Below, one piece after another: positions 1-64,000 of a stretch of 64,000 nucleotides of DNA. A program made the translations under genes and the position numbers. The DNA lies in NCBI RefSeq assembly GCF_009831415.1, contig NZ_CP043727.1, positions 496,001 to 560,000 on the forward strand, in the 5' to 3' direction. A model generated the notes under the pieces. It was not told where the DNA came from, did not search any database, and saw only the letters and a program-made list of their open reading frames with translations. Every line of letters begins with the position of its first letter. Positions within the stretch are counted from its first letter, which is position 1. Origin of the DNA: Yersinia canariae. Lineage in GTDB: Bacteria > Pseudomonadota > Gammaproteobacteria > Enterobacterales > Enterobacteriaceae.

Positions 1-1
1 C

Positions 2-847
2 CAAGCGACAGTGACGGACATTCATTTAGTCCCATTCCAAACCCGGTTTGTTGGCCCGGGCGCTGCCGATGGTTTGACGCTGTACATGATGACCAGTCCG
101 GAATATCACATGAAGCGCCTATTGGCGGCGGGCAGTGGTTCTATCTATCAATTGGGCCGCAGTTTCCGCAATGAAGAAGCTGGCCGTTATCACAATCCTG
201 AATTCACTATGCTGGAATGGTATCGCCCGCATTATGATATGTACCGCTTAATGAATGAGGTTGATGACCTCTTGCAGCAAATTTTGGATTGCAACAGCGC
301 AGAAACCTTGTCTTATCAGCAGGCATTCTTGCGCCATTTGGATATTGATCCTTTGTCAGCGGATAAAGCGCAATTACGTGAAGCGGCAGCGAAACTGGAT
401 TTAAGCAATATTGCGGATACAGAAGAAGATCGCGATACGCTGCTGCAATTGCTGTTCACCGTCGGGGTTGAACCACACATTGGCCGAGAAAAACCGGCTT
501 TTGTTTATCATTTTCCGGCCTCTCAGGCCTCTCTCGCCGTGATAAGCACTGAAGATCATCGGGTAGCAGAACGTTTTGAGGTTTACTTCAAAGGTATTGA
601 GCTGGCGAATGGTTTCCATGAGCTGACCGACGGTGAAGAACAACTGAAACGTTTTGAGCAAGATAATCGCAGCCGTGAAAAGCGTGGTTTGCTGCCACAT
701 CCAATTGATATGAATCTGATTGATGCCCTGAAGCACGGTTTACCAGATTGTTCTGGTGTGGCATTAGGGGTTGATCGTCTGGTGATGTTGGCGTTGGGCG
801 CGGAAAGGTTGAGTGATGTGATTGCGTTCCCAGTCAATATTGCTTAG
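2..847 (+). CDS. epmA: EF-P--(R)-beta-lysine ligase, 5'-truncated by window edge
   Basis: This enzyme attaches (R)-beta-lysine to a conserved lysine of elongation factor P, which lets EF-P relieve ribosome stalling at polyproline. The visible part is 281 residues, and the frame is open to the first base, so about 44 N-terminal residues are missing compared with the roughly 325-residue family. Class II lysyl-tRNA-synthetase-like motifs are clear: motif 2 [19 protein letters not shown] and motif 3 [12 protein letters not shown] near the C-terminus. There is no anticodon-binding domain, as expected for EpmA as opposed to LysS. It is convergent with mscM across a shared terminator. The GTG at 11 is internal and not the real start. 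Confidence 0.95.
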
Positions 848-876
848 CTAGCGCGCTAAACATTACATAGATAACG

Positions 877-913
877 AATGGCCTGACTCTGTGAAGAATC
901 AGGCCATTTTTAT
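877..913. terminator. Intrinsic terminator between epmA and mscM
   Basis: A perfect 10-bp inverted repeat, AATGGCCTGA (877-886) and TCAGGCCATT (899-908), is followed by TTTTA on the plus strand. Its position between convergent genes suggests it ends epmA and may also serve mscM. Confidence 0.85.
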
Positions 914-926
914 TGGATGACCTACG

Positions 927-3900
927 TTACAAACTGCCCGGGGTGCGAGTTCGGTTTGACGAAACCACACGTCCACGCCCCAGTGTTTCCAAACGGGCCT
1001 GGAACGGTGGGAATGGCAGAGTGATGCCGTGCTCGCGGTAACCGGCCAGAATCAACTGGTGGATCTCATGGCGCAGCGGCATGCGATGGCCCATTTCGGC
1101 GGCATAGATACGCAGCTCAAAAATCTGAATCCCTTGCTGGAGATCGACCAAATAGACCTCCGGTGGCGGGTTATCCAATACCAGTGTACAGCGGCGCGCG
1201 GCGGTCAGTAAGACTTCTGTCACTTCCTCACTGCTGGTTTCTGCCGGGGCCGGTACTGTCAGTACCACACGCGTAATAGAGTCAGACAGTGACCAGTTAA
1301 TAAATTGCTCGGTAATAAAGGCCTTGTTCGGCACGATAATTTCTTTGCGGTCCCAGTCAGAGATGGTGGTTGCCCGAGTGTTTATCTTAGTGACGCTACC
1401 GGTGAGATCGCGAATTGTTACGGTATCGCCGATACGGATCGGTTTCTCGAACAAGATTATCAAGCCGGAGACGAAGTTGGCAAAAATCTCCTGCAAGCCG
1501 AAGCCCAACCCCAAACCTAATGCGGCAACCAGCCATTGGAATTTCGCCCATTCAATCCCCAACATTGAGAAGCCGAGTAAGCCGCCGAACAAAATCAACA
1601 GATACTTGGTGATAGTGGAAATGGCGTAGCCCGTTCCGGGAGTCAGATCCAGATGCTGTAACAGTGCCAGCTCCAGCAGAGCAGGCAAGTTACGCACTAA
1701 TTGGGCGGTCACAATCATCACCAGGATGGCGATCAATAAAGATCCCATGGTAATCGCCTGCACGGACTCAATGCCATTAATTGTAGATGACACATCCCAC
1801 AGACGAATATTTTCCAAGAAACCAAAAGCAGAGTGAATCTCAGACCACAGCACAATCACGGAGACCAACGCGACCATGGTCAGAATGGATCGCACCAACC
1901 GCAGAGACTGGGCGCTGATCACATCCAGATCGATAACCGGCTCTTCGACATCAATGGAGCCTTCAGTGCTGTTATTGTGCGGCGTATCATCTTCGCCACG
2001 GGCACGTTGCGCCAGAATATCGGCCCGCCGCTGTTTAGCACGATCAAAGGCAATACGACGGCGCTGAATCAGCATCCAGCGGCGAATAATATGGTAAACC
2101 ACCAACAAGAAGAACCAGATAGCAACCGAGGTCTCCAGGCGCGCTAATAATGCTTGTGACGTCGTGAGATAACCCAGCGCAGAGGCGAATGCCGCAATCA
2201 ATGGCGCAGAGAGCAGAAGCCCCCATAGCGCCACGTTAACAATATTCTCACCCGAGCCTTTTTTATCCAGATAGAGCGGAATACCGGCTCGCTTGAGGCT
2301 ATTGGTCACTAAACTTAAGGCAATACACAGCAAAATGAAGCATAACCGGCCGAGCGTGCCGGCGAATTCACGATCGTTATAATTCTCGAAGGTAATCAGC
2401 GCCATCATCAGCGGGATAATCAGCCACACTGACATACGATAGAAGCGCATTGCTCGCCCAACTTGGGCCGGTGACCAACGGAAATGGGTGATAAACAGGC
2501 CATGGGGATGGGCAAATGAGGCGCTTATCATAAACACCCACAGCACTGGCACGGTCGCGGTGACGGCATTCCCAATGGCGATAGCCATCGGATACGACCA
2601 TGCATTTTGCAAGCCATAACCGACCGCCGCCCACAAGACGGGCAGCGGTAGCGCCATCAGAATTGACCAGAAAACGGTACGTAATGTCAGGGAGAAATGG
2701 TCTTGCGTCACCTTACCGACCCGGCTGCTGGCGCGTTCAAGGAAGGCATGATAATGGCGACGAGAACTGATGCTGAAACCGACAAATAGCAGCGCACCAA
2801 TAATCGGCAGCAATGTTTCTTGGCTGGTCATCATCATTGCAAATGCTTTGCTTAGCTGCGAAAGGGTATCGAGTGACAGCAAGCGGGTCAGATCATGGGC
2901 GACGTCCAGTGGATATGAGAGTGATATCGGGCTGACATCCGCTACCCAAAACAGGTAACGGTGGGTCGCTTCGCGAACTTCATTTAAGGCATCAACTAAT
3001 TGACTATTCGCCACTTTTAGCTTGGTCAATTCAAGAATTTGAGTGTCATAGCCGGATAACAGAGAGTTCAGTAATTCGCGCTGTGTGCGCCATTGGGCAT
3101 CCAAAATTCGCTGTTGTTCAGTGGTCAGTGGCGTGCCATCGTCTTGTGTGAATTTGACATTTTGCTGTTGTAACTTCTCCAGCATGTCTTCATATTGCAG
3201 GCGCTGAACTCGCAATTGGGCCATATCGCGATCCAATTGCTGAGATTTTGGCACATTGGGCAATCTGGATACCTGTGTGCGCAATGCTTCACCCAACGCG
3301 GTTGAAACCCCCAACCACTGAGCCTGCTCGCGAATGGTGCTAAGTGCCTGCCGAACTTGCTGAGTTTGGCTTACAGCCTGGCGTTGCTGTGAGGAAATAA
3401 GGTCAATGCGCTGCGCCTGCTGATTCAGCGCTTGAGACAAATCACGGTTTATTTGTAATTGCTGGGTAATCGACTCGGGTAAATCGCCGCCTTGTTCAGC
3501 AAGTAACTCTGTGCGCTCAAGTGCTTGTTCTGCGGCTTGTTGGCGCTGATTATTCAGATTGTTACGTAAGGTCTGGAGCTGGGCATCGACCCGCTCCTGA
3601 CGCTTTTTGTATAGCTCAGCGCGCAGCCGTGACAGTTCTTGGCGATTATTGGCGGAGAGTTGAGAAAGCTCCAGTTCGTTGACCTTTGCTTTGCGGGCTA
3701 CGGCTTCGGCCTGTAGCAATGCCAATTGAGCTTGTGCTACTGGGGTGGCGGGCCTGCTTTGAGCCTGAAGTCGCGTGCCGATTTCTGTCAGAATGCGCCG
3801 GGCTTCTGATTGTTGCTGGGGCAGTTGATTGAGTGACTCACTGATTTCCCGCGCGCGATCTTGCTCCTGCTGTGACAGACGGTTTAACTCTAACAATTGG

Positions 3901-4286
3901 CTGCTGATTTGCAGCACTTGCTGTTCCAGTTCGGACGTGGACATATTGTTAGGGACAGGTAGGGGTTTATCCACTTCCTGCGCCAATTGTTGCCGCAGTT
4001 CGCGCGTCAACTTAGGAAAGTCATCAATCGCTTTTTGATACTGCTGGGCACGGATATCAGATTCTTTTGCATCCGTTAACCAGCTAAGAGCCCCTTGCAG
4101 CGCCTGAACAATTTCCGCCTGGTTCGCCATCCCTTTATTGGCTTCAGCCTGCTTAAGCTCTTGTTTTAACTGATCTTCATTGGGCTGAGTTGCTGCCTGT
4201 AGCGGCAGGGATAACAACATTGCCGCTGACAGTAATATTGCAGAAAACCATGAAATTATTAGGCGCACGTAAGGGTTCCTTAACAT
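927..4286 (-). CDS. mscM: Miniconductance mechanosensitive channel MscM (YjeP)
   Basis: This is a large MscS-superfamily channel of 1119 residues that protects cells from hypo-osmotic shock. A signal peptide (about residues 1-32, ending LPLQAA) leads into a long periplasmic region rich in Q, L and R heptad-like coiled coil (about 33-480). Several hydrophobic helices follow (about 490-900). The C-terminal MscS core shows the pore-lining segment GLGLGFGLQEIFANF and the beta-domain sequence EKPIRIGDTVTIRDLTG. The ATG start is directly followed by the signal sequence. It lies downstream of psd with an ERIC repeat filling the gap, so co-transcription with rsgA-psd-mscM is likely, as in relatives. 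Confidence 0.95.
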   Translation of the reverse strand: MLRNPYVRLIISWFSAILLSAAMLLSLPLQAATQPNEDQLKQELKQAEANKGMANQAEIVQALQGALSWLTDAKESDIRAQQYQKAIDDFPKLTRELRQQLAQEVDKPLPVPNNMSTSELEQQVLQISSQLLELNRLSQQEQDRAREISESLNQLPQQQSEARRILTEIGTRLQAQSRPATPVAQAQLALLQAEAVARKAKVNELELSQLSANNRQELSRLRAELYKKRQERVDAQLQTLRNNLNNQRQQAAEQALERTELLAEQGGDLPESITQQLQINRDLSQALNQQAQRIDLISSQQRQAVSQTQQVRQALSTIREQAQWLGVSTALGEALRTQVSRLPNVPKSQQLDRDMAQLRVQRLQYEDMLEKLQQQNVKFTQDDGTPLTTEQQRILDAQWRTQRELLNSLLSGYDTQILELTKLKVANSQLVDALNEVREATHRYLFWVADVSPISLSYPLDVAHDLTRLLSLDTLSQLSKAFAMMMTSQETLLPIIGALLFVGFSISSRRHYHAFLERASSRVGKVTQDHFSLTLRTVFWSILMALPLPVLWAAVGYGLQNAWSYPMAIAIGNAVTATVPVLWVFMISASFAHPHGLFITHFRWSPAQVGRAMRFYRMSVWLIIPLMMALITFENYNDREFAGTLGRLCFILLCIALSLVTNSLKRAGIPLYLDKKGSGENIVNVALWGLLLSAPLIAAFASALGYLTTSQALLARLETSVAIWFFLLVVYHIIRRWMLIQRRRIAFDRAKQRRADILAQRARGEDDTPHNNSTEGSIDVEEPVIDLDVISAQSLRLVRSILTMVALVSVIVLWSEIHSAFGFLENIRLWDVSSTINGIESVQAITMGSLLIAILVMIVTAQLVRNLPALLELALLQHLDLTPGTGYAISTITKYLLILFGGLLGFSMLGIEWAKFQWLVAALGLGLGFGLQEIFANFVSGLIILFEKPIRIGDTVTIRDLTGSVTKINTRATTISDWDRKEIIVPNKAFITEQFINWSLSDSITRVVLTVPAPAETSSEEVTEVLLTAARRCTLVLDNPPPEVYLVDLQQGIQIFELRIYAAEMGHRMPLRHEIHQLILAGYREHGITLPFPPFQARLETLGRGRVVSSNRTRTPGSL

Positions 4287-4296
4287 CAGTGACTTT

Positions 4297-4413
<117 letters not shown>

Positions 4414-4423
<10 letters not shown>

Positions 4424-5304
4424 GCAGTGCAAGATAATTCAGGGACGGCTTCGGCGAGAAGTTCACCCATGCGGGTAACCGAACCGCTGTTTAACTGTGG
4501 TGCTAAATACACTTTACCCTCAGCAAACAGGTTAATCACCGTAGAGCCCAATTTAAAGCGGCCCATTTCTTGCCCTTTTTCCAGTGTTATTGCGCCTTCG
4601 CTGCCTGCTTGCGGATAGGTCCAGCGGCGAATAACACCTTCCCGTGGTGGGGTGATGGTGCCGGCCCAGACAGTTTCTATGCTGCCCACAATAGTGGCAC
4701 CGACCAAAATTTGAGCCATCGGGCCAAAGACGGTATCAAAGATACAAATGACACGTTCATTACGGGCGAATAAGTTAGGAACATTCGCTGCGGTCAATGG
4801 ATTGACTGAGAATAAATCACCTGGAACATAAATCATTTCGCGCAACACACCCTCACATGGCATATGCACCCGGTGGTAGTCGCGGGGGGCCAGATAAGTG
4901 GTGATGAACTGACCATTCTGGAACTCAGCGGCCAGCATATAGTTACCCGCCAGCAAAGCTTCCACACTGTAGTTGTGGCCTTTTGCCTGCAAGATTTGCC
5001 CATCATGGATGGTGCCTAACTGACTGATAGCACCATCAGCAGGTTGGGCTAAGAGATTTTCTTCAGCCACAATCGGGCGTGCACCTGCGCGTAGCGGGCG
5101 TACAAAAAATTCGTTAAATGTACGATAAGCAGAGAATTCAGGATCTTGTGCTTCTTTCATATCGACATTGTAGTAGCGGGCAAAAGTTTTGATAACCAGT
5201 TGTGTTAACCAGCCACCTTGCTTATCTGCGCCCCAGCCTGCCAAACGGGTCAGGCCATGTTTAGGGAGTAAATACTGCAATCTGATTTTGATACTGTCCA
5301 GCAC
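4414..5304 (-). CDS. psd: Phosphatidylserine decarboxylase proenzyme
   Basis: Psd makes phosphatidylethanolamine from phosphatidylserine at the inner membrane. The 296-residue protein contains the self-cleavage motif LGST, with the serine that becomes the pyruvoyl group at residue 254, the same number as in E. coli. Other family signatures are [12 protein letters not shown] and [10 protein letters not shown]. The start is GTG with an AAGAGG ribosome site. The C-terminus stops soon after the core and lacks the roughly 26-residue polar tail of the E. coli protein. The last codons and the TAA lie inside an ERIC repeat. It is downstream of rsgA on the same strand. Confidence 0.95.
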
Positions 5305-5414
5305 GTAGACCTCTTGGGTTTGCTATGAGCTATAAAAATTAGGGGCGCATTATCTCTATATGCGCCACAGATGTAAGTCTTTAAGTATAGAATTTGATAG
5401 TTGCTATGCAGGCG

Positions 5415-6467
5415 TTATTTCTCGTCACTATCCGACGTTTTGCGAGGTTTTGCCTGTTCCATACTTTCAAGAATCCGATGGTAATTATCAAAGCGCTCTT
5501 CGGCAATTTTGCCTTGCTCGACCGCCTCGCGCAGCGCACAACCCGGATCGGTGGTGTGGCTACAATCGCGGAACTTGCAATGGCCAAGGTAATCACGGAA
5601 TTCGACAAATCCTTGGGTGATTTGTTCCGGAGCCAAATGCCAGAGGCCGAATTCACGCACTCCTGGTGAATCAATCACATCACCGCCATGCTGGAAGTGA
5701 TATAAACGAGCGGCGGTGGTGGTGTGCTGGCCCAAACCTGAGTTACCCGAAACGGTATTGACCAGAATTTCGTTATCAGTTGGCGGTAACAAGGCATTCA
5801 ATAGGCTGGATTTGCCGACACCTGACTGGCCGGCAAAGATGCTGATCCGCCCAGCTAATGCTTGCTCAAATGCTTCCATCCCTTCACGAGTTTGGCTGGA
5901 AACTTCTAATACGTTGTAGCCAATTCGACGGTAGATATCCATCATGCCATCAACGAATTTACGGCCATCGGCATCCAGTAAATCGATTTTATTCAGTACA
6001 ATTAACGGCTCGACATCCAATGTTTCACAGGCCACCAGATAGCGGTCAATAATATTGAGGGAAAGTTCTGGTAAGATCGCCGAAACGATCACTATCTGAT
6101 CAATATTTGCGGCGATTGGTTTCACGCCATCATACAGATCAGGGCGCGTCAGAACGGATGTCCGCTCATGGACGGCTTCAACAATACCTTTAACTCGTAC
6201 ACCTTCCTGCGCTTGCAGACCGGGACGCCAAACCACGCGGTCACCGGTAACCAGTGATTTAATGGTACGGCGGATATTACAACGGTGCTGAACACCATCG
6301 GTGGCTTCAACATCGGCATGCTGACCGAAACGGCTGATAACGATACCTTCTTGCGCATCGCCAAGCTGAGAGTCATCTAACTCAGGTTTTCTATCAGTGC
6401 GTAGTCGGCGCTGATGATTCGCCTGTACACGGCGTTGTTGACCTTTGGACAGTTTATTCTTGCTCAC
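5415..6467 (-). CDS. rsgA: Small ribosomal subunit biogenesis GTPase RsgA
   Basis: RsgA is a circularly permuted GTPase that acts late in 30S subunit maturation and is activated by the 30S particle. In its 350 residues the G-motifs appear in permuted order: G4 LNKIDLLD, then G1 [15 protein letters not shown], then G3 [10 protein letters not shown]. An N-terminal OB-fold precedes them. A zinc-binding C-terminal part is marked by [16 protein letters not shown]. The start is GTG in the context CACAGTGAGCAAG, giving [11 protein letters not shown] as in relatives. It is divergent from orn with about 120 bp between the starts, and it is probably the first gene of rsgA-psd-mscM. Confidence 0.95.
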
Positions 6468-6586
6468 TGTGCCTCACTTGAATTTGCATGTATCGCTGGT
6501 TGCGACCAAAAGGGCTATGATACACATTATTTTATCAATTAACCGTTTGTTCGGTTGTCTTCCCCCGCTAACAGGTAGGAAATATC

Positions 6587-7132
6587 ATGGCAGAGAATCA
6601 AAATAATCTGATCTGGATTGATCTGGAAATGACGGGTCTTGATCCTGAACGGGATCGGATCATCGAGATCGCCACTCTGGTCACCGATGCCAACCTTAAT
6701 ATTCTGGCAGAAGGCCCGGTGCTAGCCGTCCATCAGTCTGATGAACAGCTTGGGCTAATGGATGAATGGAACGTGCGTACTCATACTGGCAGCGGGTTAG
6801 TGGAGCGGGTAAAAGCCAGCCCTTTTAGTGATCACGATGCTGAATTACAGACCATTGAATTTCTAAAGCAGTGGGTTCCGGCAGGCATTTCCCCAATTTG
6901 TGGTAACAGTGTGGGCCAAGACCGGCGCTTTCTGTTCCGTTATATGCCAGAGCTTGAAGCTTACTTCCATTACCGTTATCTCGATGTGAGCACTTTAAAA
7001 GAGCTGGCCCGCCGCTGGAAACCTGAAATTTTGCCTGGTTTTAAGAAGCAAAATACCCACCAGGCTCTGGATGATATTCGCGAGTCGGTCGCGGAACTGG
7101 CCTACTATCGCGAACACTTTATTCAGCCTTAG
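6587..7132 (+). CDS. orn: Oligoribonuclease
   Basis: Orn is a DEDDh-family 3'-to-5' exonuclease that degrades RNA dinucleotides, including pGpG from cyclic-di-GMP breakdown. The 181-residue protein begins with ExoI motif [10 protein letters not shown]. It also has the ExoIII region with the catalytic histidine in [16 protein letters not shown]. Length and sequence match the family throughout. A good ribosome site (AGGTAGGAA) precedes the ATG. It is divergent from rsgA and lies upstream of the tRNA-Gly cluster. Confidence 0.96.
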
Positions 7133-7217
7133 TCCCGTTTGTCGTTGCCGTCGCGGGGGGCGTTTACTGGCCGCCTATCTGCAATTTGCATTAATTTGGG
7201 TATATACTTCCGCCAGC

Positions 7218-7252
7218 GCCGATTAAAACAGCAACATGCTGATTTAATCGGC
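7218..7252. other. Long near-perfect hairpin between orn and tRNA-Gly
   Basis: The outer arms GCCGATTAAA and TTTAATCGGC enclose inner arms CAGCA and TGCTG with one A-A mismatch and a three-base loop, giving a stem of about 16 positions. It lies 86 bp after the orn stop. It lacks a strong T-run on either strand, so it may act in orn mRNA 3'-end stability rather than as a classical terminator. Confidence 0.6.
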
Positions 7253-7289
7253 ACTTAAACCGAAAAATGATTTTTTTGCTTTCAGGGGC

Positions 7290-7317
7290 TTGCGGCAAAA
7301 CGGATTTCTCGTATAAT
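7290..7317 (+). promoter_or_regulatory. Sigma-70 promoter of the tRNA-Gly operon
   Basis: A -35 box TTGCGG (7290-7295) and a perfect -10 box TATAAT (7312-7317) are separated by 16 bp. The -10 is followed by the GC-rich discriminator GCGCACCCCG, typical of stringently controlled stable-RNA promoters. The first tRNA starts about 70 bp downstream. Confidence 0.8.
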
Positions 7318-7388
7318 GCGCACCCCGTACCGATGAAGAATTCGCGAGCTTGCGCAAACAGATTCAGTACCGGAAAATATGACGCAGT

Positions 7389-7464
<76 letters not shown>

Positions 7465-7561
7465 ATTTCTTGAGTCATAAAGGAATTGGTCATAAAGAAG
7501 TCAGTAGTAAAAGAAATAAAAAGTATAAAAGTGATGTGTTTTTTTAGCGCATGACGGCGAC

Positions 7562-7637
<76 letters not shown>

Positions 7638-7702
7638 AAATTTTATTTCTTTCAGTACGGGTTACTTCAGATAGTCAAATATTGCCTTAATGGCATTTCA
7701 AT

Positions 7703-7778
<76 letters not shown>

Positions 7779-7804
7779 AAATTATTTATTCAATTCTGTC
7801 TTAA

Positions 7805-8040
7805 TTATCCACAGCTCAGTCACGCGCTGCACCTCGTTCCACATACATTGTATTAACTTCTTCAACAGAGTTATCCACAGATTCTGCTGTTTTTGTATTC
7901 AGTTCATAATTTAACCACTTTAATTTCCTGTTTTATAACCATTTGATTTAGTTGTGTATATTTTTATGTGAAAACGTTATGCCGATCACTTGTGCTTTTT
8001 TTTGCACTTGATTGCCAAGGTGTTTTTATTTTTATACACA
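7805..8040. promoter_or_regulatory. datA: datA-like DnaA-titration locus (DnaA boxes plus IHF site)
   Basis: Between the last tRNA-Gly and queG lie about 340 bp without a gene. Three DnaA boxes fit the consensus exactly: TTATCCACA at 7805-7813, TTATCCACA at 7871-7879 and TTATACACA at 8032-8040. A fourth, on the opposite strand at 7953-7961 (TGTGTATAT), has one mismatch. An IHF site matching YAANNNNTTGATW exactly (TAACCATTTGATT) lies at 7936-7948, between the second and third boxes. In E. coli, datA lies beside glyVXY and queG, has several DnaA boxes with IHF binding between boxes 2 and 3, and promotes hydrolysis of DnaA-bound ATP. The location and order of sites agree; function here is inferred. 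Confidence 0.8.
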
Positions 8041-8120
8041 GGAAAACTCTGAGTTCATTTATAACAGAAATAGCTAAAAAAACTCTGCTCAACGTCATTC
8101 GACATCAGGCAAAAGTGGCA

Positions 8121-9275
8121 TCAGGCATCTCGTGGCAGGCCTTTTTCAATCGCTCTCACCAGCCGTTTTTTCTGCGGCAATTGAACATCCCCAATCAGTG
8201 TAGACCGTCTTTTCAATTGCTGTGAGATTGCCCATTCAATATGTTCATCTAACATGGAGTCAATACCGCGACGCGCTTCCAATGCCAATACAATCTTATC
8301 GAGATAGGGCGCATTGCCTAACGCGACCGAGATATTGCGTAACCAGCGCAGGTGGCCAATTCGCCGGATGGCTGAGCCCTCAGTGACCCGCAAAAATTTT
8401 TCTTCATTCCAGGCAAATAAATCCAGTAACTGCGGTGTATGCAACACAGCGCGCGGACTGAAATCCTCCTCATCGGTTAATTGTGAGAAACGATTCCAAG
8501 GACAGATTAATTGGCAATCATCACAACCATAAATACGATTACCCATTAGTGGACGAAATTCTTCAGGTATCGCGCCTTCCAGTTCAATCGTCAGGTAAGA
8601 GATACAGCGGCGTGCATCAACAGTATAAGGGGCCACGATAGCCCCGGTCGGGCAGGTCGTGATGCAGGCGACACAACGGCCACATTGTTCTTCTTGGGGG
8701 GTATCGACAGGTAGCGGTAAGTCAATAAGCAGCTCACCGAGGAAGAACCAGGAGCCAGCATCGCGATTTAATATCAGTGAGTGCTTACCAACCCAGCCAA
8801 TGCCGGATTTGGCGGCCAGCGAGCGCTCCATTATCGGGGCCGAATCGACAAACGGGCGGAAATTGATATCATCGCCTGTCTGCTCCAGACAATAATTCTG
8901 AATCATATCGCCCAATTTTTTCAGGCGCTGGCGTAATAATTTATGATAGTCACGGCCCAATGCATAACGACTGACATACCCCAATTCTGCATTCTTTAAT
9001 GTGCTGGCAAATGCCGCCTTGGCGGGCAGATAATTCATCCGCACGCTAATCACCCGTAAAGTGCCGGGTAATAATTCATGGGCGCGCGCGCGTAACATAC
9101 CGTGGCGGGCCATCCAGGCCATTTCGCCATGATATTGTTTATCAAGCCAGGCCTGTAAGCGCGGTTCTTCCGCTGACAAATCAGTATCGCAGATACCGAC
9201 TTGCTGGAAACCTAGCGATTGCCCCCATTGCTTGATATGTTGGGCTAATTGATTCAGATCGAGGGGGTGTGCCAT
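8121..9275 (-). CDS. queG: Epoxyqueuosine reductase QueG
   Basis: QueG performs the last step of queuosine synthesis, reducing epoxyqueuosine in the tRNA wobble position with a cobalamin cofactor and two [4Fe-4S] clusters. The cluster ligands are visible in CGRCVACITTCPTGAI and CDDCQLICPWN. The chosen start gives 384 residues beginning [17 protein letters not shown], which aligns with the E. coli N-terminus. A longer frame upstream would add 25 residues unlike the family and run into nnr. The ATG overlaps the divergent nnr ATG by two bases. A HEAT-like C-terminal region ends the protein. Confidence 0.93.
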   Translation of the reverse strand: MAHPLDLNQLAQHIKQWGQSLGFQQVGICDTDLSAEEPRLQAWLDKQYHGEMAWMARHGMLRARAHELLPGTLRVISVRMNYLPAKAAFASTLKNAELGYVSRYALGRDYHKLLRQRLKKLGDMIQNYCLEQTGDDINFRPFVDSAPIMERSLAAKSGIGWVGKHSLILNRDAGSWFFLGELLIDLPLPVDTPQEEQCGRCVACITTCPTGAIVAPYTVDARRCISYLTIELEGAIPEEFRPLMGNRIYGCDDCQLICPWNRFSQLTDEEDFSPRAVLHTPQLLDLFAWNEEKFLRVTEGSAIRRIGHLRWLRNISVALGNAPYLDKIVLALEARRGIDSMLDEHIEWAISQQLKRRSTLIGDVQLPQKKRLVRAIEKGLPRDA

Positions 9276-10788
9276 GACGGACCATAGTAAGAAACAAATC
9301 AGTGTTAGTTTACCACACTCTGTTTTTTCTGCGGACTGGGTGCGGCGCAATGAGGCGGTTGCCGCAGCACACTTCTCCCTGACTTTATTTGACCTGATGG
9401 TGAGAGCCGGAAATGCAGCATTTGAATTGGCGCGAAAGCAATACCCAGCAGCGCGCCATTGGCTAATTTTATGTGGTCACGGGAATAATGGTGGCGATGG
9501 CTATATTGTTGCCAGCCGCGCCTTGGCTGCGGGTTTGAATGTCACTCTGATTGCTTGCCCCGGCAATCGCCCATTACCCGCCGAAGCTCATCAAGCACAG
9601 TCTCAGTGGCTGGCGGCGGGCGGTGTGATTCATCAGCCTGATATATCATGGCCGCAGCATATCGATTTAATTATTGATGGTTTGCTAGGGATTGGCCTAC
9701 GAGCCGCACCACAGGGTGTTTATGCTACGCTAATTGACACTGCAAACCGCCATTGTGCGGCAAAAATTGCGTTGGATATTCCGTCGGGGCTGAGTGCTGA
9801 TAGCGGCGCGGCTCCGGGCTCAGTCATTCGTGCTGATCACACCCTGACTTTTGTCACACTGAAACCGGGTTTGCTCACTGGGCAGGCCCGCGATTGGGTG
9901 GGGAATTTACACTGTAATGATCTGGGATTGACGTCATGGCTAGCGGCTCAACCGGTACAAATTGAGCGGATGACAGCCGAGCACTTGCCGCAATGGCTGA
10001 AGCCCCGCCGCCCGTGTGCCCACAAAGGGGAGCACGGCCGTCTACTGTTGGTGGGGGGCGATAAAGGATTTGGGGGGGCGATTCGCATGGCGGGTGAAGC
10101 GGCTTTGCGCAGCGGCGCGGGGTTAGTGCGAGTACTCACTCACATTGAGCATGTGGCCCCGATTTTGGCCGCTCGCCCTGAGCTGATGGTGCAGGAGTTA
10201 ACGGATGAAACTCTCGCGCAAAGCATGAGCTGGGCTGATGTATTGGTGGTCGGCCCGGGGTTAGGGCAGTCCGATTGGAGCAGGAATGCTCTGAATCTAT
10301 TGCAACAAAGTGATAAACCAGCATTATGGGACGCAGATGCTCTCAACTTACTGGCATTAAATCCACATAGGCGTCAGAATCGGGTATTGACCCCTCATCC
10401 TGGCGAAGCTGCCCGCCTGCTTGGTTGCCGCGTCGCTGATATTGAGAGTGACCGCTTACTTTCTGCCCGTAACATTGTTAAACAATATGGTGGTGTGGTG
10501 GTCTTGAAAGGGGCTGGTACTCTAATTGCCAGTGAACAGGGCGAGATGGCGATTGCTGATGTCGGTAATGCGGGTATGGCCTCTGGTGGTATGGGGGATA
10601 TCCTGTCCGGCATTATTGGCAGTTTGATAGCACAAAAGCTGGTGCTGTATGATGCTGCCTGTGCAGGTTGTGTTGTGCATGGCGTTGCCGCAGACACACT
10701 GGCTGAAGTTCAAGGCACCCGGGGTTTACTGGCCACAGATTTGCTGCCAGTTATTCCGAAGTACGTTAATCCTGAGTTAGCAAGATAG
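9274..10788 (+). CDS. nnr: Bifunctional NAD(P)H-hydrate epimerase / ADP-dependent dehydratase
   Basis: Nnr repairs damaged NADH and NADPH hydrates. The N-terminal YjeF_N epimerase domain (about residues 15-220) carries the glycine-rich HGNNGGDGY motif. The C-terminal carbohydrate-kinase-like dehydratase (about 230-495) carries [14 protein letters not shown] with the catalytic aspartate. The 504-residue length is normal. The start MTDHSKKQ resembles the E. coli N-terminus. The ATG shares two bases with the queG start on the other strand, so the two translation signals must each lie within the other gene. It is followed by tsaE after 10 bp. Confidence 0.94.
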
Positions 10789-10798
10789 ATATCACAGA

Positions 10799-11269
10799 AT
10801 GAAAGAACTCGTTTTACCTCTGCCTGATGAGGCAGCGACCGTTGCATTAGGGGCCGCTTTGGCCCATGCCTTCAATGGTGCCAGCGTTATTTATCTGTTC
10901 GGTGACTTAGGTGCCGGAAAAACAACTTTTAGCCGTGGCTTCCTTCAGGCCCTTGGCCATTCAGGGCATGTTAAAAGCCCGACTTATACTTTGGTTGAGC
11001 CGTATAGCTTGGCCCCAAGGCCGGTTTACCATTTTGACCTGTATCGTCTGGCTGACCCCGAGGAGCTAGAGTTTATGGGTATTCGCGATTATTTCGATAA
11101 ACAGGCAATTTGTCTGGTGGAGTGGCCGCAGCAAGGGGCTGGGTTCCTACCTCAGGCGGATGTTGAATTGCATTTGGCTTATCAGGACGAAGGGCGTGAA
11201 GCTCGCCTGGTGGCTATTTCTGATGCGGGTGCAGATGTGTTGCGCCGTTTAGCTGCTGTGCAAGGATAA
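10799..11269 (+). CDS. tsaE: tRNA threonylcarbamoyladenosine biosynthesis ATPase TsaE
   Basis: TsaE is the ATPase partner of TsaB and TsaD in making t6A37 of ANN-decoding tRNAs. The P-loop [14 protein letters not shown] is at about residues 37-50, followed by [10 protein letters not shown] and the HFDLYRL segment typical of the family. The length of 156 residues is standard. It is tightly packed between nnr and amiB, consistent with the conserved nnr-tsaE-amiB-mutL-miaA-hfq superoperon. Confidence 0.95.
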
Positions 11270-11276
11270 TTTGATA

Positions 11277-13184
11277 ATGATGCATGGCTTAACAAAATTA
11301 ATTAGCCAGTCGCGACTTAACCGCGGGAAGCGCACATTAGCCGCTGTAGTGCTGGTTATGATGGGGTTATTTACCCTGCCTTCAGCATGGGCGGTGAAAC
11401 TGACTGATATTAAAGTGAATAATGGCCCGACAGAAAGTCGGGTTACGCTCAGTTTTGATGGTCAGCCGATTTACGCTTTTTTCTCTTTGAATTCACCTGA
11501 GCGGGTGGTGTTAGATGTTCGCCAAAGTGGCAATCTTTCGGGATTACCCTTGGAATTCAGTGGGCAGAACCTACTGAAAAGAATTCGCTCCAGCACCCCG
11601 AAAGATGAGCAAAGCACCCGTTTGGTGCTGGAACTGACACAAAAAGTCAAAACTCGTGCGGTCACTCAGCAATCAGGTAACAATTACACTGTCGTGATTA
11701 CGATGACGGCGGCGGCCAGCGCGCCTGCTCGGCAAGTGCCGCAGCCCATATTAAGCCAAAATAATACGCCACTAAATCAAACTAATACGCCAAGTCCTAA
11801 TGCCGGGCGTTTAACGTCACAGGCGGCGAGCGCGAACACGGCATCACGGGTCACCAGCACCAATACCACTTCGGTGGCTAAAAACCCGTTTAACAACAAG
11901 CCAACGGTAGTGGTGAGCAGTGAGAACATCACCACCAACACCTCCCGACCAATCAAAACTGCCAGTGCCGCTAATAGCTCGCGCGTGGTGGTGGCCATTG
12001 ATGCTGGTCACGGTGGTCAAGATCCCGGAGCTATCGGGCAAAATGGTCTGAAAGAGAAGAATGTCACTATTGCTATCGCCCGTCGGCTTGAAGCATTGCT
12101 TAACAGTGATCCGATGTTTAAACCCGTGTTGACCCGCAATGGCGATTACTTCATTTCGGTTATGGGCCGCTCGGACGTGGCGCGTAAGCAGGGAGCTAAC
12201 GTGCTGGTCTCCGTCCATGCGGATGCGGCACCTAACCGCAGCGCAACCGGAGCCTCGGTTTGGGTACTGTCGAATCGCCGCGCTAACAGTGAAATGGGCA
12301 ACTGGCTGGAGCAGCATGAGAAGCAATCCGAACTGCTCGGTGGTGCGGGTGATGTGCTGGCAAACACCGCTTCTGACCCCTACTTGAGTCAGGCCGTATT
12401 GGATTTGCAATTTGGTCACTCTCAGCGGGTGGGTTATGACGTTGCCACCAAAGTGCTGAATGAGCTGCAAAGAGTGGGCGACATTCATAAACGTCGGCCT
12501 GAACACGCCAGCCTTGGGGTGTTACGTTCACCGGATATTCCGTCATTGTTAGTGGAAACCGGCTTTATCAGTAATAGTACGGAGGAGCGGCTGCTTGGCA
12601 GTAGCGCGTATCAGGAGAAAATTGCTCAAGCCATTTATAAAGGTTTGCGCAGTTATTTCCTCGCGCATCCGCTACAAGCCGACCCAAAGGTCGAAAACCG
12701 CCCGCTCATTGAAACAGCGGCGGTTGATTCATCTTCACAACGTTCAAGTGTTAGTCAGCCAGAGCCGGTGGCGAACAGTAATGCGCAGAGCGGTAGAACA
12801 TCTGCCGCCAAGCCACTTGCGGCAGGTAAAAGTCAGATTCATAAAGTACAACGCGGCGAAACCTTATCTGGCATTGCCAGTCAATACGGCGTCAGCATGG
12901 CGGTATTGCGGCAAAATAACACACTGAAAAATGATGTGGTCTGGGTGGGGCAGCGCTTGAAAGTACCGGCATCGGGCAGTGCGGGCGCGATAACAGCACC
13001 CAAAACCGTTGCTAAAGTGAAGCCGAGCAAAAGTCAGCCCGTGAAACATCAGGTGAAACGGGGTGATACGCTGTCGGCCATTGCAGCCAGATATGGTGTG
13101 TCGATGAGTGAGATTGAGCGGGCGAATAAGATAAAGTCAGGTAATGTCCAACTTGGGCAAACCCTCACAATTCCACAATCGTAA
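11277..13184 (+). CDS. amiB: N-acetylmuramoyl-L-alanine amidase AmiB
   Basis: AmiB is a periplasmic zinc amidase that splits septal peptidoglycan during daughter-cell separation and is activated by EnvC. The order of parts, in 635-residue numbering, is: signal peptide (about 1-39, PSAWA), AMIN domain (about 40-142), a long Ser/Thr/Asn-rich linker (145-235), the amidase_3 domain with zinc ligand H245 in AGHGG, further ligand motif SVHADA and catalytic LVETGF (236-455), and two LysM repeats (about 521-565 and 590-634). The E. coli protein is about 445 residues, so this one has extra linker and LysM content. The ATG at 11277 has AAGGA ten bases upstream; a TTG at 11271 is less likely. Confidence 0.94.
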
Positions 13185-13198
13185 GCGAAGGAACGGCT

Positions 13199-15097
13199 AT
13201 GCCAATTCAGATTCTACCACCACAGCTTGCTAACCAAATTGCCGCCGGTGAAGTGGTAGAACGGCCTGCATCGGTCGTAAAAGAGTTGGTAGAAAATAGT
13301 CTGGATGCGGGGGCGTCACGGATTGATATTGATATCGAACGTGGTGGCGCAAAACTGATTCGTATCCGTGATAATGGCTGTGGTATTGGTAAAGATGATT
13401 TGGCCTTGGCCTTGGCGCGCCATGCGACCAGTAAAATAAGTTCACTGGAAGATTTGGAAGCCATCCTCAGTATGGGGTTTCGCGGCGAGGCGCTAGCCAG
13501 TATCAGTTCAGTTTCCCGGCTAATTTTGACATCGCGAACAGCAGAACAGAATGAAGCTTGGCAGGCTTATGCTGAAGGCCGCGACATGGCGGTGACCATC
13601 AAGCCCGCGGCTCACCCGGTCGGCAGTACCCTTGAGGTGCTGGACCTGTTTTACAACACGCCCGCCCGTCGCAAATTTATGCGTACTGAAAAAACTGAAT
13701 TTGGTCATATTGATGAAGTGGTGCGCCGCATTGCGCTGGCGCGCTTCGACGTGGCTATCAATCTCAGTCACAACGGCAAGTTGATGCGGCAGTATCGTGC
13801 AGCTCCAGATCCTTCCCAGCATGAACGCCGTCTGGCCAGTATCTGTGGCCCGACATTTTTGCAGCATGCGCTGGCGATTTCCTGGCAACATGGCGATTTA
13901 ACCATCCGTGGTTGGGTGGCTGATCCTGCCGCCAGCCGCACACTCAGTGAAATGCAATATTGTTACGTTAATAACCGTATGATGCGCGACCGGCTGATTA
14001 ACCACGCGATCCGCCAGGCTTACCAAGATTTACTCAAAGACGACCAACAACCGGCTTATGTTTTGTATCTGGATATTGACCCACATCAGGTTGATGTCAA
14101 TGTGCATCCGGCTAAACATGAAGTGCGTTTCCAGCAGGCGCGGCTGGTGCATGATTTTATATATCAAGCCGTTACCACTGTTTTACAGCAAGCGGCGACT
14201 CCGGTGCTGAACATCAATGAAGATGGCGAAGAGATCGAAGCACCGCGCTGGCAGCCGGAAAATCGCGTGGCAGCGGGCGTTAATAAATATGCGCAGCCGG
14301 AACCGGCGAAAGCGCCACCCGTAGAGCGAGTTGCTGCACCGGAGCGAACAATCACTACTGAGCGCTCCATCGCCCGCGAACCTATTCCGGCCTATCATTC
14401 GGGCCAGCCTTATCAAAAGCAGCAAGGCGAGTTATATCGTCAACTGGTGCAACCGGCGACTGAGAGTAAAGCGGTAGACACCGCACTAGCTCCAGCTCCT
14501 GTTGCGCGTCAGATCCCGGCGGACGAGCCACTTCATGGTGATAATTACAGTTTTGGTCGGGTATTGACGGTATTTCCGCCTTGTTATGCTCTTATTGAAT
14601 ATAAGCAGGGTGTCGCATTATTAGCACTGACGGTTGCCGAACGGTGGCTAAAGCAAGCCCAATTGAACCCGTCAGCAGAAGGACTACGCCCTCAGCCATT
14701 ACTGATCCCATTAAAACTGACATTGGATAAAAATGAAGCGGCTGCAGGCCTGCATCATCAGAAATTGTTAGCTACCATGGGAATAGAATTGGCCATTGAG
14801 CATACAAGAGCGACCTTACGTGCAGTATCTTTACCATTACGCCAACAAAATTTACAAAAACTGATACCGGAACTGTTAGGCTATCTGTCGCAACATGAAG
14901 AGATATCGCCAGATGCTCTGGCCACATGGATTTCTCGCCATCTTGGCAGTGAACATGAGGTATGGAATGTGTCTCAAGCGATACAATTATTGGCGGATGT
15001 TGAACGTCTTTGCCCACAGTTAGTGAAATCACCACCCGCTGGGCTATTACAACCTATTGATATAAAGGCTGCATTGGCAACCCTGAAACATGAATGA
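13199..15097 (+). CDS. mutL: DNA mismatch repair protein MutL
   Basis: MutL is the GHKL ATPase that couples MutS mismatch recognition to MutH incision and UvrD. ATP-binding motifs are ENSLDAG, DNGCGI and [10 protein letters not shown] in the first 110 residues, and the [13 protein letters not shown] segment is near 300. A Pro/Ala/Glu-rich linker (about 355-435) joins the C-terminal dimerisation domain. No DQHA endonuclease motif is seen, as expected where MutH exists. The protein has 632 residues. The stop overlaps the start of miaA by eight bases, which suggests translational coupling. Confidence 0.96.
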
Positions 15098-16031
15098 TAT
15101 TGAAAATTTAGACCGGCCACCGGCCATATTTATTATGGGGCCAACCGCCTCGGGTAAAACAGCGCTCTCCATTGCACTGAGAAAACGGCTGCCTGTGGAA
15201 CTCATCAGTGTCGACTCCGCCCTGATTTACCGTGGTATGGATATCGGCACCGCGAAACCCAGCGCGGAAGAACTGGCGTTAGCCCCACACCGGCTGATTG
15301 ATATTCGTGACCCAGCGCAATCCTACTCTGCCGCTGATTTTCGTAAAGATGCATTAAAAGAAATGGCCGACATTACCGCAGCCGGGCGTATACCGCTGCT
15401 GGTGGGTGGCACAATGTTGTACTTTAAAGCGCTGTTGGATGGGTTATCTCCATTGCCGTCAGCAGATCCGCAAGTGCGCCAGCGTATTGAGCAGCAGGCG
15501 GCGGAACTGGGTTGGGAAGCATTACATCAACAATTGGCTGAAATCGACCCGGTTGCTGCGGCGCGAATTCATCCTAATGATCCCCAACGGCTCTCCAGAG
15601 CACTGGAAGTTTTTTTTATTTCAGGTAAAACTCTAACAGAACTGACTAAAATTTCAGGTGAAACCTTACCTTATCGGGTTCACCAATTTGCGATTGCGCC
15701 TGTTAGCCGGGAACTCTTGCACCAGCGGATTGAATTACGTTTTCGTCAGATGCTGGATGCCGGGTTTGAAACAGAGGCTAGGGCGCTTTTTGACCGTGGT
15801 GATTTGCATACGGATATGCCGGCCATTCGTTGTGTGGGATACCGACAGATGTGGTCTTATCTGTCCGGTGAGATTGATTACGACGAAATGGTTTACCGCG
15901 GAATCTGTGCGACACGTCAACTGGCAAAGCGCCAAATGACCTGGTTGCGGGGCTGGGGTTCAGTCCAGTGGCTCGACAGTGATAAGCCGGGAGAGGCTTT
16001 AGACTCTGTAATACAGGTTGTTAGTGCATAG
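15090..16031 (+). CDS. miaA: tRNA dimethylallyltransferase MiaA
   Basis: MiaA transfers an isopentenyl group to A37 of tRNAs that read UNN codons, the first step of ms2i6A. The P-loop [12 protein letters not shown] is at about residues 17-28. The substrate motif [16 protein letters not shown], the [12 protein letters not shown] segment and the C-terminal [12 protein letters not shown] follow. The length of 313 residues is typical. The gene overlaps the end of mutL and leads into hfq. Confidence 0.96.
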
Positions 16032-16146
16032 GTTGAATGATTGTGTACAATTGATTAGTACTCAACGCGCGGATTTTTTTACGCAGTTTATTTTCGAGCC
16101 GATAGGTTCTTAGTTAATAACAACAAGCAAATAAGGAAAATATAGA

Positions 16147-16452
16147 ATGGCTAAGGGGCAATCTTTGCAAGATCCGTTCCTGAACGCATTGCGTCGTGAA
16201 CGGGTTCCGGTTTCTATTTATTTAGTGAATGGCATTAAACTGCAGGGCCAAGTTGAGTCTTTTGATCAGTTTGTCATTCTGTTAAAGAACACAGTCAGCC
16301 AGATGGTTTATAAGCATGCCATCTCTACTGTAGTGCCTTCGCGCCCGGTTTCGCATCACAGCAATAATCCGAGTGGTAGCACCAATAATTATCATGGTAG
16401 TAATCCATCTGCGCCGCAACAGCCGCAGCAGGATAGCGATGACGCTGAATAA
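16147..16452 (+). CDS. hfq: RNA chaperone Hfq
   Basis: Hfq forms a hexameric Sm-like ring that pairs small RNAs with mRNA targets. The Sm1 motif ([14 protein letters not shown]) and the Sm2 motif ([12 protein letters not shown]) are intact, and the first 72 residues match enterobacterial Hfq closely. The C-terminal tail is polar and disordered, rich in Ser, Asn and Gln, and ends in the acidic tip DSDDAE. The ribosome site is AAGGAAA. The 115-bp gap after miaA leaves room for an hfq-specific promoter, as known in relatives. Confidence 0.97.
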
Positions 16453-16550
16453 AGCGCATTGCTGGTCAACCATGACGGGGAACATAAGCAACGGATTCGG
16501 GCTTATGTTCTCCGCACTAGCGGTTTTGATCCGTTTGAGAGGTTGCACGT

Positions 16551-17852
16551 TTGTTTGACCGTTATGAAGGCGGTGAGCAGGCCGTACTGGTTCATATCTA
16601 TTTCTCGCAAGACAAAAACTCAGAGGATCTGCGTGAGTTCGAAGCGCTAGTATCTTCTGCGGGCGTAGAAGCTTTGCAAATTGTGACGGGTAGTCGCAAA
16701 GCACCGCACCCTAAGTTTTTTGTGGGCGAGGGAAAGGCAGTAGAAATTGCTGATGCAGTGAAAGCCAGTGGTGCGTCTGTTGTCCTGTTTGATCATGCCC
16801 TTTCCGCCGCGCAAGAGCGAAATCTTGAGCGTTTGTGTGAGTGCCGGGTAATTGATCGGACGGGTCTAATTTTAGATATTTTTGCCCAACGGGCCCGTAC
16901 CCATGAAGGTAAATTACAGGTCGAATTAGCGCAATTGCGCCATATTGCGACCCGTTTGGTACGCGGCTGGACGCACCTTGAGCGTCAAAAAGGTGGGATT
17001 GGCCTAAGAGGGCCAGGTGAAACCCAGTTGGAGACCGACCGCCGTTTGCTACGTGACCGTATCAGCCTGATTTTGAACCGGTTGGAGCGTGTGGCAAAGC
17101 AGCGTGAGCAAGGGCGACGTGCGCGTACCCGTGCTGATATTCCGACAGTATCTTTGGTGGGATATACCAACGCCGGTAAATCTAGCCTGTTTAACAAAAT
17201 TACGGCAGCTGATGTCTATGCGGCTGACCAACTATTTGCCACGCTGGATCCAACTTTACGCCGTATTAATGTGGCTGATGTGGGCGATACAGTGTTGGCG
17301 GATACGGTAGGTTTTATCCGGCATTTGCCGCACGATCTGGTTGCCGCTTTTAAAGCGACATTACAAGAAACGCGGCAAGCCTCATTACTGTTACACATTA
17401 TTGATGCAGCTGATCCTCGGGTAGCCGAGAATATGGCCGCGGTCGATTCTGTATTGGCAGAAATCGAGGCGGATGAAATCCCTACATTATTAGTAATGAA
17501 TAAAATTGATTTGTTGGATGATTTCGTCCCGCGAATTGATCGCAACGAAGAAAATCTGCCAGTCAGAGTTTGGCTTTCGGCCCAAACCGGCGCAGGTATC
17601 CCGTTGCTCTTTCAAGCGTTAACGGAGCGTCTTTCAGGTGAGATCGCACACTTTGAATTGCGTTTGCCGCCTCAGGCAGGCCGTTTACGTAGCCGTTTTT
17701 ACCAGCTTCAGGCAATTGAAAAAGAGTGGATAGACGAGGACGGGAATGTCGGTATGGTGGTCAGAATGCCTATCGTTGATTGGCGTCGTCTCTGTAAACA
17801 AGAGCAAGATTTGGTCAGTTATGTTGTTAGTGAGCCAGATTTGGCTAATTAA
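16551..17852 (+). CDS. hflX: Ribosome-associated GTPase HflX
   Basis: HflX is a GTPase that splits stalled or heat-damaged 70S ribosomes. The N-terminal glycine-rich HflX domain includes [14 protein letters not shown]. The G domain has G1 [12 protein letters not shown]3 [10 protein letters not shown] and G4 MNKIDLLDD. The TTG start gives [18 protein letters not shown], matching the family, with a GAGAGG ribosome site upstream; no ATG is placed better. The protein has 433 residues. It lies between hfq and hflKC. Confidence 0.95.
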
Positions 17853-17949
17853 TTGATTAATTGAACTTTTTTGTGAGATTAAGAGCCAGCTTCTTTGGCG
17901 TGTGCTCTTGGCCTGAAGAAAACCAATCATAGAAGAATGGAGCTAAAAC

Positions 17950-19227
17950 ATGGCGTGGAATCAGCCCGGTAATAACGGACAGGACCGCGATCCGTGGGGG
18001 AGCAGCAATAATAATGGCGGCAACTCTGGCGGAAATAACAATAATAATAAAGGTGGCCGTGACCAAGGGCCGCCGGATCTGGATGATATCTTCCGTAAAC
18101 TGAGCAAAAAGCTGAGTAGCCTCGGCGGCAAAAGTGGCGGAAGCGGTAACGATAGCGGTGGAACGACAAGAGGCCCTGGTTTCAGTGGTCGTATTGTGGG
18201 TATCGCGGTGGTTGCGGTTGTGGTTATCTGGGCAGCAAGTGGTTTCTATACAATTAAAGAAGCTGAGCGCGGTGTTGTGACTCGCTTGGGTAAATTAAGC
18301 CACATTGTACAGCCCGGTTTGAACTGGAAACCGACCTTTATCGATGAAGTCACCCCGGTTAACGTCGAATCTGTACGCGAATTGGCGGCTTCAGGTGTCA
18401 TGTTGACCTCTGATGAGAACGTTGTTCGCATCGAAATGAACGTGCAGTACCGCGTGACTGATCCGGCCGCTTATCTCTTTAGCGTGACTAATCCGGATGA
18501 CAGTCTGCGTCAGGCAACTGACAGCGCAGTACGTGGTGTTATTGGTAAATACACCATGGATAAAATCCTCACCGAAGGCCGTACCATCGTTCGTAGTGAT
18601 ACTCAGCGTGTACTGGAAGAAACTATTCGTCCATACAACATGGGGATAACTCTGCTGGACGTTAACTTCCAGGCAGCACGTCCGCCGGAAGAAGTTAAAG
18701 CGGCATTTGATGATGCGATTGCTGCCCGTGAAAACGAACAACAGTATATTCGTGAAGCAGAAGCTTACACCAACGAAGTCCAACCTCGTGCTAACGGTCA
18801 GGCGCAGCGTCTGTTAGAAGATGCCCGTGCTTATGCCGCGCGTAAAGTGTTGGAAGCGCAGGGTGAAGTTGCTGGTTTTGCGAAGTTGTTGCCGGAGTAT
18901 AAGGCGGCACCGGAAATTACCCGTGAGCGTTTATACATCGAAACCATGGAGAAAGTCCTCGGTCATACCCGCAAAGTGCTGGCTAATGACAAAGGTAACA
19001 GTCTGATGGTGTTGCCGCTGGATCAACTGATGCGTGGCCAAGGTGCAGATAAAGCAGATGGCAGTAAAGACACAAGTCTGATTCGTCTGAATCCGCCTTC
19101 CTCTGCCAATAGCAGCCAAGAATCTGGTGCAAGTAACTCGAATACCAGTTCAACCAGTGGCTCTATCATGGATCAGCGCCGGGCGAATGCTCAGCGTGAT
19201 ACTTCCACTCGCGTAGGGAGAGAATAA
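17950..19227 (+). CDS. hflK: FtsH protease modulator HflK
   Basis: HflK pairs with HflC in a large cage around the FtsH protease in the inner membrane. The N-terminal 75 residues are rich in Gly and Asn and cytoplasmic. One membrane helix follows (about 80-98), then an SPFH/band-7 domain. A helical region (about 250-330) includes the AAFDDAIAARENEQQYI segment. The Ser/Asn-rich C-terminal tail is variable. The length is 425 residues. A GGAGC ribosome site precedes the ATG, and hflC starts three bases after the stop. Confidence 0.95.
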   Translation: MAWNQPGNNGQDRDPWGSSNNNGGNSGGNNNNNKGGRDQGPPDLDDIFRKLSKKLSSLGGKSGGSGNDSGGTTRGPGFSGRIVGIAVVAVVVIWAASGFYTIKEAERGVVTRLGKLSHIVQPGLNWKPTFIDEVTPVNVESVRELAASGVMLTSDENVVRIEMNVQYRVTDPAAYLFSVTNPDDSLRQATDSAVRGVIGKYTMDKILTEGRTIVRSDTQRVLEETIRPYNMGITLLDVNFQAARPPEEVKAAFDDAIAARENEQQYIREAEAYTNEVQPRANGQAQRLLEDARAYAARKVLEAQGEVAGFAKLLPEYKAAPEITRERLYIETMEKVLGHTRKVLANDKGNSLMVLPLDQLMRGQGADKADGSKDTSLIRLNPPSSANSSQESGASNSNTSSTSGSIMDQRRANAQRDTSTRVGRE

Positions 19228-19230
19228 CCA

Positions 19231-20235
19231 ATGCGTAAGTCTTTTTTACTTATCGTCGTTGTGGTGTTAGTCGCACTCTACGCTTCGCTGTTTGTCGTAC
19301 AAGAAGGTCAACGCGGGATTGTCCTGCGCTTTGGCAAGGTATTGCGTGATAGTGATAACAAGCCTCTGGTGTACGCACCGGGCCTGCACTTCAAGATACC
19401 GTTTATCGAAACAGTGAAGACGTTGGATGCCCGTATTCAAACCATGGACAACCAGGCCGACCGTTTCGTGACTAACGAGAAGAAAGACCTGATTGTTGAC
19501 TCTTATCTGAAATGGCGTATCAGCGATTTCAGCCGTTACTACCTTGCCACTGGTGGTGGTGATGTCTCTCAGGCTGAAGTGCTGTTAAAACGTAAATTCA
19601 GTGACCGTTTACGTTCTGAAATCGGTCGCCTGAATGTGCGCGACATCGTAACAGACTCTCGTGGCCGTCTGACGTCAGATGTGCGTGATGCGCTGAACAC
19701 CGGTAGTGTGGGTGATGAAGCCGTGACCACTGAAGCGGATGATGCTATTGCCTCTGCGGCAGCGCGTGTTGAACAGGAAACTCGCGGCAAACAGCCTGCG
19801 GTTAACCCGAACAGTATGGCGGCTCTGGGGATTGAAGTGGTTGACGTGCGAATCAAGCAAATCAACTTACCGGCAGAAGTTTCTGACGCAATCTTCCAGC
19901 GTATGCGGGCAGAACGTGAAGCAGTTGCTCGTCGTCACCGTTCACAAGGTCAGGAAGAAGCAGAGAAGTTGCGTGCAACAGCCGACTATGAAGTGACTCG
20001 TACCCTGGCAGAAGCAGAGCGTCAGGCGCGTATTACTCGTGGTGGCGGTGATGCTGAAGCTGCTCGTCTGTTTGCTGATGCATTCAGTAAAGATCCTGAC
20101 TTCTATGCTTTCATTCGTAGCTTGCGTGCTTATGAAAATAGCTTCAGCAGCGGCAATGATGTCATGGTACTGAGCCCGGAGAGTGATTTCTTCCGCTACA
20201 TGAAATCGCCAGATAACTCTAGCAAACGTCCATAA
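19231..20235 (+). CDS. hflC: FtsH protease modulator HflC
   Basis: HflC is the partner of HflK. A signal-anchor helix (residues 4-22) precedes the SPFH domain, which begins VVQEGQRGIVLRFGKV. The charged helix RAEREAVARRHRSQGQEEAE and the C-terminal SGNDVMVLSPESDFFRYMK are typical of the family. It has 334 residues and is translated directly after hflK. The unit ends at a strong terminator 50 bp downstream. Confidence 0.96.
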   Translation: MRKSFLLIVVVVLVALYASLFVVQEGQRGIVLRFGKVLRDSDNKPLVYAPGLHFKIPFIETVKTLDARIQTMDNQADRFVTNEKKDLIVDSYLKWRISDFSRYYLATGGGDVSQAEVLLKRKFSDRLRSEIGRLNVRDIVTDSRGRLTSDVRDALNTGSVGDEAVTTEADDAIASAAARVEQETRGKQPAVNPNSMAALGIEVVDVRIKQINLPAEVSDAIFQRMRAEREAVARRHRSQGQEEAEKLRATADYEVTRTLAEAERQARITRGGGDAEAARLFADAFSKDPDFYAFIRSLRAYENSFSSGNDVMVLSPESDFFRYMKSPDNSSKRP

Positions 20236-20285
20236 CGGCTGCCGTAATAGCGCGTTTTTGACTGTATGTTTTTGACTGTAATAGT

Positions 20286-20310
20286 AAGGCCCGTTAACGC
20301 GGGCCTTTTC
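20286..20310 (+). terminator. Terminator after hflC
   Basis: The stem AAGGCCCG (20286-20293) pairs with CGGGCCTT (20300-20307), and TTTTC follows. It marks the likely end of the nnr-to-hflC superoperon. Confidence 0.8.
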
Positions 20311-20347
20311 TATTTGAGGCCGTTTTTCTATTTGATTGAGACAGACA

Positions 20348-20548
20348 ATGAATTCAACCATCTTATTAGCATTAGGCTTGGTTTTGGTACTGGAAGGGCT
20401 TGGCCCGATGCTTTATCCCAAAGCCTGGCGCAAAATGATCTTGGCAATGACCCAATTATCGGATGCCACTTTACGTCGTTTTGGCGGAGGATTAGTGGTT
20501 GCAGGCGTTGTTATCTACTACATGTTGCGTAGCCGCATGGGTGGCTAA
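20348..20548 (+). CDS. yjeT: Small inner-membrane protein YjeT (DUF2065)
   Basis: This 66-residue protein has two predicted membrane helices (about 4-21 and 45-62) separated by a basic segment. The sequence LVLVLEGLGPMLYPKAW and the FGGGLVVAGVV stretch are characteristic of DUF2065. The role is not established. It lies between hflC and purA as in E. coli. An upstream TTG in frame would add four residues with no family support. Confidence 0.9.
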   Translation: MNSTILLALGLVLVLEGLGPMLYPKAWRKMILAMTQLSDATLRRFGGGLVVAGVVIYYMLRSRMGG

Positions 20549-20614
20549 ATATAAGCACAAAAATTGTTCAGTTATGTGTTAAAAAGTACTGAAAGCCGCC
20601 GTATGAGATGTTAG

Positions 20615-21946
<1,332 letters not shown>

Positions 21947-21989
21947 TTCATTAGCTAATAGCTAAATAATCAGAATTCAGATGCTAATG

Positions 21990-22016
21990 AACCGGGCTTA
22001 TGTCCGGTTTATTGTT
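21990..22016 (+). terminator. Probable terminator after purA
   Basis: AACCGG (21990-21995) pairs with CCGGTT (22004-22009), followed by the T-rich TATTGTTT. The stem is short, so confidence is moderate. Confidence 0.6.
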
Positions 22017-22224
22017 TCAGATTCACCTGAAAGTTATCTTCGACCAGCTGTTTTACATCAAAAAACCCGCCCTTCATCTAAATGATTAGTCGCAAGCTTT
22101 GTGACTGGTTTATCATTCAAACTATAAGTTTTCTAAATAGCACTTAGAATCACACTTATAACCTATCCAAAACGTGTCATTGTAGATGGGTTTAAGCCGG
22201 GTAAACTGATACTCAGGGGTATAC

Positions 22225-22650
22225 GTGCAGTTAACAAGTTTTACTGATTATGGTTTGCGGGCGCTTACTTATATGGCCTCGCTACCTGAAGGCCAAATGA
22301 CCAGCATTTCTCAGGTAACTGAGGTCTATGGCGTGTCTCGCAATCATATGGTTAAAATAATCAATCAGTTGAGCCGTGTGGGGCTGGTAACCGCTGTGCG
22401 GGGAAAGAATGGCGGCATACGGTTAGGTAAACCGGCTGACCAGATTCGGATTGGCGATGTTGTGCGCCAGTTAGAACCACTTTCTCTGGTGAATTGCAGT
22501 AGTGATTTTTGCCATATAACACCCGCTTGTCGCCTGAAACAAGTGCTTAATCAGGCGGTGCAAAGTTTCCTTAACGAGCTGGATAACTATACTTTAGCCG
22601 ATATGGTTCAGGATAATACCCCGCTCTACAAGCTATTACTTGTTGAGTAA
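22225..22650 (+). CDS. nsrR: Nitric-oxide-sensing repressor NsrR
   Basis: NsrR is an Rrf2-family repressor whose iron-sulfur cluster is destroyed by NO, releasing genes such as hmp and ytfE. The 141-residue protein has an N-terminal winged helix with the recognition region around [19 protein letters not shown]. The three cluster cysteines are C91, C96 and C102 ([13 protein letters not shown]). The start is GTG, giving [14 protein letters not shown] as in E. coli. It leads the nsrR-rnr-rlmB operon. A predicted target operator is present upstream of ytfE in this window. Confidence 0.95.
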
Positions 22651-22703
22651 TTCTTATAATAAAACACGTATAGCAAGCTGCTGCTGACAACGGAGGAACC
22701 TCA

Positions 22704-25253
22704 ATGTCACAAGATCCATTCTTGGAACGAGAAGCAGAAAAATATGAGTCACCGATCCCTAGCCGGGAATTCATTTTGGCTCATCTCGCGAAGCGCGAAA
22801 CACCTGCCAGCCGTGAAGAGCTGGCGAATGAACTTAATTTATCTGGTGAAGAACAGCTAGAGGCGTTGCGTCGCCGCCTGCGCGCCATGGAGCGTGATGG
22901 GCAATTGGTCTTCACCCGCCGTCAGTGCTACGCCTTGCCGGAGCGTCTGGACTTATTACGCGGGACGGTTATTGGCCACCGCGATGGTTTTGGTTTTTTA
23001 CGCGTTGAAGGTAGTAAAGACGATCTGTATCTCTCTGCAGAACAGATGAAAACCGCGATTCATGGTGATGTCGTCTTGGCTCAGCCTGTTGGCGCTGATC
23101 GCAAAGGCCGTCGTGAAGCGCGTATTGTGCGTGTATTAGTCCCGAAAACCAGCCAGATCGTGGGCCGCTATTTTACTGATGCGGGTACAGGTTTTGTGGT
23201 GCCGGATGATGGTCGCTTGAGTTTTGATATTCTGATCCCGCCGGATGCTATTAATGGCGCTCGGATGGGATATATGGTGGTTGTTGAGTTGACTCAGCGG
23301 CCAACTCGTCGAACTAAAGCGGTAGGTAAGATTGTTGAAGTGCTCGGTGAGAATATGGGCACCAGCATGGCGGTGGACATTGCACTGCGTACCCATGAGA
23401 TTCCGCACACTTGGCCGCCACAAGTTGAAAAGCAAGTTGCTGATCTGAAAGAGCAAGTGCCGGAAGAAGCGAAAAAAGGGCGAGTGGATTTACGCAATCT
23501 GCCTTTGGTCACTATTGATGGCGAAGATGCCCGCGACTTTGATGATGCGGTGTATTGCGAGAAAAAACGTGGCGGCGGCTGGCGTTTGTGGGTGGCGATT
23601 GCTGATGTTAGCTATTATGTGCGCCCGCGCACGGCACTGGATGATGAAGCTCGAAGCCGCGGTAACTCAGTTTACTTCCCATCGCAAGTCGTCCCAATGC
23701 TGCCGGAAGTGCTGTCCAACGGCCTTTGCTCCCTAAATCCACAGGTCGACCGCCTGTGTATGGTGTGTGAGATGACCATCTCCTCACAGGGTAAACTGTC
23801 ATCGTATAAGTTTTATGAAGCGGTGATGAGCTCCCATGCGCGGCTGACCTACACCAAAGTGTGGCGCATCATTGATGGCGAAGAATCATTGCGCGAGCAA
23901 TATAAACCGCTGGTGCCGCATTTATTAGAACTCCACGCGATGTACAAAATGTTGGATCAGGCTCGCGCGGAGCGTGGTGGTATTGCGTTCGAAACCGAAG
24001 AAGCCAAGTTTATTTTTAACGCCGAACGACGCATTGAACGCATTGAGTCGACTGTGCGTAATGATGCGCATAAATTGATTGAAGAGTGCATGATTTTGGC
24101 GAATATCGCCGCCGCGCGGTTTGTGGAAAAACATAACGAACCCGCGCTGTTCCGCGTGCATGACCGCCCAAGTGATGACCATATCTCAGCGCTGCGCAGT
24201 GTGCTCAGCGAGTTGGGTCTGACACTCGGCGGCGGTTTGAAACCGGAACCCAAAGATTATGCGGTGTTGATGGATGAAGTCGCCGATCGCCCCGACCATG
24301 AAATGCTGCAAACTATGTTGCTGCGCTCAATGAAACAGGCGATTTACGATCCAGAAAATCGCGGTCACTTTGGTTTGGCACTGGCCTCTTATGGGCACTT
24401 TACTTCGCCAATCCGCCGTTATCCCGATTTGGCAATGCACCGGGCTATCAAATACCAGCTAGCCAAAGAGCACGGTAATGTGAAAGAACGCTGGACACCA
24501 ACAGGTGGCTGGCACAGTGAGTATGAAGACATGCTGCAATTGGGCGAACATTGCTCAATGACCGAACGTCGCGCTGATGAAGCCACCCGTAATGTGGCCG
24601 ATTGGCTGAAATGTGACTTCATGCAGGATCAGGTTGGCAAAGTGTTTACCGGCATTATTGCCAGTGTCACTGGTTTTGGTTTCTTCGTGCGTCTGGATGA
24701 TTTGTTTATTGATGGTCTGGTGCATGTCTCTAGTCTGGACAATGACTATTACCGCTACGATAACATCGGCCAGCGCTTGATTGGTGAGTCTTCCGGCCAG
24801 GTTTACCGGTTGGGTGATACCGTGGAAATTCGCGTGGAAGCGGTTCATATGGATGAGCGCAAAATTGATTTTGCTCTGGTCTCAAGCACTCGTAAACCAC
24901 GCGGCGAAGGTAAAACCGCCCGCGATAAAGCCAAAAAAGCTGATGGCCAACGTACTATGCGCGATACCTCCACGGGCCGTGGCGGTCGTGGTAGCTCTGC
25001 GAACTCATCACGCCGTGATGGCGGTGCGCCAGCAGGAAGTGGGCAGCAACGCCCTCGTCGTGCTAAAAAACCGGTAAATTTTGAGCCGGATAGTGCATTC
25101 CGCCCGGCAGATGCCGCTGCTAAGTTAGATGAAAAAGCACTAGCTGAGAAAAAGGCTAAAGCGAAAGCGAAAAGAGCATCCGCCAAGACCAAGAAAATTG
25201 CCGCAGCCACCAAGGCCAAGCGGGCGAAGAAAAAAACCAGCAGTGACCAATAA
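22704..25253 (+). CDS. rnr: Ribonuclease R
   Basis: RNase R is a 3'-to-5' exoribonuclease that degrades structured RNA and takes part in trans-translation and rRNA quality control. The order of parts is: N-terminal helix-turn-helix, two cold-shock domains (about 80-230), the RNB catalytic domain with the aspartates in [14 protein letters not shown], an S1 domain (about 640-725), and a long Lys/Arg/Ala-rich tail. It has 849 residues. The GGAGGAA ribosome site is strong. It follows nsrR by 53 bp and precedes rlmB. Confidence 0.96.
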
Positions 25254-25318
25254 TGGCCTGTTGATTGTCGGGCGGCTCCGGTCGCCCGCATTAATTTAAT
25301 CATTTATAAAAGAGCATC

Positions 25319-26059
25319 ATGAGCGAAATTATTTACGGCATTCACGCCGTTAAAGCCCTGTTAGACAATGATCCACAACGTTTTCTTGAAGTTTTTATTC
25401 TGAAAGGTCGTGACGATCGTCGCCTACAGCCATTGATTGCCGAACTGGAAGCTGCCGGTTTGGTCATTCAGGTTGCCAGCCGTCAGTGGTTAGATTCACA
25501 GGTTGAGGGCGGTGTCCATCAGGGTATCGTGGCGCGTGTCCGTGAAGGGCGTCAGTATCAGGAAAATGATTTGCCGGCATTGTTGGCAAGTGTGGAAACG
25601 CCTTTCCTGCTCGTGCTGGATGGGGTGACTGACCCGCATAATCTGGGGGCGTGCTTGCGCAGCGCGGATGCTGCCGGTGTGCATGCCGTTATTGTGCCAC
25701 GGGACCGCTCAGCGCAGCTAAATGCAATCGCCAAGAAAGTTGCCAGTGGCGCTGCGGAAAATGTGCCATTGATTAAAGTGACTAATCTGGCGCGTACGCT
25801 GCGGGTGTTACAAGAGCACAATGTCTGGATTGTCGGGACTGCCGGTGAAGCCGATCACACTTTGTATCAGAGCAAAATGACCGGCCCAATGGCATTGGTG
25901 ATGGGGGCCGAGGGCGAAGGTATGCGCCGTTTGACCCGCGAACATTGTGATGAGCTGATCAGTATTCCGATGGCTGGGAGTGTTTCTTCACTCAATGTGT
26001 CGGTTGCTACTGGTGTGTGTTTGTTTGAAGCGGTGCGTCAGCGAGCGCTGAAAGCTTAA
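25319..26059 (+). CDS. rlmB: 23S rRNA (guanosine-2251-2'-O)-methyltransferase RlmB
   Basis: RlmB methylates G2251 in the peptidyl-transferase P-loop of 23S rRNA. The 246-residue SPOUT enzyme has an N-terminal substrate-binding domain and the conserved motifs [28 protein letters not shown] and [16 protein letters not shown], which form the SAM-binding knot. It is the last gene of nsrR-rnr-rlmB and is followed by a strong terminator. A GC-rich hairpin without a T-run lies in the rnr-rlmB gap. Confidence 0.96.
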
Positions 26060-26082
26060 TACCCATTTCATCTCAGTTTTTG

Positions 26083-26120
26083 AAAAAGCCAACATTTTCG
26101 GGTGTTGGCTTTTTATTTTT
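26083..26120 (+). terminator. Terminator after rlmB
   Basis: The arms AAAAGCCAACA and TGTTGGCTTTT enclose the loop TTTTCGGG, with a run of T residues after the stem. It is one of the strongest intrinsic terminators in the window. Confidence 0.9.
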
Positions 26121-26127
26121 AATAGAA

Positions 26128-26154
26128 AGTGATTTCACATCACTATCAGTGATA
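26128..26154. promoter_or_regulatory. Overlapping palindromes upstream of aidB (possible operator)
   Basis: AGTGAT and ATCACT form an inverted repeat with five bases between (26128-26144), directly followed by the palindrome TATCA-G-TGATA (26144-26154). The site is about 120 bp before the aidB start. The second palindrome looks like a TetR-family operator core. No regulator can be assigned from sequence. Confidence 0.4.
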
Positions 26155-26271
26155 TAGGGTGGGTTAATCTCTGTTTGTGATGAGTTCGTCAGCAAAAAAC
26201 TCCGTCTGCACCATACTTAACCCTGATTTATGAATACCAATTTCGCAATGAGTACCGAAATGGAGGAAGGT

Positions 26272-27903
26272 ATGGATTGGCAGACTCACTTGGTTTTCAA
26301 TCAGCCAGAACCATTATCGAACAGCAACTTGTTTCTGTCTGATATGGCCTTGCGGGAAGCAGTGATACGGGAACATGCGGGCTGGGATGGAGAGGATCTT
26401 TCACGGATCGGGCTACAATTAGGCTCACAGGAATCACTTGAATTAGGGCGACTGGCAAACGCCAATCCACCAGAATTATTGCGCTACAATGCGGCGGGGC
26501 AGCGGTTAGATCAGGTGCGATTTCATCCAGCCTGGTATGTGTTAATGCAAGAGCTGGTGGGTCATCGGGTGCATAATTTGCCTTGGCAGGAAGATGCCCG
26601 AATTGGGTCTTTTGTCGCTCGCGCCGCGCGCTTTATCCTGCATGCTCAGGTAGAGGCGGGGACGTTATGCCCGATAACCATGACGTTTGGCGCTATTCCA
26701 TTACTGCAACATTCGCTGCCTCCATTATTCCAAAACTGGATCCCGGCATTACTCTCAGATCGTTATGACTCGCACCAAACTATCGGCAGCCAGAAACGCG
26801 GCTTATTGATTGGCATGGGCATGACCGAAAAACAGGGCGGTTCCGATGTATTAAGCAACAGCACGAGGGCTGAGCCGCTAGGTGTACGGGGCAATGGCGA
26901 AGCTTATCGTCTGGTCGGGCACAAATGGTTTTTCTCGGTGCCACAAAGTGATGCGCATCTTGTACTGGCACAAGCCGAGGGCGGATTGTCTTGCTTCTTC
27001 TTGCCGAAAATGTTGCCGGATGGCACCTATAACGCCATTCGATTGGAGCGCTTGAAAGATAAGCTCGGCAACCGCTCCAATGCCAGCAGTGAGGTCGAGT
27101 TTGATAATGCCACCGCCTGGTTATTGGGGGAGGAGGGCGACGGTGTTCGCCAAATTCTAAAAATGGGCGGATATACCCGTTTTGATTGCGCGCTGGGTAG
27201 CCATGGCCTAATGAGGCGTGCCTTCTCCGTCGCGCTGTATCATGCCTGGCAGCGGCATGCTTTTGGTAAGTCATTAGTTGACCAACCTTTGATGCGACAA
27301 GTGCTAAGCCGCATGGCGCTGCGCTTAGAGGGGCATACCGCGCTATTGATGCGTTTAGCCAGTGCATGGGAAAAAACGCACGAGGCCCATGAGCAGGTAT
27401 TCAGTCGGCTGTTGACTCCGGCGGCGAAATACCGAATCTGTGGGCTGGGCAGCGGGTTCGTGGCGGAGGCGATGGAGGTGCTGGGCGGAATCGGCTATTG
27501 CGAACAGAGTGAGTTACCACGGATTTATCGTGAAATGCCGGTAAACAGTATTTGGGAAGGTTCTGGCAATATCATGTGCCTTGATGTGTTGCGGACATTA
27601 CGCAAACTCCCATCCGCGATAGAAATGCTTCAGCAAGAGTTTTATCCGGTACGAGGTCAGAGTCGGTTATTTGACCGCGCATGGCGACAATTGCAACAGC
27701 GGCTGAAAAATCCTAAGGAAGAACAAGGGCGGGCGCTAACTCAGCAACTATTTGATCTGTGTTGCGCCTCTCAATTACTGCGATTTTCCTCACCGGCATT
27801 AGCCGATGCCTGGTGCCGCATGACGCTAGACCACCGGGATCAGTACATGCTGCCTGAAGCTGTTTGCGCGCTGCTGCTCAGTCGCGGCAGCGGCATGAAA
27901 TAA
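26272..27903 (+). CDS. aidB: Acyl-CoA-dehydrogenase-like DNA-alkylation response protein AidB
   Basis: AidB is a flavoprotein of the acyl-CoA dehydrogenase superfamily, part of the adaptive response to alkylating agents, and it binds DNA. The sequence contains GMGMTEKQGGSDV, HKWFFSVPQSDAHLV and GGIGYCEQSELPRIYREMP, all diagnostic of AidB. The ATG at 26272 gives MDWQTHLVFNQPEP, matching E. coli, with a strong GGAGGAAGG ribosome site; this yields 544 residues. An ATG 42 bases upstream is in frame but has no ribosome site. Confidence 0.94.
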   Translation: MDWQTHLVFNQPEPLSNSNLFLSDMALREAVIREHAGWDGEDLSRIGLQLGSQESLELGRLANANPPELLRYNAAGQRLDQVRFHPAWYVLMQELVGHRVHNLPWQEDARIGSFVARAARFILHAQVEAGTLCPITMTFGAIPLLQHSLPPLFQNWIPALLSDRYDSHQTIGSQKRGLLIGMGMTEKQGGSDVLSNSTRAEPLGVRGNGEAYRLVGHKWFFSVPQSDAHLVLAQAEGGLSCFFLPKMLPDGTYNAIRLERLKDKLGNRSNASSEVEFDNATAWLLGEEGDGVRQILKMGGYTRFDCALGSHGLMRRAFSVALYHAWQRHAFGKSLVDQPLMRQVLSRMALRLEGHTALLMRLASAWEKTHEAHEQVFSRLLTPAAKYRICGLGSGFVAEAMEVLGGIGYCEQSELPRIYREMPVNSIWEGSGNIMCLDVLRTLRKLPSAIEMLQQEFYPVRGQSRLFDRAWRQLQQRLKNPKEEQGRALTQQLFDLCCASQLLRFSSPALADAWCRMTLDHRDQYMLPEAVCALLLSRGSGMK

Positions 27904-27922
27904 ATGTGATGGTAACGATGAG

Positions 27923-28231
27923 CTATTTATACAACAGGGCGTTGGCATACCAGATGCCCGGGTAAATACTGTCAGACATCATGATAATTAAATAGTAGGG
28001 CGCGCCGCTGGCATTCGCCCTGCGTTTAATTTCAGCTTCGATATCCATCGGGCTGCCAAATACTTGTGCCGAAACTGTTCCCACTTTTTGTAAGTTAAGG
28101 CTCTGTGCGCGGGTAATTTCCTGGGCATAGGGCTGAGCCACGGGTGGCGGAACCGGAGTGATGTGAAAAGCGCTGCAAGCCGAGAGCCCCAGTGTTATCA
28201 GTAAGAACACCATTGCGCGTTTTATATTCAT
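27923..28231 (-). CDS. bsmA: BsmA-like biofilm peroxide-resistance lipoprotein (DUF1471)
   Basis: This 102-residue protein has a lipoprotein signal with lipobox LSAC at about residues 16-19 and a C-terminal DUF1471 (YhcN-type) domain ending in YANALLYK. The E. coli homologue BsmA (YjfO) has been linked to peroxide and acid resistance in biofilms. Position after aidB and before yjfP matches E. coli. The assignment to BsmA rests on the lipobox, the proline-rich spacer and gene order; other DUF1471 lipoproteins are possible. Confidence 0.8.
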   Translation of the reverse strand: MNIKRAMVFLLITLGLSACSAFHITPVPPPVAQPYAQEITRAQSLNLQKVGTVSAQVFGSPMDIEAEIKRRANASGAPYYLIIMMSDSIYPGIWYANALLYK

Positions 28232-28407
28232 TTTTGCCTCTTTGTCAGCAGAGCAGTTACCGTAATGCCCAATTAGGAAGGGTAATATCTTGGAAGAAAT
28301 TGGTTTAAGACTTTATATCTCCATTTTGGCACACTGCACCAAGTTTTTAAGTATATAAATCGCTTTCTCGTCTTTATGCTCCACCTGATAAATAAAGGAT
28401 TCTTGCC

Positions 28408-29157
28408 ATGATTGAGATGTCGCTGGAAAACATTAATGGGATTGAGGTCATCCATGCGGCCCCTGCGGGCCAGCGCCAGCAGCCGTTACCGACCATTTTC
28501 TTTTACCATGGCTACACCTCATCAAAAGAAGTCTATTCCTATTTTGCCTATGCTTTCGCACAAGCTGGTTTTCGCACTATCGCGCCCGATGCAGATATGC
28601 ATGGTGCGCGTTTTGAGGGAAATGAAACTCAGCGACTGTCTCATTTCTGGGAGATCCTCAAATCCAATATTGATGAGCTACCCGGGCTTAAGCAGCATTA
28701 TCAGCAAGCTGGATTGATTGATGGCGATCGCGTGGGTGTTGCAGGGGCGTCAATGGGGGGAATGACGACGTTAGCGGCGTTTGCTCGCTATCCATGGGTC
28801 AGGGTCGCGGCTGATTTTATGGGTTCAGGTTACTTTACTTCACTAGCGCACACTTTATTTCCGCCATTGAAAGGTGGACAAAAGTTGAGCGCGGCAGAAT
28901 TTGAACGCCGTTTGGCCCCCCTGGTAGAGTATGACCTTTCCTCTCAACTGGAAAAAATAGCCGAGCGGCCATTGTTGGTTTGGCATGGTGAAGCGGATGA
29001 TGTGGTACCCGCGGCGGAGAGTGCGCGGTTGGTGGAGGAATTGAGGGCGAGCGGGCGAGATAAGCACCTGACATATCTCACGGAGGCGGGTATTGGTCAT
29101 AAAATTACCCCCACGGCCTTAGCGGCGGGCACCCGTTTTTTCAGCAAATACCTATAA
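28408..29157 (+). CDS. yjfP: Alpha/beta-hydrolase esterase YjfP
   Basis: This 249-residue cytoplasmic carboxylesterase has the nucleophile elbow GASMGG (Ser near residue 115), the oxyanion region YHGYTSS, a catalytic aspartate probably in WHGEADDVVPA and a histidine in GIGHKITP. Length and sequence agree with E. coli YjfP, which hydrolyses short acyl esters; the natural substrate is unknown. It is divergent from bsmA. Confidence 0.92.
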   Translation: MIEMSLENINGIEVIHAAPAGQRQQPLPTIFFYHGYTSSKEVYSYFAYAFAQAGFRTIAPDADMHGARFEGNETQRLSHFWEILKSNIDELPGLKQHYQQAGLIDGDRVGVAGASMGGMTTLAAFARYPWVRVAADFMGSGYFTSLAHTLFPPLKGGQKLSAAEFERRLAPLVEYDLSSQLEKIAERPLLVWHGEADDVVPAAESARLVEELRASGRDKHLTYLTEAGIGHKITPTALAAGTRFFSKYL

Positions 29158-29179
29158 AAACCCCCGACAAGCGGGGGGA
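29156..29179 (-). terminator. Terminator for the minus-strand yjfY-like gene
   Basis: CCCCCG (29161-29166) pairs with CGGGGG (29172-29177). Read on the minus strand the stem is followed by TTTTTAT, so it ends the gene starting at 29517. It may also stop yjfP, but the plus strand has no T-run. Confidence 0.75.
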
Positions 29180-29241
29180 ATGGGTCTGTGGACAATCTTT
29201 TTTATCGGTGTTTCTCTGGTGTTGTATTTATCTATTGAATC

Positions 29242-29517
29242 TTAGCGATAGAGCACGGCATTAACATGCATGGAGCTGTTATCGCCAGGTTCATGCATGG
29301 CAATTATCTGATAAGAAGTGGCACCGCGCTCATCGGCTAATTGACTGATTTGTGCTGTGGCATCATCAGGCGAAACCACATTGTGCCCCAGTGACAGAGC
29401 ACCAATACTGACACGCTGCTGCTGCATAGCTTGTTGGGCTGTTATTTCTGTGGCGGCGAACGTGCTGGTTGATACAACTAAGCCGAGAACGGCTGCGATA
29501 GCGAATGTATGTTTCAT
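29242..29517 (-). CDS. yjfY: Periplasmic DUF1471 protein, YjfY-like
   Basis: This 91-residue protein has a cleavable signal peptide (MKHTFAIAAVLGLVVSTSTF-A) and a single DUF1471 domain ending in MHVNAVLYR. It lies immediately upstream of rpsF on the opposite strand, where E. coli carries yjfY, and the C-terminal EPGDNSSMH segment is consistent with that. Family members are small stress-responsive envelope proteins. The ATG at 29517 is preceded by GGAG at good spacing; a TTG 12 bases upstream overlaps that site and is rejected. Confidence 0.75.
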   Translation of the reverse strand: MKHTFAIAAVLGLVVSTSTFAATEITAQQAMQQQRVSIGALSLGHNVVSPDDATAQISQLADERGATSYQIIAMHEPGDNSSMHVNAVLYR

Positions 29518-29799
29518 AGGTGACTCCAATATCTTATTTATATACTTTGAATAACTTTTGATTAGCTGCGCCGCTTGTTTTGCGGTGGATGTAAATAATT
29601 CTAGTCGCTTTTGTTAATTTAAAAATACGTGATAATTGATTCACTTTGTCAAAAAAAATGAATGATATTCATGCGGAGCTAATGATTTTATTGAAAGATT
29701 TCGCAGACTAATGGATTTATATCCATTGGTTATTTAATGAACAAAAAGTGCGGTTTTAGCCGAGTAATGGTTAGAACAAGAATAAATCCACGGCAGTCC

Positions 29800-29828
29800 T
29801 TGAGTTTCAAACCGCCCGCAAGTATAGT
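29800..29828 (+). promoter_or_regulatory. Promoter of rpsF-priB-rpsR-rplI
   Basis: The -35 box TTGAGT (29800-29805) and the -10 box TATAGT (29823-29828) are 17 bp apart. Transcription would start near 29835, about 95 bases before rpsF. The region from 29518 to 29799 is AT-rich, and I see nothing else definable in it. Confidence 0.7.
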
Positions 29829-29834
29829 TACGCG

Positions 29835-29928
29835 TCATTTTTCAGCCGCACACAAACACGTTCCTTGCCTCCATGGGCCGCGGTTGACCCTATCAGGAGG
29901 CTGAATAATCCGTAAGGAGCAATAATCG
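29835..29928 (+). promoter_or_regulatory. rpsF mRNA leader, candidate S6:S18 autoregulatory element
   Basis: The leader contains GCCTCC (29867-29872), which can pair with GGAGGC (29896-29901). The enclosed loop carries GGGCCGCGG and GACCC. A hairpin with a CCG-containing bulge is the known binding motif of the S6:S18 complex in rpsF leaders. The arrangement fits, but I could not fold it rigorously. Confidence 0.5.
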
Positions 29929-30321
29929 ATGCGTCATTACGAAATCGTTTTTATGGTCCATCCTGACCAAAGCGAACAGGTTCCGGGCATGATCGAGCGC
30001 TATAGTGCAACTATCACTAATGCTGCTGGCACGATCCACCGTCTGGAAGACTGGGGCCGCCGTCAACTGGCTTACCCGATCAATAAACTGCACAAAGCTC
30101 ACTACGTTCTGCTGAACGTTGAAGCTCCGCAGGAAGCGATCGATGAGCTGGAAACAAACTTCCGCTTCAACGACGCCGTTATCCGTAGCATGGTTATGCG
30201 CGTTAAGCACGCGGTAACTGAAGCATCACCAATGGTTAAAGCGAAAGACGAACGCCGTGAGCGTCACGACTTCGCGTCAGAAGCCAATGATGATTCTGAA
30301 GCTGGGGATTCTGAAGAGTAA
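29929..30321 (+). CDS. rpsF: 30S ribosomal protein S6
   Basis: S6 binds 16S rRNA as a heterodimer with S18. The 130-residue protein begins [19 protein letters not shown] and contains [13 protein letters not shown], both conserved. The acidic C-terminal tail ends EAGDSEE, where RimK adds glutamates in E. coli. The AAGGAG ribosome site is close to consensus. It is the first gene of the operon. Confidence 0.98.
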
Positions 30322-30329
30322 TTGCCGTG

Positions 30330-30879
<550 letters not shown>

Positions 30880-30918
30880 TCGGCCACTGTCCATTAACGA
30901 CTTTGAGAGGATAAGGTA

Positions 30919-31371
30919 ATGCAAGTTATTCTGCTTGATAAAGTAGCAAACCTGGGCAGCCTGGGTGACCAAGTGAACGTTAAAGCGGGCTACGCTCGTA
31001 ACTTCCTGGTTCCACAAGGTAAAGCTGTTCCGGCAACTAAGAAAAACGTTGAGTTCTTTGAAGCACGCCGTGCAGAATTGGAAGCCAAATTGGCTGGCGT
31101 TCTGGCTGCTGCTGAAGCTCGCGCAACTAAAATTAATGAACTGGTCAGTGTCACCATCGCTTCTAAAGCAGGCGATGAAGGCAAACTGTTCGGCTCTATT
31201 GGTACTCGCGACATCGCTGATGCAGTTACTGCAGCTGGCGTTGAAGTGGCCAAGAGCGAAGTTCGTCTGCCGAATGGCGTTCTGCGTACCACAGGTGATC
31301 ATGAAGTTCACTTCCAGGTACACAGCGACGTGTTCGCGCAACTGAACGTGATCGTGGTTCCAGAAGCGTAA
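30919..31371 (+). CDS. rplI: 50S ribosomal protein L9
   Basis: L9 has two globular RNA-binding domains joined by a long helix. The N-domain [19 protein letters not shown], the central [19 protein letters not shown] helix and the C-domain [14 protein letters not shown] are all present in 150 residues. The ribosome site is GAGAGGATAAG. A strong terminator ends the operon 23 bp downstream. Confidence 0.98.
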
Positions 31372-31393
31372 GTTACGCTGCTGTTAACCTGCT

Positions 31394-31424
31394 AAAACGC
31401 CAGCCTCGTGCTGGCGTTTTGCTT
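31394..31424 (+). terminator. Terminator after rplI
   Basis: Perfect 11-bp arms AAAACGCCAGC (31394-31404) and GCTGGCGTTTT (31410-31420) have a five-base loop and a T-rich end. Confidence 0.92.
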
Positions 31425-31443
31425 TGTGGCGAAGGGAAAAGTG

Positions 31444-31896
31444 TCAGAAGGTTGAGGCCGATGGCAGAATATCAAATTTACATTCCTCAGCAACAACTCC
31501 CGAACATTGATAAATTTCAAGAAAAGGCGTCTGTTGATATTTCCAGTGCGGTTTCTCACTGACGGATGCTCGCCAGGTTTTATTTCCGTAGTACATATCT
31601 AACTGCCAACCATCAGCCTGCAAGTTATAAATACACTTTTGGAATTTCCCCTGTTCGATGACGTTATCTCCCTCGCTTTCTCTGTCGATAATAATAAGCG
31701 CTTCACTAAAATCTTTAATCGCCGTGTTGTTTTGCGGTATTGATTCTTGCAAAATGCCCCGCCATTCTTCTTCACCTCCGGTTTCGGCAGTATAAAATAG
31801 CCCTATTTGTTTGATTGTATTAATCGCCGGGCAATGATGAGCGAGTGCAGCAAAAGGGGTAAAGAATAAGAACAAAAAAGGTAATTTACTTTTCAT
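31444..31896 (-). CDS. Small secreted protein of unknown function
   Basis: I do not recognise this 150-residue protein with confidence. A signal peptide is clear (MKSKLPFLFLFFTPFAALA, cut before HHCPAIN). The mature part has four cysteines (HHCPAI, FQKCIYN, IYQCSGV, EECKFD) that could form two disulfides, and many Trp and Glu residues. Its pattern (an early CP, then a short WRG motif) recalls DUF3757 proteins of Yersinia and Photorhabdus, but this is only a suggestion. The ATG at 31896 has GGGAG five bases upstream. It lies between rplI and ytfB, where E. coli has unrelated genes, and it is AT-richer than its neighbours. Confidence 0.7.
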   Translation of the reverse strand: MKSKLPFLFLFFTPFAALAHHCPAINTIKQIGLFYTAETGGEEEWRGILQESIPQNNTAIKDFSEALIIIDRESEGDNVIEQGKFQKCIYNLQADGWQLDMYYGNKTWRASVSEKPHWKYQQTPFLEIYQCSGVVAEECKFDILPSASTF

Positions 31897-32033
31897 AATC
31901 ACTCCCTGATAGATGAGGTTATTTGGCTATGGATGGCGTTAACCATCCACAAAACAAACTAATTCGGGAGCGGCGGGGTAACAATATCAAAGAAGATCAA
32001 GCGGTAAACAGAAACCGTTATAAAAGGCTGTGA

Positions 32034-32807
32034 TTAATGCTCACGGCGATAGCTGCCGTCGCTTTGTCGGGTAAACAGCACTTCTGTACTGTTGGTGGTT
32101 TCAATCGCCAGAGCGGCGACCACCCCTTGTGCATCCAGCATGATTTTGACTTCTTGCCCGGCCTTGAGATTGCTTAGCGGCTTATCATTACCTTCAACTT
32201 GTGCCATCGCAAAAACTTCATTTACGGGCAAATTATTATCGCGGAACAACTGCGCCAAAGTTTTCCCTGACTGAATCTGATAGCTTTGCCAATTTCCCTG
32301 TAACGGGGGAGTTACTTCAGGGGTGACTGAAGGCGCCACCGTTGGAGGTGGCGGAGCATCAAGATTACCCTGTAATTGGGCCTGTAGCGGCACTTCAGTG
32401 GACGGCGCACTGACTGGGAATGTGTTATTGGTGTTATCCCGGGAAACCGGCCACAACAATGCCAGCAACAATACGGCGGTCGCAATAATGACCCAGCGAC
32501 GGTGAAAGAGAGGTAATGGCTCCATCCACTGAAAACTGTCCGGCAAGTGCCAGATTTTTAGCAATAGCCCTTTAATCCCTTTTTCTGGAGCCGCTGCCGC
32601 GACGGTTTCAGGGGGCATATTACTTTCGGTAGCGGCGATATCCTCAGCAGGAGAAATATGTTCAGACGCACTGACTTCAGACATCAGATTTTGTTCATCA
32701 ATATTTTTAGCCTCCGGCATGACCTTTTGCCTAATACTCAGCCAGGTGCGCAGTAGTGGCTGATAAACCCGAGTGCTTTTCCTTCTCCTGGGCGCGATTC
32801 TGCCCAT
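32034..32807 (-). CDS. ytfB: Cell-division-associated OapA/LysM-like protein YtfB
   Basis: This is an inner-membrane protein with a cytoplasmic N-terminal part, one membrane helix (about 105-122, VIIATAVLLLALLWP), a Pro-rich periplasmic linker and a C-terminal OapA domain related to LysM (YQIQSGKTLAQLFRDNNLP to the end). E. coli YtfB localises to the septum and binds glycans. The protein has 257 residues, with an N-terminal cytoplasmic extension of about 80 residues relative to E. coli (212). The AGAGGTCACC context before the ATG supports this start. Confidence 0.88.
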   Translation of the reverse strand: MGRIAPRRRKSTRVYQPLLRTWLSIRQKVMPEAKNIDEQNLMSEVSASEHISPAEDIAATESNMPPETVAAAAPEKGIKGLLLKIWHLPDSFQWMEPLPLFHRRWVIIATAVLLLALLWPVSRDNTNNTFPVSAPSTEVPLQAQLQGNLDAPPPPTVAPSVTPEVTPPLQGNWQSYQIQSGKTLAQLFRDNNLPVNEVFAMAQVEGNDKPLSNLKAGQEVKIMLDAQGVVAALAIETTNSTEVLFTRQSDGSYRREH

Positions 32808-32875
32808 GGTGACCTCTCTTCAACTACGTAAAACAACATAAATAATAATATGGCAATGTACCCATAGCCTTCTAA

Positions 32876-32949
32876 GTATAACTCTTCTTACTTGAAGTTG
32901 GGGGAGTGACGTAGCCAACGCGCATGCAGCTTGAAGTATGACGCGTATA
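32876..32949. repeat. Internally deleted ERIC-family element (74 bp)
   Basis: The right end GCATGCAGCTTGAAGTATGA-CGCGTATA matches the ERIC terminus seen at 4297. The left end GTATAACTCTTCTTACTTG-AAGTTG is an imperfect inverted copy. The central region of a full element is missing. It lies between the divergent ytfB and fklB. Confidence 0.65.
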
Positions 32950-33092
32950 AACAGGGTATTCCCCCGTTAGCTTGCGACTATTGTTTCTTTTTCTACGACA
33001 AAAGTCATCATTCGCGAAGCAAGATTTTACCGCGCTCCCCTGCTGCTGTTATGCTGGCGGCTTCGACATGATTAGCGACTAAAGGAAAATCC

Positions 33093-33713
33093 ATGACAAC
33101 CCCTTCTTTTGATAGCGTTGAAGCGCAAGCGAGCTACGGAATTGGTTTACAAATCGGGCAGCAATTGCAAGAGTCCGGGCTGGAAGGTTTACTGCCAGAA
33201 GCACTGTTGGCAGGTTTGCGTGACGCGATGGAAGGGAATACACCCACCGTTCCTGTTGATGTCATACATCGCGCGCTACAGGAAGTACATGAAAAAGCTG
33301 ATAAAGTGCGTGTTGAGCGCCAGCAGGCTTTGGTAGAAGAAGGGAAAACTTTCCTGGAAGAGAATGCTAAACGTGATGACGTCACCACGACAGAGTCCGG
33401 CTTACAATTCTCTGTATTGCAGGCGGGTGATGGCCCGATCCCATCCCGTCAGGATCGCGTACGTGTACATTATACTGGCCGTTTGGTTGATGGCACCGTA
33501 TTTGATAGCTCAGTTGAACGCGGCCAGCCAGCCGAGTTCCCGGTCAGCGGCGTTATTCCCGGCTGGATTGAAGCTCTGTCCATGATGCCTGTTGGATCTA
33601 AGTGGAAGTTGTACATCCCACACAACCTGGCTTACGGTGAGCGGGGTGCTGGTGCAACTATCCCACCATTCAGCGCATTGATGTTTGAAGTGGAACTGCT
33701 AGAAATTCTGTAA
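33093..33713 (+). CDS. fklB: FKBP-type peptidyl-prolyl isomerase FklB (FKBP22)
   Basis: FklB is a 206-residue dimeric prolyl isomerase. The N-terminal helical dimerisation domain begins [20 protein letters not shown]. The C-terminal FKBP domain has [26 protein letters not shown] and [19 protein letters not shown]. No signal peptide is present, so it should be cytoplasmic, unlike FkpA. The AAAGGAAAA ribosome site is good. Confidence 0.95.
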
Positions 33714-33734
33714 TTTCCGTGTGCAGTAACATAA

Positions 33735-33759
33735 AAAGGGCGACATCATGTCGCCCTTT
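33735..33759. terminator. Bidirectional terminator after fklB
   Basis: AAAGGGCGACA (33735-33745) and TGTCGCCCTTT (33749-33759) form an 11-bp perfect stem. A T-run (TTTTTAT) follows it on the minus strand, so it could also end the ytfE transcript arriving from the right. Confidence 0.85.
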
Positions 33760-33908
33760 GAGTCTGATGACAAACCTGTGTTTTAGCTGGGAGTGTGTCG
33801 GGGCGACTGCACCGATGGGCACTCTGACGGCTTACGCCACTCGGCACCTTTCCCCGCCAATCGGCTTTGTCAGCAGTCTGCCTTTCGCCTTTATGAATGT
33901 AGGGGAAA

Positions 33909-34574
33909 TTATTCGCCATCCAGTGCGCGGGGAAATAGTAAGTTATTCTCCAGATGAATATGTTCCATCAAATCAGTAATGAATTCATTGATACCGGTGT
34001 AAAGCGCCCGCCAAGTATTACAGGCCCCTTCTGGTGGCGTCATGTTTTGTGTCAGTTGCTTGACCACTTCTAACTGCTGCCCAACGGCATCGTGCTCTGC
34101 TTCCATCACCAATATTGGCCCACCGGCCTGTGATCCCATACCACGTTTGATCATCGGGAACAGAATTTGCTCCTCTTTGTACATATGCTGGGTGAGCTCT
34201 TCCAAAATTGCCGTGAGTTCGCTTGCCAGCCCGCGAGGGCATGCGGGTTTCTCGCCATGAACACGCTCAACTTTTTCAGCCATGAGAATCAATTCCGGTA
34301 ACTGTTCGCGATGGCGGTTGTGATAGCGGCTGATAATAAATTCAATGATATTTGCCAGCGGCTGTTGTTGCCAATCCTCAGAGGAAAGCGGCTCGGCTTG
34401 CAATGCACTCAATTGAGCTTCCAACTCATCAATATCCAGATTCAACTTATTAGCTGCTCGTAATAGTGTTTGTTTGCCACCACAGCAGAAATCCAGTTGG
34501 TGCTGGCGGAATAATTTTGTTGCCCGTGGAATAGCGATGGCCAAAGCACCCAGAGACTGATTGCGGTAATCCAT
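33909..34574 (-). CDS. ytfE: Iron-sulfur cluster repair di-iron protein YtfE (RIC)
   Basis: YtfE repairs iron-sulfur clusters damaged by nitric oxide and oxidative stress. The 221-residue protein has the N-terminal ScdA_N domain with the CCGG motif ([10 protein letters not shown]). A hemerythrin-like four-helix bundle has iron-ligand histidines, for example in [37 protein letters not shown] and [14 protein letters not shown]. An NsrR-type operator lies about 30 bp upstream of the ATG, which fits NO induction. Confidence 0.95.
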
Positions 34575-34606
34575 GATGACACCTCATTGAGTAATTAAAT
34601 ATCTAT

Positions 34607-34629
34607 AACATGTATAATAAATACATGTT
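34607..34629. promoter_or_regulatory. NsrR operator upstream of ytfE
   Basis: The arms AACATGTAT and ATACATGTT flank AATAA and agree with the NsrR consensus (two AAGATGYATTT half-sites, inverted, one base apart) except for the G/C pair at position 3 and one further position. The symmetry extends to 15-bp perfect arms (34601-34615 and 34621-34635). It overlaps the expected ytfE promoter, and the repressor gene nsrR is at 22225. Confidence 0.75.
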
Positions 34630-34701
34630 ATAGATTGCGATATAGCTCTAAAGAGGTAGACGGGAGAGCAACAGTGCTCCGTAAAACACTGTTGCCAGAG
34701 A

Positions 34702-36663
34702 TTATTTCTTCTGTAGGTCGATTTGATAGACTTCGAAGCCAATCTCGTCAGTGCCCAATGCTTTCATAGGATATTGTGCTTTTTGCTTAATAAATTCAGC
34801 GGCTTTAGCACTTGGCGAGGTTTCAAAACGAATATCCAGTGGTTGCTGACTATCAATAGTCGCCAGACGCCAATTGTTATCCGCTTGAGGGGTAACCTGC
34901 CCATGCTTTTTGGTTTCTGCGCTGATATAAGCAGATAAAACCGCCCGATTTTCATCCGGGGAGGCGAATGCAATATGGCTATCACCCGTCCCTGCAAACT
35001 TACCACTATATGCACGGTAATTATTGGTCGCTATCAGGAATGTGGCTTTCGGATCGATAGGTTTGCCGTTGAAAGTCAGGTTTTTAATACGTTCGGCTTT
35101 ATCGTTGATAAGTGTGCATTCACCATCATAGCGGGCGGGTTGGCTAACATCGATTTCATAGTTAACCCCATCAATGACATCGAAATTATAAGTACGGAAG
35201 CCATCCCAGTTAATCAGCGGTTGCGGCTTGCTGCTGTTCACATCAATTTGATTAAATTGTGCGGCAGAGCACTCCAGCCACTGTTTCACATCCGCACCGC
35301 TGGCTTTCACCACCACTAAAGTGTTCGGGTAAAGGTATAAATCGGCGGCATTACGGAAGGTCAATTCACCTTTTTCTACTTCAACAAAACTGGCGGGATC
35401 ATTTTTACGGCCACCGGCTTTAAATGGCGCGGCGGCAGACAGCACCGGTAAATCAGCCAAATCAGGATCGCCCTGAATAAAGTGTTCGGTATAGGCGCGC
35501 TGGGCATTATTGACAATTTGTACCGTCGGATCGTCTTGGATCAGCGACAGGTAGCTGTACATATTATCCGATGCTTTGCCGATCGGTTGGCTCACAAAAT
35601 CGCGGGTGCCTTGATGGTCTTTCGCCAACACTTTCACCAAATCTGCATTTTCGGCGGCCAGCGATTTTTGCGCGGTTTTGTCAAAGATAGGGCGGGCTTC
35701 GGCCTTGGCTTGGGTCACCTGCCAAGGGCCGTTATCATTATTGAGGACAAAATCAACCACACCGAGATGGTCACCCCATTGGCCTGGCATCACTGCCGGA
35801 ATACCATTTAATGTCCCTTGGGCGATATCAGCCCCTTTGATAGTGGCAAAATCTTTACTTGGGAAAACGGCATGGGCATGACCAAACATAATGGCATCAA
35901 TTCCCGGCACTTGGCTGAGATAATAAACCGAGTTTTCCGCCATAGTTTTATAAGGGTCACTGGAGAGGCCGGAGTGGGGGATGGCGACTACTAAATCGGC
36001 ACCTTGTTTGCGCATTTCCGGCACCCACTTTTTGGCGGTTTCGGTAATATCATTGACTGTGACTTTGCCGCTGAGATTGGCCTTATCCCATATCATGACT
36101 TGTGGGGGCACAAAACCAATGTAGCCAATGCGCAAATTATGACTTTTTCCCTCGCGATCTTTGACCGGGGTATCGACGATTAAATAAGGCTGGAACAGCG
36201 GCTTACCGGTTTTAACATCAATGACGTTGGCGTTTACATAAGGGAATTTTGCCCCCGCCAGTGATTTTTTTAGATAATCCAGACCATAATTAAACTCATG
36301 GTTCCCGATGTTACCCACGGCATAGTCCAGAGTGTTCATCGCCTTATAGACTGGGTGAATCTCGCCAGCTTTAAGCCCTTTGGCCGCCATATAATCACCG
36401 AGTGGACTGCCCTGAATCAGGTCGCCATTGTCCACCAGCACACTGTTAGTCGCTTGTTGGCGAGCAGCTTCAATCAGGCTAGCCGTGCGAACCAGACCGA
36501 ATTTTTCAGTGGGTTTATCTTTGTAGTAGTCGAAATCCATCATATTGCTGTGCAAATCGGTGGTTTCCAGGACTCGCAAATCAACAGTGGCGGCTTGGGC
36601 GGTTGAGACGGCGACAGCAATCAGGCTGGCAAGGAGGGATAACGTCAGCGGACGCTTAAACAT
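34702..36663 (-). CDS. cpdB: Periplasmic 2',3'-cyclic-nucleotide 2'-phosphodiesterase / 3'-nucleotidase
   Basis: CpdB hydrolyses cyclic nucleotides and 3'-nucleotides in the periplasm for nucleoside and phosphate salvage. The order of parts is: signal peptide ([20 protein letters not shown], cut after TAQA), the metallophosphatase domain with [36 protein letters not shown] and FGHAHAVFP, then the 5'-nucleotidase C-terminal domain with [11 protein letters not shown]. The ATG at 36663 gives 653 residues and has GGAG seven bases before it. The frame is open much further upstream, but those codons look non-coding. Confidence 0.95.
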
Positions 36664-37033
36664 GGCTTTCTCCATTGTGGCTTTTCCATTAAGAAAACAA
36701 TTAGACATGTATCGCAAATGAATATGTAAATTTAATAGATCGTCATAACAAAGTGTGAAGTTTGGCAGAAAACGCATTCGGATAACGCGGAGATGCTCAC
36801 AGTTGCAGCAGGTTAATACCACTGATTTTATTGAGGGTTATCCGACAACAGTGGCTATTTGCTTGAAAAATTATTAGTCTGCCAAACAGGAGCTCTGCAT
36901 TGTGATGATTAATTTTTATTTTAGCTTTGCGTTCTAAAATGAATGTAGAGTGAGTGAGAAGTTTCAGCAACCCTTCTTGATTTAAGAACCACTATCAATA
37001 TTCGGCATGACTCATAATACCAAGGGGTGGATG
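36664..37033. other. Divergent cpdB-cysQ promoter region, 370 bp
   Basis: No gene is seen. The region is AT-rich and must hold the promoters of both flanking genes. A widely spaced inverted pair, GTTTGGCAGA (36760-36769) and TCTGCCAAAC (36878-36887), is the only structure I can point to. No regulator site could be named. Confidence 0.5.
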
Positions 37034-37774
37034 ATGTTAGAGCAAATTTGCCAGTTAGCCCGCGAGGCAGGCGTGGTGATTATGGCGGTCTATCAGGGTG
37101 AGAAACCCCTTGATGTGGCGCATAAAAAAGATGATTCCCCCGTTACGGCGGCGGACCTTGCGGCTCACCAGATTATCAAAGCCGGGCTGGTAGCATTGAC
37201 CCCAGATATCCCACTGTTATCTGAAGAAGACCCCCCAACTTGGGCTGTGCGCCAGCACTGGCAGCGCTATTGGTTAGTCGACCCATTGGATGGCACCAAA
37301 GAATTCCTAAACCAGAATGGCGAGTTCACGGTCAATATTGCCCTGATTGACCAAGGCGTACCAGTGCTTGGGGTGGTCTATGCCCCGGCGACAGGGGTGA
37401 TGTACAGCGCGGAAAACGGCGAGGCGTGGAAGGAGGAGTGTGGTCGACGTACGCAGATTCAGGTGCGCGATGCGCTTTTGCCGCTGGTGGTCGTCAGCCG
37501 CTCCCACAGTGATGCCGAATTGGAAGATTATTTGTCACAACTGGGCGAGCATCAGACAATATCAGTTGGCTCATCACTCAAGTTTTGTCTGGTGGCCGAA
37601 GGAAAGGCGCAGTTATATCCGCGTTTTGGGCCAACTAATGTTTGGGATACTGCGGCCGGGCATGCTGTAGCTATCGCTGCCGGGGCGCAAGTTCACGATT
37701 GGCAGGGTAAACCGCTTTCTTATACCCCACGTGAATCGTTCCTGAACCCCGGTTTTAGGGTGTCTATCTTTTAG
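37034..37774 (+). CDS. cysQ: 3'(2'),5'-bisphosphate nucleotidase CysQ
   Basis: CysQ removes 3'-phosphoadenosine 5'-phosphate, a by-product of sulfate assimilation. It belongs to the inositol-monophosphatase fold with metal-binding motifs [16 protein letters not shown] and [12 protein letters not shown]. The ATG at 37034 gives [13 protein letters not shown] and 246 residues, matching E. coli, with AAGGGG upstream. An in-frame ATG at 37007 adds nine unsupported residues. Confidence 0.95.
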
Positions 37775-37779
37775 TTGTT

Positions 37780-38343
37780 TTACTGTTTAACAAGCTGGTG
37801 CAGTAGGGCGATGACCTGCTGCACTTCTTCGGCGGTCAGTGCGCCATCTTTGACAAACTTAACATTTCCTTGCTTATCCAGCACCACGACGGCTGACCCT
37901 TTCTCCGCTAAATCCCAGGCCTTTTTAACATTTCCGTTGCTGTCGACCACAAACTGCGACCAAGGGAATTCCCGCTTATTACTTTCAATACTATTACGCA
38001 CAAACACTGCAGTGCCGAGGATGGCGTCATCAGTATTGACGATTGTCGTCGTTTGGTAATCTTCATGTGGCAAATTAGCGTGCTTGATGGCCTCCACTAA
38101 CGGCGCATTCAGTTCTTTTGCTGACGTACGGCCCGCAATATGCTGCACGACGCGCACTTTGCCCGGCAATTGTGAGCTATTCCAGTTTTTATAGCTAAAC
38201 TGATCAGTAGCCTTATCGTAGTTTAATTCGCCCTTATCGCTGACACCCACCGGCGGTACTCGCAGGTCTGGTTGAATGGTGTGAGCGCCGGCGACGAGTG
38301 GAGTAAAGAGTAGCGACAGTATAAGCAGGCTATTTTTTATCAT
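37780..38343 (-). CDS. ytfJ: Periplasmic thioredoxin-fold protein YtfJ
   Basis: This 187-residue YtfJ-family protein has a signal peptide (MIKNSLLILSLLFTPLVAGA). The mature part has a thioredoxin/peroxiredoxin-like fold, recognisable from KVRVVQHIAGRTSAKELN, FPWSQFVVDSNG and VVLDKQGNVKFVKDG. No CxxC motif is present, so it is unlikely to be a disulfide oxidoreductase. Its role is unknown. It is convergent with cysQ, with the stops five bases apart. Confidence 0.88.
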   Translation of the reverse strand: MIKNSLLILSLLFTPLVAGAHTIQPDLRVPPVGVSDKGELNYDKATDQFSYKNWNSSQLPGKVRVVQHIAGRTSAKELNAPLVEAIKHANLPHEDYQTTTIVNTDDAILGTAVFVRNSIESNKREFPWSQFVVDSNGNVKKAWDLAEKGSAVVVLDKQGNVKFVKDGALTAEEVQQVIALLHQLVKQ

Positions 38344-38666
38344 GGGGTGTCCTTTTGGATCTTATGAAAGATGACTTATTCCTGAATACAGGCAAGTTTC
38401 CCAATAATAGGTGCAGATCAGAGGTCTGTCCTGTTTGTCTAAGATAATTATTTCTGGCACTTATTAGATGGTTATTCTGTCTTAATCTCACATTTTCTCT
38501 CAATGCATCTGTAATTTTATGTAAATTCAGCATCAACGACTGGTTTTGGGGGAACTTAACCTCATACCCTAGGTCTATTACTCTGCAATTATATTACGAT
38601 ACCTGTGATCTTGGTCGCGAAGGCGCCAGAGGGTACGTATTAGTGCTATGGGAGGAAAGTAAAACA
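38344..38666. other. Divergent ytfJ-ytfK promoter region, 323 bp
   Basis: No gene is seen. The region should hold the promoters of both genes. I searched by eye for a Pho box in front of ytfK and found only poor partial matches. Nothing else definable was seen. Confidence 0.4.
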
Positions 38667-38870
38667 ATGAGGATCTTCCAACGTTACAATCCGGCAAAAA
38701 TCGCGATGTATGTCAAAACGCTATTTCGCGGTCGGTTGTATATCAAGGATATGGGAGCTTTTGAGTTTGATAAGGGCAAAATTTTAATCCCGAAAGTTAG
38801 GGATAAACGCCACTTTGAAGTGATGTCCGAAGTTAACCGGCAAGTGATGCGGTTGCAAACTGAAGTTTAG
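38667..38870 (+). CDS. ytfK: Stringent-response modulator YtfK (DUF1107)
   Basis: YtfK is a 67-residue protein beginning [20 protein letters not shown] and containing [20 protein letters not shown]. In E. coli it promotes SpoT-dependent accumulation of (p)ppGpp during phosphate and fatty-acid starvation. The ATG at 38667 has GGGAGGAAAG about ten bases upstream; an ATG at 38643 would add eight residues not found in the family. Confidence 0.92.
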
Positions 38871-38895
38871 TGGCATCCCTCGAACAGAATTAATC

Positions 38896-38924
38896 GCGGC
38901 CCCTAATTAGGGGCCGCTAATGTT
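38896..38924. terminator. Terminator between ytfK and paeA
   Basis: GCGGCCCCTAA and its exact complement TTAGGGGCCGC form a perfect 22-bp palindrome (38896-38917), followed by TAATGTTTTC. It lies between two convergent genes. Confidence 0.8.
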
Positions 38925-38956
38925 TTCAGAAATGACGATTTTGGTTAGTAGGCCTG

Positions 38957-40288
38957 TTATGCGTCACTGCTTTCATGCGGAGCTTTCGGTAATATTGGCG
39001 CGGGTTGGTCACTGAGTTTGGTGACCAGTAGCTGATCGATTTTGTAGCTATCGATGTCCACCACTTCAAACTTGTAACCGGCATATTTGACGAAATCGGT
39101 GCGCTTTGGAATTTTGCGCAACATATACATCATAAAACCGCCGATAGTTTCATAATTGCCAGATTGTGGGAATTCGTCGATATGCAGTACGCGCATGACA
39201 TCCTCAATTGGGGTGCCGCCCTCAATCAGCCATGAGCTTTCATCACGGGCCACAATTTGCTCTTCCTGCCCCTGACCCACTAAATCCCCCATCAGGGTGG
39301 TCATTACGTCATTCAGAGTAATTATCCCAACGACCAAAGCATACTCGTTGAGGATAACAGCAAAGTCTTCACCGGCTGTCTTAAAGCTTTCCAGTGCTTC
39401 AGAGAGTGTCAGGGTATCTGGCACAATCAATGCTGAACGGATTTGTACCCCACTGCTCAGCACTAAACTTTGGTTGCCCAACACTCTGTTTAGTAAGTCT
39501 TTGGAGTCAACATACCCCACCACTTGGTCGATATGACCATCGCAGACCAGGAATTTTGAATGCGGATGGGTCGAAATTTTCTCTTTGATACTGTCTTCAC
39601 TTTCCAATAAATCAAAATAAATCACACTTTCGCGTGATGTCATAGAGGAAGGAACAGTACGGGATTCCAGTTCAAAAACGTTTTCAATCAATTCGTGTTC
39701 TTGCTTTCGTAACACTCCCGCCAATGCGCCAGCCTCCACGACGGCGTAGATATCATCTGAGGTGATGTCATCATTGCGGACCATGGGGAGCTTGAATAGA
39801 CGGAAGATCAGATTTGCCATCCCATTGAAGAACCAAACTAATGGGCGACAAATCATCAGACAGAAGCGCATTGGGTTGACGATCCGGACGGCGACCGCTT
39901 CAGGTGAAATCATACCGATGCGTTTCGGGGTTAAATCTGCAAACAGAATAAATAAGCTGGTCACCAGGACGAATGAGCAAATGAAGCTGACTTGATCGGC
40001 CAGTTCAGGTGACATAAAGCGTTCGAATACCAGCTTGAAAGACGGGGAAAATGCGGCATCGCCGACAATACCACCGAGAATGGCGACGGCATTCAGCCCA
40101 ATCTGGACCACGGTGAAGAAGATCCCCGGAGTCTCTTGTAATTTAAGAACTCGTAAGGCGTTGATATCGCCTTCGTCTGCCAGAAGTTTTAGCTTAATTT
40201 TTCGCGATGCTGCCAGTGAAATCTCGGATAACGAAAAAAAGGCACTCACTGCGATTAAAAATAGAATCAGTAAAATACTGTTTAACAT
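38957..40288 (-). CDS. paeA: Polyamine exporter PaeA (YtfL), CNNM/DUF21-CBS-CorC family
   Basis: This inner-membrane protein has 443 residues. A DUF21/CNNM membrane domain (about 1-190) has four helices and begins SILLILFLIAVSAFFSLSE. Two CBS domains follow (about 205-330, VPSSMTSRESVIYFD onwards), and a C-terminal CorC/HlyC domain (about 345-430, WLIEGGTPIEDVMRVL). E. coli PaeA exports cadaverine and putrescine and helps survival in stationary phase. Position next to ytfK and msrA matches E. coli. Confidence 0.9.
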   Translation of the reverse strand: MLNSILLILFLIAVSAFFSLSEISLAASRKIKLKLLADEGDINALRVLKLQETPGIFFTVVQIGLNAVAILGGIVGDAAFSPSFKLVFERFMSPELADQVSFICSFVLVTSLFILFADLTPKRIGMISPEAVAVRIVNPMRFCLMICRPLVWFFNGMANLIFRLFKLPMVRNDDITSDDIYAVVEAGALAGVLRKQEHELIENVFELESRTVPSSMTSRESVIYFDLLESEDSIKEKISTHPHSKFLVCDGHIDQVVGYVDSKDLLNRVLGNQSLVLSSGVQIRSALIVPDTLTLSEALESFKTAGEDFAVILNEYALVVGIITLNDVMTTLMGDLVGQGQEEQIVARDESSWLIEGGTPIEDVMRVLHIDEFPQSGNYETIGGFMMYMLRKIPKRTDFVKYAGYKFEVVDIDSYKIDQLLVTKLSDQPAPILPKAPHESSDA

Positions 40289-40419
40289 AATCTGTCCGTG
40301 TCGTACCGACGATAGCGCCGGCGATCGTAAGGAAGGGCCATACTGTTATTTCGGTTAATTCAATTAGTTTCTAGATAATGGCAGAAAGTCATTATCGGGC
40401 TGAGTAAACAGCCCGAATA

Positions 40420-40545
40420 GTATAACCCGTCTTACTTTAAGTTGCAGCGGTGTTAGTTGCGTTCACTTACTTGAATCACTTACCTGAATAAGTTCATTGG
40501 AACTCATTAGCTTGCTGCTTGCTCATAACTTCAGGCCATTGAATT
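40420..40545. repeat. Degenerate ERIC-family element
   Basis: The left end GTATAACCCGTCTTACTTT-AAGTTGCAG resembles the Yersinia ERIC terminus. The interior (GTTGCGTTCACTTACTTGAA, then CTCATTAGCTTGCTGCTTGC) follows the layout of the second ERIC subtype. The right end has decayed, so the boundary is approximate. Confidence 0.5.
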
Positions 40546-40575
40546 AAAATCAGAAATTAGTATGAGCGGGCAGTC

Positions 40576-41214
40576 TTACAAATTAGGGGGCATACAAACG
40601 CCGATGCCGCCTAAGCCACAATATCCATGTGGGTTTTTGTATAAATATTGCTGGTGGTCATCTTCGGCATAGTAAAATGGCAGAGCAACGGCTACCTCAC
40701 TGGTAATCACCCGGCTGTCACCTGCTTTTTCCATGGCGTGTTGGAACAGCGCTTTACTCTCTTGTGCCTGCGCTTCCTGCTCGGGAGTTAACACGTAAAT
40801 AGCTGAACGATATTGTGTTCCAACATCGCCCCCTTGACGCATTCCTTGTGCGGGATCGTGATTTTCCCAGAAAATCTGCAATAGTTGCTTATAGCTGATG
40901 ATGTCTGGATCAAAAACCACCCGAACCACTTCCGTATGGCCTGTACGGCCACTGCATACTTCATGATAGGTTGGGTTTGGTGTGTATCCACCACTGTAGC
41001 CCGCAGCGGTGCTATAGACGCCAGGTTGTTGCCAAAACAGGCGCTCGACACCCCAGAAGCAGCCCATCGCGAAGATGGCAACTTCCATACCTTCAGGGAT
41101 ATGTGTCATGGAATGCCCATTCACCACGTGGAGAGTTGCGACCGGCATCGGTGTCAGTCGCCCTGGCAAAGCATTTGTTGCCTCAATGACGGTAGTTTTA
41201 TCAAAATTTTGCAT
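40576..41214 (-). CDS. msrA: Peptide methionine sulfoxide reductase MsrA
   Basis: MsrA reduces the S-epimer of methionine sulfoxide in proteins. The catalytic cysteine is in [16 protein letters not shown]. The recycling region near the C-terminus has CGLGGIGVC. The 212-residue size and the N-terminal [20 protein letters not shown] match enterobacterial MsrA. The ATG at 41214 is preferred over the adjacent GTG at 41217. Three direct repeats lie just upstream. Confidence 0.95.
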
Positions 41215-41230
41215 CACAATAGACTCCGAT

Positions 41231-41286
41231 GTTTACAGTGAATCCTAAGTTTACAGTAAATTACTAACAATATGTTTACAGTGAAT
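41231..41286. repeat. Three 13-bp direct repeats upstream of msrA
   Basis: GTTTACAGTGAAT occurs at 41231-41243 and 41274-41286, and GTTTACAGTAAAT at 41249-41261. The start-to-start distances are 18 and 25 bp. The array begins 17 bp from the msrA start codon, so it lies in the msrA leader or promoter. No known regulator site is assigned. Confidence 0.7.
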
Positions 41287-41510
41287 GACTACAGACAGTT
41301 GTATCTGATTGCGAGTTTGCACACAATAAGACCCATTCCGCATTAATGTAGCGGCTTAAGGTGGAGTTTTAGGGGTAATAGGCTTAAATCGGTCTTTGTA
41401 CGCGAAATGATAGTGTGTGTGATGCCACTTTTTTCAAATACTCGTAAGATCGTTTTTTACAGGAAAGTAGACCTAATAGATTTCAGGGTGCAGAAAAGTG
41501 ATAAGCAAAA

Positions 41511-41549
41511 GCGGCTAACACACCTGCAACTTGAAAGATGATGGGGATA
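41511..41549 (-). repeat. ERIC-family half element in the tamA leader
   Basis: Read on the minus strand, the segment runs from TTATCCCCATCATCTTTCAA through GTTGCAGGTGTGTTAGCCGC, a close match to one end of the Yersinia ERIC family. The other half is absent. It ends about 20 bp before the tamA start codon. Confidence 0.6.
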
Positions 41550-41568
41550 AAATTCATTAGGAGTACGC

Positions 41569-43305
41569 GTGCCACGATACCCTATTCTGTGTTTTTTGTG
41601 TGTATTGCTCGCCACACCTATCGCCTACGCTGCCAATGTGCGGTTGCAGGTCGAGGGTCTTAGCGGGGATTTAGAAAGAAATGTCAGGGCGCGTTTATCA
41701 ACAATTGGCACTGATGAAGTCACCGCCGATGGGCGCTTTCGTTCAAGGGTCGATGAAGCTATTCGTCAGGGGCTGCGTGCCTTGGGTTATTACGACCCAA
41801 CCATCACTTTTGATTTACAAGAGCGCCCCGCGCCTGCCCGTTCGATTTTAATTGCCAAGGTGGTTCCCGGAGAGCCAGTTTTGATTGCTGGGGTGGATAT
41901 CGTGCTGCAAGGCGGGGCGAAAACCGACCCCGATTACCTGGCGCTGGTCCGCCGAGATACCCCCAAGATTGGCTCAGTTCTCAATCATGGCGATTTTGAT
42001 AGTTTCAAAAGTTCGCTGACTGGCTTGGCATTACGCCGTGGTTATTTCGATGCCAATATGCTCAAAAGCCAGTTAGGTGTCGCTGCTGAACTGCGCAAAG
42101 CTTTTTGGGATATTGATTTTGACAGTGGTCAGCGCTATCGCTTTGGTAAAGTTATTTTCCAAGGCTCGCAAATCCGCGAAGATTATCTGCAAAATTTAGT
42201 GCCTTTTCATGAGGGGCAGCTGTATTCGGCTGATGATTTGGCCGAATTGAACCGCCGACTGTCTGCCACCAATTGGTTTAACTCCGTGGTCGTCTCGCCG
42301 GACTTCCGCGATGCGAAGAAAACCAAAACTTTGCCGCTTGATGCGGTTGTGACGCCACGAACAGAAAACACTGTTGAGCTGGGGGGCGGTTATGCCACGG
42401 ATGTCGGCCCGCGTCTGACGGCCAGTTGGCGTAAACCCTGGGTGAACTCCTATGGGCACAGCCTGACCACCAGTACCACACTTTCGGCTCCTGAACAGAC
42501 ACTGGATTTCAGCTATCGGATCCCATTGTTAAAAAATCCCCTTGAGCAGTATTACCTGTTGCAGGGCGGGTTTAAACGTACTGATCTGAATGATACCAAA
42601 TCAGATACCACGACGCTCAATGTTGCCCGCTTCTGGGATTTATCCAGTGGTTGGCAGCGCGCGATAAACCTGCGCTGGAGTTTGGATCACTTTACTCAGG
42701 GCAGTGTCACTGACACCACTATGCTGTTGTATCCGGGGGTGAGCATTAACCGCACCCGCCAGCGTGGTGGTGCAATGCCAGTCTGGGGTGATAGCCAACG
42801 TTATTCTATTGATGTGTCTGATACTACCTGGGGATCTGATGTTGATTTCGGCATTTTCCAAGCGCAAAACGTGTGGATTCGCACCTTGGGCGAGAAAAAT
42901 CGCTTTGTGGCGCGTGGCAATTTAGGCTGGATTGAAACCAATGACTTTAACCGTGTGCCGCCGTCATTGCGCTTCTTCGCCGGTGGTGACCGCAGCATTC
43001 GTGGCTATAAATTCCGTGATGTTTCCCCGCGCGACAGCGAAGGTAAGTTAACCGGGGCCTCTAAATTGGCCACCGGCTCTTTGGAATATCAATATAACGT
43101 CACCGGCCGATGGTGGGGTGCGGTATTCGTCGATACGGGTGAAGCTGTAAATGATATTCGCAAAAGTGATTTAAAAACCGGTGCCGGGTTTGGCGTGCGT
43201 TGGGCTTCTCCCGTTGGCCCAATTAAACTGGATATCGCGAAACCTATTGGTGACAACGAAGCACATGGCGTGCAATTTTACATCGGTTTGGGGCCTGAAC
43301 TATGA
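41569..43305 (+). CDS. tamA: Outer-membrane assembly factor TamA
   Basis: TamA is an Omp85-family barrel that works with TamB in autotransporter assembly and lipid transport to the outer membrane. The 578-residue protein has a signal peptide (ending PIAYA-AN), three POTRA domains (about 22-265) and a 16-strand barrel. The barrel contains the lid-loop motif [17 protein letters not shown], and the sequence ends in a C-terminal strand FYIGLGPEL. The GTG start is preceded by TAGGAG. The stop overlaps the tamB start by four bases, so translation is coupled. Confidence 0.95.
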
Positions 43306-46300
43306 TTTTGCTCAAGGGACGGAGGTGGATAAAGAGACTCAGTATTGCATTTCTGCTCATTATCCTGCTGCTGGTCGGGGCTCTGGCGGGCTTGCTCGGC
43401 ACCACCAGTGGTTTGCATTTTGTCATCAACAGCGCCGTGCGCTGGGTGCCCGGCCTGGATATTGCCAGTGTCAGCGGTGGCTGGCGTGATCTCACCTTAA
43501 AAGGCATTCAGTACCACATGCCGGGTGTCACTGTGAAAGCGGGGCAATTTCATCTGTCATTACAGCTCTCCTGCTTAAAACGCAGTGAGCTGTGCATCAA
43601 TGCGCTGACCGCCCAAGATGTGGATGTGGTGGTGGATACCAAAGCTATGGCGCCAGCGGCTCCGGCACCTGCCAGCACTGAACCCATGGGCGAGCTGAGT
43701 ACCCCGTACCCCATAATCTTACGTTTGCTGTCATTAAATAATGTCAAAGTGGCCATTGATGACACCGCGATTTCGCTGGATGAATTCCGTACAGGTGCGC
43801 ATTGGCAGCAGCGCGCATTGAACTTGATGCCGACTAAAATCAGTGGGTTATTGATAGCATTGCCGAAAACGGTGCCCACTATCGTCCCTGATGCGGCTAA
43901 ACCTGCGGTTGAAACCGCTATCGCCGTCAAAGAGGCGGTTGAGCAACAGGCGGCAGCTCCCGTAGAACCAGAAACTCCACTGGGTGAAACCTTAAAAGCG
44001 TTATTTGCCAAGCCGTTATTGCCAGACTTACCGGATTTTCGTTTACCACTGGATGTGCAGATCAAAGAGCTATCAGGGCAACAACTGCGGCTGACGGGTG
44101 ATACTGATGTGCTTATTACTCAGGTTCTACTGCAAGCCAGTACCCAAGAAAACCGCATAACACTGGACACGCTGGACATCAAATCGCCACAGGGTGGGTT
44201 ATCAGCTCATGGTGAGGCGACGCTGGCGGATAAGTGGCCGCTGAGTATGACCGTCAACAGCGCGTTGAACATTGAACCGCTGAAGGGCGAGAAAGTGAAG
44301 CTGACGGTGGCGGGCGCTTTACGTGAGCAACTCAACGTCGCTCTTAATCTGTCTGGCCCTGTCAGCGCACAACTGGAGGCCGAAGCGGCATTAGCGCAAG
44401 CGGGGCTGCCTTTGGCACTGACCCTGCAAAGTAAGCAACTGCGCTGGCCATTAAGTGGTGAGCCGCAGTTCCAACTCGATAATCTCAGAATGCGCTTCAA
44501 TGGGCAGGCGACAGACTACGCGCTGTCCGTGCGCTCGGATTTTAAAGGAACTGACTTACCGCCAGCGGTATTCACCTTGGATGGCAAAGGGAATGTTGAG
44601 CAATTCAATCTGACGCGTTTGCGTCTGGCGGCACTGCAAGGTAATACCGACCTGACCGGTGTGGTGGATTGGAGCAAGGCGATCAGTTGGAACTCAGTAT
44701 TAACCTTGTCGGGCATTAATACGGCCAAACAGTGGCCTGAGTGGCCGGCAAAACTGGACGGCAAGATTGTTACCCGTGGCAGTGTCCATGGTGGCAGTTG
44801 GCAATTACAGGTGCCGGAGCTGACACTCGACGGGAATGTGAAACAAAATCGCGTCACCGCTCGCGGCTCATTGACCGGTAATGCAGCAGGTCAGTGGCAT
44901 ATTCCCGGCATCAATCTGGCATTAGGGCGTAATACGCTGGATGTAAAAGGCGACTTGAATGACAACTGGTTGCTCGATGCCAATGTTGATGCACCGCAGC
45001 TCGATGGTGCATTGCCGGGGTTAGGCGGCGTAGTGAAAGGGACTCTGAAGTTACGCGGGAATCTTAAAGCGCCACAATTGCTGGCGGATCTCACCGCCAG
45101 CCGCCTGCAATGGCAAGAATTGACGATTAATCGGGTTAAAATTGATGGCGATGTTCGCTCTACTGACCAAATTCAGGGTCAGTTGGCCATCAGGGTTGAG
45201 CAGCTCAAACAAGCTGATTTTGTGGTCAGCCTATTGACGTTGGATGCCCGTGGCAGTGAAAAACAGCATCAATTACGGCTGAATATGCAGGGCGAGCCGG
45301 TTTCCGGCCAATTGGCGCTGGAAGGCAGTTTTGACCGCCAACAGGCGCGTTGGCGCGGTACTCTTAATAACACTCGTTTTGATACACCCGTCGGTGAATG
45401 GCGCTTAAGCCGCGCCATTGCTTTGGATTACCAAAACACACTCGAACGGGTCACCATCGGGCCACATTGTTGGGTAAATCCGAATGCGGAACTGTGTGTG
45501 CCGCGTGCTATAGAAGCCGGCCCAAGTGGGCAGGCGAGTGTGGTACTCAATCGTTTTGATTTAGCGATGATAAAACCATTCCTTGGCCCAGATACCACGA
45601 TGAGCGGTGTGTTCACAGGGCGCGCTGATGTGAGTTGGAAAGCCGGTGGAAGCTTGCCAGATGTGCGGGTATCACTCAGTGGCAACGGCGTCAAAGTGCA
45701 GCAAATGGTGCAGGGCAATCCACTGCCAATTGCTTTTGAAACCTTGAACCTGAATGGCGGCCTAGCAAATGGGCAGGTGCAGGCTGACTGGTTAATTAAG
45801 CTGGTGAATAATGGTCAATTCTCTGGGCAGGTGCAGGTTGCTGATCCTGAGGGGCGGCGCAATCTCTCCGGTAATATTGCTATCAGTAATTTCTCGCTGG
45901 CAATGATTAACCCTATTCTGAGTGATGGAGAAAAGGCCTCTGGCTCATTAAATGCAAACCTCCGTTTAGGCGGTAATGCGAAAAGCCCGCTAGTCTTTGG
46001 GCGTCTGGCGCTAGACAATGTGGATGTCGATGGCAGTTGGATGCCATTTGATATCACCGAAGGGCGTCTGGTGATGAATTTTGACGGTATGACCTCAACA
46101 CTGGAAGGGTTGATTCGCACCTCTCAGGGGCAACTTAATCTTTCCGGGGATGCCGACTGGCGTGATATCAATGCCTGGCGCGCCCGAATTGCCGCCAAAG
46201 GTAATAAACTGCGGGTCACCGTCCCGCCGATGGTGCGGATTGATGTTTCGCCGGATATTGTTTTTGAAGCCACGCCACAACTGTTTACTCTGAATGGTTC

Positions 46301-47132
46301 GGTCGATATCCCTTGGGCGCGGATTACCGTGCAGGAAGTCCCGGAAAGTGCCGTCGGTGTCTCGCCTGATGAAGTCATGCTCAATAATGATTTGAAGCCT
46401 ATCTCACCTCGCTCAACCAGTATTCCGATTAACAGTAATCTGGTGATTCGGATTGGTAATGATGTTCGCCTGAATGCATTTGGCCTGAAAGCGCGCTTAC
46501 AGGGCGATTTGAAAATGGTACAAGACCAGCGGGGCTTGGGCTTAAATGGGCAAATTAATATTCCGTCCGGTAGTTTCCGTGCGTATGGTCAGGATCTGAT
46601 TGTTAACAAAGGAATATTGTTGTTCTCAGGGCCACCGGATCAGCCGCTGCTTAATATTGAGGCTATCCGAAATCCTGATGCGACCGCCGACGGAGTGACT
46701 GCCGGTGTGCGGGTGACCGGCATGGTGGATTCACCACGGCTGGAAATATTCTCAGACCCGTCGATGTCGCAACAAGAAGCATTATCCTATTTGTTACGTG
46801 GCCAAGGGTTAGGTAATTCAGGTGCAGACAGCGGCCTGATGACCTCAATGCTGGTGGGGATGGGCGTTGCGCAAAGCGGCAAACTGGTCGGTAAAATCGG
46901 CGAGGCATTTGGCGTCAGTAACCTGGCACTGGATACTCAGGGGGTGGGTGATAGCTCACAAGTGGTCGTGAGCGGTTATGTCACCAAAGATCTGCAAGTA
47001 AAATACGGTGTGGGTATATTTGATTCGCTGGCTACGTTAACATTACGTTATCGGTTGATGCCCAGGTTGTATCTGGAAGCGGTGTCTGGTATTGATCAGG
47101 CATTAGATGTGCTTTATCAGTTTGAGTTCTAA
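43302..47132 (+). CDS. tamB: Translocation and assembly module protein TamB
   Basis: TamB is a very long periplasmic protein anchored in the inner membrane by its N-terminal helix (residues about 11-31). Its body of repeated beta-strand segments forms a hydrophobic groove that spans the periplasm. The 1276 residues end in the conserved DUF490 domain (about 930-1276), with [19 protein letters not shown] and the terminal [20 protein letters not shown]. It overlaps tamA by ATGA and is followed by ytfP two bases later, as in E. coli. Confidence 0.96.
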
Positions 47133-47134
47133 CA

Positions 47135-47497
47135 ATGCGAATTATTGTCTACGGCAGTTTACGGCGCAAGCAAGGTAATAGTCACTGGATGACGGACGCC
47201 CAGTTATTGGGCGAACATGACCTGGAAGGCTTTGATATGTACAACTTAGGTCATTATCCGGCAGTTGTCCCCGGAGATGGCACTGTGCATTGTGAAGTTT
47301 ATCGGATTAACTCATCTATTATGAACGAGTTAGATGAACTTAAGAGTAATACTAAGGATTATCGGCGCGAGTTGATCCAGACGCCTTACGGCAGTGCCTG
47401 GATATACCTTTACCGTTTACCGGTTGAAGGATTACCCCGCATTTACAGTGGTGATTGGCTCAAGCGCCATGAAGAAAATGATAAGCCGCAAAGCTAG
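47135..47497 (+). CDS. ytfP: Gamma-glutamylcyclotransferase-family protein YtfP
   Basis: This 120-residue GGCT-fold protein has the substrate-binding loop YGSLRRKQGN (residues 5-14), the glutamate-containing segment CEVYRINSSIMNELDELK and the C-terminal YSGDWL. The natural reaction of YtfP is not established. It is transcribed with tamA-tamB and ends at a strong terminator. Confidence 0.92.
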   Translation: MRIIVYGSLRRKQGNSHWMTDAQLLGEHDLEGFDMYNLGHYPAVVPGDGTVHCEVYRINSSIMNELDELKSNTKDYRRELIQTPYGSAWIYLYRLPVEGLPRIYSGDWLKRHEENDKPQS

Positions 47498-47510
47498 ACA
47501 GATATAAATA

Positions 47511-47538
47511 AAAAACACCGCGCAGTGGCGGTGTTTTT
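47511..47538 (+). terminator. Terminator after ytfP
   Basis: AAAAACACCGC (47511-47521) pairs perfectly with GCGGTGTTTTT (47528-47538), with a six-base loop. Confidence 0.92.
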
Positions 47539-47550
47539 GCTGTTCACTCA

Positions 47551-47580
47551 AAAAGGCACTTCTCGAAGAAGTGCTTTTTT
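47551..47580. terminator. Terminator after ppa
   Basis: GCACTTCT and AGAAGTGC are separated by CGA and flanked by A-runs and T-runs on both sides, so it works in either direction. It most likely ends the minus-strand ppa transcript. Confidence 0.85.
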
Positions 47581-47598
47581 GTTATGTGCAACAGAGAA

Positions 47599-48126
47599 TT
47601 ACTTCTTCGCGCGCTCGAAAGAAGACAGGATTTCAGCTTTAGCTGCTGCGGCATCTTCCCAACCATCAACTTTCACCCACTTGCCTGTTTCCAGATCCTT
47701 GTAATGCTCAAAGAAATGTTTGATCTGAGCTTTCAGCAGCTCTGGCAGGTCTTGCACATCTTTAACGTGGTCATATTCTTTGGTCAGTTTGCTGTGTGGA
47801 ACCGCAACCAGCTTGGCATCTTCGCCCGCTTCGTCAGTCATTTTCAGCACACCAACTGGACGGCAACGAATGACAGAACCTGGCTGCAACGGATATGGCG
47901 TTGGGACCAGTACATCAACCGGGTCGCCATCTAATGACAAGGTGTTGTTGATGTAACCGTAGTTGCACGGATAAAACATGGCGGTAGACATGAAGCGGTC
48001 TACAAACAAAGAGCCAGTCTCTTTATCAATTTCATATTTGATAGGATCTGCATTCGCAGGGATTTCGATCACAACATAGATATCTTCTGGCAGGTCTTTA
48101 CCTGCGGGTACTTGGTTCAAGCTCAT
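47599..48126 (-). CDS. ppa: Inorganic pyrophosphatase
   Basis: Ppa is an essential cytoplasmic hexamer that hydrolyses pyrophosphate. The 175-residue protein has the active-site signature DGDPVDVLV with its metal-binding aspartates. Flanking it are [15 protein letters not shown] before and [18 protein letters not shown] after. The AAAAGGAAAC ribosome site and the start [18 protein letters not shown] agree with E. coli. It is convergent with ytfP. Confidence 0.97.
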
Positions 48127-48308
48127 GTCGGTTTCCTTTTATCAAACCAGAAATGGAGTGCCGGCTATTATAGCCAAGTCTTATCTGAATTCCTGTCCTT
48201 TTCACTGTTTGATGACGGTGAGATTGCCTGAATCAAGGCCATTCTATTGAGATAAAATACTGTCATTATCTAAATGTATCTATTTTAAGCTGTTTTTCTG
48301 GTGATGGT

Positions 48309-48335
48309 TCAAGACGACTTTCTTACAGCCGATAA
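48309..48335 (+). promoter_or_regulatory. Sigma-28 (FliA) promoter of the chemoreceptor gene
   Basis: GCCGATAA at 48328-48335 is an exact match to the flagellar sigma-28 -10 box. Eleven bases upstream, TCAAGACG (48309-48316) partly fits TAAAGTTT. The site is 80 bp before a chemoreceptor gene, the usual class of FliA target. Confidence 0.7.
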
Positions 48336-48415
48336 CTTAATCAAACAATAAGACAGTCCACTGTACTGCTAACGCTTTGTAATCTTAACCATTTGCACAT
48401 AACCGGAAAAAACCG

Positions 48416-49996
48416 ATGTTAAAAAAGATTACCATTAAAAATGGGCTTATTGCTCAGCTAAGCTTTATGTCATTGATTTTACTGATTGTCAGTCTCATTG
48501 GTATTAATTCAATCCAGGAAAGTTCAGGTGCATTACAGGTCATCAATCAAATCCAAGGGGAGGAGTTAGGATCGCTATCAAATAGTTTTAATGCCACATT
48601 AAGTGCCAGAACTGAAGCGGCCTTGGCCATCCATCAATTAGAAATAGGCTTGATTGATGAATCGCTACAAACAGCAAAGGAGGCTGAGGCTTTATTGGCA
48701 TTATCACAAAACGAAATGGCGCGTTTTGTCAGTGCGGTAACTGACCGGGGAGACGGGCAGGAGCTGGCGACTAATATCCAAAAAAGTTATAAAAATTATA
48801 TTGATAAGGGTGTCATACCCATGTTGACCGCAATCAAAGCGGGCTATGCTGATGAATATTATGAAGTACTGGAAAAGAATATTACGGATATCAGCAAAGC
48901 TTTTAATAATGATGTCGCGGCTTTTCGCAGTTATGCACTGGATGCTGGCCAATTGCAAATCGCTAAAGCTAATCAGGCCGCCAAAATTAAATTGGCAATC
49001 ATTGTCGCTGCGGGATTGGTCACTTTGCTCTCTGCGGTACTGGCGTGGTTTGCACTTAAATACATTATTTTACAGCCGTTAGAGCAATCAATTCATCAGT
49101 TGGAATATATAGCCGATGGTGATTTGACCCACAGTATTAACAGTGAGGGCAATACGGAATTAGCCCGACTGGCAAAAGCACTGGAAACTATGCAGCAATC
49201 GCTGGTGATTTCTGTCAGTAATGTGCGGGATGTTGGTGGGCAAATTGGCATTGGTTCGCGGGAATTAGCTGCGGGTAATAGCCATTTGGCTGAACGAACT
49301 GAAGAATCGGCGTCTTCATTAGAGCAAACCGCGGCCAGTATGGAGCAGCTAACGTCGACCGTAAAAATGAATGCGGAAAACTCAGATCAGGCAAATCGCC
49401 TGGCCATGAGTGTGTCGGACATTGCCAATAAAGGCAGTAAAGTTGTTAGCCATGTGGTGGATAAAATGCAGGCAATTACCACCAGTTCACGCCGAATTTC
49501 CGATATTATTGCCGTCATTGATGGTATCGCGTTTCAAACTAATATACTGGCGCTTAATGCGGCGGTTGAAGCGGCCAGAGCGGGTGAGCAAGGGCGCGGT
49601 TTTGCTGTGGTCGCGGGCGAAGTTCGTAACCTGGCACAGCGCAGCGCGCAGTCAGCAAAAGAAATTAAAGACTTGATTATTGAATCACAAAGTCGGGTGC
49701 GGGAAGGTGCAGATATGGCTGAATCCGCAGGGAAAACCATGCATGAGATTGCTAATGAAGTCGGTCGGGTGACAGCATTGATGCGCGAAATTTCAGCGGC
49801 TTCTTATGAGCAAAGCAGCGGAATTGAGCAGGTTAATGTGGCGATTGCTCAAATGGATCAAGTCGCGCAACAAAACGCCGCATTAGTTGAACAGGCTGCC
49901 GCAGCGACGTGTTCATTAGAGGAACAAGCTGATGCATTGTCAGCCAGTATGGCGATATTTAAATTACCGGGCGATGAACTCGCTGTTGTTGCATAA
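48416..49996 (+). CDS. Methyl-accepting chemotaxis protein
   Basis: This 526-residue transmembrane chemoreceptor has TM1 (about 11-31), a periplasmic ligand domain of about 158 residues predicted to be a four-helix bundle, TM2 (about 191-217), a HAMP domain (218-270) and a methyl-accepting signalling domain. The conserved hairpin tip includes [20 protein letters not shown] and [20 protein letters not shown]. The C-terminus ends DELAVVA without an NWETF pentapeptide for CheR/CheB docking, so it is a low-abundance type of receptor in that respect. The ligand is unknown. It sits between ppa and fbp, where E. coli has the ytfQRT-yjfF transporter, with a FliA promoter upstream. Confidence 0.93.
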
Positions 49997-49999
49997 AAA

Positions 50000-50024
50000 A
50001 ACAGCGGATCGAATGGCCGCTGTT
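50000..50024. terminator. Terminator between the chemoreceptor gene and fbp
   Basis: AACAGCGG (50000-50007) and CCGCTGTT (50017-50024) form the stem. The minus strand has a seven-T run after it, so it is best placed to end fbp; on the plus strand the T-run is weak. A second small hairpin, GCCACC/GGTGGC, lies at 50045-50061. Confidence 0.8.
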
Positions 50025-50082
50025 CTTCATCCCTTAAACATCAAGCCACCAAATAGGTGGCTGTTTAGGGTATTAACGCTAA

Positions 50083-51096
50083 TTATTTCACTTCTTCATC
50101 TGGGAATTTAGCGATAAAGCCTTCTGCATCTTCAACCATGGACTTGGTTCCAACGAAGAAAGGTGCGCGCTGGTGCAGTTTCTCCGGCACGATATCCAGA
50201 ATGCGATTAACCCCATCAGTGGCTTTCCCCCCGGCTTGTTCTGCCAGGAATGCCATTGGATTGCACTCATACAGCAGGCGCAATTTACCCTGTGGATGGC
50301 TGGCAGTGCTTGGGTAAATATAAATCCCACCTTTCAACAGGTTACGATGGAAATCGGCAACCAGTGAGCCAATATAGCGCGAAGTGTATGGGCGATGAGT
50401 GGCCTCATCCTGCTCTTGGCAATATTTGATGTATTTCTTCACACCCAGTGGGAATTTAATGTAGTTCCCTTCGTTGATGGAATACATGCAACCGGTTGCG
50501 GGATAACGCACTTTTTCGCCGGATAAACAGAAAACACCCAGCGACGGATCATAAGTGAAAGTATGGACGCCGTAGCCAGTGGTATACACCAACATGGTTG
50601 ACGAGCCGTACACCACATAACCTGCCGCAACTTGCTTGGTGCCCGGTTGCAGGAAGTCTGCTTCAGTAATAGGTGTACCAAATGGCGTGATACGACGATA
50701 GATGGAGAAAATAGTACCGACGGACACATTCACGTCAATATTTGAAGAGCCATCCAGCGGATCCATCAGAACCACATATTTGGCATTTTCTGCTCGACCA
50801 CCATCAAAGATAACAATATCGTCTTCTTCTTCGGAGGCGATACCGGCAACTTCGCCACGTGCTTTTAGGGCAGCTTTCAATTTTTCATTGGCAAACAGAT
50901 CCAGTTTCATCTGGTCTTCACCTTGAATATTTGAAACTCCGCTCGCGCCTAAAATATCAACCAGACCTGCTTTGTTGATGTCGCGATGAATGATTTTTGC
51001 GCCGAGTTTGATTGCTGAAAGTAATGCAGTTAATTCGCCAGTGGCGTGAGAGAAGTCTAACTGTTTCTCAACGATGAATTCGCCTAACGTTTTCAT
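50083..51096 (-). CDS. fbp: Fructose-1,6-bisphosphatase class 1
   Basis: Fbp is the irreversible gluconeogenic step from fructose 1,6-bisphosphate to fructose 6-phosphate. The metal and phosphate site is in [19 protein letters not shown], with a further [20 protein letters not shown] segment. The start at 51096 gives [20 protein letters not shown] and 337 residues, as in relatives. The open frame upstream adds 35 residues unlike the family and without a ribosome site. It is divergent from mpl. Confidence 0.96.
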
Positions 51097-51266
51097 GACA
51101 CAATCCCTGAATCTACGGTTAAATATCGATTTATTAACGAACAACTCACTTAATGGCAGCAGTGTAGCCCAAAGGTGAGAATGATTCATAGGCAATTCCA
51201 TTTCTTCTCTTTGATTCTGAGCGGTAGAATGGCAACAAACTCTAAGCTTATTAATACGGAAAATTT

Positions 51267-52652
51267 ATGCGCATTCACATATTAGGTATCTGCGGCACTT
51301 TTATGGGCGGCCTGGCAATGCTTGCTCGTTCATTAGGTCATGAAGTGACGGGATCGGATGCTAACGTGTATCCGCCGATGAGCACATTGCTGGAGAATCA
51401 AGGGATCGACTTGATCCAAGGATATGATCCCGCTCAACTGAATCCAACACCGGATTTAGTCATCATCGGTAATGCCATGACCCGTGGTAACCCGTGCGTT
51501 GAGGCCGTGTTAGAACAAGGTATTCCTTATGTTTCCGGCCCACAATGGTTGCATGACCATGTGTTACCTGAGCGCTGGGTGTTGGCAATCGCGGGTACCC
51601 ATGGCAAGACTACAACTGCCGGAATGGTGGCCTGGATACTGGAAGCTTGCGGTTATGAACCGGGTTTTGTGATTGGTGGCGTGCCCGGGAATTTCGATGT
51701 TTCAGCTCGTTTAGGCAATAGCCCTTTCTTTGTCATCGAAGCCGATGAATATGATTGCGCCTTCTTTGATAAGCGCTCTAAATTTGTTCATTACAGCCCA
51801 AGAACCTTGGTCATGAATAACCTTGAATTCGATCATGCTGATATCTTTGATGATCTGAAGGCGATCCAAAAGCAATTCCACCATTTGGTGCGCTTAGTGC
51901 CAGGCAAAGGCAAAATCATTGTTCCGGATAATGACACTCATCTAAAACAAGTGATGGCGATGGGATGTTGGAGTGAACAAGAGCTGGTGGGTGAAACCGG
52001 CAGTTGGTTTGCACGTAAAGTCGCAGTTGATGCCAGTGTCTATGAAGTGTTCCTCGACAATGAATTAGTCGGCGAGGTCAGTTGGTCATTGGTGGGCGAG
52101 CATAATATGCATAACGGTTTGATGGCCATAGCCGCGGCCCGTCATGTGGGGGTATTACCCGCAGATGCTTGCCGGGTATTGGGTGATTTTATTAATGCGC
52201 GTCGCCGCTTGGAATTGCGCGGTGAAGCTCATGGGGTCACGGTTTATGATGATTTTGCTCATCACCCAACTGCCATTCTCGCAACATTGGCGGCATTACG
52301 CAGCAAAGTCGGTGGCACTGCACGAATTTTAGCTGTGCTGGAGCCGCGTTCTAACACCATGAAGTTAGGTATGTGTAAAAACGAATTGGCCCCTTCATTG
52401 GGACGTGCTGATGAAGTGTTCTTATTCCAGCCGCAGCATATTCCTTGGCAAGTCGTTGAAGTCGCCGAAGCTTGTATTCAGCCGGCGCATTGGAGTGCTG
52501 ATATTGATACGCTAGTTGATATGGTTGTCAAAACCGCCCAACCAGGGGATCACATTCTGGTGATGAGTAATGGTGGTTTTGGTGGTATTCATGACAAGCT
52601 GTTGAGTGCCTTAGATAAAAAAGCAGAACAAGAGGCTGAATCTCAGGAGTAA
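51267..52652 (+). CDS. mpl: UDP-N-acetylmuramate:L-alanyl-gamma-D-glutamyl-meso-diaminopimelate ligase
   Basis: Mpl reattaches recovered murein tripeptide to UDP-MurNAc in peptidoglycan recycling. The Mur-ligase ATP loop is AGTHGKTTTAGMVAW (near 110). The N-terminal nucleotide-binding part is MRIHILGICGTFMGGLAMLA. Later signatures are NNLEFDHADIFDD and DDFAHHPTAILATL. It has 461 residues. It is divergent from fbp and is the last gene of the block that matches E. coli 94-96 min. Confidence 0.96.
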   Translation: MRIHILGICGTFMGGLAMLARSLGHEVTGSDANVYPPMSTLLENQGIDLIQGYDPAQLNPTPDLVIIGNAMTRGNPCVEAVLEQGIPYVSGPQWLHDHVLPERWVLAIAGTHGKTTTAGMVAWILEACGYEPGFVIGGVPGNFDVSARLGNSPFFVIEADEYDCAFFDKRSKFVHYSPRTLVMNNLEFDHADIFDDLKAIQKQFHHLVRLVPGKGKIIVPDNDTHLKQVMAMGCWSEQELVGETGSWFARKVAVDASVYEVFLDNELVGEVSWSLVGEHNMHNGLMAIAAARHVGVLPADACRVLGDFINARRRLELRGEAHGVTVYDDFAHHPTAILATLAALRSKVGGTARILAVLEPRSNTMKLGMCKNELAPSLGRADEVFLFQPQHIPWQVVEVAEACIQPAHWSADIDTLVDMVVKTAQPGDHILVMSNGGFGGIHDKLLSALDKKAEQEAESQE

Positions 52653-52660
52653 GACGGATA

Positions 52661-52684
52661 AAAAAAGCCCCCGCATAGCGGGGG
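52661..52684. terminator. Terminator between mpl and yhcN paralogue 1
   Basis: CCCCCGC (52668-52674) pairs with GCGGGGG (52678-52684). The T-run (six to seven T) is on the minus strand, so it favours ending the minus-strand yhcN-type gene, though it is also just 15 bp after the mpl stop. Confidence 0.8.
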
Positions 52685-52873
52685 TAAAAGGGTTCGTCGG
52701 ATAGACGACGAGGGATTATTCTGTTGTTATGCTGATTAAGCTTACAAATTTATTTTAATGAATATTCTATTCAATATGCTGAAAATGAATCTTTCAACAG
52801 ATTGAATAAACCATCATGCTCGAAAGTATGCCCCTTTGAGTGGGGCATTTACTTTCATTCTGGGCGCTGAATC

Positions 52874-53137
52874 TTATTTGTAAATCTTAGCTGTTGCGTG
52901 CCAACCATTATCATCATTAATACCAATGATTTTGTAGGCCGTAGCGCCTTTGCTGTCTGCTTTATTCGCGATTGCCTGCTCAATATCAGAAGGCGCGCCA
53001 GTAATACCGCTAACACTAATTGCACCTAAATCAGTCATTTTGCTGGCTTGAGCCGCATCAATTGATTGCGCTGCTGATGCGCCGAAAGCAACAACAGAAA
53101 GTAAGCTAAGGGCCGTCAGGGTTGTTTTGATTTTCAT
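52874..53137 (-). CDS. yhcN: YhcN-type periplasmic DUF1471 protein, paralogue 1
   Basis: This 87-residue protein has a signal peptide (MKIKTTLTALSLLSVVAFGA, cut after SA) and one DUF1471 domain (GAISVSGITGAPSDIEQAIA to the C-terminal GWHATAKIYK). It is close to E. coli YhcN, which is linked to peroxide and acid stress, and lies near argR as yhcN does there. A TAGGAGATAAT ribosome site precedes the ATG. A second copy lies just upstream. Confidence 0.87.
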   Translation of the reverse strand: MKIKTTLTALSLLSVVAFGASAAQSIDAAQASKMTDLGAISVSGITGAPSDIEQAIANKADSKGATAYKIIGINDDNGWHATAKIYK

Positions 53138-53295
53138 GATTATCTCCTAAATATGAACCGACAATCCAAAAGTGCTTATCATAGATTTTTGGTGTTTTGG
53201 GCTTGTTGGTTTTACTGTTGATTCAACTTAAATCTCAATTATGACCTTGCCGCCATTCTTTATGTCGCTATGACAAATGACGGCCAACTCTACAA

Positions 53296-53559
53296 TTATT
53301 GGTAGATAGTGGCAGTCGCATGCCAGTTGTTCTCTTCGCGCGCTTCAATCACTTTATAAGCTTTAGCGCCCATGGCATCGGCTTTATCAGACAGCGCCTG
53401 ACGAATATCAGAAGGCGCACCATTCAGGCCACTGACGGTAATAGTCCCCATCGGTTGCAAATTAGCAGCTTGATTTTCACTGATGGAATCAGCTGCAAAA
53501 ACACCAAATGACAGTGCAGATAGAATGCTCATGGTTGCGATAGTAGTTTTAACTTTCAT
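53296..53559 (-). CDS. yhcN: YhcN-type periplasmic DUF1471 protein, paralogue 2
   Basis: This 87-residue tandem paralogue of the gene at 52874 has the same design: signal peptide (MKVKTTIATMSILSALSFGV, cut near FA) and a DUF1471 domain ending NNWHATATIYQ. The two proteins are clearly related along their whole length (for example both have GAPSDI and GAxAYK), but they differ at many positions, so the duplication is not recent. Each has its own ribosome site; the 158-bp gap leaves room for separate promoters. A CRP-like site lies upstream of this copy. Confidence 0.87.
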   Translation of the reverse strand: MKVKTTIATMSILSALSFGVFAADSISENQAANLQPMGTITVSGLNGAPSDIRQALSDKADAMGAKAYKVIEAREENNWHATATIYQ

Positions 53560-53970
53560 ATTATTGCCTCTATTTATTCTTTTATCACTTCAAAGGAAGT
53601 GTGATTTACGTCACGAAAATGAGTATACATCTAGTAACTGAGAATATTAATAGCCCGCTAATAATATTTAACGTCACTTTATCGTGCGTTATTACTTTTT
53701 AAGAACGAAAAGGAATAAAAATTGATTAAAAAACAGCACTTTTCAGAGAAAATAGAGTCTTTTCAATATGATAAGTATTTTTGACTAAAAGTGCGGAAGA
53801 GTACGGCGACTCTGACCATAAATGAAGTAAAAGCAGGGGGATTGAGTGGTTTTAAGTAGATGAGGCAGTCAGATGCCCTGTTTATCGCGAAATGTTTGGA
53901 CTAATAAGGTCGACATGTACCAAACGAGAAAATGCGGCATATCAGGCCGCATCTTAATATTGGTAGTGAA
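53560..53970. other. Gene-free region between yhcN paralogue 2 and argR, 411 bp
   Basis: This AT-rich region carries the promoter of yhcN paralogue 2 at its left and the argR terminator at its right. A hairpin at 53932-53952 (ATGCGGC and GCCGCAT) is followed on the minus strand by TTTTC. No gene or further repeat was seen in the middle part. Confidence 0.55.
53600..53615. promoter_or_regulatory. Possible CRP site upstream of yhcN paralogue 2
   Basis: TGTGATTTACGTCACG matches TGTGA-N6-TCACA at nine of ten conserved bases. It is about 40-55 bp upstream of the yhcN paralogue 2 start codon on the minus strand. Confidence 0.5.
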
Positions 53971-54903
<933 letters not shown>

Positions 54904-55839
54904 ATGAAAGTTGCAGTTCTCGGTGCCGCTGGTGGTATCGGCCAGGCCCTCGCTCTTCTACTCAAGACCCAGCTTCCTTCAGGTTCAGACCTCTCATTAT
55001 ATGATATCGCGCCAGTCACTCCTGGTGTTGCGGTTGATCTGAGCCATATCCCAACTGCTGTTAATATTAAAGGCTTCAGCGGTGAAGATGCTACCCCGGC
55101 CCTGCAAGGGGCAGATATTGTTCTGATCTCTGCGGGGGTTGCACGCAAACCCGGAATGGATCGTTCAGACCTGTTCAATGTGAACGCGGGTATTGTTCGT
55201 AATCTGGTTGAGCAAATCGCGCGCACTTGCCCGAAAGCATTAATCGGTATTATTACTAACCCTGTTAATACCACGGTTGCTATTGCGGCAGAAGTGCTGA
55301 AAAAAGCCGGTGTTTACGACAAAAATAAATTATTCGGTATTACTACACTGGATACCATTCGTTCGAATACCTTTGTTGCTGAGCTGAAAGGTAAGCAACC
55401 TCAGGATATCGAAGTGCCGGTTATTGGCGGTCACTCAGGTGTGACTATCCTGCCATTGCTTTCACAAATTCCAGGTATCAGTTTCACAGAGCAAGAAGTT
55501 ATTGATCTGACTAAGCGTATCCAGAATGCAGGTACTGAAGTTGTTGAAGCAAAAGCCGGTGGCGGGTCTGCGACTCTGTCTATGGGGCAAGCTGCTGCAC
55601 GCTTTGGCCTTTCTTTGGTTCGCGCTCTGCAAGGCGAGAGCAATGTTGTGGAATGTTCTTACGTTGAAGGCGATGGCAAGTATGCCCGTTTCTTCGCTCA
55701 ACCAATTCTATTGGGTAAAGACGGCGTTGCAGAGCGTAAAGATATCGGCAAACTGAGTGCATTTGAGCAACAAGCCCTTGAAAGCATGCTGGATGTGTTG
55801 CACAAAGATATTGAGTTAGGCGAGCAGTTTGTAAAATAA
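54904..55839 (+). CDS. mdh: Malate dehydrogenase
   Basis: Mdh is the NAD-dependent TCA-cycle enzyme that interconverts malate and oxaloacetate. The Rossmann motif [15 protein letters not shown] is at residues 7-21. The substrate-binding region is [20 protein letters not shown], and the catalytic histidine is in [13 protein letters not shown]. The length of 311 residues is standard. The ATG follows TAAGGAG. It is divergent from argR, as in E. coli. Confidence 0.97.
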
Positions 55840-55883
55840 ATCAGTGTAGCAGGGGCTAAAGCAGCCCCTGAAATCACACCATT

Positions 55884-55915
55884 AACCGCCGAAGCAGTTT
55901 ATCGGCGGTTTTTTT
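55884..55915 (+). terminator. Terminator after mdh
   Basis: AACCGCCGA (55884-55892) pairs with TCGGCGGTT (55902-55910), and T residues continue to 55915. A second GC-rich hairpin without a T-run (CAGGGGCT/AGCCCCTG, 55850-55870) lies just before it. The T-run touches the stop codon of the convergent sfsB. Confidence 0.88.
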
Positions 55916-56189
55916 ATGCCTGGATAATAGGTTGTCGTATCCTCACTTTTCGGTCCAGAAGATCACCGGTTTTTGAGTCAAAATAGCGTGTTGGCCAAAT
56001 TTCAGAAGGATGAATATCCAGGCATTGTGCAATCAACCATTCCCCCTTCGGCCACGGGCGAGTTAGCGCATTAGCAAGTGTGGATGAGCTTAAACCTGCT
56101 TTTCGAGAGAGCGCCGCCAGAGTGGTGTCTTTCTTGCGTAGTGCAGCAATGATGTCGGCTGGGTGCCAATCAGATTTCCTTAAAATCAT
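55914..56189 (-). CDS. sfsB: Ner-like DNA-binding transcriptional regulator SfsB (Nlp)
   Basis: This 91-residue protein is related to the Ner repressor of phage Mu. The helix-turn-helix region DWHPADIIAALRKKDTTLAA, then SRKAGLSSSTLANALTRPWPK, is nearly the same as in E. coli SfsB, which affects maltose genes. It lies near ispB as in E. coli. A Mu-type HTH gene is divergent from it, so the pair looks like the divergent early regulators of Mu. Confidence 0.9.
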   Translation of the reverse strand: MILRKSDWHPADIIAALRKKDTTLAALSRKAGLSSSTLANALTRPWPKGEWLIAQCLDIHPSEIWPTRYFDSKTGDLLDRKVRIRQPIIQA

Positions 56190-56372
56190 CTTTAATCCTT
56201 TTTTTTTCTAAGCTGCTGACGTGTTAGTGATATAAATAACGGTACATTGTTAATCGTACGGTGAACAGAAAGTAATCATTTAGAAGTATACTAACATTTA
56301 TTTTCTGAAAGATTTTAAATGTTTTCTAAATATTCCTTTTTTGTGTCATAACGCATATTAGGAAGCAACACC

Positions 56373-56720
56373 ATGAAAAAAGAGTGGTTTGCCGCTAAGG
56401 AGTTGGCAGGTCTTGATGGCTTACCGTCATCACCACAGGGAGTAAACCTCATGGCTAAACGTGAGGGATGGGAACAGCGCCGCCGCCGTGGTGTTCAAGG
56501 AAAGGCTGTCGAATATCACATTGAGAGCTTGCCTGTCACCATATTGAATTCATTGCAGTTAAGGGAGGAACCCGCCAAATACACGGCGACGCGACAGGAC
56601 CCGCTGGCACTGTGGATTGAAGCGTATTATCGTTTTACCGAGGCTGAACGTGAGCAGGTCATTACGTTTATTTTTCGTGAGGGCGCTAAAAGCTTAATAG
56701 AAAAGTTGACTACAGATTAG
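56373..56720 (+). CDS. Mu-type HTH domain DNA-binding protein
   Basis: This 115-residue protein has an N-terminal Mu-type DNA-binding domain (about 1-65), as found in Mu transposase A and Mu repressor c. Recognisable parts are EWFAAKELAGLDGLPSSPQG, MAKREGWEQRRRRGVQGK and AVEYHIESLPV. The C-terminal helical part (WIEAYYRFTEAEREQVITFI) has no transposase catalytic domain, so this is a stand-alone regulator and not a broken transposase by length alone. The ATG follows AGGAAGCAACACC. It is divergent from sfsB across a 183-bp AT-rich gap. Its role is unknown. Confidence 0.85.
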   Translation: MKKEWFAAKELAGLDGLPSSPQGVNLMAKREGWEQRRRRGVQGKAVEYHIESLPVTILNSLQLREEPAKYTATRQDPLALWIEAYYRFTEAEREQVITFIFREGAKSLIEKLTTD

Positions 56721-56833
56721 GGTAGGTGAGTTGCCGGTTTTGGTCATTAATAAAATATAGTGCATACAGTCCATAAATTTCTGTAATATTAATGCATTAC
56801 TGTATTGGTGAGTGCCGAGCTTGTTGCTAATAG

Positions 56834-56861
56834 AAAAACTCCGGCAATTGCGCCAGAGTTT
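56834..56861 (-). terminator. Terminator after ispB
   Basis: AAACTC and GAGTTT enclose GGC-AATT-type inner pairing (one mismatch). On the minus strand the stem is followed by TTTTTC. It lies between the convergent Mu-type HTH gene and ispB. Confidence 0.75.
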
Positions 56862-56873
56862 CCTAATGGTTTC

Positions 56874-57845
56874 TTAAAATGCGCGTTGTACAGCAATATG
56901 CGCCAATCCTTCCAGAGCCTGACGATATTCGCTATCAGGGAGAACCTGCAAAGCAGCAATAGCTTTATCAGCCTCGTCTTCGGCGCGCTGGCGGGTATAA
57001 TCCAGTGAGCCACATTGCTGCATTGCAACTAATACGGGTTCCAGTAAATGGCGGCCATTTCCTTCTTCAATGGCTTGTCGAATCATAGCGGCTTGTTCTG
57101 GTGTCCCATTATTCATTGCATGCAATAAAGGCAGTGTTGGTTTGCCTTCATTCAGGTCATCACCGGTATTTTTACCCAAAGTGGCACCATCGGAACTGTA
57201 ATCCAACAGATCATCAATAAGCTGGAAAGCCGTGCCCAGATAGCGGCCATAATTTTGCAATGCAAGCTCTTGCTCTTCAGTTGCATCGGATAATATCGCA
57301 GCAGACTGTGAAGCAGCTTCAAACAAGCGGGCTGTCTTGCTATAGATGACCTGCATATAATTTTCTTCAGTGATGTCAGGATTATTGCAGTTCATTAACT
57401 GCAATACTTCACCTTCAGCAATCACATTCGTTGCGGCTGACATCAGTGTAAGGACACGTAATGATTCAAGGCTTGTCATCATTTGGAATGAGCGTGTATA
57501 GATGTAATCACCCACCAATACGCTGGCAGCATTACCAAAAGCGGCATTGGCCGTCGCCTTGCCACGGCGCATGTCTGATTCATCGACCACATCATCATGC
57601 AGCAGCGTTGCTGTATGGATGAATTCAATCAATGCTGCGACCGTGATGTGTTTAGTGCCCTGATAGCCCAATGCCCGAGCCACCAAAACAGCAATCATTG
57701 GTCGGATACGTTTCCCACCGCCACCGATAATGTAATGGCCCAATTGATTGATAAGAACAACATCAGAGTTCAATTGGTCGAGAATTGTTGTGTTTACAGC
57801 CGCCATATCTGGCGCGGTTAAGTCGATAATCTTTTCTAGGTTCAT
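56874..57845 (-). CDS. ispB: Octaprenyl diphosphate synthase
   Basis: IspB makes the C40 isoprenoid side chain of ubiquinone and menaquinone. The two aspartate-rich motifs are LLHDDVVDESDMRRG and LIDDLLDYSSDG, and the N-terminal GGGGKRIRPM is conserved. The 323-residue length is typical. It is divergent from rplU, the standard enterobacterial arrangement. Confidence 0.96.
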   Translation of the reverse strand: MNLEKIIDLTAPDMAAVNTTILDQLNSDVVLINQLGHYIIGGGGKRIRPMIAVLVARALGYQGTKHITVAALIEFIHTATLLHDDVVDESDMRRGKATANAAFGNAASVLVGDYIYTRSFQMMTSLESLRVLTLMSAATNVIAEGEVLQLMNCNNPDITEENYMQVIYSKTARLFEAASQSAAILSDATEEQELALQNYGRYLGTAFQLIDDLLDYSSDGATLGKNTGDDLNEGKPTLPLLHAMNNGTPEQAAMIRQAIEEGNGRHLLEPVLVAMQQCGSLDYTRQRAEDEADKAIAALQVLPDSEYRQALEGLAHIAVQRAF

Positions 57846-58003
57846 TGTTATATTCAGCTGTTTTTCTCTTTAACTACGATGAGATTACCGCCCACATTAT
57901 TACATGACGTTCCCTGAGACTATGATTGTACTTGAAAAATTCATCAAATAAACGAGATGTAAGAAACTGTGCTTTTTTTCTTCTCTTGGACTGATTATAT
58001 ACT

Positions 58004-58031
58004 TGTCATTCACTACATTTTTGCGTAGAAT
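58004..58031 (+). promoter_or_regulatory. Promoter of rplU-rpmA
   Basis: TTGTCA (58004-58009) and TAGAAT (58026-58031) are 16 bp apart, with the GC-rich discriminator TCGCGCCC after the -10. The leader of about 65 bases can form a hairpin from GTGCGCTC and GAGTGCAC (58057-58087). Confidence 0.7.
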
Positions 58032-58047
58032 TCGCGCCCTATTGTGA

Positions 58048-58416
<369 letters not shown>

Positions 58417-58435
58417 GATTTAGGAGAGCGGATAA

Positions 58436-58693
<258 letters not shown>

Positions 58694-58719
58694 GTTTTTC
58701 GCGTCCTGTAAATAGATGT

Positions 58720-58750
58720 AAGCCCTGCAATTTCGTTGCGGGGCTTTTTA
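58720..58750 (+). terminator. Terminator after rpmA
   Basis: AAGCCCTGCAA (58720-58730) pairs with TTGCGGGGCTT (58736-58746, one G-T pair), followed by TTTA. Confidence 0.88.
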
Positions 58751-58779
58751 CATTTATGGGTTAACCCCACTGGTAAAAA

Positions 58780-59739
58780 ATGGATACGAAGCAGCAGGCT
58801 GGTTTAGGTATTTTTTTGGCACTGACCACTGCGGTATTCTGGGGTGCCTTGCCGATTGCAATGAAGCAAGTGCTCGAGGTCATGGAGCCTTATACCATTG
58901 TCTGGTATCGCTTTATGATGGCGGCTATCGGCTTGGGGATTATTTTGGCTTCGCGTCGTCAGTTGCCCTCCCTTAAACTTTTTCGCCAACGTCGCTGGTT
59001 AATATTACTGATCATTGCGACCTGTGGCTTGCTGGGGAATTTCATCTTCTTCAGCTCATCATTACAATATCTCAGTCCGACGACGTCTCAAGTCATCGGG
59101 CAACTTTCACCTGTCGGGATGATGGTTGCCAGTGTACTGATTTTAAAAGAGCGGATGCGCATCACCCAAGTTATTGGTGCGGGTATGCTGATTTGTGGCC
59201 TGCTGTTATTTTTTAACACGAGCTTGCATGAAATCTTTACCCGCCTGACTGATTACACTCTTGGGGTGGCATTGGGGGTCTGTGCAGCGGTTGTCTGGGT
59301 CAGTTATGGTGTCGCCCAGAAAGTGCTATTAAGGCGTATGGCATCGCAACAAATCTTATTGTTGTTGTACACTTTATGTGCAGTTGCATTATTCCCATTA
59401 GCAAAACCAGCCGTTATTTTTCAGCTAAATGGGTGGCAGTTTGCCTGTTTGCTTTTTTGCGGGGTTAATACCCTGGTTGGTTATGGTGCCTTGGCTGAGG
59501 CCATGGCGCGCTGGCAGGCAGCGCAGGTAAGCGCACTCGTCACATTGACGCCGCTGTTTACCTTGTTTTTTTCAATTTTATTGGCGCTGGCCTGGCCAGA
59601 TATGTTCACCGCACCTTCTCTCAACTTTGTGGGATACGTCGGCGCATTCGTGGTGGTGGCAGGTGCAATGTTTTCCGCAATTGGGCACCGTTGGTGGCCA
59701 CGTCGGACAGAAATAAATCAGGTTGCTCCGCTAAAATAG
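58780..59739 (+). CDS. yhbE: DMT-superfamily (EamA) inner-membrane transporter YhbE
   Basis: This 319-residue protein has about ten membrane helices arranged as two EamA repeats, each with the usual hydrophobic pattern. The first begins GLGIFLALTTAVFWGALPIA and the second VALGVCAAVVWVSYGVAQKV. The substrate is unknown. It lies between rpmA and obgE, as in E. coli, and runs into obgE with a 31-bp gap, so co-transcription with obgE is likely. Confidence 0.92.
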   Translation: MDTKQQAGLGIFLALTTAVFWGALPIAMKQVLEVMEPYTIVWYRFMMAAIGLGIILASRRQLPSLKLFRQRRWLILLIIATCGLLGNFIFFSSSLQYLSPTTSQVIGQLSPVGMMVASVLILKERMRITQVIGAGMLICGLLLFFNTSLHEIFTRLTDYTLGVALGVCAAVVWVSYGVAQKVLLRRMASQQILLLLYTLCAVALFPLAKPAVIFQLNGWQFACLLFCGVNTLVGYGALAEAMARWQAAQVSALVTLTPLFTLFFSILLALAWPDMFTAPSLNFVGYVGAFVVVAGAMFSAIGHRWWPRRTEINQVAPLK

Positions 59740-59770
59740 CAGCCCGGTGAATGAGTTACGGAGAAAGTAA

Positions 59771-60943
<1,173 letters not shown>

Positions 60944-60983
60944 GTTCCCAATAGTTGTTCGTGAATCAGATTGATTTAAAACA

Positions 60984-61009
60984 GGGCTGCCATTCGTGGT
61001 AGCCCTTTT
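60984..61009 (+). terminator. Terminator after obgE
   Basis: GGGCTGCCA (60984-60992) pairs with TGGTAGCCC (60997-61005, one G-T pair), followed by TTTTA. It separates obgE from the convergent pmrB. Confidence 0.85.
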
Positions 61010-61054
61010 ATTTGGAAAACTCATAACTGAAAGACTGTATTTGAATGATGGATT

Positions 61055-62119
61055 TTAGCGATGAGTGGTCGCCGGTATCCAGCATTGCGCTTTTAACCCG
61101 GAGCATTCAGTGCGGTTTTCGAGTGTTAATTTGCCTTGGTGCAGTTGCGCAATCCGGATAACAATATTCAGCCCTAAGCCACTGCCGCCATAGCGTTGGT
61201 CCATACGGCGAAATGCCTGAGTCAATTCACCCGCCTGTTCTTGCTTTATTCCAGGGCCTTCATCAATGACTTGCAACAGAGTGCCTTGAGCTTCTGTAGA
61301 TAACTTGACTGAGATTTGGCTGTCTACTGGGCTATAGCGATGTGCATTCTCGACCAGATTGCGCAGCATCAAACGCAGTAATGTGGCATCGCCCTGAGTC
61401 TGGGCAACAGCAGGGAGTTCCCATCGTAAGGTCTGCTGCCGTTGGGCACACATTTCTTCCAATTCTTCTTTCAATGGCCGCACAACATTTTCTATCCAGT
61501 CGAGTGTCTGATAGAGGCCACTGGCAAAATTCTGCCCGGCCCGCGACAGCATCAACAATTGTTCAATGGTATGTATCAATAAATCAATTCGGCTAATAAG
61601 CGGTTTGCTTTCTGCAATGCCTTGTTGCCCCATCAATTCCAGATGCAGCCGAATACCGGCAAGAGGTGTGCGTAACTCGTGTGCCGCATCAGCGGTGAAC
61701 AGGCGCTCCTGTGCAATGGTATTGGACAGCCGGGATAGCAGTTGATTAAGGGTAGATGTTACCGAGACAATTTCTTGCATGTCGCTGTTCACCACGACGG
61801 GTGTGAGATTATCCGCGGAGCGCTCAGCCAGTTTCTGCTGCAATTGGCCCAGTGGCCGAATAATCCAACTGATTGCCCAGAAAGAGAGTAAAAGAGTGAT
61901 AGCCATCATAATGAGCGACGGCGCAAGCAGTGATGCTATTGCCTCGGCTATTTCTGTATCAACCCGCTCATTACGCACCTTGGCACTCAGTGTTTCATCG
62001 ACCAAAAAGCTAATTTGTTCTTGGCTTTCATGCCATAACCAAAATGCGCTGATCAGTTGGGTCACCAATAATATTAACGCCAACATCAAGATGAGACGAC
62101 GCCGCATACTGATCATCAT
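61055..62119 (-). CDS. pmrB: Sensor histidine kinase PmrB (BasS)
   Basis: PmrB senses iron, aluminium and low pH and controls lipid A and LPS core modification through PmrA. The 354-residue protein has TM1 (about 9-29, ending in the family sequence FWLWHESQEQI), a short periplasmic loop with ExxE at residues 56-59, TM2 (about 65-86), HAMP, the phospho-acceptor H147 in DAAHELRTPLAG, and an HATPase domain with NLVENAHRYSP, DEGPGI and GGSGLGLNI. It overlaps pmrA by four bases. It is the last gene of dacB-pmrA-pmrB. Confidence 0.9.
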   Translation of the reverse strand: MMISMRRRLILMLALILLVTQLISAFWLWHESQEQISFLVDETLSAKVRNERVDTEIAEAIASLLAPSLIMMAITLLLSFWAISWIIRPLGQLQQKLAERSADNLTPVVVNSDMQEIVSVTSTLNQLLSRLSNTIAQERLFTADAAHELRTPLAGIRLHLELMGQQGIAESKPLISRIDLLIHTIEQLLMLSRAGQNFASGLYQTLDWIENVVRPLKEELEEMCAQRQQTLRWELPAVAQTQGDATLLRLMLRNLVENAHRYSPVDSQISVKLSTEAQGTLLQVIDEGPGIKQEQAGELTQAFRRMDQRYGGSGLGLNIVIRIAQLHQGKLTLENRTECSGLKAQCWIPATTHR

Positions 62120-62775
62120 TGTGCTTCCAGTCGGTAACCTATACCCCGTACCGTCCGAATACGATCTTTACCCAATTTGCGCCGCAGATTATGGATATGG
62201 ACTTCCAGCGTATTGGAACCGAGATCATCATTCCAGGTATACAGATCCTGTTGTAATAACTCACGATTAACAGTTTGTCCGGCTCGCATGATTAAACGCG
62301 AGAGAATCGCAAATTCTTTAGGGGTGACTTCCAGCGGCTGATCCTGCAAACACACTTGTTGGGTGGTTAAATTAAGGCTCAGGTTATCTTGCTGTACCAG
62401 ATTGTCACTTTGCCCTTGGTAGCGGCGGATTAGCGCTCTAACACGGGCCAGTAATTCTGCGAGTGCGAAAGGTTTTATCAGGTAATCGTCAGCACCGGCA
62501 TCCAGCCCGTCAACTCTATCTTCGAGAGCATCGCGAGCGGTCAGGATAAGTACCGGTAATGTGATGTGCTGGCGTCGCCATTGGCGGAGCAATACGCTAC
62601 CGTCTTGATCCGGTAAACCGAGATCGAGAATAATCATACTGTACTGACTGGTGAGTAACAAACTATGCGCTTGTGCTGCGGTGCCAGTGCAGTCACAGGC
62701 ATAGCCCTCGCTGGTCAGCGCCATGGCTATCCCTCGTTGTAGCAACTCATCATCTTCAACAATCAGTAGTTTCAT
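62116..62775 (-). CDS. pmrA: Response regulator PmrA (BasR)
   Basis: This OmpR-family regulator of 219 residues has receiver residues D8-D9, phospho-acceptor D51 (MIILDLGLPDQDG), T80 region ILTAR and K102 region LIKPFAL. The winged-helix output domain contains NTLEVHIHNLRRKLG and RTVRGIGYRLE. It is paired with PmrB by overlap. Family assignment to PmrA rests on its partner and on sequence; QseB-like regulators are close relatives, but PmrB favours PmrA. Confidence 0.9.
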   Translation of the reverse strand: MKLLIVEDDELLQRGIAMALTSEGYACDCTGTAAQAHSLLLTSQYSMIILDLGLPDQDGSVLLRQWRRQHITLPVLILTARDALEDRVDGLDAGADDYLIKPFALAELLARVRALIRRYQGQSDNLVQQDNLSLNLTTQQVCLQDQPLEVTPKEFAILSRLIMRAGQTVNRELLQQDLYTWNDDLGSNTLEVHIHNLRRKLGKDRIRTVRGIGYRLEAQ

Positions 62776-62801
62776 CGTTTTTAGCTATTCTAAAAAGAGT
62801 C

Positions 62802-64000
62802 TCAGTTATTCTGATAAATATCTTTATACAAGCGACTTTCGAAACGAACCAACGGCGCTCGACGATTTTTTTGATCTTCGGGTGGCACTGCGTAGCCAGA
62901 CAAGAATTGGACAAAAGCCATACGTTGCCCACTTGCGGTGGTAATAAATCCGGCCAGATTGTATACGCCTTGTAATGCCCCCGTTTTAGCCGACACCTTG
63001 CCGTCAACACCCGCTTCGTGCAGCCCACCACGATAACGCAATGTGCCGTCATAGCCTGATAATGGCAGCATTGAGATAAAGTTAAGTTCTTGATCATGCT
63101 GAGCAATATATTGCAAAGCCTGCATCATTGTTGCTGGCGAAATAAGGTTATGGCGTGATAAACCTGAACCATCCACGACAATACTGTTCCCCAAGTCCAC
63201 ACCCGCTTTTTGGCGCAATACCTGACGAACAGCATCAGCCCCGGCACGCCATGTCCCGGGCACCCCAAAGCGCTGGTGACCAATAGTTCTGAAAACAGTA
63301 TCCGCAATCATATTGTCAGACTTTTTCAACATGATTTTCAGTAGGTCATGTAATGGCGCGGATTGCGCTTGGGCCAGCACATTTCCGGCGGAGTTTGGTG
63401 TAGTTTGTCGGCGCAAATTGCCATCAATTTGGATATCAGCTTTCTTTAATTCATCTTTCAAAATAGCACCGGCATAGCTCGCGCCGTTTTGTACCGCAAA
63501 TGCCAGAGGTAAAGGTTCGCTACGTTGTGTCAGACAACCTGTGAGTGTGAACCGGTTTAACTCTCCTGGCACGACATCTAATTCACAATATTGCGCATCA
63601 GGCGAACCTTTGGCTAAGGTGCGAACTTCACTGAACATTTGCACCGGGTAATAAGACGCTACTCGGATAAATGCCATGTCACCTGGGTTCGGCGCGCTAT
63701 AAAGGGATACAGAAAAGCAGTTTCTATCAACAATGGCGGCTGCGGGCGGCGCACTAAAGCATTGTGTCATGTCATTCCATGGCCAACCTGGTGCTTTGTC
63801 ATGGCTGGCAAAAACCGACGTATCGATAATCAAATCACCCGCAACTTGTTTTACACCCGATTTTCTGAGCGTCGCCACCATATTACGCAACTGTTGGCGT
63901 GTTAAGGTGGGATCACCATCAAAACGTGCAATTAAATCGCCGCGTAAAACACCATCCGTGATCGTGGCGTGACTTTCCAATGTAGTATTGAAGCGAAAAT
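62802..64000 (-). CDS. dacB: D-alanyl-D-alanine carboxypeptidase/endopeptidase DacB (PBP4), 5'-truncated
   Basis: DacB is a periplasmic low-molecular-weight penicillin-binding protein that trims and cuts peptide cross-links. About 399 C-terminal residues are visible, and the frame is open to the window end; the E. coli protein has 477, so about 80 residues (signal peptide and the SxxK motif) are missing. The SDN motif (MLKKSDNMIADTVF) and the KTG motif (VDGKVSAKTG) are present, and APGWPWNDMTQCFSAPPAAA is diagnostic. The TTG that would give a start at 63980 is internal. It is 26 bp upstream of pmrA on the same strand. Confidence 0.95.
   Translation of the reverse strand, partial: FRFNTTLESHATITDGVLRGDLIARFDGDPTLTRQQLRNMVATLRKSGVKQVAGDLIIDTSVFASHDKAPGWPWNDMTQCFSAPPAAAIVDRNCFSVSLYSAPNPGDMAFIRVASYYPVQMFSEVRTLAKGSPDAQYCELDVVPGELNRFTLTGCLTQRSEPLPLAFAVQNGASYAGAILKDELKKADIQIDGNLRRQTTPNSAGNVLAQAQSAPLHDLLKIMLKKSDNMIADTVFRTIGHQRFGVPGTWRAGADAVRQVLRQKAGVDLGNSIVVDGSGLSRHNLISPATMMQALQYIAQHDQELNFISMLPLSGYDGTLRYRGGLHEAGVDGKVSAKTGALQGVYNLAGFITTASGQRMAFVQFLSGYAVPPEDQKNRRAPLVRFESRLYKDIYQNN

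What the first reader, a model, noticed from the sequence alone, without database searches (positions are those of the whole stretch)
7779..8120. datA-like DnaA-titration locus between tRNA-Gly genes and queG
The gene-free block holds three exact DnaA boxes (7805, 7871, 8032), a fourth with one mismatch on the other strand (7953) and an exact IHF site (7936-7948) between the second and third boxes. In E. coli, datA sits at this same locus and uses IHF between boxes 2 and 3 to promote DnaA-ATP hydrolysis. Finding the same order of sites suggests the system is conserved in this organism, with box spacing that can be compared.
Basis: partly seen in the sequence, partly recalled or inferred. Interest (0 to 1): 0.8.

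Follow-up and report, generated by a model that had tools for sequence, protein, structure and literature searches.

The report
Conserved DnaA-switch-off site datA in Yersinia
The stretch between the tRNA-Gly genes and queG is the Yersinia copy of datA, the DNA site that E. coli uses to switch off its replication starter protein DnaA; comparing about 75 genera shows an almost fixed layout and two conserved stretches whose function is not known.

Summary
In detail: the only three exact TTATNCACA boxes of the 64-kb window lie here, with an exact IHF site between the second and third. The locus is an orthologue of E. coli datA: same neighbours, order, direction and spacing (box 2 to IHF site 65 bp in both; box 2 to box 3 161 bp, 162 in K-12) and the same distance from oriC (10.7% versus 10.1% of the chromosome). 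The reverse box at 7953 is not conserved; box 7 (7859-7867) was overlooked. Of 77 regions, about one per genus, 75 carry this datA, with box 2 to box 3 at 157-164 bp in 73. Two points look new: (1) two unannotated elements between IHF site and box 3 (D, GATCNCTTG; E, TTGANNNNCAA), at least as conserved as the IHF site and at set distances from box 3; (2) where datA lacks an adjacent tRNA-Gly gene, a stable-RNA-like promoter usually points at it (11-17 of 23 by scoring, 0 of 23 on the other strand), as the read-through model of datA control would predict. Function is inferred from E. coli; nothing was measured. Species not identified beyond Yersinia.

The parts
7389..7778 (+). three tRNA-Gly(GCC) genes (7389-7464, 7562-7637, 7703-7778), counterpart of glyV-X-Y
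   Evidence: same place in K-12
7303..7338 (+). promoter of the tRNA-Gly operon, TTGCGG-N16-TATAAT-GCGCACCC (approximate ends); inferred source of read-through transcription into datA
   Evidence: sequence, hexamers and spacing; function inferred from PMC10950094
7805..7813 (+). DnaA box 1, TTATCCACA
   Evidence: a box with at most 1 mismatch in the 110-25 bp before box 2 in 51 of 75 loci, at -67 to -65 in 44 of them
7859..7867 (+). DnaA box 7 counterpart, TCTTCAACA, 12 bp before box 2
   Evidence: NNNNNNACA-GAS-box 2 context in 75 of 75 loci with at most 1 mismatch
7871..7879 (+). DnaA box 2, TTATCCACA
7936..7948 (-). IHF-binding site AATCAAATGGTTA (TAACCATTTGATT on +), 65 bp after the start of box 2
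   Evidence: at most 2 mismatches at +60 to +70 in 66 of 75 loci, at +65 in 53 of these
7976..7992 (.). element D, GTTATGCCGATCACTTG; no known function
   Evidence: 1.08 bits per position in 54 loci against 0.89 for the IHF site; GATCNCTTG with at most 1 mismatch in 57 of 75, shuffles 0.27%
8008..8018 (.). element E, TTGATTGCCAA; no known function
   Evidence: 1.26 bits per position; TTGANNNNCAA with at most 1 mismatch in 70 of 75, shuffles 2%
8023..8031 (+). T-rich tract TTTTTATTT before box 3
   Evidence: 1.15 bits per position
8032..8040 (+). DnaA box 3, TTATACACA, 161 bp after the start of box 2
8121..9275 (-). queG, converging on datA from the right

Best explanation
The block 7805-8040 is the Yersinia datA. 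As in E. coli, IHF would bind 7936-7948 after initiation and bend the DNA sharply, so that ATP-DnaA on boxes 7 and 2 meets ATP-DnaA on box 3, all pointing the same way; the assembly triggers hydrolysis of DnaA-bound ATP and so prevents a second start of replication. The near-fixed 65 + 96 bp geometry fits such a folded complex. Transcription reading through from the tRNA-Gly promoter would help to remove IHF before the next round. Shown here: the sites, their order, direction, spacing, chromosomal position and conservation. Inferred from E. coli: DnaA and IHF binding, ATP hydrolysis, timing, effect of transcription. Elements D and E probably bind something within the same complex (further low-affinity DnaA contacts, or a timing factor); that part is a guess.
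For: Same neighbours and geometry as K-12. 75 of 77 regions carry box 7/2 and box 3, spaced 157-164 bp in 73 of 75, while the spacer between box 2 and IHF site is near neutral (0.14 bits per position against 0.89 to 1.92 for the sites). Distance to oriC 10.7% of the chromosome against 10.1% in K-12. DnaA and four HU/IHF-family genes are present, two of which read like IhfA and IhfB (names recalled). E. coli requirements taken from passages of PMC5742627 and PMC5835720. datA persists where queG was not found (G034, G511) or is in pieces (G427, G429, G450, G498).
Against: No binding or activity data. 9 of 75 loci have 3 mismatches at the IHF site. The box 7 counterpart here is poor (TCTTCAACA). 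No reverse box follows box 3 (best has 3 mismatches). In 28 of 77 regions no tRNA-Gly ends within 200 bp of box 2 (3 of them contig edges, 2 without datA), so the tRNA link is not universal. Two of 77 regions lack datA next to queG.
Confidence: 0.92

Rival explanations
1. Pure titration: the boxes only soak up DnaA near oriC, and the IHF site and the distances are incidental.
For: datA was first described as a titration site and also titrates (PMC5835720, passages); PMC12371093 (one section read) reports boxes accumulating near oriC.
Against: Titration needs no fixed distances, yet box 2 to IHF site is 65 bp in 53 of 66 loci with a recognisable site and box 2 to box 3 is 161 bp in 54 of 75. 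Elements D and E are not boxes.
Confidence: 0.05
2. Chance cluster of boxes and an IHF-like match in A+T-rich intergenic DNA.
For: One-mismatch boxes are not enriched in the window and IHF-like matches are common in it (10).
Against: 0.011 exact-box triples expected per genome; conservation at fixed spacing in 75 of 77 regions.
Confidence: 0.01
3. For elements D and E only: they are leftovers of another function, such as a transcription terminator of queG or of the tRNA operon, or the yjeV gene.
For: E lies where E. coli yjeV is annotated to begin, and T-rich tracts are near.
Against: The yjeV start codon is present in 13 of 54 loci; no covarying hairpin, one weak pair apart; the elements keep their distance to box 3 (GATC at -48 in 49 of 57, TTGA at -24 in 59 of 70) and all 51 exact joint matches are at datA.
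Confidence: 0.2
4. For the promoter facing datA in loci without adjacent tRNA-Gly: it drives an undescribed small RNA gene between it and datA, and datA control has no part in it.
For: In five Xenorhabdus-type loci part of the presumed transcript is conserved too (55% invariant over 100 bp downstream).
Against: No Rfam family at gathering score there in the 19 loci given; the promoter recurs in several lineages always aimed at datA and never on the other strand.
Confidence: 0.3

Closest known systems
E. coli K-12 datA (DDAH), box 2 at 4,392,744 of NC_000913.3
   Same: Neighbours tRNA-Gly operon and queG; boxes 7, 2, IHF site, 3 in order and direction; box 2 to IHF site 65 bp; distance to oriC about 10% of the chromosome; elements D (GATCACTTG) and E (TTGAATTGCAA)
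   Different: Box 2 to box 3 161 instead of 162 bp; box 1 exact here, one base off in K-12; box 7 poorer; no reverse box after box 3; K-12 lacks the GTTA part of D
oriC box R4 region of E. coli
   Same: Box 2 stands in the same context as R4, ACAGAGTTATCCACAG (E. coli oriC letters recalled, typed)
   Different: No unwinding element; in this genome ACAGASTTATCCACA occurs only at datA
DARS1 / DARS2
   Same: Non-coding DnaA-box clusters, DARS2 with IHF (PMC8682772, passages)
   Different: DARS reactivate DnaA and have boxes in opposing directions; the boxes here all point one way. DARS were not looked for in this genome

Membership tests
datA / DDAH | Intergenic site between the tRNA-Gly operon and queG | tested here: met
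datA / DDAH | High-affinity boxes 2 and 3 in the same direction | tested here: met
   both exact TTATNCACA on +
datA / DDAH | Low-affinity box 7 next to box 2 | tested here: met
   TCTTCAACA at 7859-7867, same register as K-12 TTGTAAACA; weak by sequence
datA / DDAH | Single IHF site between boxes 2 and 3 at the E. coli spacing | tested here: met
   exact, +65 in both species
datA / DDAH | Box 4 (stimulatory in vitro, not essential in cells according to PMC5742627; one legend in PMC8407004, lists it as essential) | tested here: not met
   no reverse box within 2 mismatches after box 3; that the K-12 reverse box after box 3 is box 4 is my assumption. Not counted as defining, since sources disagree
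datA / DDAH | Proximity to oriC | tested here: met
   10.7% against 10.1% of the chromosome
datA / DDAH | IHF-dependent DnaA-ATP hydrolysis, IHF binding after initiation, extra initiations on deletion | not testable with these tools
   needs biochemistry and cells

The most novel reading that the evidence does not exclude
datA is a larger machine than described. Besides boxes 7, 2, 3 and the IHF site it has a fixed module D-E (GATCNCTTG, 15 bp, TTGANNNNCAA, starting 48 and 24 bp before box 3) that binds the still unknown factor postulated for timely IHF release in E. coli, or a further set of ATP-DnaA contacts; and transcription through datA is under selection in its own right, since lineages whose datA is not next to the tRNA operon usually carry a stable-RNA-like promoter aimed at it.
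Probability: 0.35. Interest if true: 0.75.

Novelty: new member of a known kind. Interest (0 to 1): 0.5.

Why it matters
The datA papers that I could see deal with E. coli, and the one conservation study among them compares 59 E. coli genomes (PMC4585315, section read). Finding datA with an almost fixed layout in about 75 genera makes the E. coli model comparable: it shows which distances are held and points to two sites for which I found no reported test. PMC10950094 (discussion read) states that an unknown factor must act in timely datA-IHF dissociation; D and E are concrete candidates for its target. The promoter facing datA in loci without adjacent tRNA-Gly is an independent, evolutionary test of the claim that transcription through datA controls IHF binding.

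Tried and rejected
Reverse box at 7953: not conserved. D-E as RNA hairpin or terminator: no covariation beyond one weak pair (139-145, 50 of 54 against 48.2 by shuffling). E as a second IHF site: the next best IHF-like offset after the true site is +145 (6.74 of 9 against 7.72), which A+T-richness may explain; left open. E as a low-affinity DnaA box at +138: 4.98 of 8, about the level of shifted T-tract matches; left open. D as an oriC 13-mer-like element: 6.59 of 11 at +113, below the T-tract at +149 (7.70); not supported. The promoter of tRNA-less loci made out of a dead tRNA-Gly gene, its anticodon arm serving as -35: tempting in single loci (27 bases in L137, also Pectobacterium L006 and others), but over 19 promoters identity outside the hexamers was 0.31 upstream, 0.27 in the spacer, 0.29 downstream, against shuffle means 0.24, 0.26, 0.29 and maxima 0.31, 0.32, 0.35 and tRNA-operon controls 0.27, 0.35, 0.27; only the upstream part touches the largest of 200 shuffles, so I dropped it. 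L150 does hold a tRNA-Gly 3' relic between promoter and datA. Rfam between promoter and datA: nothing but tRNAs in the 19 loci given with the window. The block labels were set before the elements were delimited; the D and E values used here are those. The first multiple alignment (output cut in the middle) was replaced by gap-free anchoring. Kasho 2017 and Nozaki 2009, the main mutational papers, were not read: the first is not held, the second was seen only in reference lists.

Full report
WHAT IS THERE. The gap between the last tRNA-Gly gene (ends 7778) and queG (8121-9275 on -) holds TTATCCACA at 7805 and 7871 and TTATACACA at 8032, the only exact TTATNCACA in the 64-kb window, and an exact IHF consensus at 7936-7948 on -. 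The chromosome (4,710,154 bp, one contig) has 209 exact boxes, so a triple within 236 bp is expected 0.011 times.

IT IS datA. In E. coli K-12, annotated glyV, glyX, glyY and queG flank the same layout: box 7 TTGTAAACA, box 2, IHF site TAACCTATTGATA at +65, box 3 at +162. Here the IHF site is at +65 and box 3 at +161. According to passages of two reviews (PMC5742627; PMC5835720) and the introduction of PMC10950094 (part 1 of 2 read), boxes 2, 3 and 7 and the IHF site are essential in E. coli, and the essential boxes share one direction. All four are present here by sequence; box 7 is weak, and box 4, which most of the sources call stimulatory, has no counterpart. The first 170 bases of the contig match E. 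coli oriC (74% identity), so datA lies at 10.7% of the chromosome from oriC, against 10.1% in K-12. dnaA and four HU/IHF-family genes are present.

CONSERVATION. queG was searched in 129 genomes of the same family, about one per genus; 78 had a match. Of the 51 without, 46 are genomes of 2.0 Mb or less (sizes). I took the stretch beyond the queG 3' end from 76 of the other 77 genomes with a match (G447, with queG in pieces, was left out) and added the window: 77 sequences. 75 of 77 have box 7/2 (at most 1 mismatch to ACAGASTTATCCACA) and box 3 (at most 2 mismatches to TTTTATNCACA); the two without are L149 and L201. Box 2 to box 3 is 161 bp in 54 of 75 and 157-164 bp in 73 of 75; the other two read 131 and 154. 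With box 3 sought only at +145 to +175, an IHF site with at most 2 mismatches at +60 to +70 is found in 66 of 75, at +65 in 53 of these (14 exact, 31 with one, 21 with two mismatches, 9 loci with three). A box 1 (at most 1 mismatch) is found upstream in 51 of 75. In the 54 loci with 161 bp, stacked without gaps, information per position is 1.92 bits for box 2, 1.67 for box 3, 1.47 for box 7, 0.89 for the IHF site and 0.14 for the spacer between box 2 and IHF site: the geometry is held while the filling drifts. In a separate sample of the whole order the exact pattern (box 7/2, 140-160 bp, TTWTNCACA) is in 16 of 19 genomes of this family, the 3 misses being of 1.0-1.2 Mb, and in 3 of 238 genomes of other families. 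Of those three, G020 has the 161-bp spacing but no exact D-E match; G026 and G051 have 165 bp and were not followed up.

TWO UNANNOTATED ELEMENTS. Between IHF site and box 3, D (GTTAnnnnGATCnCTTG) carries 1.08 bits per position and E (TTGAnnnnCAA) 1.26, more than the IHF site. Anchored on box 3, GATCNCTTG with at most 1 mismatch is in 57 of 75 loci, at -48 in 49 of them; TTGANNNNCAA is in 70 of 75, at -24 in 59 of them; shuffled sequence gives 0.27% and 2.0%. The exact joint pattern is found in 51 of 129 genomes, once in each, with 0 for the reversed control. 49 of these are the datA loci fetched from queG regions, the window among them; the other two, G034 and G511, had no queG match, yet the pattern again sits in a datA. 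In the window's genome the longer pattern has one exact match, at datA, and otherwise three matches with 2 or 3 mismatches. Against: at this stringency 18 of 75 loci lack D and 5 lack E; L170 and L176 lack both clearly; K-12 lacks the GTTA of D; related loci are not independent. No RNA hairpin explains the elements, and the start codon of yjeV, which overlaps E in K-12, is present in 13 of 54 loci. Both lie between box 7 and box 3, about 182 bp in K-12, which I take to be the 183-bp minimal datA of PMC5742627 (the same review also gives 262 bp). I did not find D or E described in the searches or in what I read of the papers; the main mutational papers are not held, so this absence is weak.

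THE tRNA NEIGHBOUR AND A SECOND PROMOTER. In 49 of 77 regions a tRNA-Gly gene ends less than 200 bp before box 2, in 7 it ends 429-966 bp before it, and in 21 none was seen in the fetched stretch, of which 3 are contig edges (L131, L142, L176) and 2 have no datA (L149, L201). orn was searched in the 16 genomes behind named loci that I gave and found in all; tRNA-Gly follows orn in 14 of the 16 loci, and the two Pantoea stretches end before it. In the 23 evaluable loci without an adjacent tRNA-Gly I scored sigma-70-like sites in the 300 bp before box 2. Toward datA 17 of 23 beat shuffles at p of 0.05 or less, on the other strand 0 of 23. In a rerun with fewer shuffles, for 300 and 400 bp, the count toward datA was 15 and 15 with and 12 and 11 without a bonus for a G+C-rich discriminator, and 0 on the other strand each time. 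The gap between tRNA and box 2 of tRNA-adjacent loci gave 0 of 49. A typical site is GCTTGCCA-N17-CATAAT-GCCGCC. Limits: the hexamer frequencies are recalled; the bonus was chosen after seeing some of the sites; five loci (L169, L185, L203, L204, L205) carry nearly the same site and count as about one. L196, L197, L200 and L202 show no such promoter under any setting. In five Xenorhabdus-type loci (four named, L146 unnamed) the promoter stretch is 84% invariant, against 22% over 100 columns upstream and 55% downstream. G511 has such a site too. PMC10950094 (discussion read) proposes that read-through from the tRNA promoter is needed for IHF to leave datA. The pattern here is what that model predicts; it is support, not proof.

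MECHANISM. Most likely as in E. coli: IHF bends the DNA between boxes 2 and 3, ATP-DnaA assembles head to tail on boxes 7, 2 and 3, and its ATP is hydrolysed; transcription helps to clear IHF. Only the sequence layout and its conservation are shown here.

VERDICT. The finding is correct and in itself expected: datA in another enterobacterium, a new member of a known kind. Its interest comes from the comparison, which exposes D, E and the promoter. Interest 0.5; the bold reading, at 0.35, would deserve 0.75.

Noticed in passing
G034 (L208) and G511 (L209): datA with D-E present although no queG was found in the genome; L208 has three tRNA-Gly genes beside it.
   Followed up: partly
L170 (G474, 1.6 Mb genome): orn end, tRNA-operon-type promoter and box 7/2 are there, but the tRNA-Gly genes, D and E are not.
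   Followed up: no
L097 (Brenneria), after tRNA-Gly: The stretch after the tRNA-Gly next to orn reads like a phage-type integrase gene (by eye), so an island may have parted tRNA-Gly from datA.
   Followed up: no
L150 (G453): A 17-base tRNA-Gly 3' relic lies between a promoter and datA.
   Followed up: partly
   Followed up: no
G000:C1:614611-614674 (outside the window): Two exact DnaA boxes facing each other 55 bp apart.
   Followed up: no
L207 (G020, another family of the order): A box 7/2-box 3 pair with the same 161-bp spacing but no exact D-E pattern and no tRNA gene in the 1.7-kb stretch.
   Followed up: partly
window, 10 places: The IHF consensus WATCAANNNNTTR is over-represented (10 against 3.25 expected, 0 of 100 shuffles as high).
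   Followed up: no
window 29845-29931: RpsF leader (RF02893), 102.6 bits.
   Followed up: no
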